Made by a program: the position numbers and the translations under genes. 64,000 nt of DNA from Nesterenkonia halophila (GTDB taxonomy: Bacteria; Actinomycetota; Actinomycetes; Actinomycetales; Micrococcaceae), in the NCBI RefSeq assembly GCF_009467795.1, contig NZ_WIAX01000007.1, forward strand, positions 1-64,000. The letters are read 5' to 3'. The notes beneath the pieces were generated by a model. It saw only the letters and a program-made list of their open reading frames with translations. It was not told where the DNA came from and searched no databases. This document shows, piece by piece, positions 1 through 64,000 of the stretch (position 1 is the stretch's first letter; each line of letters opens with the position of its first letter).

Positions 1-580
1 GCTCGAGGACCGCCGACATGTAGCGGGTCATCTCCTCGGGCGGGTCCTCCAACGGGTCGACGCCGAACTGCCGCTTCATCTGGCGGTGCAGCACCAGGGC
101 GCCGAAGGAGTGCAGCAGCATCACCGCCGCGCGGTCGCGCGGATTCTCGCTCGGGGTGACCAGGCCGAGGTCCTGGGCGCGGGAGGTGTACTCCAGCGAG
201 TCGTCCACCAGGCGGTCGAAGAGGGCGTCGATCTCCTGGCCGCCGGCGAGGAAGGCCTGCAGCAGGTAGCGGATCAGCGGCCCGGACTCGTGGATCATCT
301 CCATCACGTGGTTCCGCGGCAGTCCGCCTACGGAGTCCTCGATGGCGGCGTCCTTGGAGTCGTGGAGGAGGCGGGCGACGTGCTGGTCGCAGGCGCGGCG
401 CAGCCCCGCCTTGGAGCCGAAGTGGTGGATGACCAGCGGCGCGGAGACGTCGGCGTGGGCGGCGATGGCCTTCAGGCTCGTCGCCGAGAAGCCGTGCCGG
501 CCGAAGAGCTCGACGGCGGCGTCGAGGATGCGCTCGGCGCCCTCGCGCTCGGTCGACGGAGAGGGCGGAGTATCGGTCAT
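1..580 (-). CDS. TetR-family transcriptional regulator (3' end outside window)
   Basis: About 193 residues are visible on the minus strand and the frame runs off the window edge, so the C-terminus is missing. Residues about 15-60 form a TetR_N helix-turn-helix: a helix with ILDAAVELFGRHGF, then SLKAIAAHADVSAPLVIHHF and GSKAGL. The remainder is the alpha-helical ligand-binding region. The start is the ATG at 578-580, preceded by GGAAAGGTG. It is divergent from rpmH, and two TGAATGA-type half-palindromes lie just upstream (608-663), consistent with autoregulation. Its target and ligand are unknown. It occupies the flank of rpmH where dnaA is often found. Confidence 0.85.
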   Translation of the reverse strand, partial: MTDTPPSPSTEREGAERILDAAVELFGRHGFSATSLKAIAAHADVSAPLVIHHFGSKAGLRRACDQHVARLLHDSKDAAIEDSVGGLPRNHVMEMIHESGPLIRYLLQAFLAGGQEIDALFDRLVDDSLEYTSRAQDLGLVTPSENPRDRAAVMLLHSFGALVLHRQMKRQFGVDPLEDPPEEMTRYMSAVLE

Positions 581-607
581 GGTCACCTTTCCGGAGGGCG
601 GCAGGGA

Positions 608-663
608 GGCTGAATGACTGTTCAGCAGATGATGCCCTCAGGCTGACTTAACGTTCATTCAGC
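608..663. promoter_or_regulatory. Putative TetR operator pair
   Basis: Two related elements face each other in the TetR-rpmH gap: GGCTGAATGACTGTTCAG (608-625) and, on the minus strand, GCTGAATGAACGTTAAG (647-663). Both contain GCTGAATGA. The TGAATGA/TTCATTCA style is common for TetR-family operators. Control of the divergent TetR gene is inferred from position. The remainder of the 581-909 gap holds only the rpmH promoter and leader; I see no gene or DnaA box there. Confidence 0.5.
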
Positions 664-745
664 TGTCAAGATCCCGTCGTCGCGCCGGTCGACAGGCCGT
701 GCGGCCCGGTCGACGCTTGACGACGCGCCGACGGGGCGTCTAGTG

Positions 746-776
746 TTGACAGGTCAATCTGCGGGCGCAGGTGTAC
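746..776 (+). promoter_or_regulatory. Candidate rpmH promoter
   Basis: A perfect TTGACA (746-751) is followed after about 19 nt by GTGTAC (771-776). This is the only good -35 hexamer upstream of rpmH. The start codon is about 130 nt further on, leaving a long leader. Confidence 0.45.
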
Positions 777-909
777 CACCGCGCGCTCGGAGCGGCCGGC
801 CGATTCTCGGCGGCGTCCTGCGGACGACCGCTGCGGCAGGCCGCCGGAGTCGACCGCCCTCGGGCCCGGCTCCCTTCCGGACTTCGCAACCATCCAGTGG
901 GAGTACACA

Positions 910-1047
910 GTGAGCAAGCGGACTTTCCAGCCGAGCAATCGTCGTCGCAGCCGCAAGCACGGCTTCCGTTCCCGGATGCGCACCCGTGCCGGCCGGTCCA
1001 TCATCTCGGCCCGCCGCAGCTCGGGCCGCAAGAACCTCTCGGCCTGA
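910..1047 (+). CDS. rpmH: 50S ribosomal protein L34
   Basis: A 45-residue, strongly basic protein starting at GTG 910 with [19 protein letters not shown] and ending SGRKNLSA, the L34 signature over the full length. It is a structural component of the large ribosomal subunit. It heads the conserved series rpmH-rnpA-yidD-yidC-jag-rsmG-parA-parB on the plus strand. It is followed by a 182-nt gap before rnpA. The frame is unambiguous although the start is GTG and the gene is very short. Confidence 0.95.
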
Positions 1048-1229
1048 CCCGACGCATCCGGCCGCCGCGACGGCGGCCCGCGGCGTCGCCGGGCAGCGCC
1101 CGTCGATCGCCGCCTTCGCCACGGCCCGTCCCCGTTCCTCGGGTGCGGGCCGTCGGTGCATCCGGGGGCGGGAGGCGGTCCGGATCCGCGCATCCCGCCC
1201 CCGTCCGCCGAGACCCTGCAGGAGGTCGC

Positions 1230-1742
1230 ATGCTGCCGCGTGAGCATCGGATCACCCGCTCGCAGGACTTCCGCGCCGTGATGCGCGGGGGTGCGCGGGC
1301 GGGCACCGACACCGTGGTCGTCAGCGTGCTTCTGCGGCCGGTCGGCGAGACGGCGTCGGACGGCCCCGCCGCGCCCTGGCGCTGCGGGTTCATCGTCTCC
1401 AAGGCCGTCGGCAACGCCGTCGTGCGCCACCGCGCCCAGCGCCGGCTGCGGCATCTGGTCGCCGAGCTGGTGCCCGAGCGGATCCCGGCGCCGGACTCCC
1501 CCACCGTCGAAGGTCCCGCCGACCCCACGGATCCCGCCGATCCCGGCTCCGTCCCGTCCGCACCGGCGCTCGACGTCGTCGTGCGCGCGCTGCCGGCCGC
1601 CGCGGAGGCCGACCACGCCACGCTGCGCGACGACGTCGCCTCCGGCCTGGAGCGTGCGCTGCGCCGTGCGCGCGGAGGCCGCCGCCGTCGCGGGGGCGCA
1701 GGAGGCTCGGAGAAGACGGCGCGTGCCGGGGGCGCGGAATGA
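1230..1742 (+). CDS. rnpA: Ribonuclease P protein component
   Basis: 170 residues. It begins [21 protein letters not shown], the usual RnpA N-terminus, and carries the RNR-type motif with [19 protein letters not shown] at about residues 57-75. It binds the RNase P RNA and assists 5' maturation of tRNA precursors. The ATG is preceded by GGAGG at 1221-1225. An acidic, Pro-rich insertion (about residues 88-112) and a basic Arg/Gly-rich tail make it longer than the usual 110-130 residues. It overlaps yidD by four bases (ATGA), suggesting translational coupling. Confidence 0.93.
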
Positions 1743-2221
1743 GGACCGGCGCCTCCGGATCGGAGCCGGACGGGGAGACCGCCGTCCAGGTCTGGATCAG
1801 GCACGCCGACTACTATGTGCCCGACGGCGCCACGCCGGGACGGCCCGGGCCGCCGCCGACGACCGAGGAGCTGCGCCGTCAGCGCTGGGGGCGGATCCGT
1901 CGGACGCCGTCGGCGCTGCTGGCCGGGCTGATCATCGCCTATCGGACGGTGATCTCGCCGCTGTACGGTCAGGTGTGCAGCTACTACCCGAGCTGCTCGG
2001 CCTACGGGCTGGAGGCGGTGAGCGTCCACGGGGTGCTGCGCGGGGTGCCGCTGACGGTCTGGAGGATCCTGCGCTGCAACCCCTTCGGATCCGGCGGCGT
2101 CGACCACGTTCCGCCCGCGCGGAGGATTTGGCCCCAGGGCTCCGCACCGTCGATCATAGAGACAAACCATCCGCCGATCCCACCGGACGACGACTGTGCT
2201 CCCGCGGAGCATGATCAATGA
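1739..2221 (+). CDS. yidD: Membrane protein insertion efficiency factor YidD
   Basis: 160 residues. The core (about residues 55-120) has the YidD hallmark: a short hydrophobic segment [18 protein letters not shown], then [13 protein letters not shown] and ILRCNPF with the conserved cysteines. YidD proteins are small membrane-associated factors thought to assist YidC-dependent insertion. The N- and C-terminal extensions are longer than in the typical 70-100-residue protein. It overlaps rnpA by 4 nt and precedes yidC by 108 nt, the conserved order. Confidence 0.9.
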
Positions 2222-2329
2222 CCCTGCCGAGCGCGGCTCCCGACGCCGGCAGGGCTCACGTGTGTCGTCCGGTCCCGAGCACGACGCCGCGTCAGCGGGC
2301 GTCGGCCGCCACGACGACTTGAGAGACAC

Positions 2330-3304
2330 ATGGGCTTCTTCGACACACTCCTGATGCCGTTCACCTGGGCGGTCTCCTGGCTGCTGAGCAAGTTCCACCA
2401 GCTGCTCACCCTGTTCAGCGACGACGCCGAGTGGGCGGCCTCGGGATGGAACTGGGCGCTGTCGATCGTCATGCTGGTGATCGTCATCCGGGTGATCCTG
2501 ATCCCGCTGTTCGTCCGGCAGATCAAATCGCAGCGCGGCATGCAGATTATCCAGCCGGAGATCCAGAAGCTCCAGGCCAAGTACAAGGGCAAGAAGGACC
2601 CGGTCTCGCGCCAGGCGATGGCCCAGGAGCAGCAGGCGCTGTTCCGCAAGCACAAGGTCAACCCGTTCATGACCTGCTTGCCGCTGCTCGCCCAGATGCC
2701 GGTGTTCATCGCGCTGTTCTGGATGCTCAACCGCATGCGCCAGGAGCAGTACCGCACTGACGGCTACGGCGCGCTGAGCCCCGCGGAGGTCCAGAGCTTC
2801 GACGCCTCGTCGATCTTCGGCGTCGGCACCTCGGACAGCTTCCTGCCGTCCTTCCAAGCCGATCCCACGCGCTGGGACGTGGTGCTGCTGACCTCGCTGA
2901 TGATCATCACCATGGTGCTCACCCAGTTCTTCACGCAGAAGCAGCTGATGAGCAAGAACATGTCCGAGTCTGCCCTGCAGGGGCAGTTCGCCCAGACGCA
3001 GAAGATCATGCTCTACATGCTGCCGCTGGTCTTCGTCATCGGCGGTGTGAACTTCCCGGTCGGCGTGCTCATCTACTGGACCGCCACGAACTTCTGGACG
3101 ATGGGCCAGCAGTGGTGGGTCATCCGCAACAACCCGACGCCCGGCTCGCAGGCGGAGAAGGAGCTCAACCTCCGCCGCGCCGCGAAGGGTCTCACGCCCA
3201 TCAACGAGAAGCCCCAGGCCGCCGAGGAGCAGCGGGAGAAGCCCACCGGGAAGCATCTCGGCCAGGGCGCCCAGCCCTCCAAGAAGAAGAGGAAGAAGAG
3301 CTGA
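2330..3304 (+). CDS. yidC: Membrane protein insertase YidC/Oxa1
   Basis: 324 residues. The protein begins MGFFDTLLMPFTWAVSWLL, has a hydrophobic segment at about residues 45-65 (ALSIVMLVIVIRVILIPLF) and then the cytoplasmic amphipathic stretch with QRGMQIIQPEIQKLQAKYKG, typical of the YidC core. Later membrane segments are near residues 120-140, 185-200 and 225-255. The C-terminus is highly basic (KKKRKKS), as in Gram-positive YidC proteins that contact ribosomes. It inserts and folds inner-membrane proteins alone or with SecYEG. The stop overlaps the jag start by one base. Confidence 0.95.
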   Translation: MGFFDTLLMPFTWAVSWLLSKFHQLLTLFSDDAEWAASGWNWALSIVMLVIVIRVILIPLFVRQIKSQRGMQIIQPEIQKLQAKYKGKKDPVSRQAMAQEQQALFRKHKVNPFMTCLPLLAQMPVFIALFWMLNRMRQEQYRTDGYGALSPAEVQSFDASSIFGVGTSDSFLPSFQADPTRWDVVLLTSLMIITMVLTQFFTQKQLMSKNMSESALQGQFAQTQKIMLYMLPLVFVIGGVNFPVGVLIYWTATNFWTMGQQWWVIRNNPTPGSQAEKELNLRRAAKGLTPINEKPQAAEEQREKPTGKHLGQGAQPSKKKRKKS

Positions 3305-3930
3305 TGAGCCAGACCCGGACGGAGCACCCCGAGGACGCCGAGCAGGCTGACCAGGCCGAGCAGGCATCGGCCGCCGCACCGCAGGACCCCCGGCAGGACG
3401 ACGCCGGCGCGGCCGAGGAGACGGACCAGGCCGAGGGCGCTGAGAGCGCCGAGGATGCAGAGGAGCAGGACACTCCGGACGAGGGCGACATCGCCGCGGA
3501 CTACCTCGAGGAGCTGCTGGACATCGTCGACCTCGACGGCGACATCGACATCGAGGTGCGCGGCGAGCGGACCTACGTCTCGGTGGTGGCCGAGGAGGGC
3601 GAGGAGGAGCTCGACGACCTCGTCGGCCGCCGGGGAGAGGTCCTGGACGCGCTGCAGGAGCTCACCCGCCTGGCCGTGCTGACCGCCACCGGCGGGCGCA
3701 CCCGACTGGTCCTCGACGTCGCCGGCCATCGCGAGACGCGCCGCGGCGAGCTCAAGGAGCAGGCCGACGACGCCGTCGAGACGGTCCGCGAGAACGGCCA
3801 GGACGTGCACCTGGAGCCGATGAGCTCCTACGAGCGCAAGATCGTCCACGACTTCATCGCGGAGGCCGGACTGGTCAGCGAGTCCGAGGGCGAGGGGAAG
3901 CGGCGCCACGTCGTCGTCACCGCCGAGTGA
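3304..3930 (+). CDS. jag: Jag/KhpB-type RNA-binding protein (KH-R3H)
   Basis: 208 residues. An acidic, Glu-rich N-terminal tail of about 65 residues precedes a KH-type fold with GRRGEVLDALQELTRLAV. The C-terminal R3H domain contains MSSYERKIVHDFIAE with the R-x3-H signature, followed by SEGEGKRRHVVV. The family binds RNA and in other Gram-positives influences cell division and elongation. The start overlaps the yidC stop by one base (TGATG), so the two are probably translationally coupled. Confidence 0.9.
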   Translation: MSQTRTEHPEDAEQADQAEQASAAAPQDPRQDDAGAAEETDQAEGAESAEDAEEQDTPDEGDIAADYLEELLDIVDLDGDIDIEVRGERTYVSVVAEEGEEELDDLVGRRGEVLDALQELTRLAVLTATGGRTRLVLDVAGHRETRRGELKEQADDAVETVRENGQDVHLEPMSSYERKIVHDFIAEAGLVSESEGEGKRRHVVVTAE

Positions 3931-3985
3931 CGCGACGGACCGAGCGTCAGCCGCCCGAGCCGACCGACCCGACGGAGGGGACCGC

Positions 3986-4738
3986 ATGACCGAGCAGGAC
4001 CGAAGCACCCAGGACGCCGACCGGCATCAGGAGGCGTCCGTGGAGGGCGCGTCCGTGGAGGATGCGGCCGCCCCGGCGGAGGACGCGCAGCCGGTGCCGC
4101 GGGAGCGCCCGCAGCTGACCGACTCCGAGCGGGCGGCGGCCGAGCAGCTCTTCGGCGACCGGCTGCCGCTGGCCGAGCGGTTCGTCGACCACCTCTGCAC
4201 CACGGGCATCGAGCATGGGCTCCTGGGTCCGTGGGAGGTCCCGCGCATGTGGTCCCGGCACGTGCTCAACTGCGCGGTGCTGGGCCCCGAGCTTCCCACC
4301 GGCGGCGACGTCGCCGACGTCGGCTCCGGCGCCGGGCTCCCCGGGATCGCGCTGGCCATCGCCCGCGAGGACGTCTACTTCACGCTCATCGAGCCGATGG
4401 AGCGTCGGGTGGACTGGCTCAGCGAAGTGGTCAAGGACCTGGGCCTGCAGAACGTCACGCTGATCCGCGGACGTGCGGAGGAGGTCACCGACGAGGTGAT
4501 GGCCGACGTCGTCACCGCCCGCGCGGTCTCGGCGCTGAAGAAGCTGGTGCCGCTGACGGTGCCGCTGCTCGCCGAGGAGGGTCAGCTGATGCTCCTCAAG
4601 GGGCGCAGCGTCGATCAGGAGATCGAGGCCGCGTCGAAGGCGTTCTCCAAGCACCGGATGGAACAGCCCGAAGTGCTGAGGCTGGGCGAGGCCCTCCTCG
4701 AGGAGCCGACGACTGTGGTGCGCTGCCGGCGTCGCTGA
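3986..4738 (+). CDS. rsmG: 16S rRNA (guanine527-N7)-methyltransferase RsmG
   Basis: 250 residues. After a disordered acidic N-terminus of about 40 residues, the Rossmann-like methyltransferase domain shows the SAM-binding motif ADVGSGAGLPGIALAIA and downstream FTLIEPMERRVDWL, as in GidB/RsmG. It methylates G527 in the 530 loop of 16S rRNA. It lies 55 nt after jag and before parA, the standard actinobacterial order. The ATG follows GGAGGGGACCGC. Confidence 0.93.
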   Translation: MTEQDRSTQDADRHQEASVEGASVEDAAAPAEDAQPVPRERPQLTDSERAAAEQLFGDRLPLAERFVDHLCTTGIEHGLLGPWEVPRMWSRHVLNCAVLGPELPTGGDVADVGSGAGLPGIALAIAREDVYFTLIEPMERRVDWLSEVVKDLGLQNVTLIRGRAEEVTDEVMADVVTARAVSALKKLVPLTVPLLAEEGQLMLLKGRSVDQEIEAASKAFSKHRMEQPEVLRLGEALLEEPTTVVRCRRR

Positions 4739-4773
4739 CGGCCGGCGGGCTGATGCTCCCGGCGGCGGTGGCT

Positions 4774-4779
4774 TAGACT
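4774..4779 (+). promoter_or_regulatory. Candidate -10 element of a parA promoter
   Basis: TAGACT lies 68 nt before the parA GTG, just after rsmG. It would give parA its own promoter apart from the rpmH-rsmG series. No clear -35 element is visible. Confidence 0.4.
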
Positions 4780-4846
4780 GCTCCAGGGGCGACACCGGGC
4801 GCCGACAGGGCGTCCGCCGAGTGAACCGACGGAGGGAAGGACACAC

Positions 4847-5845
4847 GTGGCCAGCGAGGACGTTGCACGCGAGAGCCGGCCGAGCGCGGGCGCGGGCGAA
4901 GCGGCCCATCAGGCCGCCGAGGCGGCCCGCGGATCCTCCATCCTGGACAGCATGGACGGGTCGTCGCCGCTGGGCGCCGAGCTGGCCGACGAGCGGCGCC
5001 GCCGTCAGGCGCTCTCCGAGACGGAGCTCGAGCGCCCGGAGACGACGCGGACCATCACCGTGTCGAACCAGAAGGGCGGCGTCGGCAAGACCACCACGAC
5101 GGTGAACATCGCCGCCGCGCTGGCCGCCCAGGGCTTCAACGTACTGGTCATCGACATCGACCCGCAGGGCAATTCCTCGACGGGACTGGGCGTGCCGCAC
5201 TCGGCCGACGAGGAATCGGTCTATGACGTGCTCATCGACGATCTGGCCTTCGCCGACGTCGTGACCGACTGCCCGGACATCGAGCGGCTGCAGGTCGTCC
5301 CGGCGACGATCCACCTGGCCGGTGCGGAGATCGAGCTGGTCTCGCTGGTCGCGCGCGAGCAGCGGCTGCAGCGGGCATTGGACCAGTACCACCGGTACCG
5401 AGAGGAGCAGGGCGAGGAACGTCTGGACTTCGTGTTCATCGACTGCCCGCCGAGCCTGGGGCTGCTGACGGTCAATGCCTTCGTCGCCGCGCAGGAGGTT
5501 CTCATCCCCATCCAGTGCGAGTACTACGCGCTGGAGGGGCTGAGCCAGCTGCTCAACAACATCCAGATGATCCAGAAGCATCTGAACCCGCCGCTGACGG
5601 TCTCGACGATCCTGCTGACGATGTACGACGGACGGACCCGCCTGGCCGCGCAGGTCGCCGAGGAAGTGCGCGAGCACTTCCCGGATGCCGTGCTGGAGAC
5701 GCTGATCCCGCGCAATGTGCGGATCTCCGAGGCGCCGTCCTACCAGCAGAGCGTCATCAGCTATGACCGCGGCTCCACCGGAGCGCTGGCCTATCTGGAG
5801 GCCGCCGCCGAGATCGTCGCGCGCGGCGAGGAGGCCGGCCGCTGA
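4847..5845 (+). CDS. parA: Chromosome partitioning ATPase ParA (Soj-like)
   Basis: 332 residues from GTG 4847, which has GGAGGGAAGG (4831-4840) upstream. A poorly structured N-terminal extension of about 66 residues precedes TITVSNQKGGVGKTTTTVN with the deviant Walker A lysine. VLVIDIDPQGN (Walker A') and FVFIDCPPSLG (Walker B) follow. ParA dimers bind DNA non-specifically in the ATP state and move ParB-parS complexes. A strong terminator lies 48 nt downstream, so parB is not simply co-transcribed. The two genes are unusually far apart (about 2.3 kb). Confidence 0.96.
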   Translation: MASEDVARESRPSAGAGEAAHQAAEAARGSSILDSMDGSSPLGAELADERRRRQALSETELERPETTRTITVSNQKGGVGKTTTTVNIAAALAAQGFNVLVIDIDPQGNSSTGLGVPHSADEESVYDVLIDDLAFADVVTDCPDIERLQVVPATIHLAGAEIELVSLVAREQRLQRALDQYHRYREEQGEERLDFVFIDCPPSLGLLTVNAFVAAQEVLIPIQCEYYALEGLSQLLNNIQMIQKHLNPPLTVSTILLTMYDGRTRLAAQVAEEVREHFPDAVLETLIPRNVRISEAPSYQQSVISYDRGSTGALAYLEAAAEIVARGEEAGR

Positions 5846-5892
5846 CCGGTGCGGCGGGTCCGCGTCCCTGCGGAGCCGCCGCGAGAAGTGCA

Positions 5893-5942
5893 CGCCCTCC
5901 CGTGCTCGTCGGATCATCGACGGGCACGGGAGGGCGTTTCTC
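5893..5942 (+). terminator. Rho-independent terminator after parA
   Basis: A perfect 13-bp stem CGCCCTCCCGTGC (5893-5905) / GCACGGGAGGGCG (5924-5936) with further pairing inside the loop (CGTCG/CGACG) is followed by TTTCTCGT. It should end transcription from parA before the parS array. Confidence 0.85.
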
Positions 5943-6326
5943 GTCTGCGCCCATGCCGTGCTCCCCTGTGCAGAACGCGGGCGTCGGAGCGCCGGGCGAG
6001 GAGCGTGTCCCCGCGCATCGGTCCCTGGGCCGGGCCTCGGGCGGGGGTGTGGTGAGGCGGCGACGACGACGGCAGCGATGGAACTGACGGTCCTGTCGAT
6101 GCCGGAGGAACCGGCCACGGACGAACCATGCGGACACGATGAGGTCGATCATCGCATGAGCGACTGACCTGGACCGGTGAACACAAGTGGCCTATGCCCA
6201 CAGTATGTTCATCGACGACTCCTTGTTCAGGGCGAGGGGAAATGTTCAGGACTGTCTGTCCAGTCAGGCGTGATGCGCGACACGCTGAAGGAAGCGTGCT
6301 CCGTGCCCCGTCGCCGGAGGGGGAGC

Positions 6327-6387
6327 TGTGGAGGAATCCTGTGGATAATTCCTGTGGACAGCGTCTGTGGAGAATGGGTGTGGATAA
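6327..6387 (-). other. DnaA-box array, five units with exact 13-bp period
   Basis: TGTGGA begins at 6327, 6340, 6353, 6366 and 6379, all in the same orientation. The nonamers are TGTGGAGGA, TGTGGATAA, TGTGGACAG, TGTGGAGAA and TGTGGATAA. On the minus strand units 2 and 5 read TTATCCACA, a perfect DnaA box; units 3 and 4 are one base from TTGTCCACA or TTATCCACA. Direct repeats of this kind favour ordered DnaA binding. Whether this is oriC or a titration/regulatory site cannot be decided here. Confidence 0.75.
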
Positions 6388-6487
6388 GGCGGCCGGGCGA
6401 TGTGCGTTCATGTGCGGAGTTCCCGACTCTCACTCCGGGAGAGGTGCTCACCCGATAGGCGCCGGCCTCGGTCGGGTCGGGAGTAGA

Positions 6488-6503
6488 GGTTTCACGGGAA
6501 ACA
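6488..6503. other. parS-like site 1
   Basis: GGTTTCACGGGAAACA, two differences from the consensus TGTTTCACGTGAAACA (positions 1 and 10). Confidence 0.75.
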
Positions 6504-6737
6504 TCGCCGGCACCGGAGCAGGGTTGCACCGGAACCGCACCGGCATTGCCTCGGCATCCTGCGCCGGTCCCCTGCCCTCGACGTCGACACGTCCTGCGGC
6601 CCAGAATCTCCCTGGTACCCCTGGCTCTCCTGGCACTCCTCGCACCCCTGAAGTTCCGCATCTCCAGGCTGGCACGTGTCGCCGCACCGTCCACCACCTG
6701 AAAGAGCCTCCCGATGCGCGGCAGCGGAGACGGTATG

Positions 6738-6753
6738 CGTTTCCCGTGAAACA
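6738..6753. other. parS-like site 2
   Basis: CGTTTCCCGTGAAACA, two differences from consensus (positions 1 and 7). Confidence 0.78.
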
Positions 6754-7062
6754 CGCAGAAAGGTGTCGATGCGCGCACGCCGCGGTGCGCAGCGTGCGAA
6801 GGAGTCTCCATGGAGGCGCTCTCCGGGGCAGGAATCCTCGTGCCGCGGGGACGGCTTGCAATGGCCCTCGCGCCGATGAGGGGATCCGATCCCGGGGATC
6901 GCCCGCAGGGAGGTGTGGCGTGTGATGCCCGGGAGCCAGGCTTGGATCAACCTGCAGCCCTGGAGACGCGCCTCGTCGACGCTCGCCTCGTCTGCAGAGG
7001 CGGCGACGCCGCTCCAGGCAGGCGTACTTCGGGTCGTCGTGCCTCAGCGCATGCAGACCCGA

Positions 7063-7078
7063 CGTTTCCCGTGGAACG
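7063..7078. other. parS-like site 3
   Basis: CGTTTCCCGTGGAACG, four differences from consensus; one of the weakest sites, but in phase with the general 200-300-bp spacing. Confidence 0.6.
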
Positions 7079-7254
7079 CCGACCGCACTGGTGATCGGAA
7101 GGTGGTGAGCCCTCATCGTGTCCAAGTCGTCGCCTCCCGAGGCTCGTGCGTCGGGGCGGACAGAAGGTGGACACGAAGGTGGATGGCGCGGGCACGAAGT
7201 GACTCCGCAGCGCGGAGAGAGGATCCGCTGTGACGGTGACACGGACGTCGGACG

Positions 7255-7270
7255 TGTTTCACGGGAAACT
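7255..7270. other. parS-like site 4
   Basis: TGTTTCACGGGAAACT, two differences from consensus (positions 10 and 16). Confidence 0.75.
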
Positions 7271-7529
7271 TGCGGCGGTCGAGCGATCAGTCGGCATGTG
7301 GCGTCCGGCGATGGCATGGTGTGGTGCCTGATGGACTGCCACTCTGCTCGACACCGTCAGGGAGACGGCAGAAGCGGGTGAGAACCGCCAGCTGGGCGAC
7401 GGTGACTGCACAAGGACTAGGACGTACCTGGGCGTCTCACAGATCGGCATGGTGCTCCTGTTGGGCGCCGGCGGGTCTGGTTCCGCACTGCCCGGGCCGT
7501 CGTCGGTGCGAGCCGAGAGACAACTCGTA

Positions 7530-7545
7530 TGTTTCTCGTGAAACA
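7530..7545. other. parS-like site 5
   Basis: TGTTTCTCGTGAAACA, a single difference from consensus (position 7). Confidence 0.85.
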
Positions 7546-7739
7546 TCGTCACTGAGAGCGACGCGAGGACGTGGCGACCCCTCCTCCGGACCTCGAGTCG
7601 ATCTGTCGAGCTGCATGGTGGTCGCCCGCGCGATGCTCTGCCCGATCGGCTCATTCCCCGCGACGCAGCGCTCCGGGGTGCCCGGTCTTCGGATTTCTCG
7701 GCACCCGGCAGGAGACGGTGGTGAAGGGAGCACGACGAG

Positions 7740-7755
7740 TGTTCCACGTGGAACA
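7740..7755. other. parS-like site 6
   Basis: TGTTCCACGTGGAACA, a perfect 16-bp palindrome with the symmetric T-to-C/A-to-G change at positions 5 and 12. Confidence 0.85.
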
Positions 7756-7974
7756 GAAAGTCTCGTTCGAAGAGGGCTCGACCAACGCCGCCGGTCGCCG
7801 GCGTGCATCTCCGGATACAACTGCTTTCTCGCGGCGAGCTCCCCCGGGAGGATCCTCCACGGGATCGCTAGTGGGTGAAGGCGGTGGGCGCCGGGCTCCT
7901 TCCCAAATGGGGTGGACGATGGATGCGTCGCTCGGCACGCCCGAGCGCTGCCCGCACACATTCGCGGCGGCCTG

Positions 7975-7990
7975 CGTTCCACGTGAAACA
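7975..7990. other. parS-like site 7
   Basis: CGTTCCACGTGAAACA, two differences from consensus (positions 1 and 5). Only 46 bp (start to start) from site 8. Confidence 0.8.
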
Positions 7991-8020
7991 GTCCATCCGC
8001 CGACCTCGAGCCCGACGTCG

Positions 8021-8036
8021 TGTTTCCCGTGGAACG
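8021..8036. other. parS-like site 8
   Basis: TGTTTCCCGTGGAACG, three differences from consensus. It lies 100 bp before the parB start, just upstream of the candidate parB -10, so ParB binding here could repress its own gene. Confidence 0.7.
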
Positions 8037-8075
8037 CCGTGGACAGAAAGTGCGCAGCTGTACAGCTTCGGTCTT

Positions 8076-8081
8076 TAGAAT
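8076..8081 (+). promoter_or_regulatory. Candidate -10 element of the parB promoter
   Basis: TAGAAT lies 55 nt before the parB ATG and 40 nt after parS-like site 8. No clear -35 is visible. Because a terminator follows parA, a separate parB promoter is expected here. Confidence 0.5.
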
Positions 8082-8136
8082 GGAGGAGTTGTCGACCGGG
8101 ACGGTCGGTCCGGGCTCAAGAAGGTGGAGGGACTCC

Positions 8137-10017
8137 ATGACAGAACGGAAGCGGCGAGGGCTGGGGCGCGGCCTCGGTGCGCTGATCAACAGTGATGGCC
8201 AGGAGGCTGAAGAATCCAGGGCGACGGCGCACGCCGTCGAGCCGGAGGCGCCGGAGAATGTTTCCCGTGAAACACCGGTGGATGCCGCGGAGACGCTGGA
8301 TGCCGGCTCCGACGAGGGCGGTCCGGAGGCCACGGCGGCCGATCCGTTCGAGGGAAGCTCCACCACGACGCAGGAATCGGCGGATGGCGAGCCTGCTTCC
8401 CTGCCTGAGGACGAAGACGCCGCCGTCCCCGAGGAGCAGCCGGAAACCGACGAGCACGCGGGCTCGAACCACGAGGCCCCGGAGGACGGGACGGACGTCC
8501 TCGACGATGGTTCGAACGACGCATCGGACGGAGCCGTCGAGACAGTCGATAAGGTCGAGACGAGAATCGGCGTCGAGGCGCCGGAACGCCCGATCGACGT
8601 CTTCTTCTCCGCCAAGTCGCATCTGGACACGCAGCGTGTTTCACGTGGAACCGCTGGATCCAGCACACGCACCACGACGAGTCGCCGCGGCCGGGGCAAC
8701 GGCCGAGTGGAGATGCCGGACGTCCTCGGCGATCGCGCGCGGAGGAGTCCTCATTCTGCAGTGAGCACGGAATCGGCGCCCTCGGCAGCCTCGGCAGAGG
8801 TCGCCCGGACGGGTGAGACTGCCGAGGCCGCGGTAGCGTCCGAAGTTCCGTCACCCGCCGAGCTCGAAGAGTCGTCGGCAGAGAGCACGACCAATGGCTC
8901 CTCGACCCCGGAGGCGCAGGGCCCCGCTGAGACGGCTGAGAAGGCTTCTGCGCCGAAACGGACGAAGCGGACGAGGAAGAGCTCGATCCCTGAGGCGGCG
9001 GCCTCCCAGAGCGCGCACACTGACGCTGCGATCTCTGAGGGCGGATCCGCGAGCGACGTCACGACGACAGAGGCGGCGACGAGCGCGTCCGCGGCGCAGA
9101 CTAACGGTGTCTCCCCGATCGAGAGGCCGGCTCCTGCGGCCGCGGCGGCAGACGATGTTCCACGTGGAACGGACGGCGCCGTCGGCGGAAGCGTCGACGG
9201 CGCCGAGTTCCGGTCGGTCCGCGTCGAAGCGATCGTGCCGAACCCTCGCCAGCCCCGGCAGGAGTTCGACGAGGAGGACATGGCCGAGCTCGTGCACTCC
9301 GTGCGCGAGATCGGTGTCCTGCAGCCGATCGTCGTGCGGCGGATCGCTGACGATCAGTACGAACTGGTCATGGGCGAACGTCGGTGGCGTGCCTCGAAGG
9401 CGGCGGAGCGGACCGAGATCCCCGCCATCATCCGTGCGACCGACGACATCGACCTGCTCCGCGACGCGCTGTTGGAGAACATCCACCGCTCCGAGCTCAA
9501 TCCGCTTGAGGAGGCTGCCGCCTATCGGCAGCTGCTCGACGACTTCCGGTGCACTCAGGATGAGCTCGCCACGCGCATCGGCCGGTCTCGTCCGCAGATC
9601 AGCAACACGCTGCGTCTGATGAAGCTGCCTCCGGGCGTGCAGCGGCGGGTGGCGGCCGGTGTGCTCTCCTCCGGCCATGCGCGGGCGCTGCTCGGTCTCT
9701 CCACGCAGGAGCAGATGGAGGAGCTCGCTGCGCGCATCGTGGCAGAGGGTCTATCCGTCCGGGCGACGGAGGAAGCCGTGACGATGATGCAGCAGCCCCA
9801 GAAGGAGACTGACGTTTCACATGAAGCGGCGACCCGGCTCCCGTCGAACACGCGCTATCAGCAGCTCGACGAATACGCCGATGCGCTCACCGACCGCCTC
9901 GATACGCAGGTCAAGATCACCCTGGGTGCGCGTAAGGGCCGGATCGCGATCGACTTCGGCTCCATCGAGGACCTGCATCGGCTGATGGAGATGATCGGAC
10001 AGTCCACCAGCAGCTGA
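8137..10017 (+). CDS. parB: Chromosome partitioning protein ParB with a greatly expanded N-terminal linker
   Basis: 626 residues from ATG 8137 (GGTGGAGGG upstream), about twice the usual size. Residues 1-17 carry the conserved ParA-contacting tip with [12 protein letters not shown]. Residues about 18-357 are a low-complexity acidic Ser/Ala/Glu/Thr linker. The ordinary ParB core starts near 358 ([14 protein letters not shown]), with the CTP-binding motif GERRWR at 413-418, [14 protein letters not shown], a helix-turn-helix at about 471-492 ([18 protein letters not shown]) and a C-terminal dimerisation region. Three good parS sites (8259, 8637, 9156) and one weak site (9813) lie inside the gene, all in the same frame, encoding V-[S/P]-R-[E/G]-T or VSHEA. 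ParB loads at parS, spreads as a CTP-dependent clamp and is moved by ParA. Confidence 0.95.
8259..8274. other. parS-like site 9 (inside parB)
   Basis: TGTTTCCCGTGAAACA, one difference from consensus (position 7). Translated in the parB frame as N-V-S-R-E-T. Confidence 0.85.
8637..8652. other. parS-like site 10 (inside parB)
   Basis: TGTTTCACGTGGAACC, two differences from consensus (positions 12 and 16). Translated as R-V-S-R-G-T. Confidence 0.8.
9156..9171. other. parS-like site 11 (inside parB)
   Basis: TGTTCCACGTGGAACG, three differences from consensus but with a 14-bp perfect palindromic core. Translated as D-V-P-R-G-T. Confidence 0.8.
9813..9828. other. Degenerate parS-like site 12 (inside parB)
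   Basis: CGTTTCACATGAAGCG, four differences from consensus, two of them in the core. Translated as D-V-S-H-E-A near the C-terminal domain. It may be a decayed or fortuitous site. Confidence 0.35.
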
Positions 10018-10070
10018 TGCCTCCCCGGCGGCCGATCGCCCGACCGTCGGGGAGGGCCGGCCCGGATGCA

Positions 10071-10110
10071 CGAAGGCCCCGGATCCGCCATCGCGGATCC
10101 GGGGCCTTCG
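10071..10110. terminator. Bidirectional terminator between parB and trxA
   Basis: A perfect 17-bp stem pairs 10071-10087 with 10094-10110 around a 6-nt loop (CCATCG). The half-stem begins CGAAGGCCCCGGATC. parB and trxA converge on it, so it probably serves both. Confidence 0.85.
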
Positions 10111-10125
10111 TCGTGTGTCGCGTGG

Positions 10126-10141
10126 GGTTTCACGTGGAACC
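10126..10141. other. parS-like site 13
   Basis: GGTTTCACGTGGAACC, three differences from consensus, two at the outermost bases. It lies in the parB-trxA gap and closes the array. Confidence 0.7.
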
Positions 10142-10154
10142 CCCGGAGGCCGGG

Positions 10155-10481
10155 TCAGCCGAGGAAGTCGGCGAACTCCTGCTCGAGGGCCTGCTTCGGC
10201 TTGGCGCCGATCGAGGAGATGACGTGCTCGCCATCCTTGAAGCCGTAGACGGCCGGGATCGAGGTGATGCCGAACTTGGCGGCCGTGCCCGGGTTCTCGT
10301 CGACGTTGAGCTTCACCACCTCGAGAGACTCGGGGTTCTCGGTCGCCAGCTCCTCGAGGATCGGGGTGAGCATGCGGCACGGGCCGCACCACTCCGCCCA
10401 GAAGTCGACGATGACCGGCTTGTCGGCCTGGAGTACGTCCTGGTCGAAGCTGTCGTCGGTGACACTCTTGAGATCTGCCAT
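10155..10481 (-). CDS. trxA: Thioredoxin
   Basis: 108 residues, a full-length thioredoxin. It has the active site W31-C-G-P-C35 and the cis-proline in TSIPAVYGF (about residue 76). It reduces protein disulfides in the cytoplasm and is recycled by TrxB, encoded 41 nt upstream in the same transcript. The ATG has AAAGGA upstream. Promoter control is expected through the redox-type promoter in front of trxB. Confidence 0.96.
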   Translation of the reverse strand: MADLKSVTDDSFDQDVLQADKPVIVDFWAEWCGPCRMLTPILEELATENPESLEVVKLNVDENPGTAAKFGITSIPAVYGFKDGEHVISSIGAKPKQALEQEFADFLG

Positions 10482-10522
10482 GGTGTCTGTCCTTTCGTGC
10501 GGTATGGAGAGCAGGGAGGAAA

Positions 10523-11515
10523 TCAGGCCGTCGCGGCGGCGACGCGGGCGGAGTCGTCCTCGGCAGGATCCGCCGCGGCGGCGAGCCAGTGCTCGACGTC
10601 GATGGCGGCGACGCAGCCCGACCCGGCCGCGGTCACCGCCTGGCGGTAGGTGGGATCGAGGACGTCGCCGGCGGCGAAGACACCCGGCAGCGAGGTCTTC
10701 GAGGACCGCCCCTCGACCTGGACGGTGCCCTCGGCGGTCAGGTCGAGCTGACCGGCGAAGAGCTCGACGCGCGGGTCATGACCGATGGCCACGAAGAGAC
10801 CTGTCACGTCCAGAGTGGACTCGTCGCCGGTGACAGTGTCCTTCAGCGCGAGGGAGCTGACCTTGCCCTCGCCGCGGACCTCGGTGACCTCGGCGTTCCA
10901 GACGAACTCGATCCGCTCGTTCGCCAGAGCCCGGTCGATCATGATCTGCGAGGCGCGCAGGCTGTCGCGGCGGTGGACGACGGTGACCTTGGAGGCGAAC
11001 TTGGTGAGGAAGAGGGCCTCCTCCATCGCGGAGTCGCCGCCGCCGACGACGGCGATGTTCTGCTCGCGGAAGAAGAAGCCGTCGCAGGTGGCGCACCAGG
11101 AGACGCCGTGGCCGGAGAGCTCCTTCTCTCCGGGCACGCCCAGCTCGCGGTAGGCGGAGCCGGTGGAGAGGATGACCGCCCGGGCCCGCACGACCTCGCC
11201 GGTTCCCAGCGTGATCTCCTTGATCGGCGCGTCCAGATGCAGCGCCGTGGCGTCCTCGCGCCGGATGTCGGCGCCGAAGCGGGTCGCCTGCTCCTCCATC
11301 TTCATCATGAGGTCCGGGCCCATCACGCCGTCGGGGAAGCCGGGGTAGTTCTCCACGTCGGTGGTGTTCATGAGCTCGCCGCCGGTCGTCACCGAGCCGG
11401 CCAGCATCACCGGCTGCAGGTTCGCGCGGGCGGTGTAGGTCGCGGCGGTGAAGCCGGCGGGGCCGGAGCCCACGATCACCACGTCATGCACCTGGTCGGG
11501 AGTCTGTTCAGTCAC
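10523..11515 (-). CDS. trxB: Thioredoxin reductase
   Basis: 330 residues from GTG 11513-11515 (AAGGACG upstream). The FAD motif GSGPAG is at about residues 16-21, the redox pair C141-A-T-C144 in [13 protein letters not shown], the NADPH motif [12 protein letters not shown] follows, and the C-terminal FAD motif is [10 protein letters not shown]. It transfers electrons from NADPH to thioredoxin. It is first in a two-gene operon with trxA. A SigR/SigH-type promoter 67-92 nt upstream of the start suggests disulfide-stress induction. Confidence 0.96.
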
Positions 11516-11581
11516 GAGGTCGCGTCCTTCGAGGTCGAGGAGGAATGGACGGACGGCCGCTGTCGGAGCCGTCAGTGGTGA

Positions 11582-11607
11582 AACTATACGAGGCCGGAGG
11601 GTATTCC
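11582..11607 (-). promoter_or_regulatory. SigR/SigH-type redox promoter of trxBA, overlapping a TATAGT -10
   Basis: On the minus strand GGAAT (11603-11607) is followed after exactly 18 nt by GTT (11582-11584), the established consensus for actinobacterial SigR/SigH promoters. A TATAGT (11583-11588) overlaps the -10 end and could serve a housekeeping sigma factor. Confidence 0.75.
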
Positions 11608-11703
11608 GTGCCCGATGACGCCGGGCGGGCGTCACGGCGGGACACCTCCGGGCCTGTCCGGGGCCCTGCGCGGCCTGCGAGCGGCTGAGGAGAGCCAGCA
11701 GCG

Positions 11704-11739
11704 TGCGGCGGCGTCGGCAGGCGCGCCGACGCCGCCGCA
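11704..11739 (-). terminator. Hairpin terminator downstream of the NUDIX-murJ-pseudokinase genes
   Basis: A perfect 15-bp stem, TGCGGCGGCGTCGGC (11704-11718) with its complement at 11725-11739, and a 6-nt loop. It lies 38 nt after the stop of the minus-strand pseudokinase gene. No T-run follows. Confidence 0.6.
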
Positions 11740-11776
11740 CGGCGCTCGGAGCCGATGCCCGGCGTCGCGCCGGAGG

Positions 11777-13603
11777 TCAGCGGCCGTCGACCTCGATGTC
11801 CCCGACCGCCAGCGAGTACGGCAGGTCCGGGTTGCTGGGGCTGGTCTGAAGCGGCAGCTCCGTGGTGCGGATGATGACGTACTGCCCCTCGGCGGGCTCC
11901 TCGAGCTCGATCGTGGTGTCGTTCCAGTTCCACGTGCCGGAGCCCACGCTCGTCGCCCCCTCGCCGGAGGCGGAGTCGCCGACGAGCACCTCGAAGGAGC
12001 CGCCGTCGGTGTCGGTCTGCTGGGTCAGCGTCACGGCAGTGACCTCTGCGCTCTCCTCGAGCTCCACCACCAGGTCCAGCTGGGAGGCGAAGCCGCCGAA
12101 CGCGGCGGAGCCGTAGTTGAAGGTGGTCCAGGTGCTGGAGGGATCGTCGTCGATCAGGTTCGGCAGCTCGCCGTCGGTCTCGGAGTTCAGGCCCGGGCTG
12201 TCCGGCACCTCGCGGGTGACGCCGCTGAGCGCCAGCGGCTCGGCCTGAGCGGTCTCGCTGGGCGAGGAGGAGCCCGACGGCGACTCCGTCGCGGACTCGG
12301 AGGACTGTTCCGTCGGCTCCTCGGCGGAGGAGTCCGCGCCGGCCTGGGTCTCCGGCCCTTCGGCGCCGCGCAGCTGCAGGAAGGCGACGACGGCGCCGAC
12401 GAGGACGAGGGCGACCAGAGCGGCCAGCGCCAGCCAGCGCCCGGCCCCGCCGGAGCGTTCGGACTCCTCGGACGGCTCATGCTCCTCGGTCTCCGCGTCG
12501 GCTCCGGCCGATCCGCCGGCGGCCGCGGCGGCGCCCGAGACGCCGGCGGCGGCAAGTTCGTCCCGCGCGTCCTCCTCGCGGCCGATCGGCGTGATGAGAC
12601 CGGTGAAGCTCGGGCGGTCCTGCTCGACCTGCGCGGCCGCGGGGACCGACTGCACATCGGCCGGCGGAGTCGTCGGCGGAGCAGCCGGCGGATCGTCGAC
12701 GACCTCCTCGTCCCGGGCCTGCTGCTCCAGGGCCTCGGCCTCGGCGGCAGCGCTGGCGGCACGGCCGCCGTCGTCAGCACTGGCCCCGGCGCCAGCAGCG
12801 GCGCCAGCACCGGCATCGTCCACGAAGGCCGTGGAATCGGTCGTGATCCCGGCGTCGGAGACCGGGGCGCTCGACTCCGCCCGGCCTGCGGGCGCCGCGG
12901 CCTCGGCGGTGAAGGTCTCCTCCGTGTCGGCCTCGGCGCGGGAGTCGACCACCTCGAGGTCGTCCAGCGCGCCGCCGGAGGTGCCCGCCAGCGCTCCCGC
13001 CGCGGCCGCGTCCGGCGCGTCGCCGGCGGCGCGCCGATCGGCATCGCGGTCAGTTCTTAAGCGTCGATTGATGCTGTCGGATACGCGCGAGAGGAAGGCC
13101 GGACGGCCCCGGCGGAAGCGGGTGCCGGCGTCCTCGGTCTCCTCCTCCGGGACGTCGTCGGACTCGGCGAGGTGGTCCTGCAGCTCGGCGTAGTACTCCT
13201 CGTCGTCGGCGTAGGTCTCCGGCTCCATCACCCGGGACTGGCCGAAGAGCTCCTGGCCCAGCGAATCGGTGAAGAACGGCTCCACATACGGCGCGGCGTC
13301 GGGGACGACCAGATCGAGGAGGTCGTTGGGGTGGGTCAGCGTCGAGATCAGGTAGGTGCGGTCCGCCGAGAGGCCGAGGTCGAGCACCTGCACCTCGGAC
13401 GTCCGGTCCCCCGTGGCCAGCTCGCGCGCCGAGATCGCGACCTGCTTGGCGTTGGCCGGCGAGGCCAGCAGCACGCTCACATCGCGGCTGAGCACCTGAT
13501 CGACGGCCTGGAAGACGATGTCCTGGTCCGCAGAGGTCACCACATGATGGGTGATGCGGTAGCGTCCGCTCACCACATCGCCGACGCCGAACGGCTGGGC
13601 CAC
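11777..13603 (-). CDS. MurJ-associated membrane protein: degenerate kinase N-lobe, one TM helix, extracellular discoidin-like domain
   Basis: 608 residues from GTG 13601-13603 (GGAGGACCC upstream). Residues about 8-100 resemble a protein-kinase N-lobe (GDVVSGRYRITHHV ... YLISTLTHPNDLLDLV), but no HRD catalytic loop or DFG is present, so it is a pseudokinase fragment. A long acidic Ala/Glu/Asp-rich linker follows, then a membrane helix at about 388-408 (LALAALVALVLVGAVVAFL). The extracytoplasmic C-terminus (about 450-608) resembles an F5/8-type C fold, with DDDPSSTWTTF. In mycobacteria a pseudokinase and extracellular part are fused to MurJ; here they are a separate gene 47 nt after murJ. A role in regulating MurJ or cell-wall synthesis is inferred. 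Confidence 0.7.
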   Translation of the reverse strand: MAQPFGVGDVVSGRYRITHHVVTSADQDIVFQAVDQVLSRDVSVLLASPANAKQVAISARELATGDRTSEVQVLDLGLSADRTYLISTLTHPNDLLDLVVPDAAPYVEPFFTDSLGQELFGQSRVMEPETYADDEEYYAELQDHLAESDDVPEEETEDAGTRFRRGRPAFLSRVSDSINRRLRTDRDADRRAAGDAPDAAAAGALAGTSGGALDDLEVVDSRAEADTEETFTAEAAAPAGRAESSAPVSDAGITTDSTAFVDDAGAGAAAGAGASADDGGRAASAAAEAEALEQQARDEEVVDDPPAAPPTTPPADVQSVPAAAQVEQDRPSFTGLITPIGREEDARDELAAAGVSGAAAAAGGSAGADAETEEHEPSEESERSGGAGRWLALAALVALVLVGAVVAFLQLRGAEGPETQAGADSSAEEPTEQSSESATESPSGSSSPSETAQAEPLALSGVTREVPDSPGLNSETDGELPNLIDDDPSSTWTTFNYGSAAFGGFASQLDLVVELEESAEVTAVTLTQQTDTDGGSFEVLVGDSASGEGATSVGSGTWNWNDTTIELEEPAEGQYVIIRTTELPLQTSPSNPDLPYSLAVGDIEVDGR

Positions 13604-13650
13604 GGGTCCTCCTGAGTATCGCCGGTCGATCTGCCCTCTGCTCGGCCACC

Positions 13651-15510
13651 TTACCGGACCGGAGGCGCCAACCTCCTCAGCGCGGGGAGCCGCCGGGAGA
13701 GCGTCTCGACGAGGTCGCCGAACTCCGGCACGCGCATCACCCGCAGCAGCACCACGAAGGCCGCGGCCATCGCCGCGCCGACCGCCGCGCAGGTGATCAC
13801 CGCGGTGCCGATGGACTCCCAGGCGAAGCCGAGGTCCGCACCGGTGCGGTAGCCGCCCAGCAGCCAGAGCACCGCGACGCCGACGACGCCGGCGCCCGCC
13901 GCGGCCCAGCCGGCCCGGGCGTAGGAGGCCACCACCGAGCCGACGTCGAAGGACCCCCAGCGGCGGACGACGCGCACATGGCAGATCACATACTGGACCA
14001 CGTGCAGCGCGGAGAACATGCCCACCACGATGAACGGCAGCGCGGTGTTCGGCAGCACCGCGGCCAGGCTGTGCGAGATGGTCAGTCCCAGGCCGACGAT
14101 GATCGTCTGCACCAGCATCGGGGTGCGCGCGTCCTCGGCGGAGTAGAAGACGCGCATCAGGTAGAAGTTCGCCGAGCGGAAGGGCATGCCCAGCGCCAGC
14201 AGCACCAGCAGCTGGGCGATCGCCGCGCCGGAGAGCACCGAGGCGCTCGAGGAGCCGCCGAAGAGTCGGCCCAGCGGCCCGGCGAGCACCAGGATGGCGA
14301 TCATGCAGAACATCACCGGCAGCGCGAACATCCGCAGCCCGCGGTTGATGATGTCGCGGACCTCGCCCAGCCGGCCGAGGTCCATCGAGCGGGCCAGCTG
14401 GTTGAACAGCACGGTGGCCATCGAGAGCACGAAGACCGAGTGCGGCAGCACGGCGATGAGCTGGGCGGCGTTGGCGGCGTACTCTCCGGGGATGGACGGA
14501 TCTCCGCCGGCGTCCTGCCGGCTCGCCGTCGCCCCGGAGATCAGCCGCATGTAGAGCAGATTGCCGATGTTGGAGATCAGCATGGTCACCAGCGTCCAGG
14601 CCGCGATCTGCCCGGTGGCGCGCAGCCCCAGGCCCCGCCAGCCGAAGCGCGGCCGCAGCGGGATCCCCAGCGTGCGCAGCGGCCACAGCAGGATCAGCGC
14701 CTGGGCGATGATGCCGATCGTGTGGCCGGCGCCCAGCCAGACGGTCTGGGCGGTGGTCCACTCGGCCAGCTGGTCGCCGCCGACGGCGTAGGCGCCGAAC
14801 ATCGCGATGTAGGCGCCGATCACCGCGATGGCGATGAGGTTGTTCAGCACCGGCGCCCACATGTACCAGCCGAACTTGGCGTTGGCGTTGAGGACCTGGC
14901 CGATCACCGCGTAGAGGCCGTAGAAGAAGACTTGCGGCAGCGTCCAGACGGCGAATGAGGTGCCCAGCGCGAGCATCGGCTCGGACCAGTCCTTGGTCAG
15001 CGCGGTCATCAGCGGATAGGCCAGCGCGGTGATCAGCAGCGTGGCCGCGCCCAGCACGAGCGTCGCCAGGGTGAGCAGCCGCGCGGTGTAGTCGGCGCCG
15101 CCGTCGGACCGTTTCGCCGCCTTGATCAGCTGCGGGACCAGCACGACGTTGAACATGCCGCCGGCCAGCAGCATGTAGATGACGTTCGGGACGGTGTTGG
15201 CCTTCTCGAAGACGTCGGCCACCAGGGCGGTGCCGCCCAGGGCGACGGCGAGCAGCATGGTGCGCATGAAGCCCAGCAGCCGCGAGATCAGCGTCCCGGA
15301 GGCCATCAGGGTGCTGGCCCGGGCCATGCCGCCGGCGGGGACGTGGGAGTCGGCGGCGGGGGTTTCGCCCGTCGTCTCGCCGGGTGTCTCGCCGGTCGTC
15401 TCCGCGGCGGCGTCGGCGCGCGGTTCTGCGGGGGATTCTGCGGTGCGGGACGCGCCGGAGTCGTCTCCGGAGGAGGTCCGGGCGGCGTCGCGGGGGGAAG
15501 TCGACTGCAT
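13651..15510 (-). CDS. murJ: Lipid II flippase MurJ (MviN)
   Basis: 619 residues. A disordered N-terminus with ETTGETP repeats (about 1-60) precedes the MviN membrane region starting SGTLISRLLGFMRTMLLAVAL and containing EKANTVPNVIYMLLAGGMFN, the MurJ signature. About 14 hydrophobic segments follow. It flips lipid II for peptidoglycan synthesis. It sits in the conserved order NUDIX-murJ-pseudokinase and shares that transcript. A TATAGT lies 8 nt before the ATG, so it may also have its own nearly leaderless transcript. Confidence 0.94.
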   Translation of the reverse strand: MQSTSPRDAARTSSGDDSGASRTAESPAEPRADAAAETTGETPGETTGETPAADSHVPAGGMARASTLMASGTLISRLLGFMRTMLLAVALGGTALVADVFEKANTVPNVIYMLLAGGMFNVVLVPQLIKAAKRSDGGADYTARLLTLATLVLGAATLLITALAYPLMTALTKDWSEPMLALGTSFAVWTLPQVFFYGLYAVIGQVLNANAKFGWYMWAPVLNNLIAIAVIGAYIAMFGAYAVGGDQLAEWTTAQTVWLGAGHTIGIIAQALILLWPLRTLGIPLRPRFGWRGLGLRATGQIAAWTLVTMLISNIGNLLYMRLISGATASRQDAGGDPSIPGEYAANAAQLIAVLPHSVFVLSMATVLFNQLARSMDLGRLGEVRDIINRGLRMFALPVMFCMIAILVLAGPLGRLFGGSSSASVLSGAAIAQLLVLLALGMPFRSANFYLMRVFYSAEDARTPMLVQTIIVGLGLTISHSLAAVLPNTALPFIVVGMFSALHVVQYVICHVRVVRRWGSFDVGSVVASYARAGWAAAGAGVVGVAVLWLLGGYRTGADLGFAWESIGTAVITCAAVGAAMAAAFVVLLRVMRVPEFGDLVETLSRRLPALRRLAPPVR

Positions 15511-15580
15511 CGGCTGTGACTATAGCGCCTCAGTCGGCGCGACGGCTCGACGGGGCGCGCGGCGGCCGCCCCGCCGCCGG

Positions 15581-16126
15581 TCAGAGCGTGTCGTCGATGA
15601 CCTGCCGGGCGGTGGTGACGATGCGGCGCTCGTTCGGGAAGGACAGCCGGCGCTCGAGCTGGTCCAGGGCGACCCAGGCGACGTCGACGGCCTCGTGGTC
15701 CGGGTCGTTCTCCGTGGTCAGCTCCCCGCCGACGGCCTCCAGCAGGAAGTGGTGGACCGTCTTGTGCACCCGATGGGTCGGCACGGTGAACCAGTACTCG
15801 ATGCTGCCCAGCGACGTGAGCACGCTGCCCGAGATCCCGGTCTCCTCCTCGACCTCGCGCACCGCTGCGGAGGCGTGGTCCTCGGGGCCCTCGGGATGGC
15901 CCTTGGGCAGGCACCACTCGAGCCGGCCGCCGCGGTTGTAGCGGGCGATGATCGCGACCTCGAAGCCGGAGACGGCCGGGCGGATCACCACGCCGCCGGC
16001 GCTGACCTCCTCCACAGTCGGCAGCCCCCCGGCGTGGCGTCCGGACCGGTCCGCCGACGCGCGTCGCGCGCCCACTGACGCCGTCAGCGGGGTGCAGCGT
16101 TCGCCGCCGGCTCCGGTTCCTGTCAT
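15581..16126 (-). CDS. NUDIX hydrolase (MutT4-like)
   Basis: 181 residues. The NUDIX box is exact: G-x5-E-x7-REVEEETGI, within PKGHPEGPEDHASAAVREVE. It also has EVSAGGVVIRP at the domain start. It hydrolyses an unknown nucleoside diphosphate derivative. Its neighbours, pcnA (divergent) and murJ (downstream), are the same as those of mycobacterial mutT4. The ATG at 16124-16126 lies 7 nt downstream of TAGAGT, so the transcript is probably leaderless. Confidence 0.9.
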   Translation of the reverse strand: MTGTGAGGERCTPLTASVGARRASADRSGRHAGGLPTVEEVSAGGVVIRPAVSGFEVAIIARYNRGGRLEWCLPKGHPEGPEDHASAAVREVEEETGISGSVLTSLGSIEYWFTVPTHRVHKTVHHFLLEAVGGELTTENDPDHEAVDVAWVALDQLERRLSFPNERRIVTTARQVIDDTL

Positions 16127-16133
16127 GAACACC

Positions 16134-16139
16134 ACTCTA
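16134..16139 (-). promoter_or_regulatory. -10 element of a leaderless NUDIX-gene promoter
   Basis: TAGAGT on the minus strand, 7 nt before the ATG; there is no ribosome binding site. Confidence 0.65.
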
Positions 16140-16301
16140 GCGCTCGCAGATCGTGGGCCCGCGTCGACGTCGCCGCGGTCCGCGCCGACCGGCGCGCTGG
16201 TGGGCGACCCGCCGACGTCGCGGCGTCGAGGAGGTCGTCGACGCCGGCGCCGGAGCGTTCCAGAGGCTGCGCGGAGCGGCTGTGCGAAACTGTTCCACGT
16301 C

Positions 16302-17726
16302 ATGCCTTATCTTCCCGCTGGATTCCCCGACGGCGCCTGGGTGCCGGACGTCGTCGTCGCGCTCGGAGAACAGTTCGCCGCCCACGGCCACGAGCTCTCG
16401 CTGGTCGGCGGGCCGGTCCGCGATCTCTTCCTGGGGCGAAGCTCGCCGGACCTGGACTTCACCACCGACGCCGACCCGGACCAGATCATCGCCGCGGTCT
16501 CCGGCTTCGCCGACGCCCACTGGGACATCGGCCGCGACTTCGGCACCATCGGGATCCGCAAGGGCGACGACATCCTCGAGGTGACCACCTACCGCGCCGA
16601 GGCCTATGACCCGGACTCCCGCAAGCCGCAGGTCAGCTTCGGCTCCCGGCTGGAGGACGACCTGGTCCGCCGCGACTTCACCGTCAACGCGATGGCGCTG
16701 CAGCTGCCGAGCTTCGAGTTGGTCGACCCGCACGGCGGGGTGCGCGACCTGGTGGCGAAGCACCTGCGCACTCCCGGCACCCCGGAGGCGTCCTTCTCCG
16801 ACGACCCGCTGCGGATGATGCGCGCGGCCCGCTTCGCCTCCCAGCTGGGCCTCGACGTCGCCGTCGAGGTCCGCGAGGCGATGACCGCGATGGCCGACCG
16901 GCTGGAGATCGTCTCCGCCGAGCGCGTCCGTGAGGAGCTGGTCAAGCTGATCACCGGCGCGCATCCGCGGCAGGGGGTGGACCTGATGGTGGAGACCGGG
17001 CTGGCCGACGTCGTCCTCCCCGAGATCCCGGCGCTGCGGCTGGCCGGCGACGAGCACCACCGGCACAAGGACGTCTACCAGCACTCCCTGCAGGTGCTCG
17101 AGCAGGCCGTGGACCTGGAGACCGACGCAGACGGTCCGGTGCCGGGGCCGGACTTCGTCCTGCGCTTCGCCGCGCTGATGCACGACGTCGGCAAGCCGCG
17201 GACCCGGCGCTTCGAGCCCGGCGGGGCGGTGAGCTTCCGCCACCACGACGTCGTCGGGGCGAAGATGACGCGCAAGCGCATGCAGGAGCTGCGCTTCGAC
17301 AAGGACTCCATCAAGGCCGTCGGCCGGCTGGTGGAGCTGCACATGCGCTTCTACGGCTACGGCGACGCCGGCTGGAGCGACTCGGCGGTGCGGCGCTACG
17401 TCACCGACGCCGGCGACCAGCTCGAGCGGCTGCACCGGCTGACCCGCTCGGACGTGACCACCCGCAATCGGAAGAAGGCCGCGCGGCTGGACCGGGCCTA
17501 CGACGACCTCGAGCAGCGCATCGCCGAGCTCGCCGAGCAGGAGGAGCTGGCCCGGATCCGCCCGCATCTGGACGGCGAGCAGATCATGGAGATCCTCGGA
17601 ATCTCCCCGGGCCCCGACGTGGGGAAGGCCTACCGCTTCCTGCTGGAGCACCGGATGGACCACGGCCCGATCGCACAGGACGAAGCCGAGCGGCTGCTGC
17701 GCGACTGGTGGGCCGAGCAGGAGTGA
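16302..17726 (+). CDS. pcnA: CCA-adding tRNA nucleotidyltransferase
   Basis: 474 residues. The nucleotidyltransferase head has LVGGPVRDLFLG (about residues 34-45) and the metal-binding pair D50-L-D52, then RRDFTVNAMA. A C-terminal HD phosphohydrolase domain has MHDVGKPRTRRF, with H294-D295. It adds or repairs the CCA end of tRNAs. It is divergent from the NUDIX gene, as in mycobacteria. No ribosome binding site precedes the chosen ATG at 16302. Its stop is only 3 bp from the stop of the convergent pcaL gene, with no terminator between. Confidence 0.93.
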   Translation: MPYLPAGFPDGAWVPDVVVALGEQFAAHGHELSLVGGPVRDLFLGRSSPDLDFTTDADPDQIIAAVSGFADAHWDIGRDFGTIGIRKGDDILEVTTYRAEAYDPDSRKPQVSFGSRLEDDLVRRDFTVNAMALQLPSFELVDPHGGVRDLVAKHLRTPGTPEASFSDDPLRMMRAARFASQLGLDVAVEVREAMTAMADRLEIVSAERVREELVKLITGAHPRQGVDLMVETGLADVVLPEIPALRLAGDEHHRHKDVYQHSLQVLEQAVDLETDADGPVPGPDFVLRFAALMHDVGKPRTRRFEPGGAVSFRHHDVVGAKMTRKRMQELRFDKDSIKAVGRLVELHMRFYGYGDAGWSDSAVRRYVTDAGDQLERLHRLTRSDVTTRNRKKAARLDRAYDDLEQRIAELAEQEELARIRPHLDGEQIMEILGISPGPDVGKAYRFLLEHRMDHGPIAQDEAERLLRDWWAEQE

Positions 17727-17729
17727 GCC

Positions 17730-19007
17730 TCAGCCGGCGTCGTCGTCCTCGTCCAGCACTCGCTGCCCGATGCTGAAGGCGGTGTTGGCCGCCGGCACGC
17801 CGCAGTAGATCGCCGCCTGCAGGAAGACCTCCTTGATCTCCGCGACGGTCATCCCGTTGCGGCGGGCCGCGCGGACGTGCATCTCCAGCTCCTCCCAGTA
17901 GCCGCCGGCGATCAGCGCGGTGAGCGTGATCGCGCTGCGGGTGGTCCGCGGCAGCCCGTCCCGCGTCCAGATGCTCCCCCAGGCGTAGTGGGTGATCAGC
18001 TCCTGGAAGTCGGCGGTGAAGTCGGTGGTCCGGGCTTGCGCGCGGTCGACATGCGCGTCGGAGAGCACCTCGCGGCGCACCCGCATGCCGGCGTCGTGGG
18101 GGTCGCCGGGGAGGCGCTCGGCGACGGCTCCGCCGGGCACCGTGCCGGACGTCCCGCCGGAGGAGGCCTCTCCCTCGGCGAGGAACGGGGCGAGCAGCTC
18201 GCGGAGCAGCCGCGCGGTCTCCTCCGGGGCCTCGGCGGGCACCAGATGCGCGGCGCCGTCGACGACGACGCTGCGCCCCTGCGCGGCACCTGCTGCGACA
18301 GCCTCGGCATCGGCGGGCGGGGTGACCGCGTCGTGGACGCCGGCCACCGCCAGCAGCGGATCGGTGATCTCGCCCAGCCGCTCGCGCAGGTCGAAGGCGG
18401 CCAGCGCGCGGCAGGCGTGGGCATAGCTGTGCCGGTCGGCGTGCTGCAGGCTGTGCAGCAGGTTCGTCGCGATCCGCGGCTGGGCGGCGAGGAACCCGGG
18501 GGCGAACCAGCGTTCGGTCGATCCGGCGACCATCGTCGGGGTGCCGGCCCGCTCGACCAGCTCGGCGCGCTCGTGCCAGGACTCGGCGGTGCCGAGGCGC
18601 GCCGCCGAGCAGAACATCGCCAGCGCGTCGGCCAGGCCCGGCCGGTCCGCGCCCAGCTGCAGGGTCACCGCGCCGCCCAGCGAGACGCCGGCGACGGCGA
18701 GTCCGGCGGAGGCGTCGACGACGCCGCGGAAGCACAGCCGCTCGATCATCGTGGCCACCGCCGCGGCGAGCTCGGCGACGCTGAAGCTCTCCGCGGCCGG
18801 GGCTCCGACTCCATGGCCGGGCAGGTCCCAGCCGATGACCTGCACACGCCCGCGCAGATGCGGCACCGCCGGCTCCCACAGCTCGCGCACGCCGGTCCCG
18901 AGCGAGGGGCCGACGATCAGCGTCGGCCGGGGCCCCGCGGATCCCGGCGCGTCGGCGGCGTCCTGCGGGGCGGTCAGCAGTGTGGGGGTCAGCTCGGGGA
19001 TGCTCAC
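17730..19007 (-). CDS. pcaL: PcaL: 3-oxoadipate enol-lactonase / 4-carboxymuconolactone decarboxylase fusion
   Basis: 425 residues from GTG 19005-19007 with GGAGGA upstream. Residues about 25-270 are an alpha/beta hydrolase (PcaD) with the nucleophile motif GVSLGGA and AGVHDAVTPP. Residues about 300-420 are a PcaC decarboxylase (RREVLSDAHVDRA ... HYAWGSIWTRDGL ... NGMTVAEIKEVFLQAAIYCG). The fused enzyme converts gamma-carboxymuconolactone via the enol-lactone to beta-ketoadipate. This fusion is typical of Actinobacteria. It is the last gene of pobA-pcaHGBL and overlaps pcaB by 4 nt. Confidence 0.94.
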   Translation of the reverse strand: MSIPELTPTLLTAPQDAADAPGSAGPRPTLIVGPSLGTGVRELWEPAVPHLRGRVQVIGWDLPGHGVGAPAAESFSVAELAAAVATMIERLCFRGVVDASAGLAVAGVSLGGAVTLQLGADRPGLADALAMFCSAARLGTAESWHERAELVERAGTPTMVAGSTERWFAPGFLAAQPRIATNLLHSLQHADRHSYAHACRALAAFDLRERLGEITDPLLAVAGVHDAVTPPADAEAVAAGAAQGRSVVVDGAAHLVPAEAPEETARLLRELLAPFLAEGEASSGGTSGTVPGGAVAERLPGDPHDAGMRVRREVLSDAHVDRAQARTTDFTADFQELITHYAWGSIWTRDGLPRTTRSAITLTALIAGGYWEELEMHVRAARRNGMTVAEIKEVFLQAAIYCGVPAANTAFSIGQRVLDEDDDAG

Positions 19008-20551
19008 AGGTCCTCCTGGGGGCGGGCGGAGTCGGGAACGTCGTCGCGGATCCGGCGGGCGGCCTCGGCGCGCAGCCGGTCGACCATCTCCGGCGCGCGG
19101 CCGAGGTAGTCGGCGGGGTCCAGCAGGCGGTCCAGCAGCGCGTCGAGTCCGGCGGCGTCGAGCCCCGCCTGCTCGAGCCGGTCGGCGGAGGCCCGCCGTC
19201 GGACCAGGTCCCGCAGAGCGCCGTGGGCACTGTCGGCGTCGTCGACGCCCGCGGACTCGCGGATCAGCGCGCTCGCCTCCTCGCGGCCGCCGTCGAGCAG
19301 CTCCGCCAGGGCGGGGACGAGGCGCTCGCCGAGCAGGCCCTCGCCGGTGAGCGTCAGATTCGCCCGCATCGCCGCGGCGTCCACGGTCATCCCCTCGGCC
19401 AGCTCGGCGACCTGGGCGGCGGCGCCGGCGGTCGCCTGCAGCAGCTGCTGCAGCGCGGTCCACTCGGCGTGCCAGGCGCCGTCGGGCCGCTCGTCGACGG
19501 CCGTCCCGGCCGCGGAGACCAGGCGTGCCAGATGGTGCGGCGCCTCCAGGGCGGTCTCGCGCAGCAGCACCGAGAGCACCGGATTGCGCTTCTGCGGCAT
19601 CGCTGAGGAGCCGCCGCGTCCGGCTCCCGCGGGCTCGCGGACCTCGGCGATCTCCGGCCGAGCCAGCTGCAGCACGTCGGCGGCCATCGTCCCGGTCGCC
19701 GCGGTGACTTCGGCCAGCGCCGAGCCCAGTCGGGTGATCGGCGCCCGAGCGGTGTGCCAGGGGGCCGACGGCGTGCGCAGCCCCAGCCGCTCGGCCAGCG
19801 CATCGACGAGGTCCTCGACGGCGACGCCGGTCGCCGGCGCGGCCCCGCTCCCAGACTCGGGCGCGGCCTCAGCTCGGGAGGTCCCGGCCAGCCGGTCGGT
19901 CAGCGCCGCCTGGGTGCCCGCCGCCCCTCCCCACTGCAGCGGCAGATCGGCGGTGACGACGTCGAGCGCCTCGGCCGCCTCGGCCAGGCTGCGCAGCCAC
20001 TGGGCTGCGCGCAGCCCGAAGACCGTCGGCAGCGCGTGCTGGGTCAGCGAGCGGGCCACGCAGAGGGTGTCGCGATGGGCGCCGGCGAGCTCGTCCAGTG
20101 CCGCCGCGGCGCGGTGCAGGTCCCTCCGCAGCGCCGCCGCCGTGCGCCGGGCGACCAGCAGCAGCGCCGTGTCCAGCACGTCCTGGCTGGTCGCGGCCAG
20201 ATGCAGCGTCTCCCCGGCCCGAGCGGCCCCGTCGGCGCGCAGCCCGGCGCGCAGCTCGGCCAGCAGCGGGATGACCGGGTTGCCGCCGCTGCGGGAGGCT
20301 GCGGCCAGGCCGGCGAGGTCGAAGTCCTCGGCCCGGGCGCGCCGGGCCACGGCCGCGGCGTCGGCGGGGTCGATCACGCCCTGCTCGCCGAGCACCTGCG
20401 ACCAGGCGGCCTCGACGTCGAGCATGGCCTGCAGCACGGCGGCGTCGCCCGCCTGCGCGGCCGCCGGGGAGCCGGCCGAGGCCGGACGCAGCAGGCCGAC
20501 GTCGGCGGTGCCGGAGACGGAGGCAGAGGCAGAGGCGTGCGAGGTGCTCAT
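19004..20551 (-). CDS. pcaB: 3-carboxy-cis,cis-muconate cycloisomerase
   Basis: 515 residues. It belongs to the fumarase/aspartase superfamily, with the signature loop GRGGSSAMPQKRNPV and the preceding TSQDVLDTALLL. It cyclises beta-carboxy-cis,cis-muconate to gamma-carboxymuconolactone in the protocatechuate pathway. It is somewhat longer than typical PcaB (about 450 residues) because of an Ala-rich insertion near residues 225-240. It lies 10 nt after pcaG and overlaps pcaL by 4 nt. Confidence 0.93.
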   Translation of the reverse strand: MSTSHASASASVSGTADVGLLRPASAGSPAAAQAGDAAVLQAMLDVEAAWSQVLGEQGVIDPADAAAVARRARAEDFDLAGLAAASRSGGNPVIPLLAELRAGLRADGAARAGETLHLAATSQDVLDTALLLVARRTAAALRRDLHRAAAALDELAGAHRDTLCVARSLTQHALPTVFGLRAAQWLRSLAEAAEALDVVTADLPLQWGGAAGTQAALTDRLAGTSRAEAAPESGSGAAPATGVAVEDLVDALAERLGLRTPSAPWHTARAPITRLGSALAEVTAATGTMAADVLQLARPEIAEVREPAGAGRGGSSAMPQKRNPVLSVLLRETALEAPHHLARLVSAAGTAVDERPDGAWHAEWTALQQLLQATAGAAAQVAELAEGMTVDAAAMRANLTLTGEGLLGERLVPALAELLDGGREEASALIRESAGVDDADSAHGALRDLVRRRASADRLEQAGLDAAGLDALLDRLLDPADYLGRAPEMVDRLRAEAARRIRDDVPDSARPQEDL

Positions 20552-20561
20552 GCCGGCCAGC

Positions 20562-21230
20562 CTACTGAGCTCCGGCGTCGCCGGTCCCCGCGCGTCCGTG
20601 CGGGCTCTGGCCGGGCGAGGCGGCGTCGTCGGGATCGTGATGGTGCGGGAACGCGAGGAACACCGTCTCGCCCTCGCCCTGCAGCCGGATGTCGAAGCGC
20701 AGCGCGCCGTCGGGCTCGCGGACGCCGATCAGCGTCTCCCGGCGGTCCGGCTCCAGCGAGGAGAGCAGCGGATCGGCGGCCAGCGCCGCGGCGTCCTCGG
20801 GCAGGTAGACGCGGGTGTGCAGGTGGTTCATCAGTCCGCGGGCGAAGACGGCGACGGCGATGAACGGCGCCTTCCCCGGCTCGGTGGCTCCGGGGTCGAC
20901 TGTGGTGAAGGTGTAGCGGCCGGCGTCGTCGACGCCGGTGCGGCCGAAGCCGGTGAACGTGTAGCCGTCGCGGACCAGCGAGCCGGTCTCGCGGGGGACC
21001 CTCCCGTGCTCGTCGGGCTGCCAGATCTCGATCATCGCGTCCGGCAGCGTCTGTCCGGCGCCGTCGGTGACGGTGCCGTAGAGCCGGATCGAGCGCGGAT
21101 GGCCGGGGGCCAGCAGCTCGCCGTCCTGCGCGTAGGGCAGCGCGTAGCCGAAGAACGGGCCCACGGTCTGGCCCGGGGTGGGCACCAGCTGGTCGTCGGC
21201 GGCGCGGGTGCTCTCGTGGTGGCTGCTCAT
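20562..21230 (-). CDS. pcaG: Protocatechuate 3,4-dioxygenase alpha subunit
   Basis: 222 residues. It has the N-terminal TPGQTVGPFFGYALP and LPDAMIEIWQPDEHGR, followed by FTGFGRTGVDDAGRYTF and IAVAVFARGLMNHLHTRVYLP, all standard for PcaG. Together with PcaH it forms the non-haem Fe(III) intradiol dioxygenase that opens protocatechuate. The alpha subunit does not carry the full iron ligand set. The ATG overlaps the pcaH stop by one base, consistent with coupled translation of the two subunits. Confidence 0.94.
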   Translation of the reverse strand: MSSHHESTRAADDQLVPTPGQTVGPFFGYALPYAQDGELLAPGHPRSIRLYGTVTDGAGQTLPDAMIEIWQPDEHGRVPRETGSLVRDGYTFTGFGRTGVDDAGRYTFTTVDPGATEPGKAPFIAVAVFARGLMNHLHTRVYLPEDAAALAADPLLSSLEPDRRETLIGVREPDGALRFDIRLQGEGETVFLAFPHHHDPDDAASPGQSPHGRAGTGDAGAQ

Positions 21231-22042
21231 CAGTGCTCCTCCGCCTCGGCGTCGTCCTCGGTCCAGGTGCGGTCGCCGCCGGTGAGCACGATGTCCCAGC
21301 GGTAGCCGGTGGCCCATTCGTGGCTGGTCAGCGAGTGGTCGTAGACCGCGACCAGCCGGTCGCGGGCGCGCTGGTCGGTGATCGACTGGTAGATGGGGTC
21401 CAGGTCGAACAGCGGGTCGCCGGGGAAGTACATCTGGGTGACGATCCGCTGGGTGAACTCCGTGCCGAACAGCGAGAAGTGGATGTGCGCCGGGCGCCAG
21501 GCGTTGTGGTGGTTCTTCCACGGGTACGGCGCGGGCTTGATGGTGGTGAACCGATACTCGCCGTCGTCGCCGGTGATCACCCGGCCGACGCCGGTGAAGT
21601 TCGGGTCGATCGGCGCGGGATGCTGGTCGCGCTTGTGCACGTAGCGGCCGGCGGCGTTGGCCTGCCAGACCTCGACGAGCTGGTTGCGCACCGGACGGCC
21701 GTCGCCGTCGAGCACCCGGCCGGCGACGACGATGCGCTCGCCGATCGGCTCGCCGTCGTGCTGGATGGTCAGGTCGGCCTCCAGCGGATGCACGTCGCGC
21801 TCGCCGAAGGCCGGGCTGACCAGTTCGATGGTCTCCGGATCGGCATGGTGCAGGCTCTTGGTCGGATGGCGCAGCAGCGAGGAGCGGTAGGGCGGGAAGT
21901 TCCGTCGCGGCTGCGTCTCGGGGGTCTCGCCGGCGGCGACGGCGTCGCGGTGCTGCTGATGGATGGCGGCGATCTCGGCCGACAGCGTCTGCTGCGACTC
22001 CATCGTCGCGGCCGGATCCAGGGGCGGGGGCTGTACGTCCAC
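21230..22042 (-). CDS. pcaH: Protocatechuate 3,4-dioxygenase beta subunit
   Basis: 270 residues from GTG 22040-22042 (GAGAGGAG, spacing 6). A later ATG (Met 14 in this reading) is possible but has no good ribosome binding site. The iron-ligand region is visible: Tyr in PAPYPWKNH, then HHNAWRPAHIHFS with the two His ligands, and FTQRIVTQMYFPGD. With PcaG it converts protocatechuate to beta-carboxy-cis,cis-muconate. It lies 26 nt after pobA in the same transcript. Confidence 0.94.
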   Translation of the reverse strand: MDVQPPPLDPAATMESQQTLSAEIAAIHQQHRDAVAAGETPETQPRRNFPPYRSSLLRHPTKSLHHADPETIELVSPAFGERDVHPLEADLTIQHDGEPIGERIVVAGRVLDGDGRPVRNQLVEVWQANAAGRYVHKRDQHPAPIDPNFTGVGRVITGDDGEYRFTTIKPAPYPWKNHHNAWRPAHIHFSLFGTEFTQRIVTQMYFPGDPLFDLDPIYQSITDQRARDRLVAVYDHSLTSHEWATGYRWDIVLTGGDRTWTEDDAEAEEH

Positions 22043-22068
22043 GTCGGACTCCTCTCGGGGCGGGGCGG

Positions 22069-23256
22069 TCAGGTGTTCGGCCAGCCGGTGTAGCACTCGG
22101 CCAGGTGCTGCATCCCGCCCGGGGAGCTGGTCAGCGTCTCCAGCTCGCCGAGCGCCCGGCGGATGCTGAACGGGTCGGCGTCGGGCGGCGTGTGCAGCAT
22201 CGCGGTCATCCAGGAGGAGAAGTGCTGGGCCCGCCAGATGCGGCGCAGCGCCTTGTCGGAGTACGCGTCCACCGGGCGGACGTCGCCGTCGACGTACCAG
22301 GCGGCCAGCGCCTCGCCGAGCAGCGCGACGTCGGCCAGCGCCAGGTTCAGCCCCTTCGCCCCGGTGGGCGGGACGGTGTGGCCGGCGTCGCCGGCGAGCA
22401 GCAGCCGGCCGTGGCGCAGCGGCTCGCGCACGAAGGAGCGGAAGGGCAGCACCGTCTTCTCCAGGATCGGCCCGGTGGCCAGCTCGAAGCCGTCCGCGCC
22501 GGCCACCCGGCGCTGCAGCTCCGACCAGATCCGGTCCTCGCTCCAGTCGGCGACGTCCTCCTCCGGGTCGCACTGGAAGTACATCCGCTGCACGGTCTCC
22601 GAGCGCTGGGAGATCAGCGCGAAGCCGTGCGGGGAGTTGGTGTAGATCAGCTCCGCCGCGCTCTTCTCCGCCTCGGCGAGGATGCCGAACCAGGCGAAGG
22701 GGTAGCTGGTGCGGTAGTCCTGGGCGCCGTCGACGGCCCGGCGGCAGAGGCTGCGCGAGCCGTCGGCGCCGACGATGACGTCGGCGACGATCTCGTGCTC
22801 GACGCCCTCGGCGTCGGTGCAGGTCAGCCGGGGACGCTCAGTCTCGAGGTCGGCCAGCGCGGTGACCGTCCAGCCGAAGCGCACGTCGCCGCCGTCGCGG
22901 GCGCGGGTCGCGGCCAGGTCCACGAAGACCTCGTTCTGCGGGTAGAGGGTGACCGTCGCGCCGACCAGCTCGTGGAAGTCCAGCGGGTGGGACTCTCCGG
23001 CGAAGCGCAGATCGATGCCGGTGTGCTCGTCGCCGAGGCTGCGCACCCTCGAGTCCACGCCGGTCTCGGTGAGCAGCCGCACTGCCTGGTCCTCCAGGAT
23101 GCCGGCGCGATGGGTGGTGCGGATCTCCTCATGCGTGCGGGCCTCGAGGACGATGGACTCCACGCCGGCGCGGGCCAGCAGATGCGAGAGCATCAGCCCG
23201 GCGGGGCCGCCGCCGACGACGGCGACCTGGGTGGTCTCGGCGGATGCGGCGGGCAC
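22069..23256 (-). CDS. pobA: 4-hydroxybenzoate 3-monooxygenase
   Basis: 395 residues. I chose GTG 23254-23256, 8 nt from GGAGG; the GTG nine bases upstream overlaps that ribosome binding site. It is a flavoprotein hydroxylase: VVGGGPAGLMLSHLLARAG binds FAD, and RLLLAGDAGHTVPPTGAKGLN is the second FAD motif. It hydroxylates 4-hydroxybenzoate to protocatechuate, feeding pcaHG next to it. It is the first gene of pobA-pcaHGBL. A perfect inverted repeat lies 120 bp upstream (23377-23393). Confidence 0.93.
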   Translation of the reverse strand: MPAASAETTQVAVVGGGPAGLMLSHLLARAGVESIVLEARTHEEIRTTHRAGILEDQAVRLLTETGVDSRVRSLGDEHTGIDLRFAGESHPLDFHELVGATVTLYPQNEVFVDLAATRARDGGDVRFGWTVTALADLETERPRLTCTDAEGVEHEIVADVIVGADGSRSLCRRAVDGAQDYRTSYPFAWFGILAEAEKSAAELIYTNSPHGFALISQRSETVQRMYFQCDPEEDVADWSEDRIWSELQRRVAGADGFELATGPILEKTVLPFRSFVREPLRHGRLLLAGDAGHTVPPTGAKGLNLALADVALLGEALAAWYVDGDVRPVDAYSDKALRRIWRAQHFSSWMTAMLHTPPDADPFSIRRALGELETLTSSPGGMQHLAECYTGWPNT

Positions 23257-23376
23257 GGGGAGCACCTCCTGAGGCGGAGCCGGGCGGTCGGGGCCGGCCG
23301 GGGCCGGTCGGGGCCGATCGACGAGGCGTCCGGCCCCGATCAGTGTGTGGTGCGGAGCACAGCGGCGGCGAACCGC

Positions 23377-23393
23377 ATCTCGTTGAACGAGAT
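23377..23393. promoter_or_regulatory. Perfect inverted repeat upstream of pobA, candidate IclR operator
   Basis: ATCTCGTT-G-AACGAGAT, 8-bp arms around one base. It is the only strong palindrome in the 202-bp gap before pobA. The two IclR regulators encoded nearby are the obvious candidates to bind it. Confidence 0.6.
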
Positions 23394-23458
23394 CGCCGAG
23401 GTGGCGCAGGCCGACGGCGGGCGGTCCGGCGGTGCGGCGGCGCTCCCCGCGCCGCGGC

Positions 23459-24232
23459 TCAGCCGCGGGCGTCCAGGGCGTCGGGGTCGAGGGAACTGGC
23501 CGCGAGGGCGCGGGAGATGCCGCGGGCGGCGGTGCGCAGGACCATCAGGGCCGAGGGCAGCACCTCGGAGTCCCGCGGGACCACGATCCCCACGGCGGCG
23601 GTCGCGCGGCCGCGGGAGTCCAGGATCGGGGCGGCCGCACCGGTGGTCTCCGGGTCGAGGAAGCCGTCGAAGGTCGCGCAGCCGTGCTGGCGGATATGGG
23701 CCAGCTCCCGGCGGATGTCGCGGTGGTGGGCGGCGAGCTCCGCGGCTCGGCGCTCCAGGAGGTCCTCGCGCACCGAGTCGGCGGCGTGGGCCAGCAGCAC
23801 CATGCCCAGGCTGGTCCGGTGGACCGGCAGGCGCTCGCCGACATGCGCCTGATTGATCGCCGCCCCCGGCCGCGAGAGGCGCTCCAGCACGAGCACCTCG
23901 TCCTCATGGAGGATCCCCAGCTGGGTGTGCTGCCGGATGACCTGGTTGACGTCCTCGAGGTACGGCTGGGCGATCCGGCTGAGGTCCGCGGCCGAGGAGG
24001 CGCGGGCGGTGAGCTCCCACAGCCGCAGCCCCAGCGAGATCCGTCCGTCGTCGTGCTGGCTCAGCAGTCCGTGCTCCACCAGCTGGCGCACCAGGCGATA
24101 GGCGGAGCTCCGCGGCAGGTCCGCGCGCCGGGCCATCGCGCCGACGCTGAGCCGGGCGTGCCGGCTGTCGAAGGTCTCGAGCACCCGCACCAGGCGGTCG
24201 ACGACGGCGTCGCCGGAGGGGGAGTTGGCCAT
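23459..24232 (-). CDS. IclR-family regulator of the pca cluster
   Basis: 257 residues. The N-terminal winged helix (about 8-70) has LSVGAMARRADLPRSSAYRLVRQLVEHG, followed by the IclR effector domain with RTSLGMVLLAHA and HGCATFDGFLDPETTGAAAPI. It lies between pobA-pcaHGBL and the divergent pcaF, so it probably senses a pathway intermediate. TACAGT is 6 nt before the ATG, so the message is probably leaderless. It differs from the second IclR gene (27,130), which is closer to classical PcaR. Confidence 0.88.
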   Translation of the reverse strand: MANSPSGDAVVDRLVRVLETFDSRHARLSVGAMARRADLPRSSAYRLVRQLVEHGLLSQHDDGRISLGLRLWELTARASSAADLSRIAQPYLEDVNQVIRQHTQLGILHEDEVLVLERLSRPGAAINQAHVGERLPVHRTSLGMVLLAHAADSVREDLLERRAAELAAHHRDIRRELAHIRQHGCATFDGFLDPETTGAAAPILDSRGRATAAVGIVVPRDSEVLPSALMVLRTAARGISRALAASSLDPDALDARG

Positions 24233-24238
24233 GGGGCG

Positions 24239-24244
24239 ACTGTA
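24239..24244 (-). promoter_or_regulatory. -10 element of the leaderless IclR gene
   Basis: TACAGT on the minus strand, 6 nt before the ATG at 24232; there is no ribosome binding site. Confidence 0.6.
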
Positions 24245-24259
24245 TCGGTGCCCGACGGG

Positions 24260-24289
24260 TTGCCGAGTGAGGCTCCTCACCCGTAATGT
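24260..24289 (+). promoter_or_regulatory. Candidate pcaF-pcaIJ promoter
   Basis: TTGCCG (24260-24265), an 18-nt spacer, and TAATGT (24284-24289). The -10 end overlaps the left half of the inverted repeat at 24288. Confidence 0.5.
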
Positions 24290-24321
24290 TCGTCCTACGT
24301 ACGCATGTGCGCAAGACGAAC
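24288..24321. promoter_or_regulatory. Imperfect 13-bp inverted repeat, probable IclR operator
   Basis: Half-sites GTTCGTCCTACGT (24288-24300) and, on the opposite strand, GTTCGTCTTGCGC (24309-24321) match at 10 of 13 positions around an 8-bp centre. The element overlaps the pcaF -10 and start region, which suits repression that is relieved by an inducer. Confidence 0.65.
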
Positions 24322-24365
24322 TTCCCGGCGCTTCGTCGGGCGGACGCTCCGAAGGAGGGGATCGC

Positions 24366-25601
24366 ATGCCCGAGACCTGGCTCTACGACGCCGTGCGGAC
24401 GCCGTTCGGTCGGATCGGCGGCGACCTCGCGGGCCGCCGGCCCGACGATCTGGCCGCGCACCTGGTCTCCGCGCTGATCGAGCGCGCTCCGACGCTCGGC
24501 GGTCCGGGCGACGCCGGCGTCGTCGACGAGGTCGTCCTCGGCAACGCCAACGGCGCCGGCGAGGAGAACCGCAACGTCGCCCGGATGGCCGCGCTGCTGG
24601 CCGACATGCCCGTCTCGGTGCCCGGCACCACGGTCAACCGGCTCTGCGGCTCCTCGCTGGACGCGGCGATGCAGGCCTCCCGGCAGATCGACCTCGGCGA
24701 GGCCGACCTGATGCTGGTCGGCGGCGTCGAGTCGATGTCCCGCGCGCCCTGGGTGCTGCCCAAGACCGAGAAGCCCTACCCGGCCGGCGACGCCCAGCTG
24801 TCCAGCACCACACTGGGCTGGCGGCTGGTCAACCCGCGGATGGCCGCGGAATGGACCGTCTCGCTCGGCGAGGCCACTGAGCAGCTGCGCGAGAAGCACG
24901 GGATCACCCGGGAGGACCAGGACGCCTTCGCCGCCCGCTCCCACCGGCTGGCCGCCGACGCCTGGGAGCAGGGACGCTATGACGAGCTGGTGGTCGCGGT
25001 GCCCGGCCGGCGGGCCAAGGATGCGCCGATCACCGCCGACCAGAGCATCCGGCCGGAGACGAGCGTCGAGACGCTGGCCGAGCTGCCCACCGTCTTCCGC
25101 CGCGAGGACCCCCAGGCCACCGTCACCGCCGGCAACGCCTCGCCGATGAGCGACGGTGCGGCGGCCGCCTGGCTGGGCTCGGCCCGGGCCGCCGAGCTGC
25201 TCGGCCGCGACCCGGTCGCGCGGATCGTCGGCCGCGGCGCCGCCGCCGTCGAGCCGCAGTACTTCGGCGAGGCCCCGGTGCCGGCGGCCGAGATCGCGCT
25301 GCGCCGGGCCGGGCTGAGCTGGTCCGACGTCGGCGCCGTCGAGCTCAACGAGGCCTTCGCCGCCCAGTCGCTGGCCTGCACCCGGCAGTGGCTGGCCGCC
25401 GGGCTGGCCGACCTCGAGCTCGTCAACGCCTGGGGCGGCGCGCTGGCCCTGGGACACCCGCTGGGCGCCTCCGGAGCGCGCGTGCTCGGCACGCTGGCCG
25501 CCCGGATGCGCGAGGAGAGGGTCCGCCACGGGGTCGCCACGCTGTGCATCGGGGTCGGGCAGGGCCTGGCCGTGGTGCTGGAGAACCCCGACGCCGGCTG
25601 A
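24366..25601 (+). CDS. pcaF: Beta-ketoadipyl-CoA thiolase
   Basis: 411 residues. Thiolase signatures: the active-site Cys in TTVNRLCGSSLDAAMQA, GGVESMSRAPWVLPK, the catalytic His in NAWGGALALGHPLGASGAR, and the final Cys in VATLCIGVGQG. It cleaves beta-ketoadipyl-CoA to succinyl-CoA and acetyl-CoA. The sequence alone does not exclude other acyl-CoA substrates; the context with pcaIJ supports PcaF. AGGAGG precedes the ATG, and it begins the plus-strand operon pcaF-pcaI-pcaJ. Confidence 0.9.
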   Translation: MPETWLYDAVRTPFGRIGGDLAGRRPDDLAAHLVSALIERAPTLGGPGDAGVVDEVVLGNANGAGEENRNVARMAALLADMPVSVPGTTVNRLCGSSLDAAMQASRQIDLGEADLMLVGGVESMSRAPWVLPKTEKPYPAGDAQLSSTTLGWRLVNPRMAAEWTVSLGEATEQLREKHGITREDQDAFAARSHRLAADAWEQGRYDELVVAVPGRRAKDAPITADQSIRPETSVETLAELPTVFRREDPQATVTAGNASPMSDGAAAAWLGSARAAELLGRDPVARIVGRGAAAVEPQYFGEAPVPAAEIALRRAGLSWSDVGAVELNEAFAAQSLACTRQWLAAGLADLELVNAWGGALALGHPLGASGARVLGTLAARMREERVRHGVATLCIGVGQGLAVVLENPDAG

Positions 25602-25626
25602 GCCGGCGTCGCAGAGAGGAGAGACG

Positions 25627-26295
25627 ATGAGAGCCCAACTGGCCGAGACCGCCGCGGAGGCGGTGGCCGGCGTCGAGGACGGCGCGACGGTGATGATCAG
25701 CGGCTTCGGGATTCCCGGGCAGCCGTTCGATCTGATCGACGCGCTGCTGGACTCCGGGGCGCGGGACCTGACGGTGATCAGCAACAACGCCGGCGGCGGC
25801 GACGGCGGCATCGCGCGGATGATCCACCAGCGCCGCGTGCGCCGGGTCGTCTGCTCCTTCCCGCGGCAGACGGACTCCTGGCACTTCGACGCGGCCTATC
25901 GCGCCGGCGAGGTCGAGCTGGAGCTGACCCCGCAGGGCAACCTGGCCGAGCGCATCCGCGCCGCCGGCGCCGGCATCGGGGCCTTCTACACGCCCACCGG
26001 CTACGGCACGCGGCTCGCCGAGGGCAAGGAGACCCGCGTCATCGACGGGGTGGACCATGTGCTGGAGTTCCCGCTCGCCGCCGACGTCGCGCTGGTCTCC
26101 GCCCATCGCGGCGACCATGCCGGCAATCTCGTCTACCGCAAGACCGCCCGCAACTTCGGTCCGATCATGGCCGCGGCGGCGTCGACGACCATCGTCGAAG
26201 TCGACCGGATCGTCGAGACCGGTCAGATCGACCCGGAGACGGTGGTCACCCCCGGCATCTATGTCGACACCCTCGTCGAGGTCAGGAGGAGCTGA
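25627..26295 (+). CDS. pcaI: 3-oxoadipate CoA-transferase subunit A
   Basis: 222 residues. It begins MRAQLAETAAEAVAGVEDG and has VMISGFGIPGQPFDLIDALL, typical of the alpha subunit of 3-oxoacid CoA-transferases, then IGAFYTPTGYGT and ALVSAHRGDHAGNLVYRKTARNF. With PcaJ it transfers CoA from succinyl-CoA to beta-ketoadipate. It follows pcaF by 25 nt and its stop overlaps the pcaJ start by one base. Confidence 0.93.
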   Translation: MRAQLAETAAEAVAGVEDGATVMISGFGIPGQPFDLIDALLDSGARDLTVISNNAGGGDGGIARMIHQRRVRRVVCSFPRQTDSWHFDAAYRAGEVELELTPQGNLAERIRAAGAGIGAFYTPTGYGTRLAEGKETRVIDGVDHVLEFPLAADVALVSAHRGDHAGNLVYRKTARNFGPIMAAAASTTIVEVDRIVETGQIDPETVVTPGIYVDTLVEVRRS

Positions 26296-27029
26296 TGAAC
26301 CCGCACCAGCAGGATCCCGCACAGGCGCCGGCGGGGGACACCGCCGAGCCGCTGGACCGTGACCAGCTGGCCGCCGTCGTCGCCGCCGACATCGCCCCCG
26401 GGTCGGTGGCGAACCTGGGCATCGGCCAGCCCACGCGGGTGGCCAACCACCTCGCCGCCGAGCAGGACGTCACGCTGCACACGGAGAACGGCATGCTGGG
26501 CATGGGCCACGAGGCCGTCGACGACGAGATCGACCCCGACCTGGTCAACGCCGGCAAGGTCCCGGTGACCGAGGCCGAGGGGGTGAGCTACTTCCACCAT
26601 GCCGACTCCTTCGCGATGATGCGCGGCGGGCATATCGACGTCTGCGTGCTCGGCGCCTATCAGGTCTCGGTCGGCGGGGATCTGGCCAACTGGCACACCG
26701 GCGACCCGGAGGCGATCCCCTCGGTCGGCGGCGCGATGGACCTCGCCGTCGGCGCGCAGCGGACCTGGGTGATGATGAAGCTGTTCACCAAGGACGGGCA
26801 GGCCAAGCTCGTCGAGGCGCTGAGCTACCCGGCCACCGGGCTGGGCTGCGTGAGCCGGGTCTACACCGAGTACGCCGTCTTCGACATCGAGCCCGGACGA
26901 TCCGGCGGCGACGGCGCTGCCGACGACGGCGGCCGCGAGCCGACGGTGCGGGTGCGCTCGGTCCACGGCGTCGACCGCGAGCAGCTCGCCGCCTGGCTGC
27001 CGGCGACCGTGGAATGCGGCGAGCGATGA
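26295..27029 (+). CDS. pcaJ: 3-oxoadipate CoA-transferase subunit B
   Basis: 244 residues. It has NLGIGQPTRVANHL and the catalytic glutamate in LHTENGMLGMG, then GGHIDVCVLGAYQVS and VGGAMDLAVGA. The N-terminal 25 residues and the Gly/Asp-rich insertion near residues 200-215 are extra compared with typical subunits. It overlaps pcaI by one base (TGATG), consistent with equal expression of the two subunits. Confidence 0.93.
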   Translation: MNPHQQDPAQAPAGDTAEPLDRDQLAAVVAADIAPGSVANLGIGQPTRVANHLAAEQDVTLHTENGMLGMGHEAVDDEIDPDLVNAGKVPVTEAEGVSYFHHADSFAMMRGGHIDVCVLGAYQVSVGGDLANWHTGDPEAIPSVGGAMDLAVGAQRTWVMMKLFTKDGQAKLVEALSYPATGLGCVSRVYTEYAVFDIEPGRSGGDGAADDGGREPTVRVRSVHGVDREQLAAWLPATVECGER

Positions 27030-27129
27030 CCGCGCCGTGGACGGGGCCCGCCGCGGGCATGCGGGCTCCCCGTGCGCGCCCCTCTACGATGGAGCGGTGA
27101 CGGTCCCCACCGTCTGAGAGGAGTCCCCC

Positions 27130-28011
27130 ATGGCCGAGGCCGACGCCGCCGGGGCGGCCGAGCCCTCCGCGGACCGCCCGCAGGATCCTGCCGGAGACCC
27201 CGCCGCGGATCCCGAGGCGACGCCCGCCGCGTCCGGGCAGTTCGTCCAGTCGCTGGCCCGCGGGCTGGCGGTGATCCGCACCTTCGACGCCGATCATCCG
27301 CAGATGACGCTCACCGAGGTCGCCGCACGGGCCGGGCTCTCCCGCGCGACCGCCCGGCGGCTGCTGCACACGCTGGTCTCGCTGGGCTACGTGCGCGGCG
27401 ACGGGCGGCAGTTCGAGCTCACCGCCGCCGTCCTCCAGCTCGGGTACTCCTACCTCTCAGGACACAGCCTCTCCCAGCTGGCGCAGCCGGTGCTCGAGGA
27501 GCTCTCCGCCGCCGTCGATGAGTCGGCCTCGGTCTCCGTGCTCGACGGGGCGGAGATCGTCTACACCGCCCGGGTGCACACCCGCCGCATCATGCGGGTG
27601 GGGATCAGCATCGGCTCGCGCTTCCCCGCCCAGGCGACATCGATGGGCCGGGTGCTGCTGGCCGGGATCGGCGTCGAGGAGGGGATGAGCCGGCTGGCCG
27701 GCCGGTCGCTGGAGGCGCTCACCGAGCGCACGCTCACCGACCCTGACCAGCTGCGCGCCGTGCTCGAGCAGGTCGCCGCCCAGGGCTGGGCGCTGGTCGA
27801 CCAGGAGCTGGAGCCGGGGCTGCGCTCGCTGGCGGTGCCGGTGCACGGGGCCGACGGCGCCGTCGTCGCGGCCCTGAACGTCTCGATGAGCACGGCCCCG
27901 AGGGCGCCGCACGGCGATCTCAGCGCCGAGGAGGCCGTCGCGCGGCTGCTGCCGTCGCTGCGCCGCGCCGCCGATCAGCTCGAGGAGACCCTCCGCGCGG
28001 CCGCGGGGTGA
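27130..28011 (+). CDS. pcaR: PcaR-type IclR-family regulator
   Basis: 293 residues. After a disordered 35-residue N-terminus comes FVQSLARGLAVIRTFDADHP and the winged helix TLTEVAARAGLSRATARRLLHTL. The effector domain has RIMRVGISIGSRFPAQATSMGRVLLAG, as in PcaR/PcaU/PobR proteins, which respond to protocatechuate-pathway compounds. It lies 100 nt after pcaJ with its own -10 candidate TACGAT (27085-27090). The last 37 nt of the gene overlap the convergent GT87 gene on the other strand. Confidence 0.88.
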   Translation: MAEADAAGAAEPSADRPQDPAGDPAADPEATPAASGQFVQSLARGLAVIRTFDADHPQMTLTEVAARAGLSRATARRLLHTLVSLGYVRGDGRQFELTAAVLQLGYSYLSGHSLSQLAQPVLEELSAAVDESASVSVLDGAEIVYTARVHTRRIMRVGISIGSRFPAQATSMGRVLLAGIGVEEGMSRLAGRSLEALTERTLTDPDQLRAVLEQVAAQGWALVDQELEPGLRSLAVPVHGADGAVVAALNVSMSTAPRAPHGDLSAEEAVARLLPSLRRAADQLEETLRAAAG

Positions 28012-29375
28012 GCCGTCGGCTCCTGCTCCGACCGGACCGCATCCTGCTCCGGCCGCATCATGTCGCGGACGACGACGGCCATGATCCACACTGTCGCGGC
28101 CATGTGCCCCAGCACGGCGGCGACGTAGACGACGTCGTCCATGGTGTGGCGGGTCTCGAAGTCGGAGGTGAGTGCGGCCAGGTGCATCCAGACGGCCCAG
28201 AAGTGCGCCGCCTCCAGGGCCTGCCAGATGATCGCATCCCGCCAGCGCGGGGCGGCCAGCGCGATCAGCGGCACCAGCCAGATCATGAACTGCGGCGAGT
28301 AGACCTTGCTGACCAGCAGGAAGGCCGCGACGATCAGCAGCATCAGCTGGGCGGCGCGCGGTCGGCGCGGCGCGGCGAGGCCCAGCACCAGCACCCCGGC
28401 GCAGGCGGCGACGAACAGCCCCAGGGCCGCGAGGCTGACCAGCTCGGCCGAGGGCCCCGAGCCGCCGTTCGCCTCGGCGATGAGCTGCCAGACGTACCAG
28501 GGCGAAGAGTAGCCGACGCCGCGCTCGGCGGAGAAGACGAAGAACTCGCTCCAGTTCTCCCAGCTGATCAGCATCGCCGGGATGTTCAGCCCCAGCCAGA
28601 CCCCCGCCGTCGCCGCCAGCGTGCGTCCGAAGCGGCGCAGCCCGATCCCGTCGTCGCGCAGCGCCAGCACCAGCAGCGCGCCCAGCAGGAACAGCGGGAA
28701 GAGCTTGAAGGAGACGCCGACGGCGATCAGCGCCCCGGCGGCCAGGTCGCGGCCGCGCAGGTGGCAGAGCAGCGCCAGGATCATCGCCGTCGTCGCCCAG
28801 AGGTCCCAGTTGATCCCGGCGCCGAGGATGATCGCCGGCGAGGTCGCCACGATGGCCGCATCCCAGCGTCGTCGGCCGGCGGCGGCCATCACCGCCAGCA
28901 CCAGCACGATCCACGCCGCCGCGAGCCCCAGGAAGGTGACGTCCCAGTAGAGCAGCGAGCTGCGCTCGCCCCACCAGTCGAGCATCGGGGCCAGCGCGCC
29001 GACGGCGCCGTCGATCCCGGAGGTGAGCACCGCCGCCAGCGAGGCGACCAGCCCGGTGAGCACCGGGTATTCGAAGGAGCCGCCGTCGAGGAAGGGCGTC
29101 CAGGCCGCGGCGTCGAAGCCGCGGTGGGAGTAGAGCGCGGCGACGTCGGAGTAGCAGCCGGCCAGGTAGACCGCGTCGCCGCCCCAGCCGTGGGCGCGGC
29201 AGTGCTGCATGGACAGCACCGAGAGCAGGATGCTGACCAGCGTCATGGCCACCAGGATCCGCGGGACCGTCCAGAAGCGGCCGCGGCCGGGGTCGCCCAG
29301 TCGGCGGCCGGCCGGTCCGCCGAGGCGGTCGGAGAGCTGCCGGATCAGCGGATCGGAGCGGGTGGGGGCGTCCAT
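27975..29375 (-). CDS. Polytopic GT87-type (DUF2029) glycosyltransferase
   Basis: 466 residues from ATG 29373-29375; a GTG nine bases upstream is an alternative. About ten hydrophobic segments, with family-like stretches SFEYPVLTGLVASLA, GVSFKLFPLFLLGALLVLAL, AERGVGYSSPWYVWQLIAE and SKVYSPQFMIWLVPLIAL. GT87 enzymes use polyprenyl-phosphate mannose on the outer face of the membrane. It sits divergent to ino1, as similar genes do in other Actinobacteria, suggesting a role in envelope glycolipids. TATCGT 7 nt before the ATG suggests a leaderless message. Confidence 0.85.
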   Translation of the reverse strand: MDAPTRSDPLIRQLSDRLGGPAGRRLGDPGRGRFWTVPRILVAMTLVSILLSVLSMQHCRAHGWGGDAVYLAGCYSDVAALYSHRGFDAAAWTPFLDGGSFEYPVLTGLVASLAAVLTSGIDGAVGALAPMLDWWGERSSLLYWDVTFLGLAAAWIVLVLAVMAAAGRRRWDAAIVATSPAIILGAGINWDLWATTAMILALLCHLRGRDLAAGALIAVGVSFKLFPLFLLGALLVLALRDDGIGLRRFGRTLAATAGVWLGLNIPAMLISWENWSEFFVFSAERGVGYSSPWYVWQLIAEANGGSGPSAELVSLAALGLFVAACAGVLVLGLAAPRRPRAAQLMLLIVAAFLLVSKVYSPQFMIWLVPLIALAAPRWRDAIIWQALEAAHFWAVWMHLAALTSDFETRHTMDDVVYVAAVLGHMAATVWIMAVVVRDMMRPEQDAVRSEQEPTAHPAAARRVSSS

Positions 29376-29382
29376 CGCCTCC

Positions 29383-29388
29383 ACGATA
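29383..29388 (-). promoter_or_regulatory. -10 element of the leaderless GT87 gene
   Basis: TATCGT on the minus strand, 7 nt before the ATG at 29375. Confidence 0.55.
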
Positions 29389-29471
29389 GGCGCTGCGCGG
29401 CCGACGGCCGGGCAGGCCCGGCGGGCGATCTGTGCCTCGCCGCGGCGGCTCTGAGGTGCGGGACCGGGGAA

Positions 29472-29477
29472 TAGAAT
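29472..29477 (+). promoter_or_regulatory. -10 element of the ino1 promoter
   Basis: TAGAAT lies 53 nt before the ino1 GTG in the ino1-GT87 divergent gap. Confidence 0.55.
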
Positions 29478-29530
29478 CGCCGTCGGCAGTGTCGGACATC
29501 ACGTCCCCATCGACGAACCGAGGAGCGCCT

Positions 29531-30616
29531 GTGTCCCCCAACCCCGTCCGCGTCGCCGTCGCCGGCGTCGGCAACTGCGCCTCGTCCCTGATCCAGGGCG
29601 TGGAGTACTACCGCGAGGCCCGCACCGACGACGACGTCCCCGGCCTGATGCACGTGCAGTTCGGCGAGCACCACATCGCCGACGTGCAGTTCGTCGCCGC
29701 CTTCGACGTCGACGCGGAGAAGGTCGGCCTGGACCTCTCCGCGGCCATCCACGCCTCGCAGAACAACACCATGACGCTCGCCGAGGTCCCGCACGCCGGA
29801 GTGACCGTCCAGCGCGGCCCCACCCTCGACGGGCTGGGCCGCTACTACCGCGAGACCATCGACGAGTCCTCCGCCGAACCGGTCGACGTCGCCGCCGCGC
29901 TGCGCACCGCGGAGGTGGACGTGCTGGTGATCTACCTGCCGGTGGGCTCGCAGGAGGCGACCGAGCACTATGTCCAGGCCGCCCTCGACGCCGGCGTCGC
30001 CGTGGTCAACGCACTGCCGGTGTTCATCGCCAGCACCGAGGAGTGGGCGCAGAAGTTCGTCGCCGCCGGACTGCCGATCGTCGGAGATGACATCAAGTCG
30101 CAGATCGGGGCGACGATCACCCACCGCGAGCTGGCCGCGCTCTTCGAGTCCCGGGGGGTGACGCTGGACCGGACGCACCAGCTCAACGTCGGCGGCAACA
30201 TGGACTTCAAGAACATGCTCGAGCGCGAGCGGCTGGAGTCGAAGAAGACCTCCAAGACGCAGGCGGTCACCTCCAACACCTCCGCCGAGCTCGGCGCTGG
30301 GGATGTGCACATCGGCCCATCGGACCACGTGCAGTGGCTCGACGACCGCAAATGGGCCTATGTCCGCCTGGAGGGGCGCACCTTCGGCGACGCCCCGGTG
30401 GCGCTGGAGTACAAGCTCGAGGTCTGGGACTCGCCGAACTCCGCCGGAGTGATCATCGACGCGGTCCGCGCGGCGAAGATCGGCCTGGACCGCGGCCTCG
30501 CCGGGCCGCTGACCTCGGCGTCGAGCTACTTCATGAAGTCTCCGCCGGAGCAGCTGCATGACACCGTCGCCCGGGAGCATGTGGAGGCCTTCATCCGCGG
30601 CGAACGCGAGCGCTGA
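29531..30616 (+). CDS. ino1: Inositol-1-phosphate synthase
   Basis: 361 residues from GTG 29531 with AGGAG 5-6 nt upstream. The NAD-binding start is [22 protein letters not shown], and later blocks [28 protein letters not shown] and [17 protein letters not shown] are diagnostic of the myo-inositol-1-phosphate synthase family. It makes inositol phosphate from glucose-6-phosphate, for phosphatidylinositol and mycothiol. A long inverted repeat follows at 30629. Mycothiol synthesis in this organism is expected for its clade but not shown here. Confidence 0.95.
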
Positions 30617-30628
30617 GCGGCTCCCCCT

Positions 30629-30714
30629 GCATCGAGCGGCGGCTCCCCGCGGCATCTCCCCGTCGACACGCCGTGTCGTGGGGGCAGATCGAGCGGGGAG
30701 CCGCCACCCGATGG
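30629..30714. repeat. 86-bp inverted-repeat element downstream of ino1 (possible terminator)
   Basis: Arms 30629-30649 and 30694-30714 match at 18 of 21 positions, with a perfect inner GGCGGCTCCCCG. Between them is a second hairpin (CGACAC/GTGTCG inside CCCC/GGGG). It shares the leading GCATCGAGCGGC and its length of 86 bp with the element at 36522. It may act as the ino1 terminator. Confidence 0.6.
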
Positions 30715-30743
30715 ACGGGGACGGTGGGGCCCCGCGTCACCTC

Positions 30744-30749
30744 TAGGCT
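30744..30749 (+). promoter_or_regulatory. -10 element of the leaderless DUF418 gene
   Basis: TAGGCT, 6 nt before the ATG at 30756; there is no ribosome binding site. Confidence 0.65.
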
Positions 30750-30755
30750 GGGGCC

Positions 30756-32024
30756 ATGAGTCCGGCCCCGAAGCCTCGTCCCTCGGCCGAGACCCGGCCG
30801 CGCCGCCTGCCCGCCGTCGACGCGCTGCGGGCGCTGGCCCTGCTCGGGATCCTCGCGGTCAACATCTGGTTCTTCGCCGACCCGGTCCGGCTGATCGGCG
30901 GCGAGCCGACGACGCCGGCGGAGAGCACCGCCGATCAGCTGGTCGAGCTGGTCGTCACCGTGGTCTTCGAGGCGAAGTCCTATGTGCTCTTCTCCTTCCT
31001 CTTCGGCCTCTCCTTCGTCCACCAGCAGGCCGCCGCCCGGCGCGCCGGCGCCTCGGAGACCGGACGGACGCTGCGTCGGATGCTGGTGCTCGCGGTGCTC
31101 GGCGTGGTGCACGGGATCCTGCTCTTCGCCGGCGACATCCTGCTGACCTACGCGATCCTCGGGGTGCTGCTGCTGGCGCTGCGCGGGATGCGCGCCCGCA
31201 CGGCGCTGGCGCTCGCCGTCGTCGTCGCCGCCGGCTTCTCCCTGGTGATCCTCGGCTTCGGGGTGCTCGCGACGCTGCTCGCCGGCACGCCGGGGTTCGC
31301 CGCGGCGATGCCGGAGTCCCCCGACGCCGCGGCCGCCGTCGCCTCCTACACCGGACCGGTGCCCGAGTACCTGGCCTTCCAGCTGGCCCGGTGGGCCGCG
31401 CTGGCGCCGTCGATCCTCCTCGGCCAGGGGATCATGGCCTTCGCCGCCTTCCTCGTCGGCCTCGCCGCGGCCCGCGCCCAGGTGCTCGAGCGCATCCTCG
31501 ACCGGTCGGCCGCACGCCCGGCGGCGACCGGGCGGCTGGTCGCGATCCTGCTGCCGAGCCTGCTGGTCGGGGTCGCGCTGTCGACGACGGCGGCGGTGCT
31601 GCGCCACGGACTCCCCGGGGCGCCGACGACGCCGGATCCGGCCGAGAGCCTGCTGTCCTCCGGGATGAGCCTGGTCGCCGGGCCGATCCAGGCGACCGGC
31701 GCGACGGTCCTGGTCCTGCTGGTGCTGCGCAGCCGACCCGGCGCCCGGCTCATCGCCGCGCTGGCCCCGGCGGGACGGATGACGCTGACCAACTACCTGG
31801 GCCAGTCGCTGGTGCTCGCGCTGCTCTTCTCCGGACTCGGCCTCGGACTGGCCGGCGAGGTCCCCGGCGTCGTCGTCGGTCTGCTGGTCCTGGGGATCTG
31901 GGGCGGGCAGCTGCTGGTCTCGGCGCTGTGGATGCGTCGGTTCCGCACCGGTCCGCTGGAGACCCCGCTGCGCGCGATCACCTACGCCGACCGGCGCCGG
32001 ACCGCCCCTCCGCCGGAAGGATGA
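30756..32024 (+). CDS. DUF418 family (YeiB-like) membrane protein
   Basis: 422 residues, about ten hydrophobic segments. It begins with the family-typical RLPAVDALRALALLGILAVNIWFF and has EAKSYVLFSFLFGLSF and, near the end, PAGRMTLTNYLGQSLVLALLF, the DUF418 C-terminal signature. The biochemical role of this family is not established; related proteins resemble acyltransferase-3-type membrane proteins. It is monocistronic by spacing (113 nt to the ABC gene) and probably leaderless. Confidence 0.85.
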   Translation: MSPAPKPRPSAETRPRRLPAVDALRALALLGILAVNIWFFADPVRLIGGEPTTPAESTADQLVELVVTVVFEAKSYVLFSFLFGLSFVHQQAAARRAGASETGRTLRRMLVLAVLGVVHGILLFAGDILLTYAILGVLLLALRGMRARTALALAVVVAAGFSLVILGFGVLATLLAGTPGFAAAMPESPDAAAAVASYTGPVPEYLAFQLARWAALAPSILLGQGIMAFAAFLVGLAAARAQVLERILDRSAARPAATGRLVAILLPSLLVGVALSTTAAVLRHGLPGAPTTPDPAESLLSSGMSLVAGPIQATGATVLVLLVLRSRPGARLIAALAPAGRMTLTNYLGQSLVLALLFSGLGLGLAGEVPGVVVGLLVLGIWGGQLLVSALWMRRFRTGPLETPLRAITYADRRRTAPPPEG

Positions 32025-32137
32025 CGGCGGGCTCCCGCCGGCGTCGCTCGTCCCGGACAAGATCCCCCCGCAGGGTGAGGACCGACGGCGCCGCGCGGCA
32101 TAGCGTGGATCTGGAGATCACACGGGAAGGGAGATCC

Positions 32138-33100
32138 ATGATCACCGCAGAATCCCTGACGAAGACCTACGGGAGCACGACCGCGGTCGACGACGTCAGC
32201 TTCACCGCCGAGCCGGGGCGCGTCACCGGATTCCTGGGGCCCAACGGGGCCGGGAAGTCCACCACGATGCGCATGGCCATGGGGCTGGACCGCCCCACCC
32301 ACGGGTCGATCACCGTCAACGGCCGCCGGATGGTCGAGCACCGCGCCCCGCTGCGCGAGGTCGGCGCAGTCCTCGACGCCGGCGCGACCCACCCGGGCCG
32401 CACCGGCCGGCAGCACCTGCAGGTGCTGGCCGCCACCCACGGGATCGGCCGGCGGCGCGTCGACGACGTCATCGAGCTGACCGGCATGGACTCGGCGGCG
32501 ACCAAGCGGATTGCCGGCTACTCGCTGGGCATGAACCAGCGGCTGGGCATCGCCGCCGCGCTGCTGGGCGACCCGGCCACGCTGATCTTCGACGAGCCGG
32601 TCAACGGCCTCGACCCGGAGGGCGTGCGCTGGGTCCGGCAGATGGTCCGTCAGCTCGCCGCCGAGGGCCGGACGGTCTTCATCTCCTCGCACCTGATGGC
32701 CGAGATGGCCCAGACCGCCGATCACCTGGTGGTGCTCGGCCGCGGCAGGGTGCTCGCCGACATGCCCATCCAGGACCTCATCGACGCCTCGGGCGAGGCG
32801 CGGGTGCTGGTGCGCTCGCAGGACGCCTCGACGCTGATGAACGCGCTGTCGGCCCAGGACGTCACCCTCGTCGCCCGCGACGCCGAGACCTTCGAGGTCA
32901 CCGGCCTCGACGCCCGCACCGTCGGCCGTCGGGCCCAGGATGTCGGCGCGGTGCTGCACGAGCTCACCCCGCTGCAGTCCTCGCTGGAGGACTCCTACAT
33001 GAAGCTCACCGACCACGCGGTCCAGTACCGCAGCGGGGCGGCCGTCGCCGACGTCGCCCCGGCCGATGCCGCTGCCGCCGCCCCGGAAGGAGTGCGCTGA
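32138..33100 (+). CDS. ABC transporter ATP-binding protein
   Basis: 320 residues. Walker A GPNGAGKST (K40), a signature region with SLGMNQRLGIA in place of LSGGQ, Walker B LIFDEPVNGLDPEG and the switch His in VFISSHL. The C-terminal 100 residues form the accessory domain seen in ABC-2-type exporters (BcrA/NatA-like). It energises the permease encoded next, overlapping it by one base. The ATG has GGGAAGGGAG upstream. The substrate is unknown; such pairs often handle antimicrobial peptides or ions. Confidence 0.92.
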   Translation: MITAESLTKTYGSTTAVDDVSFTAEPGRVTGFLGPNGAGKSTTMRMAMGLDRPTHGSITVNGRRMVEHRAPLREVGAVLDAGATHPGRTGRQHLQVLAATHGIGRRRVDDVIELTGMDSAATKRIAGYSLGMNQRLGIAAALLGDPATLIFDEPVNGLDPEGVRWVRQMVRQLAAEGRTVFISSHLMAEMAQTADHLVVLGRGRVLADMPIQDLIDASGEARVLVRSQDASTLMNALSAQDVTLVARDAETFEVTGLDARTVGRRAQDVGAVLHELTPLQSSLEDSYMKLTDHAVQYRSGAAVADVAPADAAAAAPEGVR

Positions 33101-34053
33101 TGACCCCGCAGACTACCGCCGATCGACTGAACACCAGTTCCATGGACTCCCCCGGCACCGGAGCGGTCGCGGCGACCGGCTCACCGACGTCCTCGGCGAC
33201 GTCGTCCGTCGAGGGTCGGCTGAGCTTCCCCCGCGCGCTGCGCGCCGAGCTGATGAAGATCCGCGTGCTGCGCTCCAGCTGGTGGCTCTCCGGCATCGCG
33301 CTGGTGCTCATGGTCGGCTTCACCGGACTGGCCCTGCTGTCCTACAACGCCATGCGCTCCGTGCAGCAGGGTTCGTCGGGCGCCCAGATGCCCGAGTCGA
33401 GCGACGCGGAGCTGATGCGCCAGCTGCTCACCTCCGGCACCGGCGGGCTGACCTTCGCCGGAATCCTGCTGGGCTGCGTGGGCATCATCGCGATCTCCTC
33501 GGAGTTCGGCACCGGATCGATCCGCTCCTCGATGAGCGCGGTCCCCGGCCGCGGGCTGTTCGCGGCCGCGAAGATGACCGCCGTGGCGATCACCGCCGCC
33601 GTCGTCGGCGCGGTGCTGGTCGTCGCCTCCACGGCGGTCATCCTGGCCTTCGCCGCCGGCGAAGGGCTGCTCGGCGCCGCCGACACCGGCGAGATCATGC
33701 AGTCGGTGCTGACGAACTGGCTGTCGATGATCGTCGTGACGCTGCTGGCCTGCGGGCTGGGACTGCTGCTGCGCAGCACGGCCGGGGCGATCGTCACGCT
33801 GACGATGTTCCTGTTCGTGGTGCAGATCGCGCTGGGCATCCTCTCCGGCATGACGCAGAACGCCGAGTTCGTCCAGTTCCTGAGCACCTGGGAGTTCGGC
33901 AACCTGCTCACCAGCCTCACCCAGCTGAGCGAGCCCACCGGTGAGGACTACGACCTCTCGGTGACCACCGGCACTGCGATCCTCGGGCTGCTGGCCTGGC
34001 TGGCCGCGGTGATCGTCCCGGCGGCGGTGCTGTTCCAGAAGAGGGACGTGTGA
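33100..34053 (+). CDS. ABC-2-type transporter permease
   Basis: 317 residues. A 45-residue cytoplasmic N-terminus is followed by SFPRALRAELMKIRVLRSSWW, a typical ABC-2 permease entry, and six hydrophobic segments. Conserved-type features include GTGSIRSSMSAVPGRGLFAAAK between helices 2 and 3. It forms the membrane part of the exporter with the upstream ATPase. The two-component genes follow 75 nt downstream and may control the exporter, an arrangement common in Actinobacteria. Confidence 0.9.
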   Translation: MTPQTTADRLNTSSMDSPGTGAVAATGSPTSSATSSVEGRLSFPRALRAELMKIRVLRSSWWLSGIALVLMVGFTGLALLSYNAMRSVQQGSSGAQMPESSDAELMRQLLTSGTGGLTFAGILLGCVGIIAISSEFGTGSIRSSMSAVPGRGLFAAAKMTAVAITAAVVGAVLVVASTAVILAFAAGEGLLGAADTGEIMQSVLTNWLSMIVVTLLACGLGLLLRSTAGAIVTLTMFLFVVQIALGILSGMTQNAEFVQFLSTWEFGNLLTSLTQLSEPTGEDYDLSVTTGTAILGLLAWLAAVIVPAAVLFQKRDV

Positions 34054-34115
34054 GCCGGCCCTGCTCGGCGGCGGCGGAGGGCGGCCGCCGGCTGATCCCC
34101 GCCGCCGACGCCCAG

Positions 34116-34121
34116 TAGGCT
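34116..34121 (+). promoter_or_regulatory. -10 element of the leaderless histidine-kinase gene
   Basis: TAGGCT, 7 nt before the ATG at 34129; no ribosome binding site is visible. Confidence 0.6.
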
Positions 34122-34128
34122 CTTGACC

Positions 34129-35640
34129 ATGGAGTCCGTGTCCACAGCCCGCGGCGGCGCAGCGCACGACGGCGTCGCCGCCGATCCGGCCGTCGGCCCG
34201 GCCGAGGTGAGGCAGCCGCCGGGCTGGGACCAGCTGGCCATGGTGCGCCAGCGCGGGGTGCGCGGCTGGTTCCGCCGCCACCCACGGGTGATGAACCTGA
34301 CCGTCAGCGGGATCTATCTGCTGGTCGCCGCCTGGACGCTGCCGGTGGCCTTCCTCGACATCGGGGCCGAGGCCTGGGGTGTGGCCGCCGCCTGCGGCGC
34401 CATCACGCTGCTGCTGCTCGCCCGGCACCGGTGGCCGCTGGTCATCACCATGCTGGTCACCGCCGCCGAAGCGTCGAGTCTCTGGCTCTACCCCTGGCAG
34501 GGCGCCCAGATGCTGGGAACCTGCTTCGCGCTCTACTGCGTCGGCCTGCATCGCGGACTGCGCACCGCGATGATCACCGCGGTGCTGGCGATCGGCCTGG
34601 GGTACACGCCGATGCTGCGCTTCGACGCCTGGCAGCAGGCGCATCCCGACGCCGACTTCTGGCACGAGTTCTTCCCGGTCTACTCGAGTCCGCAGGAGGC
34701 GGTGCTGCCGTCGGTGGCGATGATGCTGCTGGCGGGCATCCTCTCCGGCGGCATCGGCGCTTCGGTGCGCCGCGGCCGTGAGCATCAGCGGGAGATTCTG
34801 GAATGGGCTCGTCGCGCCGGCGACCTGGCCCAGCTGGGCGAGCGCAATCGGATCGCCCGGGAGATGCACGACGTCGTCGCCCACTCGCTGTCGGTGATGA
34901 TCTCGCTGGCCGACGGCGCCCGGGTGGTCTCCCGCCGTGACCCGGACCGGGCCGAGGAGGTCCTCGGCGAGCTCTCCTCGACCGGGCGTACGGCGCTGGC
35001 CGACATGCGCCGGGTCATCGGCGTGCTCCGGCAGGGCGAGGACGTGGAGAGCGCCCGCCGGCCGGCGCAGGAGTCGCTGGACGAGCTCTTCGAGGGCTTC
35101 CGTCGCGTGGGCCTGCCGCTGACGGTGACCATCTCCGGCCCGCCGCTGCCCGAGGACGCGGCCTTCGAGCTGACCGTCCACCGGATCATGCAGGAGGCGC
35201 TGACCAATGTGCTGCGCTACGGTCGACGGGTCACCGACGTGCAGGTCAGCATCGAGCACGATCCCGGCCACGACGCCGACGAGCGCGCCCGGCACGAGGA
35301 GCAGGGGCTCTCCGTCGAGGACCAGCGAGCTCTGGGACTCTGCCCCGAGGGGCAGGTGGTGCTCACCGTCGCCGACGACGGCCTGCCGCCCGACCAGGGG
35401 ACCCCGCGCGAGTCGGTCGGCTCGGGGCAGGGCATCCGCGGCATGGGGGAGCGGGCCGGCTTCTACCGGGGATCGGTCTATGCCGGGCCGCGGGCCGGCC
35501 GCGGCTGGGTGGTCCGGGCGGTGCTCGAGCCGCCCCGGCAGCCGGAGAGCGGCGCCCGGGGCGGGCCCGCGACGACGAACGAGGGGAATGATCAGGGGAC
35601 TGATGCGGGGAGCGACGAGGGGGGCCACGATGGACGATGA
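34129..35640 (+). CDS. Two-component sensor histidine kinase (HisKA_3)
   Basis: 503 residues. About four membrane segments between residues 60 and 215 form the sensor. The HisKA_3 dimerisation helix has the phosphoacceptor in RIAREMHDVVAHSLSV (H247). The ATPase domain follows with EALTNVLRYG, VADDG and GQGIRGMGERAGFYRG. A Gly/Asp-rich tail ends the protein. It overlaps the response-regulator gene by 11 nt. Lack of a large extracellular domain suggests intramembrane sensing, as in kinases tied to neighbouring ABC exporters. Confidence 0.92.
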   Translation: MESVSTARGGAAHDGVAADPAVGPAEVRQPPGWDQLAMVRQRGVRGWFRRHPRVMNLTVSGIYLLVAAWTLPVAFLDIGAEAWGVAAACGAITLLLLARHRWPLVITMLVTAAEASSLWLYPWQGAQMLGTCFALYCVGLHRGLRTAMITAVLAIGLGYTPMLRFDAWQQAHPDADFWHEFFPVYSSPQEAVLPSVAMMLLAGILSGGIGASVRRGREHQREILEWARRAGDLAQLGERNRIAREMHDVVAHSLSVMISLADGARVVSRRDPDRAEEVLGELSSTGRTALADMRRVIGVLRQGEDVESARRPAQESLDELFEGFRRVGLPLTVTISGPPLPEDAAFELTVHRIMQEALTNVLRYGRRVTDVQVSIEHDPGHDADERARHEEQGLSVEDQRALGLCPEGQVVLTVADDGLPPDQGTPRESVGSGQGIRGMGERAGFYRGSVYAGPRAGRGWVVRAVLEPPRQPESGARGGPATTNEGNDQGTDAGSDEGGHDGR

Positions 35641-36493
35641 GACCCAGGGCGAGGCGTCCGGCGCCGAGAGTCAGGGTGCCGGGAGTCCGGGCGCCGCGGA
35701 GCGGCTCGAGGGGCCGGTGCGCGTGATGCTGGTCGACGACCAGCACCTGCTGCGCATGGGGTTCCGGCTGATCCTCGAGGGCGAGGACGACGTCGACGTG
35801 GTCGGCGAGTCCGCCGACGGCGTCGAGGCGTTGGAGACGCTGCGCGGCCAGCGGCCGGAGACCCGGCCGCATGTGGTGCTGATGGACGTGCGGATGCCGC
35901 GCATGGACGGCATCGAGGCGACCCGGCGGATCGTCGAGGAGTTGCCCGAGGTGCGGGTGATCATCCTGACCACCTTCGACGTCGACGAGTACGCCTTCTC
36001 CGGGCTGCAGGCCGGGGCCAGCGCCTTCCTGCTCAAGGACGTCGCCCCGGAGGATCTGGTCAGCGCGGTGCGTGTGGTCTCGGAGGGCGACGCCGTCGTC
36101 GCCCCGCGGATCACCCAGCGGCTGCTGGAGACCTATGTGCGCTCGCCGGAGGAGCGCGGCGAGGCGCCGGCGGCGCTCCGGTCGGCGGCGCCGTCGTCGG
36201 CCCCCGTCGCAGAGCCCCCGGACGCGGCGGACGACGCCGAGCGGAGCCGGCCCGACGGCGCGCGGATCGCCGCGGCCCTGGACGACGGCGTGGTGCGCGA
36301 GCCGCTGACCCAGCGCGAGGCCGAAGTGCTCTTCGCCGTCGCCGAGGGGCTGTCCAATGCGGAGATCGCCGCCCGGCTCTTCCTCTCCGAGGCCACGGTG
36401 AAGACCCATGTGCGGCGCATCCTCACCAAGCTGCAGCTGCGCGACCGCGTGCAGGCGGTGGTCTACGCATACCAGACGGGGCTGGTGCGGTGA
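35630..36493 (+). CDS. NarL/LuxR-family response regulator
   Basis: 287 residues. I chose ATG 35630 (GAGGGGGG upstream); further in-frame ATGs lie upstream within the kinase gene. The receiver has MLVDDQHLLRMGFRLIL and the phosphoacceptor D86 in VVLMDVRMPRMDG, then FLLKDVAPEDL. An unusual Ala/Pro/Asp-rich insertion of about 45 residues (about 180-225) separates it from the LuxR helix-turn-helix LTQREAEVLFAVAEGLSNAEI. It is phosphorylated by the overlapping kinase and may regulate the upstream ABC genes. Confidence 0.92.
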   Translation: MDDETQGEASGAESQGAGSPGAAERLEGPVRVMLVDDQHLLRMGFRLILEGEDDVDVVGESADGVEALETLRGQRPETRPHVVLMDVRMPRMDGIEATRRIVEELPEVRVIILTTFDVDEYAFSGLQAGASAFLLKDVAPEDLVSAVRVVSEGDAVVAPRITQRLLETYVRSPEERGEAPAALRSAAPSSAPVAEPPDAADDAERSRPDGARIAAALDDGVVREPLTQREAEVLFAVAEGLSNAEIAARLFLSEATVKTHVRRILTKLQLRDRVQAVVYAYQTGLVR

Positions 36494-36521
36494 GCGCGGA
36501 GGCCGCCCGGGGCGGGGCGGC

Positions 36522-36607
36522 GCATCGAGCGGCCACTCGTGACGAGGAATGACCCGCGTCCAGGGCCGCGCCGCCCGGAACTCTCGTCATCGGCGGCCAC
36601 TCGATGC
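36522..36607. repeat. 86-bp inverted-repeat element downstream of the response regulator
   Basis: Arms GCATCGAGCGGCC (36522-36534) and GGCCACTCGATGC (36595-36607) pair with one mismatch, and TGACGAG (36540-36546) pairs with CTCGTCA (36583-36589). It has the same length and first 12 bases as the element at 30629. It may be a terminator or a small repetitive element. Confidence 0.55.
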
Positions 36608-36641
36608 CGGAGTACGGCTGAGCACCTCGACCGCCCCGGCA

Positions 36642-36647
36642 TAGGAT
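36642..36647 (+). promoter_or_regulatory. -10 element of the leaderless M18 peptidase gene
   Basis: TAGGAT, 6 nt before the ATG at 36654; there is no ribosome binding site. Confidence 0.65.
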
Positions 36648-36653
36648 GAGCCC

Positions 36654-38021
36654 ATGTCTGAGAACAGCTCCGCGACACCGTCCGTGCCCGGCCCCGGTCC
36701 GCGCGACGTCGACGCCCTGGTCGAAGACCTCGGCGCCTTCGTGACCGCGGCGCCGTCGTCGTACCACGCCGCCGCCGAGGCCGCGCGCCGACTGACCGCC
36801 GCCGGCTTCACCCGGCTCGACGAGCAGCAGGACTGGCCGACGGCGCCGGGGCGCTACCTGGCGGTCCGCGACGGTGCGGTCCTCGCCTGGATCGTGCCGG
36901 AGGCGGCGACGCCGACCACTCCGCTGCGCATCCTCGGCGCGCACACCGATTCGCCCGGCTTCAAGCTCAAGCCCAAGTCCACAGTGGTCTCGCACGGCTG
37001 GGTGCAGGCCGGCACCGAGGTCTACGGCGGGCCGCTGCTGAACTCCTGGCTGGACCGCGAGCTGGTGCTGGCCGGGCGGCTGGTCACCCGCGACGGCGCG
37101 ACCCGCCTGGCCGCCACCGGCCCGGTCGTGCGCATCCCGCAGCTGGCCATCCACCTGGATCGGCAGGTCAACGACGGGCTGACGCTGGACAAGCAGGCCC
37201 ACACCGGTCCGGTGCTCTCCGTGGCCGCCGACGCCGAGGCCGCCGCCTCCGCCGACGTGCTGGGCGTGGTGGCGGAGTCCGCCGGCGTCGACCCGGCCCA
37301 GGTGGACGGCTACGACGTCGTCGTCGCCGACGCCCAGGCCCCGGCCCGCTTCGGCGCCGGCCGCGGCGGCCGCGGGGAGTTCCTCGCCTCGGGCCGGCTG
37401 GACAACCTCTCCTCCGTGCACGCCGGCGTCGTCGCGCTCGAGCAGGCGGCGGCGCAGCTCGAGCGCGGCGAGCAGGGTGCGGCGATCCCGATGCTGGCGG
37501 CCTTCGACCACGAGGAGCTGGGCTCGGCCTCGCGCTCGGGCGCGGCGGGGCCGTTCCTGGAGGAGGTCCTCGCCCGCATCCAGGAGGGTCTCGGGGCGAC
37601 GGCCGGCCAGCGGGCGCAGGCGCTCGCGGCCTCCTGGCACCTCTCCTCCGACGCCGGCCACGCGGTGCACCCGAACTACCCGGGCCACCACGACCCGGCG
37701 AACCGGCCGCTGCCCAACGGCGGGCCGCTGCTGAAGATCAACGCGAACCAGCGCTACACCACCGACGCCCCCGGCGCGGCGATGTGGGCGCAGGTCTGCC
37801 GCGCCGCCGGCGTGCCGAGTCAGGAGTTCGTCTCGCACAACGCGATCCCCTGCGGCTCGACGATCGGGCCGATCACCGCCACGCGGCTGGGCATCCGCAC
37901 CGTCGACGTCGGGATGCCGCTGCTGAGCATGCATTCGGCCCGCGAGATGTGCGGCGTCGACGACGTCGCCCACCTGCGGGATGCGGTCGCGGCGTTCTTC
38001 ACCGCCGAGCTGAGCGCCTGA
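36654..38021 (+). CDS. M18-family aminopeptidase (aspartyl aminopeptidase-like)
   Basis: 455 residues. The metal- and substrate-binding motifs of family M18 are present: ILGAHTDSPGFKLKPKS, ASGRLDNLSSV, AAFDHEELGSASRSG, SSDAGHAVHPNY and the final MPLLSMHSAREMCG. It is a cytoplasmic zinc aminopeptidase that removes N-terminal, typically acidic, residues. It is transcribed alone, with two hairpins after the stop. The start is chosen from the leaderless promoter signature. Confidence 0.93.
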   Translation: MSENSSATPSVPGPGPRDVDALVEDLGAFVTAAPSSYHAAAEAARRLTAAGFTRLDEQQDWPTAPGRYLAVRDGAVLAWIVPEAATPTTPLRILGAHTDSPGFKLKPKSTVVSHGWVQAGTEVYGGPLLNSWLDRELVLAGRLVTRDGATRLAATGPVVRIPQLAIHLDRQVNDGLTLDKQAHTGPVLSVAADAEAAASADVLGVVAESAGVDPAQVDGYDVVVADAQAPARFGAGRGGRGEFLASGRLDNLSSVHAGVVALEQAAAQLERGEQGAAIPMLAAFDHEELGSASRSGAAGPFLEEVLARIQEGLGATAGQRAQALAASWHLSSDAGHAVHPNYPGHHDPANRPLPNGGPLLKINANQRYTTDAPGAAMWAQVCRAAGVPSQEFVSHNAIPCGSTIGPITATRLGIRTVDVGMPLLSMHSAREMCGVDDVAHLRDAVAAFFTAELSA

Positions 38022-38040
38022 GGCGCGGTCCGGGCCGGTT

Positions 38041-38108
38041 CGGGAGTCCCTGCTCCCGGGATCCCCGAGTCTTCGCAGGAGCACCGTGATGGAGCACGGT
38101 GATCCTGC
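38041..38108 (+). terminator. Tandem hairpins after the M18 gene
   Basis: First hairpin CGGGAG (38041-38046) / CTCCCG (38053-38058). Second hairpin, 13-bp arms with one mismatch, 38075-38087 / 38096-38108. Neither has a T-run. They probably separate the M18 gene from the rpsF operon. Confidence 0.5.
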
Positions 38109-38244
38109 GGGAGCACGGGGATCGACGGCGCGACGGCGGGTCTGACTTCGAGTCCCGAGGCGCGCGCCGGACAGGGCGGACGCCCCGGAGTCCGCCCGCC
38201 CCGCCGCGCTCCTGCACAGGGGTTCCGCCGGCGACGGCGCCCGG

Positions 38245-38274
38245 TTAGTGTCGAAGGCGCAGACCCGGTAGCAT
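38245..38274 (+). promoter_or_regulatory. Promoter of the rpsF-ssb-rpsR-rplI operon and its leader
   Basis: TTAGTG (38245-38250), an 18-nt spacer and TAGCAT (38269-38274). The RNA would have a leader of about 150 nt before rpsF. Leaders in this position often bind the S6:S18 complex, but I cannot confirm that fold by eye. Confidence 0.55.
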
Positions 38275-38429
38275 GGTGCAGGTTGTCTGCCGACCGATGC
38301 CGCCTGCCCTCCGGCATGAGCGGCGACGGCGCGGAACCCTCCGCGCCGCGGCGGCGACAGCACACGCAGAGAGAACCTCCTGTTACGGAAGGCCCGTGAC
38401 CGCAAGACCGAAGGAGGTGGGTTCACACA

Positions 38430-38729
38430 ATGCGTCACTATGAACTGATGGTGCTCGTCGACCCCGAGGTGGACGAGCGCACCGTGGAGCCGACCCTGGC
38501 CAAGTACATGGAGATCGTCAAGCGCGACGGCGGCTCCGTGGAGGGGATCGACGTCTGGGGACGTCGTCGCCTGGCCTACGAGATCAAGAAGAACAACGAG
38601 GCCGTCTACGCCGTCGTCGACTTCCACGCGACCCCGGACTCGGCTGCCGAGCTCGACCGTCTGCTGCGCCTGAACGAGACGATCATGCGCACCAAGATCA
38701 TCCGTCCCGAGGACCAGCGCGTCGCCTGA
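38430..38729 (+). CDS. rpsF: 30S ribosomal protein S6
   Basis: 99 residues. It begins [19 protein letters not shown] and has [18 protein letters not shown] and [14 protein letters not shown], the S6 pattern over its full length. It binds S18 in the platform of the small subunit. The ATG follows GAAGGAGGTGGG, a very strong ribosome binding site. First gene of rpsF-ssb-rpsR-rplI. Confidence 0.97.
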
Positions 38730-38798
38730 TCCTCTGCACGGACCGGCTCCTCCGCGAGCCGATCCACCTGTCAGGCACCCCCTTCTTAGGAGCTGAAC

Positions 38799-39359
38799 AT
38801 GGCCGGCGAGACCATCATCACCGTTGTCGGTAACCTGACGGCGGACCCGGAGCTGCGCTTCACCCCCTCGGGTGCGGCCGTCTCGAACTTCACCATCGCT
38901 TCCACGCCGCGGTTCTTCGACCGCCAGGCCAACGAGTGGAAGGACGGCGAGACGCTGTTCATGCGCTGCTCCCTGTGGCGGGAGGCGGCGGAGAACGCCG
39001 CCGAGTCGCTCACCAAGGGCACCCGCGTGGTCGCCCAGGGTCGCCTCAAGGCCCGGTCGTTCGACACCAAGGAGGGCGAGCGTCGCACCGCCTGGGAGCT
39101 CGACGTCGACGAGATCGGCCCCTCGCTGCGCTTCGCCACGGCGAGCGTCACGCGCCAGGGCCGCGGCGGCGGAGGCTTCAACGGCGGAGGACAGTCCGGC
39201 GGAGGCTTCGGCGGCGGCGCACCGGCCGGCGGCGGCTTCGGCGGCGCCCCGCAGCAGTCCTCCGGCGGCTTCGGCGGCGGCGCCTCCGACCCGTGGGGCG
39301 GCCAGCCCTCCGGCGGCGGAGGCTGGGACACGCCTGACAGCAACGAGCCCCCCTTCTGA
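38799..39359 (+). CDS. ssb: Single-stranded DNA-binding protein
   Basis: 186 residues. The OB fold (1-110) starts [19 protein letters not shown] and includes [19 protein letters not shown] and [16 protein letters not shown] Gly/Ser-rich flexible tail follows and ends in the acidic tip DSNEPPF, which recruits partner proteins. It protects single strands during replication, repair and recombination. It is co-transcribed with rpsF and rpsR, the usual arrangement. Confidence 0.97.
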
Positions 39360-39459
39360 TCCGGCGCTGACCGGAGCGGAGGGCCCACGGCTCATCCACA
39401 CCACATCCACCATCCCGCAGGATCACCTGCGGGCTCCGATCCAGTGAAGGAGCACCACG

Positions 39460-39699
39460 ATGGCAAAGGCTGACGTCAAGAAGCCGAAGCCCAAGGCGAA
39501 CCCGCTGAAGGCTGCAGACATCACGGTCATCGACTACAAGGACACCGCCCTGCTGCGGAAGTTCATTTCCGACCGAGGCAAGATCCGTGCGCGCCGCGTC
39601 ACCGGCGTGACCGTCCAGGAGCAGCGCAAGATCGCCCAGGCGATCAAGAACGCTCGTGAGATGGCCCTGCTGCCGTACTCCGGCGCAGGCCGCGGCTGA
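39460..39699 (+). CDS. rpsR: 30S ribosomal protein S18
   Basis: 79 residues, basic. It has [39 protein letters not shown] and REMALLPYS, all typical of S18. It lacks the zinc-binding cysteines of the C+ type, so it is the zinc-independent form; actinobacteria often keep a second, zinc-responsive S18 elsewhere. GAAGGAG precedes the ATG by 8 nt. Confidence 0.96.
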
Positions 39700-39734
39700 T
39701 CCTCAGACTGTCTGGGAAGGAAAGGAACACAGAT

Positions 39735-40187
39735 ATGGCAAAGCTCATCCTGACTCAGGAAGTCACCGGTCTGGGTGCCGCGGGCGACGTCGTCGACGTC
39801 AAGGACGGCTACGCGCGCAACTACCTGCTGCCGCAGGGCTACGCGATGGCGTGGTCCAAGGGCGGCGAGAAGGACGTCGAGCGGCTCCGTGCGGCTCGTC
39901 GCGCCCGGGAGATCGAGACCGTGGAGGAGGCCCGCGCCGCGGCTGAGAAGCTGCAGTCGGCCCAGGTCACCATCTCGGTGAAGGTCGGCGAGAACGGCCG
40001 CCTGTTCGGCACCGTCGGCCCGGCCCACGTGGCCCAGGCCGTCGAGTCCGCCGGCCTCGGCTCGATCGACAAGCGCACTGTCGAGATCCCGCAGCGGATC
40101 AAGGCCCTCGGCGAGTACACCGCCACGGTCAAGCTGCACGCGGACGTCACCGCCTCGCTCGACCTGCAGGTCGTCGCGGAGAAGTGA
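39735..40187 (+). CDS. rplI: 50S ribosomal protein L9
   Basis: 150 residues. It begins [20 protein letters not shown] and has [17 protein letters not shown], the L9 signature; the long helix and the C-terminal domain ([21 protein letters not shown]) follow. GGAAAGGAA precedes the ATG. It is the last gene of the operon; a perfect 18-bp hairpin follows. In most relatives dnaB comes next, but here it lies 3.5 kb away. Confidence 0.97.
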
Positions 40188-40235
40188 TGCGACGGGCCCG
40201 CCGGCGACTCCGGTGAGGGCCCGGCCGCCCATACG

Positions 40236-40275
40236 CCTCGGGCCCCGGAAGGATCCGTCCTTCCGGGGCCCGAGG
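40236..40275 (+). terminator. Terminator of the rpsF-rplI operon
   Basis: A perfect 18-bp stem pairs 40236-40253 with 40258-40275 around a TCCG loop; the left arm starts CCTCGGGCCCCGG. It lies 48 nt after the rplI stop. Confidence 0.8.
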
Positions 40276-40822
40276 TGTGTCCGGACGGGGTGCGCCCGGG
40301 CGGCATGACGTGCGGGATCGGATCGCCGGGCGTCCGGCAGAATCACGACGTCGCCCGTCGAGCCGGCGCCGGTCGGCCGGGGCCGCGCGGCCGTCCGCGG
40401 GCGGACGGCGCCGTGATTCCCTTCCCATCGCCGGACGCTCGGCGATCCGATGCTGTGTTCCGCCCGATCCTCGCGCGCCGCGCTGACCATCCGGCCGGCA
40501 TCGAGCCGGTCCGGCGGATCGTCATGCTGCGGCCCGCGGCGTGCGCGGGGCCTCGTCGGCCTCGCCGCCGTCACTCGCACGACGGCGTGACTGCCGCCGT
40601 CGACTGCCGGCCGGTCGGGCTGGCCTGCGACCGGGCTCGGAGGACCGACGGTCACCGGTCGGGCGACCGCCGCACTCCCGAGACCGAGCCGGTCAGTGCA
40701 GCCGGTCGGCAGGTGGGCGGATGCACGCCGAAGGAGTCAGCCAATACCCGCCCTGCGAGTGGGGGATGTCAGACACCATATGGCGCGTCCGTGAGACTGG
40801 CAACAGGTCGCCGGGGCAAGCT

Positions 40823-41054
40823 TGTGGAGAACGTGTGAAGTGTGCGGCGTGTCCTGTGCACAACCCTGGGGACCCGCTGTGGATATTCATCCCCGCCATC
40901 CCCAGTAGTGCTTCTGACCTGGGGCGACGTGGCGTCACACCTGTGAATTCAGGATTTCTTCCCGTGGATGGAGTCGTGGAGGACAGTCCTTGCCGCGCCG
41001 TCCGCAGAGGGTGTATAAGCCTCTGGGGCGCCCATTATCCACAGGATCTCCACA
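40823..41054. other. Second DnaA-box cluster
   Basis: TGTGGAGAA (40823-40831), TGTGCACAA (40855-40863), TGTGGATAT (40878-40886), the perfect TTATCCACA (41035-41043) and ATCTCCACA (41046-41054). The first three are in one orientation and the last two in the other. The density is well above what is seen elsewhere in the window except at 6327-6387. The function may be origin-like, DnaA titration, or control of the nearby replication genes. Confidence 0.55.
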
Positions 41055-41175
41055 CTCTGGGCAGAGGTGTCGCGCCGGAGAGTGCGCTCCAGGTCAGCCA
41101 CCGAGAGGTGGGCCCCGCTGACGCCGTCAGGGTGGAATAGCCGACGGGGGCGAGGTGTTGAGAAGGACTGGATGA

Positions 41176-41187
41176 TTCAAATCTGAA
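41176..41187. promoter_or_regulatory. AT-rich palindrome upstream of the luciferase-like gene
   Basis: TTCA-AATC-TGAA lies within the most AT-rich patch of this region, with TTGAGA at 41158-41163 nearby. It could be an operator over the promoter of the downstream gene. Confidence 0.35.
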
Positions 41188-41272
41188 ATATTCGACGGCG
41201 GCCCCGCCGTCGACACTCAGCCTCCGAGGCAGCCGGCGGACCCGGCTCCTCCCCATCACGTCAGGAGCGGAC

Positions 41273-42400
41273 ATGCAGTTCGGAATCTTCAGCATCGGCG
41301 ATGTCACCCCGGACCCGACGACGGGTCGCACCCCCACGGAGCACGAGCGGATCAAGGCCATGGTCGCGATTGGGAAGAAGGCCGAGGAGGTCGGCCTGGA
41401 CGTCTTCGCGATGGGCCAGCACCACAACCCGCCCTTCGTCGCCCCGGCCAACCCGCCGATCCTCATGGCCCACCTCGCCGCCCAGACCGAGCGCATCCGG
41501 TTCTCCACGGCGACCACGCTGATCACCACCACTGATCCGGTGCGGCTGGCCGAGGACTACGCCTATGTCCAGCACCTCGCCGAGGGCCGGGTGGACCTCA
41601 CGCTGGGCCGCGGCAACACCGGCCCGGTCTACCCCTGGTTCGGCAAGGACATCCGCGCCGGCATCCCGCTCGCGGTGGAGAACTATGCGCTGCTGCACCG
41701 GCTGTGGCGGGAGAGCGACGTCGACTGGCAGGGTCGCTTCCGCACGGCGCTGCAGGGCTTCACCGCGACGCCGCGGCCGCTCGACGACGTGCCGCCCTTC
41801 GTCTGGCACGGCTCCATCCGCAGCCCGGAGATCGCCGAGCAGGCCGCGTACTACGGCGACGGCTTCTTCCACAACAACATCTTCTGGAACAAGGAGCACA
41901 CCGGACGGATGATCGAGATGTACCGGCAGCGGTACGAGGAGTACGGCCACGGCTCCGCCGACCAGGCGATCGTGGGGCTTGGCGGGCAGGTGTTCATGCG
42001 GCGCAACTCCCAGGACGCCGTCCGCGAGTTCCGTCCGTACTTCAACAACGCCCCGGTCTACGGCGGCGGACCGTCGCTGGAGGACTTCACCGAGCAGACC
42101 CCGCTGACCGTCGGCAGCCCTGAGCAGGTCATCGAGCGCACGCTGAGCTTCCGCGAGTACGCCGGCGACTATCAGCGTCAGCTGTTCCTCATGGACCACG
42201 CGGGCCTGCCGCTGAAGACGGTGCTCGAGCAGCTCGACATGCTCGGTGAGGAGGTCGTGCCGGTGCTGCGGCGGGAGGTCGCCGCCCGCGCGCCGGAGAC
42301 CACTCCCCAGGCCCCGACCCACGAATCGCTGGTGCTGCGTCGCCGCGAGGGGAAGGATCCGGTGCCCGGCGGCGTCAAGGCCGCCGGCGGACAGAGCTGA
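41273..42400 (+). CDS. Luciferase-like (LLM class) flavin-dependent oxidoreductase
   Basis: 375 residues. A bacterial-luciferase-type TIM barrel: MQFGIFSIGDVTPDP, DVFAMGQHHNPPF, IRFSTATTLITTTDPVRLAEDYA and VDLTLGRGNTGPVYPWFG. The family uses reduced flavin or F420; the substrate is not deducible. It is next to an alpha/beta hydrolase gene (229 nt, own promoter candidate) rather than in an obvious operon. A bulged GC hairpin follows (42448-42499). It appears inserted, with the hydrolase gene, between rplI and dnaB. Confidence 0.88.
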   Translation: MQFGIFSIGDVTPDPTTGRTPTEHERIKAMVAIGKKAEEVGLDVFAMGQHHNPPFVAPANPPILMAHLAAQTERIRFSTATTLITTTDPVRLAEDYAYVQHLAEGRVDLTLGRGNTGPVYPWFGKDIRAGIPLAVENYALLHRLWRESDVDWQGRFRTALQGFTATPRPLDDVPPFVWHGSIRSPEIAEQAAYYGDGFFHNNIFWNKEHTGRMIEMYRQRYEEYGHGSADQAIVGLGGQVFMRRNSQDAVREFRPYFNNAPVYGGGPSLEDFTEQTPLTVGSPEQVIERTLSFREYAGDYQRQLFLMDHAGLPLKTVLEQLDMLGEEVVPVLRREVAARAPETTPQAPTHESLVLRRREGKDPVPGGVKAAGGQS

Positions 42401-42447
42401 GCCGGGTCTGAGCCGCCTCTGGGCCGGGGTGCGCGGCGCGAGGACCC

Positions 42448-42499
42448 GGCCCGCCCGCGTCGTCGTCCGTCCGAGCATCGGGCGACGACGGCGCGGGCC
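42448..42499 (+). terminator. Hairpin after the LLM oxidoreductase gene
   Basis: GGCCCGCCCGCGTCGTCG (42448-42465) pairs with CGACGACGGCGCGGGCC (42483-42499) with a one-base bulge. The loop is 17 nt and there is no T-run. Confidence 0.5.
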
Positions 42500-42563
42500 G
42501 CTGCGGCGGATCGCGCATCCCGGCGGCGCCCACGCCGGGACGCCGCGGTCGGCCGCCGAGGCG

Positions 42564-42569
42564 TAGTCT
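42564..42569 (+). promoter_or_regulatory. Candidate -10 upstream of the alpha/beta hydrolase
   Basis: TAGTCT lies 60 nt before the ATG at 42630. It could drive the hydrolase and, by read-through, dnaB. Confidence 0.4.
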
Positions 42570-42629
42570 GGGGAGTCGAGGTCTGCCCGTGAGGCTTGCA
42601 GGCGGCTCCGGCGGCTTCGCGCAGGCACC

Positions 42630-43583
42630 ATGACCGAGCACGATGACCAGATGGACGAGGTGAGCAGCAGCGTGGAGACGATCTCCGTCGACGGCGCGAC
42701 GCTGGCCTGCGAGCTCAGTCGTCCCACCGGGGGAGCAGGCGGCTCCGGCGGCGAGGACCTCGCTCCCGTCGTGCAGCTGCACGGACTGACCTCCTGCACC
42801 GCCCGGGCGGGCGAGTCCGGACTGGACATGACCGGGCAGCTGGCCGAGCGCCGGGTGCTGCGCTGCGACGCCCGCGCCCACGGGGCCTCGACCGGCCGTC
42901 CCGTCGCCGCCGACCACACCTGGCCGCGGCTGGCCGAGGATCTGCTGAGGGTGCTGGAGACGATCCTCCCCGGCGAGGCCGTCCACGCCGTCGGCCCCTC
43001 GATGGGCGCGGCGACGCTGCTGCACGCCGCGCTGGTCGAGCCCGAGCGATTCGCCTCGCTGACTCTGCTGACTCCGCCGACCGCCTGGGAGACCCGCGCG
43101 ACGCAGGCCGGGCAGTACCGCCGCACCGCCGCCGTCGTCGAATCCCGCGGCGTCGACAGCTTCGTGCGCGCCCGTGCCCAGGCCGCGGCCCCGCCGGCGC
43201 TGGCCGGCCGTCCCCGCCGCGAGGAGCCCGCCGTCGCCGCCGAGGTGCTGGGTTCGGTGCTGCGCGGCGCGGCCGACTCCGACCTGCCCGACCCGGAGCG
43301 GATCGCGGGGCTGGAGATCCCCACGCTGCTCCTGGCCTGGACCGAGGACCCGGCGCATCCGATCGCCACCGCCGAGCGGCTGCACGAGCTCCTCGAGGGC
43401 TCGCGGCTGGCGGTCGCGGCGACGCCCGAGCAGCTGGACGCCTGGCCGGCGCGGGCCGCCGAGCATGTGGTCGCCCACGAGCCGCTCGCGCCGCCGTCGT
43501 CGTCCGCGTCCGGCGGGCCGCGCGCCGCCGGCAGACTCCTGCACAGCCCTTCCGGCGCGGGCGCGGCGTTCTGGCGAGGGTGA
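42630..43583 (+). CDS. Alpha/beta-fold hydrolase
   Basis: 317 residues. The oxyanion region is VVQLHGLTSCTARAG, DARAHGASTGRP follows as in many esterases and lactonases, and the nucleophile elbow is VGPSMGAATLLHAAL. A candidate acid is in WTEDPAHP and a late His in AAEHVVAHEP. Specificity is unknown. It precedes dnaB by 78 nt in the same direction. No signal peptide is seen, so it is probably cytoplasmic. Confidence 0.85.
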   Translation: MTEHDDQMDEVSSSVETISVDGATLACELSRPTGGAGGSGGEDLAPVVQLHGLTSCTARAGESGLDMTGQLAERRVLRCDARAHGASTGRPVAADHTWPRLAEDLLRVLETILPGEAVHAVGPSMGAATLLHAALVEPERFASLTLLTPPTAWETRATQAGQYRRTAAVVESRGVDSFVRARAQAAAPPALAGRPRREEPAVAAEVLGSVLRGAADSDLPDPERIAGLEIPTLLLAWTEDPAHPIATAERLHELLEGSRLAVAATPEQLDAWPARAAEHVVAHEPLAPPSSSASGGPRAAGRLLHSPSGAGAAFWRG

Positions 43584-43661
43584 CATGATGGAGGGTGCCG
43601 CCGATCCGGCGGCGTCGCTGTGCGACGACTGTCCGCTGCACGACCCCACGGAGGATCACCG

Positions 43662-45020
43662 GTGAGCTTGGAAGCCTACGACGCCGCCCCGCCCAGCATG
43701 GAGGCCCGCACTCCGCCGCAGGACATGGTGGCCGAGCAGTCCGTGCTCGGCGGCATGATGCTGTCCAAGGATGCGGTGGCCGACGTCGTCGAGGTCCTCA
43801 AGGGTCATGACTTCTACCGTCCGGCCCACGAGCTGATCTACGACGCGATCGTCGACCTCTACGGCCGCGGCGAGCCCGCCGACGTCGTCACGATCTCCGA
43901 CCACCTGACCAAGCGCCAGGAGCTGCAGCGCGCCGGCGGGCCGGCGTATCTGCACAACCTCGCCCAGTCGGTGCCGACCGCGGCGAACGCGGCCTTCTAC
44001 GGGGAGATCGTGCGCGAGCGGGCGATCCTGCGGCGGCTGGTCGAGGCCGGAACGAAGATCGCGCAGCTCGGCCATACCGCCGACGGCGAGGTCGAGAGCA
44101 TCGTCGACGAGGCGCAGGCGGAGATCTACAACGTCGCCGAGAACCGACAGAGTGAGGACTACGTCGCGCTCTCCGAGGTGCTGGTGCCGACGATCGACGA
44201 GATCGAGACCAACGCCAACCACGACGGCGGCCTGACCGGCATCCCGACCGGCTTCCGCGACCTCGACGACCTCACCCACGGCTTCCACGGCGGGCAGATG
44301 ATCATCGTCGCCGCGCGTCCGGCGATGGGCAAGTCGACCCTGGCGCTGGACTTCGCGCGCGCCGCGGCGGTCACCAACGGGATGACGGCGGCGTTCTTCT
44401 CGCTGGAGATGGGGCGCAACGAGATCGCGATGCGGCTGCTCTCCGCCGAGGCGAAGATCCAGTTCCAGGATCTGCGCAAGGGCGACATCCGCGACGACGA
44501 CTGGGACAAGATGTCGCTGGCGGTGGACAAGCTCAACGAGGTGCCGCTGTTCATCGACGACTCGCCGAACATGTCGCTGATGGAGATCCGCGCGAAGTGC
44601 CGGCGGCTGAAGCAGAAGAACAACCTCAAGGTCATCGTGCTCGACTATCTGCAGCTGCTCTCCTCCGGCAAGCGCGTCGAGTCCCGCCAGCAGGAGGTCA
44701 GCGAGTTCTCGCGAACGCTGAAGCTCCTGGCCAAGGAGCTCGACGTGCCGATCGTCGCGCTCTCCCAGCTGAACCGCGGGTCCGAGCAGCGCACCGACAA
44801 GCGCCCGCAGGTCTCGGACCTGCGCGAGTCCGGCTCGATCGAGCAGGACGCGGACATGGTGCTGCTGCTCCATCGCGAGGAGGTCTACGACAAGGAGTCC
44901 CCGCGCGCCGGCGAGGCCGACATCATCGTCGCCAAGAACCGTAACGGGCCCACCAAGGACATCGTCGTCGCCTTCCAGGGCCACTACGCCCGCTTCCAGG
45001 ACATGGCCCAGGACCTGTAG
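43662..45020 (+). CDS. dnaB: Replicative DNA helicase DnaB
   Basis: 452 residues from GTG 43662 (GGAGG, spacing 7). The N-terminal domain has PPQDMVAEQSVLGGMMLSKDA; the RecA-like motor has Walker A ARPAMGKST (K224), FFSLEMGRNEIAMRLL, IVLDYLQLL (Walker B) and LSQLNRGSEQR. It is intein-free. It unwinds DNA at the replication fork as a hexamer. It would normally follow rplI; here two metabolic genes and a 1-kb gap intervene. A 68-bp inverted repeat begins 15 nt after the stop. Confidence 0.97.
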   Translation: MSLEAYDAAPPSMEARTPPQDMVAEQSVLGGMMLSKDAVADVVEVLKGHDFYRPAHELIYDAIVDLYGRGEPADVVTISDHLTKRQELQRAGGPAYLHNLAQSVPTAANAAFYGEIVRERAILRRLVEAGTKIAQLGHTADGEVESIVDEAQAEIYNVAENRQSEDYVALSEVLVPTIDEIETNANHDGGLTGIPTGFRDLDDLTHGFHGGQMIIVAARPAMGKSTLALDFARAAAVTNGMTAAFFSLEMGRNEIAMRLLSAEAKIQFQDLRKGDIRDDDWDKMSLAVDKLNEVPLFIDDSPNMSLMEIRAKCRRLKQKNNLKVIVLDYLQLLSSGKRVESRQQEVSEFSRTLKLLAKELDVPIVALSQLNRGSEQRTDKRPQVSDLRESGSIEQDADMVLLLHREEVYDKESPRAGEADIIVAKNRNGPTKDIVVAFQGHYARFQDMAQDL

Positions 45021-45034
45021 GACCGCTGCCGCAA

Positions 45035-45102
45035 GGTGTCACGTCCTGACCCTGATCTCACGTCCGGGCCCGGACGTGACATCAGGGCGAGGACGTGACA
45101 CC
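45035..45102. repeat. 68-bp near-perfect, loopless inverted repeat after dnaB
   Basis: The 34-nt arms 45035-45068 and 45069-45102 pair with only three mismatches and no loop; the centre is CGGGCCCG. TCACGTCC occurs twice in each arm, directly or inverted. It may be the dnaB terminator, or a protein-binding cruciform. Confidence 0.75.
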
Positions 45103-45161
45103 CGGATCGCGCGCGGAGCCGCCGGTCGATGTCAACGGTGGGGCTGGCGGCCTACGCTGGC

Positions 45162-45503
45162 ATGACTATGACCGACCTGCCGCTGCTCGTCCTCACCGCC
45201 GCGCAGGACGCCTCGGGCGACGTCGTCGCCCCCTGGTGGCTGCGCATCGGGCTGATCGCCGCCGGGATGCTGGCCCTGGCGGCGGTGATGGCACTCATCC
45301 AGGCCCGGCACCCTCCCGCACGGGCGGCGACCTGGGCGGTGATCATCGTCTGTGTGCCGCTCCTCGGGCCGCTGGCCTACTTCGTGGTCGAGACGATCCG
45401 CTACCGGCGCGACCATCCGCACCCGACCAGAGGCCGGGCCGAGCGGTCGGTCACCGAGGACGACGACGGCGACGAGGCGGCAGGCGGGGCCCATGGCCGG
45501 TGA
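45162..45503 (+). CDS. Small membrane protein with a PLD-nuclease N-terminal-like (PLDc_N) domain
   Basis: 113 residues by the chosen ATG; ATGs at 45129 and 45168 are alternatives, and a TACGCT at 45153-45158 suggests a very short 5' end. Two hydrophobic helices (about residues 24-44 and 54-78) are followed by FVVETIRYRRDHPH, as in PLDc_N proteins, where the C-terminal basic/acidic tail is cytoplasmic. The function is unknown. It is convergent with the SDR gene. Confidence 0.7.
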   Translation: MTMTDLPLLVLTAAQDASGDVVAPWWLRIGLIAAGMLALAAVMALIQARHPPARAATWAVIIVCVPLLGPLAYFVVETIRYRRDHPHPTRGRAERSVTEDDDGDEAAGGAHGR

Positions 45504-45536
45504 GCGCCCGCCGCTCGACGCGGGGAGTCGCGTCGC

Positions 45537-46532
45537 TCACCGGTGCGCGGCGACGTCGATCTCCTCGGCCGGAGTCGTCTCCAGCAGCGGGATGAAGGTC
45601 CAGGCGTTCGGACGGGAGCCGTCGACGTCGGTGAGCCCGTAATGCTCGGCGAGCTCGTGGGAGCTGGTCGAACGGGTGTTCCACGCCGCGCGCTCGTCGT
45701 CGGCGGCCAGCGCGGCGATCCCGCGGGCGAGCATCGTCGGTGTCTCCGAGATGACGAACTCGTAGGGCGGCATCGCCCCGGAGACCCCGCGGTTGGCCTC
45801 CGCGGCGGAGCGCCAGGTCTCCTCGGTGACGCCGAAGCCCTCGAGCATCATCTCCGAGCGCAGCCAGCCCGGCGTCACCGACACCGCCGTCCCGCCGTGG
45901 GCGGCCAGTTCGTGGCCCTCGGCGAACGCCAGCCGATCCACGGCGGTCTTGGCGACGTCCAGGAAGACCGTGCCGCGGAAATGGTCGGCGTTGTAGTCCC
46001 GCGTCCCGTCGGTCACCTCCACCACCAGCCCGCCGGGCCGTCGGATCAGCAGCTCCAGCGCACGCTGGCTTGTGGTCAGATGCGTGAGGAACCCGGTGTC
46101 GAAGAGCCTCCGTCCGGCCTCGAGGTCGTACTCCCACAGCGGGACGTCGAACTCGACGTAGGCCTCGCCGCCGATGTCGTTGACCAGGATGTCCAGACCG
46201 CCCTGCTCGGCGTCGAGGCGCTCGATCAGCCCGCGCACCGCCTCGGGGTCCAGATGGTCGACGACGACCGGATGCGCGGTCCCGCCGGCCGCGGCGACCA
46301 GCTCGGCAGTGCCTTCGATCGTCTCGTCGCGCCCGTAGTCCGACGGAGCCCCGCGCGTGGAGCGGCCGGTGCAGTAGACGGTCGCGCCGGCACGGCCGAG
46401 CTCGACGGCGATCGCCCGGCCGGCCCCGCGGGTCGCGCCGGCGACCAGGGCGATGCGGCCGGTCAGGTCCGGCGTCGACGGCTGGGCGGCGGGTGCGGGC
46501 TCTGTGGAATGGGGCTCGGTACGTGCGGTCAT
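45537..46532 (-). CDS. Atypical short-chain dehydrogenase/reductase lacking the catalytic Tyr
   Basis: 331 residues. The dinucleotide-binding motif GATRGAGRAIAVELGRAG and the NDIGG element (NNAG equivalent) are present. At the active site YxxxK, the frame reads F-L-D-V-A-K-T-A-V, so Leu occupies the Tyr position while Lys remains. The codon is CTG on the minus strand. The enzyme may use another residue or be non-catalytic. Start ATG 46530-46532 with GAGGAGG. It is divergent from a WYL regulator that may control it. Confidence 0.85.
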   Translation of the reverse strand: MTARTEPHSTEPAPAAQPSTPDLTGRIALVAGATRGAGRAIAVELGRAGATVYCTGRSTRGAPSDYGRDETIEGTAELVAAAGGTAHPVVVDHLDPEAVRGLIERLDAEQGGLDILVNDIGGEAYVEFDVPLWEYDLEAGRRLFDTGFLTHLTTSQRALELLIRRPGGLVVEVTDGTRDYNADHFRGTVFLDVAKTAVDRLAFAEGHELAAHGGTAVSVTPGWLRSEMMLEGFGVTEETWRSAAEANRGVSGAMPPYEFVISETPTMLARGIAALAADDERAAWNTRSTSSHELAEHYGLTDVDGSRPNAWTFIPLLETTPAEEIDVAAHR

Positions 46533-46604
46533 CGGATGCCTCCTCGTCGATCACGGATGTGCCGTGCCGGTGAGTCTGCCGGCGATCCACGACAACCGGC
46601 GTCG

Positions 46605-46621
46605 GGAATCTCTAGGATTCC
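46605..46621. promoter_or_regulatory. Palindromic operator candidate over the WYL-gene -10
   Basis: GGAATC-TCTAG-GATTCC: perfect 6-bp arms around 5 nt, overlapping the -10 TAGGAT (46613-46618). That is a placement suited to autorepression. Confidence 0.6.
46613..46618 (+). promoter_or_regulatory. -10 element of the leaderless WYL-regulator gene
   Basis: TAGGAT, 7 nt before the ATG at 46626. A CCTCCT rather than a purine-rich ribosome binding site separates them. Confidence 0.6.
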
Positions 46622-46625
46622 TCCT

Positions 46626-47630
46626 ATGCGGACCTCACGGCTGATCGCGGTGCTCATGGAGCTCACCCGGCTGCGCCGCACCACCGTCGCCCGGCTGGCC
46701 GACCGGCACGGCGTCTCTGAGCGCACCGTCCAGCGGGATCTGGTCGCGCTGCAGGAGATCGGGGTGCCGCTGTGGACGCGCACGGGCCCGGCCGGCGGCG
46801 TCGGGCTGGTCGAGGGCTGGCGCTCGCCGCTGACCGGGATGACCGGTGCCGAGGTGCAGGCTCTGCTGATCGGCGCGGCCGGCGCGGGCGAGCTCGGCCT
46901 GGCCGCGGAGTTCGAGGCCGCCCGGGCGAAGATGCTCGCCGCGAGTCCCGGGACGGCGGGCGCCGAGACCGACGGCGCGACGGCCGGCGCAGCAGAACGG
47001 GCGGCCGAGCGAGTCCACATCGACCACGGCCGCTGGTTCACCGAGCCAGAGCGCCCGCCGGCGCTGCCCGAGGTCTCCCGCGCGGTGTGGCAGGACCGGC
47101 GCCTGTCGGTGCGCTACGAGCGCTCGGATCGCCCGCCGACGGACCGGCTGCTGGACCCGCTCGGCCTGGTGCTCAAGACCGACCGCTGGTACCTCGTCGC
47201 CGCCCATCGCGGGACGGTGCGCACCTACCGGCTCGCGCGGATCCTCGACGCCGTCGTCCGCGAGGACCCGTGCCGGCGACCGGAGTGCTTCTCGCTGGCC
47301 GAGCATTGGCGCGCCGCGCGGGCCGAGTTCGAGGCCTCGGTATTCCACCTGCGGGTGCGGCTGGAGATCCCGGAGTCCTCGATCCCGGCGCTGCGCGCCG
47401 CGCTGCCCGGCGTCGACGTCGACGGCGCCCTGGAGCACCCCGTCGGCCACAGCGTGGCCGACGACGACGGTGAGCGGCTGGTGCTGGAGCTCACCGTCGA
47501 GCGCGCGGACATCGCGGCCGCCCAGCTGCTGGCCGTGCCCGGCGTCGAGGTCCGCGCCCCGGAGCATCTGCGCGAGACGATGCTCGCCCGCGGCCGGGAC
47601 CTGATCGCCCGGCACGCGCCGCAGCGGTGA
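46626..47630 (+). CDS. YafY/DeoR-type HTH regulator with WYL domain
   Basis: 334 residues. The N-terminal helix-turn-helix (about 1-60) has TTVARLADRHGVSERTVQRDLVAL. The WYL domain (about 160-240) has YERSDRPPTDRLLDPLGLVLKTDRWYLVAAHRG, then the WCX-like C-terminus. WYL proteins sense nucleic-acid or nucleotide ligands. It is divergent from the SDR gene, its likely target. The GDPD gene converges 21 nt downstream. Confidence 0.9.
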   Translation: MRTSRLIAVLMELTRLRRTTVARLADRHGVSERTVQRDLVALQEIGVPLWTRTGPAGGVGLVEGWRSPLTGMTGAEVQALLIGAAGAGELGLAAEFEAARAKMLAASPGTAGAETDGATAGAAERAAERVHIDHGRWFTEPERPPALPEVSRAVWQDRRLSVRYERSDRPPTDRLLDPLGLVLKTDRWYLVAAHRGTVRTYRLARILDAVVREDPCRRPECFSLAEHWRAARAEFEASVFHLRVRLEIPESSIPALRAALPGVDVDGALEHPVGHSVADDDGERLVLELTVERADIAAAQLLAVPGVEVRAPEHLRETMLARGRDLIARHAPQR

Positions 47631-47651
47631 GCGGCGTCCCAGGACTCCAGC

Positions 47652-48542
47652 TCAGAGCCCGCGCAGCACCTCGTCCAGCACATCGGGCTCGTCGGTGATG
47701 ATCCCGTCGACGCCGTTGTCCACCAGCGTCTCCATCCGCGCCGGGTCGTTGACCGTGTAGACCAGAGTCTCCATGCCCAGCTCGTGCACCCGGTCGACGA
47801 ACTCCGGCGTCGCCACGCTGTGATGCGGGTTGATCTGATCGGCCCAGGAGGAGAACTCCTCCATCTGCGCGTCGGTGGGCTCGCCGAGCAGCCCGGCGGT
47901 GACCTGCGGCAGCTGCTGGTTGAACTCGGTCATGAACTCCCAGTCGAAGGACTGCACGACCAGCCGGTCGTTCGCCGTCGTCGAGGGCAGATAGCCCGGC
48001 TGCGCCTGCAGCGCGGCCACCAGGTCCTCGCTGATGCCCGGGTAGAGCGCCGGCGACTTCATCTCCAGCAGCAGCCCGGACGCCGAGGGGCGCAGCACGT
48101 CCAGCACCTCCTGCAGGGTGGGGATACGCTCGCCGGCGAACTCCGCGGACTTCCAGGAGCCGGCGTCGAGCTGCTTGAGCTCGGCCAGCGTGAAGTCGCC
48201 GACCTGGTAGGACTCCCGCTCCGGGAAGACCTGTTCGACGTCGGTGGTCCGGGTCAGGTCGACGTCGTGGATGACCACCAGCTCGCCGTCGGCGGAGCGC
48301 TGGACGTCGATCTCCACATAGTCGGCGCGGTCGGCGATGCCCTCCTGCACGGCGGCGAGGGTGTTCTCCGGGGCCTCGGCGCTGGAGCCGCGGTGGGCGA
48401 CCTCGGTCACCGCGACGTGGGCGGGACGCCCGTCCTGCGCGGACGCGGCGGCCTGGGCGGGCGCGGCATGGGCGGCGGTGGGCACGGAGATGAAGGCGAC
48501 GGCGGCGAGGCCGGCCAGGACATGGGTGCGACGGTCGGTCAC
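47652..48542 (-). CDS. Secreted glycerophosphodiester phosphodiesterase
   Basis: 296 residues from GTG 48540-48542 (GAGAGGGAG upstream). A signal peptide of about 26 residues (AGLAAVAFISVPTAAHA) precedes the GDPD TIM barrel. The metal/catalytic motifs are EVAHRGSSAEAPENTLAA, YVEIDVQRSADGELVVIHD and, later, LLLEMKSP and ITDEPDVL. It hydrolyses glycerophosphodiesters outside the membrane, to release glycerol-3-phosphate and an alcohol. It is monocistronic and divergent from a HAD phosphatase gene. Confidence 0.92.
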   Translation of the reverse strand: MTDRRTHVLAGLAAVAFISVPTAAHAAPAQAAASAQDGRPAHVAVTEVAHRGSSAEAPENTLAAVQEGIADRADYVEIDVQRSADGELVVIHDVDLTRTTDVEQVFPERESYQVGDFTLAELKQLDAGSWKSAEFAGERIPTLQEVLDVLRPSASGLLLEMKSPALYPGISEDLVAALQAQPGYLPSTTANDRLVVQSFDWEFMTEFNQQLPQVTAGLLGEPTDAQMEEFSSWADQINPHHSVATPEFVDRVHELGMETLVYTVNDPARMETLVDNGVDGIITDEPDVLDEVLRGL

Positions 48543-48657
48543 GATGCTCCCTCTCGGGTCGAACGCGGGGATGGCCGTCGCCGATCCTCCTCGATGCAGA
48601 TGGCGACGGCGCGACGGGGAGCCGACCGGCAGATGACCAACCGGTGAGCCCGGCCGA

Positions 48658-48663
48658 TAGGAT
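48658..48663 (+). promoter_or_regulatory. -10 element of the leaderless HAD gene
   Basis: TAGGAT, 6 nt before the GTG at 48670. Confidence 0.6.
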
Positions 48664-48669
48664 CGGGGC

Positions 48670-49530
48670 GTGACGACTGAGATGACGCCCGAGACCTTCT
48701 CCGCCCCGCCCCGTCTGGTCGCCTTCGACATCGACGGCACTCTGCTCGACTCCACGAAGCGGCCCCAGCCGGGCACGCTGCGGGCGCTGGACGGGCTGCG
48801 CGCGGCGGGCACGCGCATCATGCTCGCCTCCGGCCGGCCGATCCCCGGGCTGCGGGCGCTGGCCGAGCGCTGCGGACTGGGCGAGGACCTCATCCTCGCC
48901 GGGCTCAACGGGTCGGTGGTCGTCGACCAGGCCTCCGGCGAGGAGCTGGCCCGGCATCCGGTCGATCCGGCGCTGGCCGAGCCGCTGATCACCTGCGGGC
49001 TCGAGCACGGCGTGCTGATCATGCTGCCGCACGACGACGAGCTGGTGGTCGGCGACGACGCCCACCCGCAGGCGATCCACGAGGCCGCCGGCAACGGGCT
49101 CGCGCTGCGTGCGGTCGACGACGTCGCCCGGCCCGGCCTCGACCCGACCAAGATCCTCTTCTGCGCCGAGCGCGCCGAGCTGGAGGTGCTCGAGGCCGCG
49201 CTGCGCGAGCGCTTCGCCGAGCAGATCGAGCTGACGTATTCCTCGCGGATCTACCTGGAGGCGACCATCTCGGGAGTGGACAAGTCCAGCGCGCTGACCG
49301 ACTTCTGCCGCGCCGAGGGGATCGCGGTGCAGCAGACCATGGCCTTCGGCGACAACGGCAACGACGTGACCATGCTGCGCACCGCCGGCGTCGGGGTGGC
49401 GATGGGCAACGCGATCGCCGAGACGCGCGAGGCCGCCGACGTCGTCACCGCGACCCACGACGACGAGGGCATCGCCCGGGTGCTGGGCGCCTGGGTCGAC
49501 GTCGGGGAGCTGGCCCCGGCGGCGAGCTGA
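48670..49530 (+). CDS. Cof-type HAD-IIB hydrolase
   Basis: 286 residues from GTG 48670. Motif I is VAFDIDGTLLDSTK with the nucleophile Asp; motif II is IMLASGRP; the C-terminal motif is TMAFGDNGNDVTMLRTAGVGVAMGNA. A C2B cap lies between. Such enzymes dephosphorylate sugar phosphates or cofactors; the substrate here is unknown. The message is probably leaderless. It is 131 nt from the formaldehyde-dehydrogenase-like gene and transcribed in the same direction. Confidence 0.9.
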   Translation: MTTEMTPETFSAPPRLVAFDIDGTLLDSTKRPQPGTLRALDGLRAAGTRIMLASGRPIPGLRALAERCGLGEDLILAGLNGSVVVDQASGEELARHPVDPALAEPLITCGLEHGVLIMLPHDDELVVGDDAHPQAIHEAAGNGLALRAVDDVARPGLDPTKILFCAERAELEVLEAALRERFAEQIELTYSSRIYLEATISGVDKSSALTDFCRAEGIAVQQTMAFGDNGNDVTMLRTAGVGVAMGNAIAETREAADVVTATHDDEGIARVLGAWVDVGELAPAAS

Positions 49531-49661
49531 CCGACCCTCGGAGGTCCACCTCAGCGGCTTCGGAAAGGCAGGGCCGCACCTCTTGCCACGGGAGCCTGCG
49601 GCTGTGAGTGTGAGGAGCGGAATGTGACACACATCATCCTCAGCGAAGCAGGAGTCCAGCC

Positions 49662-50891
49662 ATGAGCAGCTCGAATCGCATCGTCACCTATAAGTCGCCC
49701 GGCGAGGTGGAGGTCCAGTCGATGGACTATCCCTCCCTGGAGATCCCCGGTCAGGTGGCGGACCACTTCGGCATCCCGAAGAAGGCTCCGCATGCCGCGA
49801 TCCTGAAGGTCGTCACCAGCAACATCTGCGGCTCGGACCAGCACATGGTCCGCGGCCGCACCACCGCCCCGGTCGGCCAGACCCTGGGCCACGAGATCAC
49901 CGGCGAAGTCGTCGAGACCGGCGAGGACGTGCTCTTCGTCGGCGAGGGCGACATCTGCTCGGTGCCGTTCAACATCGCCTGCGGCCGCTGCCGGATGTGC
50001 GACGAGGGCAAGACCGGCATCTGCCTGAACGTGAACCCGGCCCGCGCCGGCGCCGCATACGGCTATGTGGACATGGGCGGCTGGATCGGCGGGCAGGCCG
50101 AGTACGTGATGGTCCCCTATGCGGACTTCAACCTGCTGAAGTTCCCGGACCGTGACCAGGCTCTGGACAAGATCATGGACCTGACCATGCTCTCCGACAT
50201 CTTCCCCACCGGCTATCACGGTGCCTACACCGCCGGGGTCACCACCGGATCGACGGTCTACGTCGCCGGGGCGGGGCCCGTGGGCCTGGCGGCCGCGCAC
50301 TCGGCCCAGCTGCTCGGCGCCTCGGCGGTGCTGGTCGGCGACATGAACCGGGCTCGACTCGACCAGGCGGAGAGCTTCGGCTGCGTGGGCATCGACCTCA
50401 GCACCGACGGTGAGCTGGCCGACAAGATCGCCGAGGTGCTCGGCGCTCCCGAAGTCGATGCCGCGATCGACGCCGTCGGCTTCGAGGCGCGGGCTCATGG
50501 CGAAGGTGCCGGAGAGGCGCCGGCCACTGTGCTCAACGACTGTATGACCGTCACTACGGCGGGCGGTGGCATCGGCATCCCCGGGCTCTACGTGACGGGG
50601 GATCCCGGCGCGGTCGACGCCGCCGCCGAGGAGGGCACGATCGGGGTCCGGCTGGGACTGGGCTGGGCGAAGTCGCACACCTTCGCCACGGGTCAGTGCC
50701 CGGTGAAGTCCTACAACCGGCAGCTGATGAACATGATCCTGCACGACAAGGCCCAGATCGCCAAGGCGGTCAACGCCACGACCATCGACCTGGATGGTGC
50801 GCCGGAGGGCTACCGGGCGTTCGACGACGGCGCGGCGCGGAAGTTCGTCATCGACCCGCACGGCATGGTGCCGGGCCGCGCGGCGGCCTGA
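49662..50891 (+). CDS. Zinc-dependent alcohol dehydrogenase, glutathione-independent formaldehyde dehydrogenase-like
   Basis: 409 residues. It is a medium-chain dehydrogenase with catalytic-zinc motifs SNICGSDQHMVRG and LGHEITGEV, a structural-zinc lobe ACGRCRMCDEGKTGIC, and the cofactor motif VYVAGAGPVGLAAAHSAQLLG. The length, the PGQVADHFG start and DIFPTGYHGA match the FdhA/dismutating formaldehyde dehydrogenase group. It probably oxidises formaldehyde or a related small aldehyde with NAD+. AGGAG precedes the ATG. Confidence 0.88.
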   Translation: MSSSNRIVTYKSPGEVEVQSMDYPSLEIPGQVADHFGIPKKAPHAAILKVVTSNICGSDQHMVRGRTTAPVGQTLGHEITGEVVETGEDVLFVGEGDICSVPFNIACGRCRMCDEGKTGICLNVNPARAGAAYGYVDMGGWIGGQAEYVMVPYADFNLLKFPDRDQALDKIMDLTMLSDIFPTGYHGAYTAGVTTGSTVYVAGAGPVGLAAAHSAQLLGASAVLVGDMNRARLDQAESFGCVGIDLSTDGELADKIAEVLGAPEVDAAIDAVGFEARAHGEGAGEAPATVLNDCMTVTTAGGGIGIPGLYVTGDPGAVDAAAEEGTIGVRLGLGWAKSHTFATGQCPVKSYNRQLMNMILHDKAQIAKAVNATTIDLDGAPEGYRAFDDGAARKFVIDPHGMVPGRAAA

Positions 50892-50906
50892 GCCCGACCG
50901 GCCGGC

Positions 50907-51158
50907 TCACTGCACGTCGGCCTCGGGCGGAGCGATGCTCACGTCCCGGACCGGGTCCACCGAGGCCACACCGTCGACGGCGGCCAGGGCCTCGCGTCGG
51001 GCCCGGTCCGCCCGGCCGTGGATCATCCCGGCGGCGGGCAGCACCCGGTCGACGCAGAGGCCGCAGGCCTCCAGCGCTGCGGCCACCGCGTCGAGGGAGT
51101 CCGTCCGGCGCTCGTCGACGGTGACGATCCAGGCGGTGGTCGGCTCATCGTGTGCCAT
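50907..51158 (-). CDS. Small protein resembling a free-standing subtilisin propeptide/I9-type inhibitor
   Basis: 83 residues. The pattern AWIVTVDERRTDSLDAVAAA, then a Cys-containing turn, MIHGRADRARREALAAVDG and VASVDPVRDVSI gives a beta-alpha-beta-beta-alpha-beta layout, as in ferredoxin-like I9 propeptides, ending in a V-rich strand. This is a weak, fold-level match. It lies 69 nt after the minus-strand subtilisin gene and is transcribed with it. I infer a role as inhibitor or folding helper of that protease. Confidence 0.6.
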   Translation of the reverse strand: MAHDEPTTAWIVTVDERRTDSLDAVAAALEACGLCVDRVLPAAGMIHGRADRARREALAAVDGVASVDPVRDVSIAPPEADVQ

Positions 51159-51227
51159 GGGGTCAGCGTAGCCCGGCCCGGCGGGCCCGCCCCAGGCTCG
51201 GGCGTCCGAGCCGGGGGCGGGCGCCGC

Positions 51228-52454
51228 TCAGGTGGCGGGATCCTCGGCGGGTTCCTCCGCAGGGGCCTCGGCGAGCTGCTCGACCGGCGGCACGACGGTC
51301 AGCCCGGAGCCGACGTCGAGCGAGGGCAGGTCCAGCCGCACCGCTTCCTGGACGATCGCGGCCCACAGGGCGCGGCCGCGCAGTCCGGTGCTCTCGGCCA
51401 GCAGGGCGGCGACGCCGGCGACGTGCGGCGTCGCCATCGAGGTCCCGCTGATCGTGCGGTGCCGCTGCTCGCCGGCCCAGGAGGAGAAGATCTCCACGCC
51501 GGGCGCGGCGACGTCGACCTGCCCGCCGCGCCGGGGCAGCGTCCGGGCCGAGAAGTCGGCGATGCCCAGCTCGGCGTCGACAGCCCCGACGGCGAGCACG
51601 AAGGGGCTGTTGGCCGGGGCTCCGACGAATCCGGGGTCGCCGGCGGAGCGGGAGGCGTTGTTGCCCGCGGCGGCGACGATCAGCGAGCCCTGCTCCAGCG
51701 CCCGACGCCCGGCGGCGACATAGGGCGGGTGGACCTCGCGGACGTCGGATCCCAGCGACATCGAGATCACCGCACACTCCTGCTGCAGCGCCCAGTCCAG
51801 TCCGGCCAGGATCGAGGCGTCCGATCCGCCGCCGTCGGCGCCGAGCACCTTGCCGGCGAAGATCTCGGCCTCCGGTGCGACGCCGTAGCCGCGCACCGTC
51901 CCGGCGGTGCGCGGGCCGCAGGCGGTGCCGATGCAGTGGGTGCCGTGTCCGTGGCCGTCCTCGGGGCCTTCGCCGTCGATGAAGGACTCTGCGGTGATCT
52001 GATGGTCGCGGAAGTCCGGGTGGTCCACGGCGAAGCCGGTGTCCAGGACGGCGACCTTCACCCCGGCTCCAGTGGCTGCGGAGGCGACGGCGCGCACGGC
52101 CTGCAGTCCCCAGGTGTGCTCGGCGGTGTCGGCGAAGGGCGGGTCGGCCGGAGCGGTCGAGTCTGCGGCGTCGCCCGGTCGGTCCAGCGCCTGGTACGTG
52201 CGTTCGGGCAGCAGGGTCAGCGGGCGCCGCCGCTGTCGGCAGCGCAGCCGCAGCCCTTCCAGGCGGTCGTCGTCGCGCTCGACGACGGCCACGCCCAGCC
52301 GCGGATAATAGCCGACGACGCTCAGCCCCTCGGCGGCCAGCATCTCGGGGACCTCGCGGTGGCGGACGTCGACGTCGTCGGTGTCGACGACGACGAGCCA
52401 CCGCCCGGTCTCGGCGGTCGACGTCGGGCCTGGGGTGGTGGGTGCAGCGTCCAT
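51228..52454 (-). CDS. Cytoplasmic S8-family subtilisin-like serine protease
   Basis: 408 residues. The catalytic triad is visible: D138 in VAVLDTGFAVDHPDF, H173 in GHGHGTHCIGTA and S339 in TISGTSMATPHVAGVAALLA; the oxyanion Asn lies in IVAAAGNNAS. There is no signal peptide or membrane anchor; residues about 15-85 form a prodomain-like region (RWLVVVDTDDVDV). That suggests an intracellular protease. Start ATG 52452-52454 with GGAGG, spacing 8. The small I9-like gene follows. Confidence 0.9.
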   Translation of the reverse strand: MDAAPTTPGPTSTAETGRWLVVVDTDDVDVRHREVPEMLAAEGLSVVGYYPRLGVAVVERDDDRLEGLRLRCRQRRRPLTLLPERTYQALDRPGDAADSTAPADPPFADTAEHTWGLQAVRAVASAATGAGVKVAVLDTGFAVDHPDFRDHQITAESFIDGEGPEDGHGHGTHCIGTACGPRTAGTVRGYGVAPEAEIFAGKVLGADGGGSDASILAGLDWALQQECAVISMSLGSDVREVHPPYVAAGRRALEQGSLIVAAAGNNASRSAGDPGFVGAPANSPFVLAVGAVDAELGIADFSARTLPRRGGQVDVAAPGVEIFSSWAGEQRHRTISGTSMATPHVAGVAALLAESTGLRGRALWAAIVQEAVRLDLPSLDVGSGLTVVPPVEQLAEAPAEEPAEDPAT

Positions 52455-52592
52455 GGGGCGTGCCTCCTGCTGGTCGGGGCGGGGGCGGCGGGACGGATCG
52501 GCCGTCGATGTCCGCCATGGTCACAGCCTAGGAGTCGCCGGGGACACGCGGCAGGCCCCTTGCGCGGGCGGCCCGGATCGTCGCCCGACGGG

Positions 52593-52994
52593 TCAGACGG
52601 TCAGGCCGGCCAGCTGATCGAGGAAGAGGAAGCCGACGACGCCGTAGATCAGTCCGATCCACAGCGCGTGGGTCATGCTGCGCCAGAAGCCGCCGGTGCC
52701 CACCAGCAGGCCGAAGGCCGGCGGCACACAGGCCAGCACGTAGCCGGCGACCAGGAACCACAGCCCGGTCAGCTCGCCCATGGTGATCATGTAGGTGCCG
52801 ACGCCGATGGTCCAGACCATCGTGAACTCGAAGAGCAGCGCGCCCAGCACGACGGTGATCACCACTGCCCACAGCCAGCGGGCCCAGCGCATGCGCGAGC
52901 CGCGGCCGGCGGGTCGCGAGGCGGAGCTCGACGCCGACGTCGAGGAGGCCTTCGGCGCGGTCTTCTCGGGGCGGGATCTCTTCGGCGCGCTCAT
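52593..52994 (-). CDS. Small membrane protein of unknown function
   Basis: 133 residues. A Ser/Lys-rich N-terminus of about 35 residues is followed by three or four hydrophobic helices (LWAVVITVVLGALLFEFTMV; ELTGLWFLVAGYVLACVPP; HALWIGLIYGVVGFLFL). I recognise no family. TACCCT lies 8 nt before the ATG. It is paired with another small membrane protein gene (53,026), possibly in the same transcript. Confidence 0.65.
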   Translation of the reverse strand: MSAPKRSRPEKTAPKASSTSASSSASRPAGRGSRMRWARWLWAVVITVVLGALLFEFTMVWTIGVGTYMITMGELTGLWFLVAGYVLACVPPAFGLLVGTGGFWRSMTHALWIGLIYGVVGFLFLDQLAGLTV

Positions 52995-53025
52995 CGTCAG
53001 TCAGGGTATCGCGGGCGGGCGCGGC

Positions 53026-53379
53026 TCAGCCCGGCGGCGCGGGCAGCAGCGTCGTCCCGGCGACCAGGAGACAGCAGAGCGTGGTGATCCAGGGAGTGTG
53101 CGCCAGGGCGCGTCGCACGCGCAGCGTGCCGATCAGCAGGCCCAGGAACACCGGGACTGCGGTGAGGACTGCGGCCAGCACGATCATCGCGACGGGCAGG
53201 TCGGCGGCCGGTCGCCCCTGACGCACGGCGAACAGCACGATCTCCGCCAGTCCGCGGACTGTCGGGTAGACCAGGATGCCGCCCATCAGCCAGACTCCGA
53301 AGCCCATGGCGCGACGCGCGGCCTGCGGCGCCGGGCCCGGGTCGCGGGCGTCGGCGCGGGAGGCGGTGCGGGGCGTCAT
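53026..53379 (-). CDS. Small membrane protein of unknown function
   Basis: 117 residues, with three hydrophobic stretches (MGFGVWLMGGILVYP; LPVAMIVLAAVLTAVPVFLGLLIG; ITTLCCLLVAGTTLLPA). GAGGGG precedes the ATG. It lies 31 nt upstream of the other small membrane protein gene on the same strand, and the two have similar length and topology. They may be distant paralogues. I do not recognise a family. Confidence 0.6.
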   Translation of the reverse strand: MTPRTASRADARDPGPAPQAARRAMGFGVWLMGGILVYPTVRGLAEIVLFAVRQGRPAADLPVAMIVLAAVLTAVPVFLGLLIGTLRVRRALAHTPWITTLCCLLVAGTTLLPAPPG

Positions 53380-53517
53380 CGAGGCCCCTCGCGGACGGCG
53401 GCCGCACTGGTCATCATGACCGGCGACTCTAGCGCCCGGCGCTGGGCGTCTGCTGGACGATCGATGGGGGCTTCCTCCGCGTCCGGGTGCGGGGACGCGG
53501 TCCGCCGCAGGCCGTCG

Positions 53518-54207
53518 TCAGTGCAGCGCGCCGCCCGGGTGTTCGACGTCGGGTCGGTCGTCCAGCGAGGCGGCGAGCAGCAGATCCACCGCCTCGACGG
53601 CCTGCTGCAGGCTCACTGGGCAGTCCGCCTCGCGCAGCGACGGCACGTGGACGAAGCCGCCGCGGACCGGCGCGGACGCCTCGTCGTCATCCTGCTGCTC
53701 GGCCGATCCGCCGTGGAGGCGGTGGAGCAGCCCGTAGAGGACCTCGTTGCAGACGAAGCTGCCCGCGCTCAGCGACAGCTGCACCGGGATCTGAGCCGCG
53801 GTGATGCGGGCATGGGCGGCTTTCAGGCGCAGCGTGCTGAACAGGGCCGGCGCGCCGCCGTCGACGATCGGCTCGTCCACCGGCTGGGCGCCGGCATTGT
53901 CCGGGATGCGGGCGTCTCGCAGGTTCAGGCCGACCCGCTCCAGGCGGACGGCGTCGGTGCCGTCGGCCAGGCCCAGGCAGAGGACGACGTCGGGCGCGAC
54001 GGCGGCGATCGCGGCGTCGAGGGCCTCCAGCGCGGCCCCGTGGACCACCGGCAGCCGGTGCACGTCGACGGTCAGGCCGGTGTGCTCGGCCTGGGCGATG
54101 AGGTGACCGTCGGCGGCGCGGGCGGCCAGCTCCTCGGCGACGTCCCAGGACGGGTTGTGGTCGGCGCCGGCGAAGGGATCGAAGCCGGTGATCAGCGCGG
54201 TGGTCAT
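53518..54207 (-). CDS. pcp: Pyroglutamyl-peptidase I
   Basis: 229 residues. C15-family features: MTTALITGFDPFAGADHNPSW, LGLADGTDAVRLERVGLNLRDARIPDN with the catalytic Glu, SAGSFVCNEVLYGLLH with the nucleophile Cys, and RGGFVHVPSL with the His. A short acidic insertion (about 175-182) is extra. It removes N-terminal pyroglutamate from peptides in the cytoplasm. TATCGT lies 8 nt before the ATG, so the message is nearly leaderless. Confidence 0.92.
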   Translation of the reverse strand: MTTALITGFDPFAGADHNPSWDVAEELAARAADGHLIAQAEHTGLTVDVHRLPVVHGAALEALDAAIAAVAPDVVLCLGLADGTDAVRLERVGLNLRDARIPDNAGAQPVDEPIVDGGAPALFSTLRLKAAHARITAAQIPVQLSLSAGSFVCNEVLYGLLHRLHGGSAEQQDDDEASAPVRGGFVHVPSLREADCPVSLQQAVEAVDLLLAASLDDRPDVEHPGGALH

Positions 54208-54376
54208 CGGCGCCGACGATACCGGAGCGACGGCGTCGCGGGCGTGGTTCAGGGGCCGGGGTCGGCGTCATGGCGATCAGCCCGCGGAGAGGATCTGTCC
54301 AGCCGACGGCGTGACAGAGGGTCTAGTGTGGAGCGGAGGCCGGCACGGCCCCCGTCGACCCGAATGAGGTAGTTCC

Positions 54377-55246
54377 ATGTCCAAGAAGCTGCTGAGCAGC
54401 GCGGCGATGCTCGCGCTGGTGCTGGGCCTGAGCGCCTGCGGCGATTCCGATGACTCCGGCGACGGCTCCGAGGCGGATGCCGGCTCGTCCTCGAGCCAGT
54501 CTGCTGGACCCGAGCCCGACCTGTCCGACGTGCCCGACGTGGTGGCCACGGTCAACGGCGAAGAGATCTCCAAGGATGATTTCGAGACTCGCTACCAGCC
54601 CGCCTTCCAGAGCAGCGCCCAGCAGGCGCAGATGCAGGGCCAGGAGCTGCCCGAGGAGCAGCGGAAGCAGATGCAAGCCCAGGTCGCCACGCAGATGATC
54701 GACACCGAGCTCGCGCTCCAGGAGGCGAAGGACCGGGACCTGGAGGCGTCCGACGACGAGATCGAGGCGCAGCTGAAGGAGGCTGCTGAGCAGCAGCAGC
54801 TGAGCTCCGTGGACGAGCTGTTGTCCACTGCCGAGGAGCAGGGCGTGTCCGAGGAGTTCCTGCGCGGCAATGCGGAGGACAGCGTGCTGCTGGAGAAGCT
54901 GGCCGAGGACCTGGGCTACGAGGAGCCTACCGAGAAGGAGCTCAAGGAGGCCTACAAGCAGCAGAAGCAGCAGATGGAGTCGCAGATGGAGGCCCAGCAG
55001 TCGCAGGGCTCGGGCGAGTCCAGCAGCGCTCCTGAGGTCCCCTCCTTCAAGGATCAGCGCGACTCCATCGAGAAGGAGCTGACTCAGCAGAAGCAGAACG
55101 AGGTTCTGGTCGCTGAGGTGAAGAAGCTCAAGAAGGACGCTGACATCGAGAACGAGCTCGAGGTCGAGGAGTCGAGCGGCTCCGGTTCCTCATCCGAGGG
55201 CTCCGGCGGCGGCAGCTCGTCCTCTGAGGGCTCCGGCGAAAAGTGA
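54377..55246 (+). CDS. SurA-N-like lipoprotein, probable extracytoplasmic chaperone
   Basis: 289 residues. A lipoprotein signal peptide ends in the lipobox LSAC with Cys 21. After a Ser/Asp-rich spacer comes VVATVNGEEISKDDFETRY, the entry of SurA N-terminal-like chaperone domains, then a Gln/Glu-rich helical region to about residue 250 and a Ser/Gly-rich tail. No PPIase (parvulin) domain is visible, so it is a chaperone-only form. GAGGTAG precedes the ATG, and TAGTGT at 54324 may be its -10. Confidence 0.82.
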   Translation: MSKKLLSSAAMLALVLGLSACGDSDDSGDGSEADAGSSSSQSAGPEPDLSDVPDVVATVNGEEISKDDFETRYQPAFQSSAQQAQMQGQELPEEQRKQMQAQVATQMIDTELALQEAKDRDLEASDDEIEAQLKEAAEQQQLSSVDELLSTAEEQGVSEEFLRGNAEDSVLLEKLAEDLGYEEPTEKELKEAYKQQKQQMESQMEAQQSQGSGESSSAPEVPSFKDQRDSIEKELTQQKQNEVLVAEVKKLKKDADIENELEVEESSGSGSSSEGSGGGSSSSEGSGEK

Positions 55247-55401
55247 CCGTCGGCGTCGCCGCCGGCCCAGGGCGCGGGTGACGGCGGCTGACCGACGATG
55301 AGATCGACGCCGAGCGGGCGGGGTGCGCGGGATGCGCGCCCCGCCCGCTCGTGTGTGTGATGGCCGACATCGGGGCGGCCAGTTGCGGGTGCGAGGTGAG
55401 A

Positions 55402-55434
55402 TCAAACGTTTGAGGGCTAGTATCAAACGTTTGA
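55402..55434. promoter_or_regulatory. Tandem LacI-type operators upstream of the symporter-LacI-sulfatase operon
   Basis: TCAAACGTTTGA occurs twice, at 55402-55413 and 55423-55434. Both are perfect 12-bp palindromes and their centres are 21 bp (two helical turns) apart. The LacI gene in this operon is the expected binder. Confidence 0.85.
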
Positions 55435-55506
55435 GCTCCGTACTGTGATCCGGACCATCATCAGTGATTCGGTTCACAGCAGTGCGTGGACTGCAGAGGA
55501 GCACCT

Positions 55507-56928
55507 ATGTCAACGACGGCGACGACGTCGACGGCCACCGGCGGATCGGGAGTCCGCCCGTTTGGGCGGAAGGACAAGCTCGGTTATCTGACGGGAGACC
55601 TGGGCAATGACTTCATGTTCATCTTCGCCTCCGCCTACCTCATGGTCTTCTACACCGACGTCGCAGGGCTGAATGCCGGGCACGTCGGGACCCTGTTCCT
55701 GGTGGTGCGCTTCGTCGACGCCTTCACCGACATCGGGTGGGGCCGATTCCTCGACCGCCACCGCCCTCGTCCGGCCGGCCGATTCCGGACTTGGATCGGT
55801 CGCATGGCCCTGCCGGTCGGTGTGGCCAGCGCGCTGCTGTACATGCCGTTCATCGCCGACTGGGCCTACGCCGCCAAATTCAGCTACGCCGCGCTGACCT
55901 ACCTGCTCTGGGGGTCGGTGTTCTACACCATGGTCAACATCTCCTACGGTTCGATGGTCTCGGTCGTCTCCGACGACCCGGGCGAGCGTTCGGCGCTGTC
56001 GGTCTTTCGCGGTGCCGGCGCCAGCGTCGCCGGACTGATCGTCTCGCTGCTGCCGCCGCTGCTCATTTACGGGACGATCGACGGAAGCTCGCAAGTGATC
56101 CCCACGAACCTGGTGTTCGTCGCGATCGGCTTCTCCGCCTGCGCAGTGGTCATGCACAGGTTCTGCTTCCGCTGGACTCTGGAGCGGGTCCCCGCTCCGC
56201 CGCAGCGCGAGCAGCGCGGACTGATGCGCAGCCTCGGCGCGTTGCTCGGCAACCGCGCGCTGCTCTCGCTGATCAGCGCCAACCTGATCCTCATGCTCGG
56301 CGCTCTGCTGACCTCGGCGCTCGCCCCCTACCTGTGGCTGGAGTACTTCAACGACGGACAGCTTTCCGGCCCGGCTCAGGTGGTGAACTACCTGCCGGCG
56401 CTGCTTCTCGCTCCGATTGCCACGGCCCTGGCGGTGCGGTTGGGCAAGAAGGAGGTGCTCTGTGTCGCCCTGCTGGTGACGTCGGCGGTGTACTTCTGGG
56501 TGTACTTCGCCGGCATCACCGATCCCTGGGTCTTCATCGGTCTGACTCTGTTGGCCGGCTTCGGGGTCGGCGCGTTCAATCTGCTGGTCTGGGCGATGAT
56601 CACGGATGTGATCGACGACGGCGAGGTGCGGACCGGTCAGCGCGACGCCGGCACCGTCTACGCCATCAACACCTGGGCGCGGAAGGTGGGCCAGGCGATC
56701 GCCGGAGGCCTCGGCGGCTATGCGCTGGCGATCGTCGGCTATCAGTCCGGCACCGAGGACCAGTCGCAGGCGACGGTGGACGGCATCTATGCGGTCGCGA
56801 CGCTGGTTCCGGGCATCATCTACCTCCTGGTCGTGCTGATGCTGCTGGTCTGGTATCCGCTGAGTCGCCGCACGGTGCTGGAGAACGGTTCAGTGCTGGC
56901 GCGGCGCCGTTCGGAGAGGCAGGAATGA
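55507..56928 (+). CDS. GPH-family sugar:cation symporter
   Basis: 473 residues, twelve hydrophobic segments. It starts FGRKDKLGYLTGDLGNDFMFIFASAYLMVFYTDVAG, the typical beginning of MelB/GPH (glycoside-pentoside-hexuronide) symporters, and has MITDVIDDGEVRTGQRDAGTVYAINTWARKVGQAI late in the protein. I chose ATG 55507 (AGAGGAG). Followed after 1 nt by lacI and then a sulfatase, it probably imports a sulfated or related saccharide with H+ or Na+. Confidence 0.9.
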   Translation: MSTTATTSTATGGSGVRPFGRKDKLGYLTGDLGNDFMFIFASAYLMVFYTDVAGLNAGHVGTLFLVVRFVDAFTDIGWGRFLDRHRPRPAGRFRTWIGRMALPVGVASALLYMPFIADWAYAAKFSYAALTYLLWGSVFYTMVNISYGSMVSVVSDDPGERSALSVFRGAGASVAGLIVSLLPPLLIYGTIDGSSQVIPTNLVFVAIGFSACAVVMHRFCFRWTLERVPAPPQREQRGLMRSLGALLGNRALLSLISANLILMLGALLTSALAPYLWLEYFNDGQLSGPAQVVNYLPALLLAPIATALAVRLGKKEVLCVALLVTSAVYFWVYFAGITDPWVFIGLTLLAGFGVGAFNLLVWAMITDVIDDGEVRTGQRDAGTVYAINTWARKVGQAIAGGLGGYALAIVGYQSGTEDQSQATVDGIYAVATLVPGIIYLLVVLMLLVWYPLSRRTVLENGSVLARRRSERQE

Positions 56929-56929
56929 G

Positions 56930-58042
56930 ATGACGCGAGGGCGCCCCACGCTCAAGGACGTCGCCGCGCGGGCCGGCGTCTCGATCTCGACGGTCTCCTA
57001 CGCGCTGAACGACTCCTCGACGGTCACGCTGGCCGCCGAGACCCGGACGCGCATCCGGACGCTGGCCCGGGAGATGGGGTATGTGCCCAACAGCCTCGCC
57101 CAGGCCCTGCAGGCGCGCTCCTCGCGGACGGTGGCGGTGGTCCTGGACCGTCCGCTGACGGTGCCGCGCTATGCGGGGATCGTCCAAGGTGTGGTGGCCG
57201 GGCTCACCGCTCACGGTTACCACCTGGCGCTGATCCCCGCCGTCGACGAGGTCTCCTGCACCGAGGAGGTCCGCGGCGGGCGCCTGGACGGGGTCATCTA
57301 CATCGGTCATGACGATGAAGAGGTTCCATCGGCTCTGCTCGGTGCTGTGGAGGCCGACCGCATTCCCTTCGTGGCCCTGGACTGCGGGCCGCGCGAGGAT
57401 GGCGAGCAGCCGGAGCATTCCACGGTGGACTTCTCCTACGAGGACGGTGTGCGTCAGATGATCGAGGAGTTCCGGCGGCGCGAGGTGCGGCGGCTCGTCT
57501 ATGTCCACCCCGACGTCTCCTCCCGCGCCGAGCGGCAGCGGGAGCGGGCGCTGATGACGGTGCTGGGCGAGCATGCGGGCATGCAGCTCAGCGTCGCATC
57601 GGTGTCCGTCGCCGACCTGATGCCAGCGGTGATGCGCCACGAGGGTGCTCCGCCGGAGTCCGAGCAGGCGATCGATGTGGCGATCGACTCCGCCGTCGGC
57701 GAGGCGCTGGACGACCTGGACGATCCGGACGGTGACGGAGAGACGGTCGCGGTGCTCAGCTCCTGGGGCACGTTCGTCGAGCGCGTCTGCGCCCAGGTGC
57801 GCATCAGGAGGCCCGATGCGGTGGTGGGCGGCCTGGCCGCCGGCACGCTGGACCCCGAGCTCTGGGAGGGGGTGCTGAACTCGGTGCTGCCGCTCCACGA
57901 GGCCGGCGAGGCCGCTGCGCGCCTGGTGCTGGCGGCCATCGACGGAGAACCGCCTGAGCATCTGCTGCTGCGGCCGCAGCTGGCCGGGCGAGGGGCCGGA
58001 CGGCCCGTGCTATCGGCGTCGCCCCGGCGGTGGGACTCCTGA
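56930..58042 (+). CDS. LacI-family transcriptional regulator
   Basis: 370 residues. The N-terminal DNA-binding domain TLKDVAARAGVSISTVSYALNDSSTVTL includes the hinge-type continuation AREMGYVPNSLAQALQ. The rest is a periplasmic-binding-protein-like effector domain. It begins 1 nt after the symporter stop. The two perfect palindromes before the operon are its probable operators, so it would repress the operon until the imported sugar or its product is present. Confidence 0.92.
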   Translation: MTRGRPTLKDVAARAGVSISTVSYALNDSSTVTLAAETRTRIRTLAREMGYVPNSLAQALQARSSRTVAVVLDRPLTVPRYAGIVQGVVAGLTAHGYHLALIPAVDEVSCTEEVRGGRLDGVIYIGHDDEEVPSALLGAVEADRIPFVALDCGPREDGEQPEHSTVDFSYEDGVRQMIEEFRRREVRRLVYVHPDVSSRAERQRERALMTVLGEHAGMQLSVASVSVADLMPAVMRHEGAPPESEQAIDVAIDSAVGEALDDLDDPDGDGETVAVLSSWGTFVERVCAQVRIRRPDAVVGGLAAGTLDPELWEGVLNSVLPLHEAGEAAARLVLAAIDGEPPEHLLLRPQLAGRGAGRPVLSASPRRWDS

Positions 58043-58115
58043 CAGGGAGCGAGGCTCCAAGAGATTCTCTGAGATTCCCCGAGACTTCACGAGACGACGA
58101 CATCCTGGAGGACAT

Positions 58116-59624
58116 ATGACCCGCACGAACATCATCTTCGTCATGTCCGACGACCATGCCGCCCACGCCATCTCGGCCTATGGCAGCCGCGTCAATCACA
58201 CCCCGCATCTGGACCGGATGGCGACTGAGGGCGCCCGGCTGGACGCGGTCTACTGCACCAACGCGATCTGCAGCCCATCGCGCGCGTCGATCCTGACCGG
58301 CACCTACAGCCACATCAACGGCGTCTCCTCGATCTGGACGCAGATGGACTACCGCGTGCCGACCTTCATCGACGTGCTGAAGGAGAACGGATACAGGACC
58401 TCGCTCTTCGGCAAGTGGCACCTCGGCGAGGAAGGGGTCTCGGCGCCGCGCAGCTTCGACGACTGGAAAGTCTTTCCGGGGCAGGGCGACTACATCGATC
58501 CGGAGATGATCGATGAGAACGGATCCCAGGTGGTCGAGGGCTATGCCACCGACATCGTCACCGACATGGCCATCGACTGGTTGGACGAGCGTGAGGACGA
58601 CGAGCCGTTCTGCATGCTGGTCCACCACAAGGCCCCGCACCGGCCCTGGGTGCCCGACGAGAAGCATCGGGATCTCTACGACGACGGCTCCATCCCTGAG
58701 CCGGAGACCTTCTTCGACGATCACGTCAGCCGCAGCCGGGCGGTGCAGGGGGTGCACATGTCGATCGCCGACGACATGGGAGCCGACGACCTGAAGACCG
58801 AGGTGCCTGAGCATCTGCGTGGGCCGGAGAATCGTCGGGCGCGGATGAGCTGGAAGTACCAGATCTACATGCGGGATTATCTGCAGTGCATCCAGTCCAT
58901 CGATGACAATGTCGGTCGGCTGCTCGACCATCTGGACGAGAAAGGACTGTCCGAGAACACTCTGGTCGTCTACACCTCCGATCAGGGCTTCTTCCTGGGT
59001 GACCACGGATGGTTCGACAAGCGGCTGATGCTGGACCCGTCGCTGCAGATGCCGATGCTGATGCGCTGGCCCGCCGAGATCGAGGCCGGGACCCGTTGCG
59101 AGGGGATCATCACCAACGTCGACTTCGCCGCGACGTTCCTGGATGTCTGCGGCGTCGACGTCGATCAGGCGCTGCCGACCAATCAGGGCCGCAGCTTCCG
59201 CCCGCTGCTGCGCGGCGAGGAAGTCGAGGACTGGCCCGACGCGGCCTATTACCGCTATTGGGAGCATGATGATCCGATCCATGCTGCTCCGGCGCACTAT
59301 GGCATCCGCACTCGCGAGTTCAAGCTGATCCATTACTACGGTGCCGGACTCGGCGTCCCGGGGGCGTCGGAGCGGCTCTTCGAGTCGGAGTGGGAGCTCT
59401 ATGACCTGCGGCAGGATCCCGACGAGATGCGCAACGTCGCCGATGATCCGGAGTATGCCGAGATCCGCGGCGAGCTGGAGGTGAAGCTGGACGAGTACCA
59501 GCGGCACTATGGTGACGAGAAGTACCGCGGTCCGGAGACGCCGCGACCGGAGTGGGGGCCGTACGATGCTGAGATGCTGCAGCGCGTCGAGGAGTACGTG
59601 GAGAACATCCGCGCGACAAGTTGA
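58116..59624 (+). CDS. Type I (formylglycine-dependent) sulfatase, cytoplasmic
   Basis: 502 residues. The N-terminal metal motif is NIIFVMSDDHAAHAISAYG; the modification motif is C52-S-P-S-R in TNAICSPSRASILTGTYSH, followed by LFGKWHLG and VVYTSDQGFFLGDHGWFDK. The Cys-type site needs oxidation to formylglycine by an enzyme not in this window. There is no signal peptide, unlike many sulfatases, so it should act inside the cell on material brought in by the symporter. GGAGG precedes the ATG. Confidence 0.92.
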   Translation: MTRTNIIFVMSDDHAAHAISAYGSRVNHTPHLDRMATEGARLDAVYCTNAICSPSRASILTGTYSHINGVSSIWTQMDYRVPTFIDVLKENGYRTSLFGKWHLGEEGVSAPRSFDDWKVFPGQGDYIDPEMIDENGSQVVEGYATDIVTDMAIDWLDEREDDEPFCMLVHHKAPHRPWVPDEKHRDLYDDGSIPEPETFFDDHVSRSRAVQGVHMSIADDMGADDLKTEVPEHLRGPENRRARMSWKYQIYMRDYLQCIQSIDDNVGRLLDHLDEKGLSENTLVVYTSDQGFFLGDHGWFDKRLMLDPSLQMPMLMRWPAEIEAGTRCEGIITNVDFAATFLDVCGVDVDQALPTNQGRSFRPLLRGEEVEDWPDAAYYRYWEHDDPIHAAPAHYGIRTREFKLIHYYGAGLGVPGASERLFESEWELYDLRQDPDEMRNVADDPEYAEIRGELEVKLDEYQRHYGDEKYRGPETPRPEWGPYDAEMLQRVEEYVENIRATS

Positions 59625-59668
59625 ATGAGGGTGAGTGTCGGGTGTGCCGTATGGCGGCTTCTGAGGTA

Positions 59669-59713
59669 CGTTCGATTTTCAGTCGAACGACGAGTACCGG
59701 TTGAGCCGGTTTT
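59669..59713 (+). terminator. Hairpins after the sulfatase operon
   Basis: First hairpin CGTTCGA (59669-59675) / TCGAACG (59683-59689). Second hairpin ACCGG (59696-59700) / CCGGT (59706-59710), followed by TTT. The second has a terminator-like T-run. Confidence 0.55.
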
Positions 59714-59818
59714 CCTTTGAGCCCTTCTTCGGCCGGGTGGGCGCGGATGACCTCAGCCGCAGCGTCGACATTCCGATACTCTGCTCTGGTCGCCCGCCCC
59801 GCCGACCGGAAGGCCAGC

Positions 59819-60457
59819 ATGTCCCTGGACCACGTGGTGCTCGGACTCGAGCTCCTCGGCACCTTCGCCTTCGCCATCTCCGGCGCTCTACTCGCCACCC
59901 GCAAGGGCTTCGACGTCGTCGGCTCGGTGCTGTTGGCCAGTCTTGCCGGCCTCGGCGGTGGGGTGATCCGTGACCTGCTCCTCGACGCGGGTGTGCCGAC
60001 GGCCTTCACCTCACCCCTTTTGCTGGTCCCGGTTCTGTTGGCGGTGATGGCAGTTTTCCTCCGGCTGATCCATGAGGGCCGGCTTCGCCGCACTCTGCTG
60101 GTGTTCGACGCCCTGGGTCTCTCGCTGTTCTGTGTGATGGGCGCAACCATCGCCCATGAGACCGGGCTGAACCCGGTGGCTTCCGTCCTACTGGGTGTGA
60201 CCACTGCTGTCGGCGGGGGAACCATGCGCGACGTCGTCGCCAATAGGGTGCCGCAGATCGTCGATCCAGAAGGCGTCTACGCCGCCCCGGCCTTCCTCGG
60301 AGCCGGTGCCATCACGTTGGTGTTGCATCTTGGTGCGTTCAACGCATTCACCGCCAGCGGCGTCGCGGCCGGCGTGCTCACGCTTCGACTGTTGGCGCTG
60401 CGGTATCACTGGCGCATCCCGCTGGCGGCGCTCCGGTCCCGGTCGAGGCGGCAATAG
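59819..60457 (+). CDS. TRIC/UPF0126-family membrane protein (YicG/YadS-like)
   Basis: 212 residues from ATG 59819 (GGAAGG upstream). Seven hydrophobic segments. The family has two repeats of a glycine-rich motif, seen here as LASLAGLGGGVIRDLLL and GVTTAVGGGTMRDVVANRVP, plus AFAISGALLATRKGFD. Related proteins form trimeric K+-selective channels. It is monocistronic; TACTCT (59777-59782) may be its -10. Confidence 0.88.
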   Translation: MSLDHVVLGLELLGTFAFAISGALLATRKGFDVVGSVLLASLAGLGGGVIRDLLLDAGVPTAFTSPLLLVPVLLAVMAVFLRLIHEGRLRRTLLVFDALGLSLFCVMGATIAHETGLNPVASVLLGVTTAVGGGTMRDVVANRVPQIVDPEGVYAAPAFLGAGAITLVLHLGAFNAFTASGVAAGVLTLRLLALRYHWRIPLAALRSRSRRQ

Positions 60458-60513
60458 CCCATGTGCAAGGCGCTCTGGTTGATGCCGAGCACAACAGCAC
60501 GACGGCGCGTCAG

Positions 60514-60529
60514 CCGTCGTGGCCACGAC
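60514..60529. promoter_or_regulatory. Perfect 16-bp palindrome upstream of the GntR gene
   Basis: CGTCGTGGCCACGACG lies between the TRIC gene and the gntR gene, about 30 nt upstream of TAGCCT (60558-60563), a candidate -10 for gntR. It may be an operator or a small terminator stem. Confidence 0.4.
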
Positions 60530-60680
60530 GTCACATCAGGTGCGCTCAGGGCCTTGGTAGCCTGTGGCCCGACTCGTCGTCTGACGGGAGACGGGCGCGG
60601 AAGCGCCGGTGCTGGCGAGTCGGCGCCCCGCACGCAGTCCGGCCCCGCAGCGGGCGGGGGCGACCGGAAGGAGGCGACGA

Positions 60681-61355
60681 ATGATGGCGACGTCGGGCGA
60701 GGGCGCGGGCCCTCGGGGAGAGTCGAAGGAATCGCTGGCCGACTACGCCTACCGAGTCCTGAGGGATCGGCTGGTTCTGCTCGACATCAGCCCGGGAGCT
60801 CCCCTCGGGGAGAGCGTGCTGGCCCTCGAGCTGGGGGTCGGTCGCACGCCCCTGCGCGAGGCGCTCAAGCGACTGGAATCGGATCATCTCGTGGTGACGT
60901 TCTCCCGTCGAGGGACGTTCGCGACCACAGTCGACGTCACCGAGCTCTCGGAGATCACCGAGATGCGCAGTGTGCTCGTGCCGTTGGCCGCACGGCGGGC
61001 CGCCCAGCACCACGGCGGGGCAATGCGGCGGGACCTGGACGAGGCCCTGCGGGCGATGGAGAAGTTCGATGAGGAGGTAGACGCTCGAGCGCTGCTGGAG
61101 CATGATCTGGCCGTTCATCGGCTGATCAGCGCGGCGGCATGCAGTCGGCACCTGCAGGAGACGCTGGTGCGCCTGGACCACCTGGTCGCCCGGATGTGGT
61201 GCGCCATGATCGACCGTATCCCGCCGATGGGCGACCATGTCCGCGAGCATGTCGCCTTAGTGGGCGCCGTCCTAGACGGCGACGCGGACCGTGCGGAGGG
61301 CCTGGCGGCCGCCCATGTCAGCGATTTCGATCGAGCCGTCCGCGCTGTCGTCTGA
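60681..61355 (+). CDS. GntR-family (FadR/FCD) transcriptional regulator
   Basis: 224 residues from ATG 60681 with AGGAGG, spacing 7. The winged helix has YRVLRDRLVLLDISPGAPLG and LALELGVGRTPLREALKRLESDHLV. The C-terminal FCD domain is all-helical with metal-ligand-type residues in EHDLAVHRLI and HVREHVALV. FCD regulators often bind small carboxylates. It converges on the YkvI-like gene (20 bp apart) and is the obvious candidate regulator for that gene and for the MFS gene. Confidence 0.9.
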   Translation: MMATSGEGAGPRGESKESLADYAYRVLRDRLVLLDISPGAPLGESVLALELGVGRTPLREALKRLESDHLVVTFSRRGTFATTVDVTELSEITEMRSVLVPLAARRAAQHHGGAMRRDLDEALRAMEKFDEEVDARALLEHDLAVHRLISAAACSRHLQETLVRLDHLVARMWCAMIDRIPPMGDHVREHVALVGAVLDGDADRAEGLAAAHVSDFDRAVRAVV

Positions 61356-61375
61356 CTGGGCCCGGAGGGCAGTCC

Positions 61376-62521
61376 TCACGCGGCGGCGCCCGGGCGACGT
61401 GAGCGGCGTCGTACGAGGCGGGTGAGAGTCCTGGCGATCATCAGGACCAGCAGGACGATGCCCACATATCCGTTGACCACGTAGACGATGTTGACCATCT
61501 GCGAGAATGGCAGGATCAGCCCGATGACGGCACCGGCGGCCGCGAGGGCGATGGTCAGGCGCCTGAACGCCGGCGTCTGGTCGGCGCGGAATCGGGACGC
61601 GACGGTCCACAGCAGCGGGATCGAGGTCGTGTAGATGCCGGCCAGGATCATCACGGAGATGCCGGAGGCGAGCAATGGATGCAGATCGCGCGCCAGGACG
61701 AGCATCGGGATCTCAGTGCCGTTGACCTGCACGATGTGAGCGAGCAGGCCCAGCCCGACGAGCATGCACGAGGCGGCGAATATGACGCCTCCCAGAATCC
61801 CGCCGGAGGCGGCCTCTCGGCTACTGCGGGCGGTCCGTCCCAGCGCGGTGAGGAAGGAAGCCAGCCACAGCATGCAGAAGCCCACGTAGGAGAGGCCCGC
61901 CAGGAGCCAGTTCGTGGAGGCCCGAGTCAGCTCCAGCTCGGGCAGTAGATCCACTCCCGCGGCGATCTCTTCCGGATCGCGGATGAAGCCCAGGATGCCC
62001 AGGGCGACGGCGATGATGACGATCACCGGGCCGATTCTGCCGATGACATCCACCAGGCTCCGCAGTCCGAACCAGACGGTGAGGCTGACGGCCACGGCCA
62101 GCCCGATGCCGCCGAGATATTTGGATAGCCCGTAGTGCTCCTGGACCACGGCCCCGGCGCCGGAGATCATCACGGTGAAGCTGAGGAAGACGAACACCAC
62201 GGCGAAGATGTCGAAGAAGCGACCCAGGTGTCGCCCGCAGTAGTGGGTGAACACGTCGCTGGGCTTCTCGAAGGCCTCGGAGCGTCCGACGAGCAGGAAC
62301 TCTGCGCAGACGTAGCTGATCAGCACCATGACCACCAGCCCCGTCCCGAGGATGCCCCAGTAGCCGTAGGAGGAGAAATACTGCAGAATCTCCTGCCCGG
62401 TGGCGAAGCCGGAGCCGATGAGGAAAGCCATGATGGCTCCGGCGTAGGTGAGGATTCGCAGGCTCGCGGGCTTCTCCCGGGTGCCCGGACGGACTGTGGG
62501 GCGAGGGGGCGTCTTCACCAT
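61376..62521 (-). CDS. YkvI-like LeuT-fold membrane transporter
   Basis: 381 residues, about ten hydrophobic segments. The first helix has the family signature IMAFLIGSGFATGQEILQYFSSYG. Later parts include FTVMISGAGAVVQEHYGL and YTTSIPLLWTVASRF. YkvI-type proteins are related to the APC superfamily; their substrates are unknown. The promoter region contains a perfect TGATATATCA palindrome, suggesting GntR control. The ATG at 62519-62521 has GGGAAGATC upstream. Confidence 0.82.
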   Translation of the reverse strand: MVKTPPRPTVRPGTREKPASLRILTYAGAIMAFLIGSGFATGQEILQYFSSYGYWGILGTGLVVMVLISYVCAEFLLVGRSEAFEKPSDVFTHYCGRHLGRFFDIFAVVFVFLSFTVMISGAGAVVQEHYGLSKYLGGIGLAVAVSLTVWFGLRSLVDVIGRIGPVIVIIAVALGILGFIRDPEEIAAGVDLLPELELTRASTNWLLAGLSYVGFCMLWLASFLTALGRTARSSREAASGGILGGVIFAASCMLVGLGLLAHIVQVNGTEIPMLVLARDLHPLLASGISVMILAGIYTTSIPLLWTVASRFRADQTPAFRRLTIALAAAGAVIGLILPFSQMVNIVYVVNGYVGIVLLVLMIARTLTRLVRRRSRRPGAAA

Positions 62522-62576
62522 GATCGGATCTTCCCTGTCGCTGGCGTCGACCGGGCATCGCGCGTGAAGTCGACGA

Positions 62577-62588
62577 CTGATATATCAG
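62577..62588. promoter_or_regulatory. Perfect palindrome upstream of the YkvI-like gene
   Basis: CTGATATATCAG lies 56 nt before the YkvI start and is notably AT-rich for this genome. It is of a type bound by FCD-class GntR regulators. Confidence 0.55.
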
Positions 62589-62613
62589 CTGGCCCAGAGA
62601 CTAGATCGATCAT

Positions 62614-62649
62614 GTGAGGCAGTCAACATACTGGAGTGACGTGCCTCAC
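62614..62649. promoter_or_regulatory. Inverted repeat in the YkvI-MFS divergent region
   Basis: GTGAGGCA (62614-62621) and TGCCTCAC (62642-62649), perfect 8-bp arms around 20 nt. It may be an operator for either divergent gene. The rest of the 62522-62864 gap holds the palindromes listed and no gene. Confidence 0.45.
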
Positions 62650-62798
62650 GGGAAGCGTGGCAGATGGATGCCCGGGCGGTCGTCGCCGTCTCGCAGCATC
62701 GTCTCGATCCGTCGGGAACTGCAGCCTCGACAGCCTACCGGGCATTCGGAGCGGGGGCATGACCTGCAGGGATGACAGGTGAGGGGCCTTGGAAATAT

Positions 62799-62806
62799 GG
62801 TATACC
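62799..62806. promoter_or_regulatory. GGTATACC palindrome upstream of the MFS gene
   Basis: GGTATACC sits within ATGGTATACCAA, 58 nt before the MFS start. GGTATACC-like sequences are common GntR/FCD operators. Confidence 0.5.
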
Positions 62807-62864
62807 AAAAGCATCGTGCGGCGTTAGAGACCTGCCGTGCGGCAGCGCGGATGAGAGGGGTCCG

Positions 62865-64000
62865 ATGGAATCCGAGGCCGACACGGACCGCCCGCCGGAG
62901 ATCGCCCACGATCCTGCTCGACAAGCCTTGCCGGAGCCCGCCGCACAGGCCGGGCAGCGCGAGGCCTCGCCGACGTCGTCCCGCTTCGGCACAGTGCTCG
63001 CGTTGCTCAGCATCGTGCTGATGGCCGCCTGCCTGCGCCCGGCGGCGACCTCGCTGGGGCCGGTGCTCGCCGAGGTGGAGGCCGCCTTCGGGCTGCAGGG
63101 GTGGCAGACCGGGCTGCTGACCGCGCTGCCCGGCGCCGCCTACGTCGTCTTCGGTGCGGTGGCCTTCCTGGTCCTCCGCCGCCTGGGCATGTTCCGGGCG
63201 CTGCTGCTCTGCGTCGTCGCCATCGCCGTCGGCCTGCTGGTGCGCGTGCTCGGCGACGGCTGGGCGGCCTTCGCCGGCTTCACCACGCTGGCGCTGGCGG
63301 GCATGGCCATGGGCAACGTGGTCCTGCCGGTCTACGTCAAGGCGCGCTTCCCGACTTCACAGACCCGTGCGGTCACGGTGTTCATGATGGCCCTGGGCCT
63401 CGGTGCGGCGCTGCCGACGCTGCTGACCGCTCCGGCGGCCGACGTGCTGGGCGGGTGGCGACCCGGTCTGGGCCTCTGGGCCGCGCTGCCGGTGCTCGCC
63501 CTGGTCGTCTGGCTCGCACTGCGCGGGCTCGGGCCGACTCCCGACCTCGGCGCGCGCACTCCGTCCTCCGCCGGCGCCCGGCCGCGGGCGATCACCGCCT
63601 CGCGCGGGGTCTGGGCGCTGACGCTGTACTTCGGCCTGCAGTCGCTGCACGCCTACGTGCAGTTCGGCTGGGCCGCGCAGATCTACCGAGACGCCGGCCT
63701 GGATCCGGTCACTGCCGGACTGATGGTCACCATCATCGTCGCCGGCGGCATCCCCGGCGGGTTCATCGCCCCGCAGATCGTCGCCCGCGGCCGGCACGTC
63801 CGTCCGGTGCTGGTCGGCTATGCGATCGCCGCGATGTGCGGCTATGCCGGACTGCTGCTGGCCCCGACGACCCTGCCCTGGCTCTGGGCCGTCGGGCTGG
63901 CCGTGGGCGGCTTCTCCTTCCCGTCCGCGCTGGCGCTGATCACGGTGCGCACCCGCCGCCCCGAGGTCACCGCCCGCACGTCGGGCTTCGTGCAGCCGGT
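62865..64000 (+). CDS. CynX/NimT-family MFS transporter (3' end outside window)
   Basis: 378 codons are visible from ATG 62865 (GAGAGGGG upstream); the frame is open at the window edge. After a hydrophilic N-terminus of about 45 residues come hydrophobic segments typical of 12-TM MFS proteins. CLRPAATSLGPVLAEVEAAFGL and TGLLTALPGAAYVVFGA resemble CynX/NimT (YycB) exporters. The substrate is unknown. It is divergent from the YkvI-like gene across a region with three inverted repeats. Confidence 0.88.
   Translation, partial: MESEADTDRPPEIAHDPARQALPEPAAQAGQREASPTSSRFGTVLALLSIVLMAACLRPAATSLGPVLAEVEAAFGLQGWQTGLLTALPGAAYVVFGAVAFLVLRRLGMFRALLLCVVAIAVGLLVRVLGDGWAAFAGFTTLALAGMAMGNVVLPVYVKARFPTSQTRAVTVFMMALGLGAALPTLLTAPAADVLGGWRPGLGLWAALPVLALVVWLALRGLGPTPDLGARTPSSAGARPRAITASRGVWALTLYFGLQSLHAYVQFGWAAQIYRDAGLDPVTAGLMVTIIVAGGIPGGFIAPQIVARGRHVRPVLVGYAIAAMCGYAGLLLAPTTLPWLWAVGLAVGGFSFPSALALITVRTRRPEVTARTSGFVQP

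Follow-up and report, generated by a model that had tools for sequence, protein, structure and literature searches.

In Bacillus subtilis, one parS site lies inside the coding sequence of spo0J. In the available part of the respective reports, the ten parS sites of Corynebacterium glutamicum extend over 35 kb with nine of the ten in intergenic DNA (PMC7083940), and Myxococcus xanthus carries a chromosomal array of 22 parS in 3 kb, a fragment of which binds ParB in vitro (PMC3899335). In Caulobacter crescentus, DnaA binds the centromere (Mera et al. 2014, as described in the review PMC6399470), and the accessible text of that review describes a link between initiation and segregation for Caulobacter and also for chromosome II of Vibrio cholerae, where the initiator is a different one. 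The available sections of PMC7383237 give R173 and G201 as specificity residue positions that distinguish ParB from Noc.

Analysis of a 64,000-nt stretch of Nesterenkonia halophila DNA (hereafter the window) revealed adjoining homologues of parA and parB near oriC genes, with rpmH, rnpA, yidC and rsmG as upstream neighbours (Table 1). Taken as a whole, and as read from its sequence, this locus is almost certainly the chromosomal ParABS centromere of a Nesterenkonia species. The product of parB begins with a GLGRGLG motif and a long low-complexity linker, followed from residue 357 by ParB_N, HTH_ParB and ParB_C. Alignment to the Noc sequence showed R in place of the Q of Noc and G in place of its R; by our reading of this alignment, these positions would be the equivalents of R173 and G201 as numbered in the accessible text of PMC7383237, that is, specificity residues of the parS type. 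ParB dimers, by extension from the family, would load at the twelve clustered parS sites and spread as CTP clamps, ParA would move ParB, and ParB would help to load SMC.

Table 1 Features of the parA-parB region, in window positions.
Feature	Position	Strand	Remarks
parA	4847..5845	+	332-aa ORF, Walker-type ATPase; Pfam AAA_31 7.6e-59
Intrinsic terminator-like hairpin	5893..5936	+	directly after parA; 20 pairs, then TTTCT
Five DnaA-box cores	6327..6387	-	TGTGGA on +, TCCACA on -; exact 13-bp period; two perfect TTATCCACA
parS 1	6488..6503	.	GGTTTCACGGGAAACA
parS 2	6738..6753	.	CGTTTCCCGTGAAACA
parS 3	7063..7078	.	CGTTTCCCGTGGAACG, 4 mismatches to consensus, core GTTYCNCGNGRAAC kept; 20.2 bits
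parS 4	7255..7270	.	TGTTTCACGGGAAACT
parS 5	7530..7545	.	TGTTTCTCGTGAAACA
parS 6	7740..7755	.	TGTTCCACGTGGAACA
parS 7	7975..7990	.	CGTTCCACGTGAAACA
parS 8	8021..8036	.	TGTTTCCCGTGGAACG, ~100 bp before parB start
Conserved parB leader	8060..8136	+	74/77 bases identical in sister species
parB	8137..10017	+	626 aa; NCBIfam parB_part 1.4e-56, Pfam domains
parS 9	8259..8274	.	inside parB, codes VSRET
parS 10	8637..8652	.	inside parB, codes VSRGT
parS 11	9156..9171	.	inside parB, codes VPRGT
Degenerate parS	9813..9828	.	parB C-terminal linker (VSHEA); 11.0 bits, rank 13
Long inverted repeat after parB	10070..10111	.	seen by eye; not reported by terminator scan
parS 12	10126..10141	.	between parB and trxA

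The number of parS cores inside and outside the region, a comparison proposed in a preliminary description of this DNA, was counted across the 2.19-Mb assembly (65.5% complete): all 12 matches to the core fall within 6488–10141 (3.65 kb), and a reversed control pattern of the core gave no match in the same assembly. A looser pattern, GTTYCNNNNGRAAC, added one place in the assembly, on another contig, and its control gave one; 500 dinucleotide shuffles of 6401–10200 produced no core match. The 16-bp elements close to the palindrome TGTTTCACGTGAAACA are enriched near parAB, and 11 of the 13 sites listed earlier match it with three or fewer mismatches (0.02 expected in the window), with no perfect palindrome among them. 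A weight matrix built from 218 sites of other Nesterenkonia ranked the 12 sites 1–12 in the window (20–27 bits), placed 9813 at rank 13 (11 bits), and scored the next place at −4. Because of this rank and score, 9813 is regarded as a degenerate site, so that the thirteen parS-like sites of the preliminary description are reduced to twelve with the core and one without. The site is intact at the equivalent position in the sister species (EADVSRETADR), and 9813 is a decayed copy of it.

The eight sites reported earlier in the parA-parB gap were all recovered there, the gap measuring 2,291 bp; three sites and the degenerate one lie in parB, parA contains no parS site, and 10126 lies beyond parB. 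Comparison with Nesterenkonia sp. F revealed an average identity of 94.6% for the eight gap cores vs 42% for 1,257 other 14-mers (6500–8000), and none of 100,000 random sets of eight 14-mers reached the value of the gap cores. Among Nesterenkonia relatives with a completeness of 93% or more, no genome had more than 3 core matches beyond those in the retrieved par locus. Six of the 12 sites carry, in one half, the C at centre position 6 that is found in NBS, as far as the available source on Noc describes it; unlike a Noc/NBS system with scattered NBS and Noc-type residues, all 12 sites keep the outer G and lie clustered in one array, and the residues of the protein are, by our reading, of the ParB type.

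The array had been called unusually compact and centromere-like, and more like a plasmid than a chromosomal layout. It is indeed very compact and unique in the assembly, but relatives commonly have compact arrays near parAB: in 56 of the 57 related loci the array near parB spans 0.5–7.4 kb. The likeness to plasmids is not supported, given the chromosomal origin context, these compact relatives and the M. xanthus array, as the accessible part of PMC3899335 presents it. A plasmid-type partition array on an integrated element or megaplasmid would account for a compactness like that of plasmid centromeres; its probability is nevertheless close to nil, as synteny practically refutes it (parA is preceded by rsmG and yidC at each of the 20 loci compared, as it is in the window), parS has the chromosomal consensus sequence, and ParB is common to all 129 family genomes with a best match of at least 59% identity. 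The chromosomal centromere shares ParA, ParB and several 16-bp parS clustered on one side of oriC with C. glutamicum, as described in the available text, but differs from it in having 12 sites in 3.65 kb, between and inside parA/parB. It shares a very compact chromosomal array with M. xanthus, where, in the part of the source available, the cluster lies ~4 kb upstream of parA and not inside parB, and parA and parB are co-transcribed.

What is unusual here is the parA-parB position, the sites coded within parB and the adjoining DnaA-box row, the last of which the preliminary description does not mention. Comparison of the gap in relatives, also proposed in the preliminary description, revealed that all 27 Nesterenkonia with a measured gap have one or more parS between parA and parB (63–3501 bp, 1–9 sites; in G008, a draft with parA broken over two frames, the gap is 1,118 bp). 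None of 19 genomes from other families of the order has such a site, and two of 37 class loci have one each, these 37 including G072, whose parB start is plainly wrong (gap −1980). Because the genus has parS between the two genes, parA would end at its own terminator-like hairpin and parB would probably have its own promoter at the array end. The terminator scan found one hairpin vs 1.4 expected in shuffles, with the parA hairpin at the 20-pair maximum that the scan counts, and the sister species has a strong hairpin (−47.9 kcal/mol) at the same place after parA. The conserved leader is a probable promoter or 5' UTR of parB, and a scan for sigma-70 consensus promoters found none. The inverted repeat after parB is a probable terminator between the convergent parB and trxA. 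A structured RNA was rejected, the sole Rfam match in this region being MIR1846 on the post-parB hairpin (24.4 bits vs a cut-off of 77.5), as was a hidden gene in the gap, where translated matches to the sister species occur in all six frames and represent plain DNA similarity.

Analysis of the coding sequences revealed that each of the 73 V[SP]R[EG]T peptides found in ParB of Nesterenkonia is the translation of a parS core, and that parB contains 2–4 sites, in linkers, in 27 of 28 Nesterenkonia; parS in the parB coding sequence is thus shared with B. subtilis spo0J, and the number per gene differs. Some sites are embedded in the linker codons, where DNA-level selection on parS would fix a peptide of the VSRET type. 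That the peptides are instead kept for protein reasons, with the DNA match as a by-product, is extremely unlikely: a single reading frame, in favour of this reading, is used by all Nesterenkonia sites in parB, and one of the three consensus frames contains a stop, which limits the choice; but rare codons are used without exception (joint chance of GTT TCA CGT GAA ~1e-6 from the codon use of seven window genes). Moreover, S alternates with P and E with G in step with the two degenerate positions of parS, and gap DNA that is not translated contains the same cores. In G036, G044 and G050, three genomes from other families, the core stands in parB in a different frame and reads FTGN. Outside parB the same peptides occur 30 times, 29 of them parS-encoded and probably array sites.

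The five DnaA-box cores occupy 58 bp, ~100 bp from parS 1, and are predicted from their sequence probably to bind DnaA. Comparison with Nesterenkonia sp. F showed all 30 core bases but only 13 of 28 spacer bases identical, and none of the other 28 Nesterenkonia genomes searched has a row with the strict 13-bp period. The clustered boxes, their position where the gap is poorest in GC (lowest-GC 60-mers, 50%, at 6200 and 6327, at and beside the row) and a TetR-family gene, not dnaA, preceding rpmH on the contig would suit a gap that is the replication origin (oriC) itself with parS sites attached. This is highly unlikely, because the sister species has dnaA and dnaN ~12 kb from parB with a separate DnaA-box cluster in the dnaA-dnaN intergenic region, and the row is missing in the 28 other Nesterenkonia. 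The cumulative GC skew minimum lies 7 kb (sister species, 100 kb) and 2–4 kb (G003, 160 kb) from dnaA and 14–19 kb from the par gap, nearer to dnaA in these two relatives, although the curves are noisy. dnaA was not found in the assembly of this species (65.5% complete); it lies 5–13 kb from parB in Nesterenkonia relatives with both on one contig.

Same-strand DnaA-box rows within 3.5 kb of parB were found in 13 of 129 family genomes, inside the parS array in 10 of the 13, and the pairing recurs even though other genera have the array downstream of parB and Nesterenkonia has it between the two par genes. This composite ParB/DnaA layout, with its putative DnaA sites, is the most novel part of the locus. 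As in Caulobacter, going by the available text of the review, DnaA boxes (putative here) lie at the parS region; unlike there, they are phased same-strand cores with a 13-bp period, predicted from sequence, in a different phylum. Through DnaA at the row, initiation of replication may be connected with the centromere or with parB. We tentatively suggest that the centromere in the Nesterenkonia family can be composite, a parS array with embedded or adjoining helically phased DnaA boxes of the same orientation, in which ordered DnaA assembly would couple initiation to origin segregation. It is also conceivable, to a degree short of probable, that the row regulates parB transcription or titrates DnaA in a manner comparable to DARS/datA, unrelated to centromere movement. 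The row does lie between the parA hairpin and parB, and of the 41 match rows from the family 23 are phased rows at a distance from par; but in 12 of the 13 family genomes with a par-linked row it follows parB, so that control of the parB promoter cannot be the shared role.

None of the 12 sites of this species is a perfect palindrome, and palindrome loss tracks GC content across the genus, in a correlation that ignores kinship. Altered ParB specificity was rejected as the cause of the imperfect sites, as the recognition-helix stretch is identical in the four clade members. One fixed difference lies elsewhere in the HTH domain, at residue 522, which is S in all four, whereas 24 others have E, K, D or Q.

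Within a single genus, species rich in GC lose perfect palindromes while the ParB recognition-helix stretch is unchanged, and a bacterial centromere extends into the linker codons of its own ParB, where the DNA of the site dictates the peptide. Should DnaA bind the phased row, the start of replication and chromosome segregation would be directly linked in Actinobacteria.

Analysis of the parS core pattern GTTYCNCGNGRAAC revealed 12 matches in the assembly (2,188,008 bases, 65.5% complete), all of them inside the parS array, so that the concentration of sites in this region put forward in the preliminary description held in scans both within and outside it. Eleven of the thirteen sites originally listed lie within three mismatches of the parS consensus (0.02 expected in the window). 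A weight matrix derived from 218 parS sites of other Nesterenkonia placed twelve array sites at ranks 1–12 of the window (20–27 bits), with site 9813 at rank 13 (11 bits) and no window position beyond those 13 places above −4 bits; the listed total of thirteen thus stands for twelve core-bearing sites, and the remaining one is degenerate. Since the sister species, Nesterenkonia sp. F, carries an intact parS at the same spot, in the ParB C-terminal linker (peptide EADVSRETADR), site 9813 is most plausibly a parS that has decayed. The eight cores in the parA–parB gap were 12–14/14 identical to those of the sister species (mean 94.6%); the other 14-mers of 6500–8000 (n = 1,257) averaged 42% identity, and none reached 12/14. 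Translated matches to the sister species spread over all frames alike, and therefore no conserved reading frame was seen in the gap. The array is most probably the chromosomal ParABS centromere.

Coordinates and placement of the features around the parS array
Feature	Coordinates	Placement	Basis
TetR-family gene	2-580	window, dnaA side of rpmH	
rpmH, rnpA, yidC, rsmG		before parA	protein families
TGAACA/TGTTCA repeats	6165-6260	window, between parA hairpin and DnaA-box row	by eye
DnaA-box row	6327-6387	window	TGTGGA cores
parS array	6488-10141	window	
Core matches (12)	6489-10140	window	GTTYCNCGNGRAAC
Degenerate parS	9813	window	weight matrix
trxA, trxB		after parB, opposite strand	protein families; trxB via oxidoreductase domain
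ABC ATPase gene and one neighbour	L112 7225-9864	sister species, dnaA side of rpmH, adjoining dnaA	

The best seven named ParB relatives were all from Nesterenkonia, including Nesterenkonia sp. F at 95% identity. Two further neighbour genes are presumably yidD and jag. The contig begins short of dnaA, which was not found in the 65.5% complete assembly; in the sister species the dnaA end lies 12.4 kb from the parB core. dnaA and rpmH are usually adjacent, and this adjacency is interrupted by the TetR-family gene in the window and by the ABC ATPase gene and its neighbour in the sister species. Directly 3′ of parA is a hairpin of 20 pairs ending in a T-rich tract, whose counterpart in the sister species shares 37/44 bases (−47.9 kcal/mol), and which in other Nesterenkonia is weaker or has no equivalent that stands out. 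A promoter scan found no consensus promoter 5′ of parB; the 74/77 identity to the sister species in the 77 bases preceding parB suggests that the gene probably has its own promoter there. From sequence, parA and parB look uncoupled. In the draft contig of G008 (locus L044), parA is split across two reading frames, perhaps by a sequencing error.

Comparison with relatives did not sustain the earlier view that the array is unusually compact for a chromosome: 56 of 57 loci around parB hold 2–12 sites over 0.5–7.4 kb (the G041 locus has 0 core sites), and a report on M. xanthus describes a compact chromosomal array (PMC3899335). Core sites were present in 57/58 genomes (our own and relatives), at 2–14 per genome. 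The presence of sites in the gap recurred when the gap was compared among relatives, with at least one parS in all 27 Nesterenkonia with a measured gap (63–3501 bp, 1–9 sites; this set leaves aside G006, without ParB, and G016 and G025, gap not determined), and longer gaps held more sites (rho 0.80, 27 genomes, relatedness ignored). Sites between parA and parB were found in three of six other genera of the family (G030, G032, G034), in none of 19 genomes from other families of the order (three undetermined loci dropped), and, one each, in 2/37 class loci (40 loci from 108 class genomes, 3 undetermined; a handful come from within the order or the family). At least 12 sites were counted in 12 of the 108 class genomes, namely 8/9 of family f34 (22–31 sites), G117 (12), G128 (13), G153 (21) and our own. 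In G173 (L197), from another genus of the family, the interval from parA to the parB core holds six parS and no DnaA row.

The perfect palindrome GTTTCACGTGAAAC accounts for 146/218 sites pooled from other Nesterenkonia, and for 0/12 here, 1/11 in the sister species, 0/7 in G008, 0/6 in G003 and 0/7 in G028. The share of perfect sites decreases with higher locus GC (rho −0.70) and higher third-position GC (rho −0.65; both 29 genomes, relatedness ignored). The ParB recognition-helix stretch is unchanged, and 6/12 sites carry, in one half, the C that distinguishes the Noc binding site from parS. All 13 sites of G003 (L081) and G008 are the asymmetric variant GTTCCACGTGAAAC, in both orientations.

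ParB is 626 aa long, with known domains from near residue 357. Two to four parS cores lie within parB in 27/28 Nesterenkonia with a determined start (G025 has none; the G016 start is undetermined and G006 lacks a ParB match), in a single frame reading VSRET, VSRGT, VPRET or VPRGT. All 73 such peptides in Nesterenkonia ParB are encoded by a parS core, using codons scarce among their synonyms in seven window genes (GTT 1%, TCA 0.8%, CGT 6.5%, GAA 10%), and their variation is confined to two degenerate parS positions; together these argue that the DNA site dictates the peptide. A parB-internal site read in a different frame, as FTGN, occurs in three other-family genomes. Among the titles and abstract openings listed by literature searches on parS in coding sequence, on DnaA boxes with parS or ParB, and on parS with Brachybacterium, Arthrobacter, Micrococcus or Nesterenkonia, with subscription papers mostly outside them, none described the present layout.

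The DnaA-box row consists of five cores at an exact 13 bp period, two of them perfect TTATCCACA boxes, and sits where the gap is poorest in GC (50% in 60-mers). Core bases are 30/30 identical to the sister species, spacers 13/28 and flanks 115/200. Gap shuffles reached five cores in 4/2,000 cases and three cores at the 13-bp period in 0/2,000. The neighbouring repeats, one TGAACA and three TGTTCA spaced by some 20 bp, lie in a stretch that is 72% identical to the sister species and among the lowest in GC of the gap; they are possible candidate sites for some regulator.

A strict 13-bp triple occurred in 3/58 genomes: our own, the sister species and G030 (one place, far from par). A relaxed pattern (11–14 bp spacing) gave 41 rows in 32/129 family genomes, with one match in the reversed control, and 18 of these rows, in 13 genomes, lie at most 3.5 kb from the parB core (five genera: g7 5/5, g97 4/4, g29 2/6, g93 1/3 and Nesterenkonia 1/6 sampled genomes). 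In 10/13 the row falls within the parS-array span downstream of parB, with trxA found beyond it in 8/10; it lies outside by ~100 bp in the window, ~0.9 kb in G220 and ~1.1 kb in G196. Box orientation relative to parB is identical in all but G196 (12/13). In G045, of another family, a comparable row of six cores lies 735 bp away from an array of ten sites. Counting against a general rule, 116/129 family genomes lacked a row near parB under this 11–14 bp pattern, itself strict, 97/129 lacked one anywhere, and 23/41 rows were located elsewhere. Rows occurred in 24/108 class genomes, and on the parB contig within 3.5 kb of parB only in G000 and G059. Several genomes have rows 5–10 kb upstream of parB, which probably represent clusters of the dnaA region. 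Other rows lie ~46–48 kb (g108: G183, G276) or ~14 kb (g6: G034, G212, G232) downstream of parB, distances that recur within each genus, with other members differing or having the row on another contig; in family f33 (G099, G110, G129, G138, G156), DnaA-box triples lie ~13–26 kb from parB.

A review reports DnaA binding at the Caulobacter centromere and binding of the V. cholerae chromosome II centromere by the initiator RctB (PMC6399470). The predicted DnaA row here is probably not oriC, and DnaA may act at it in titration, regulation or centromere movement.
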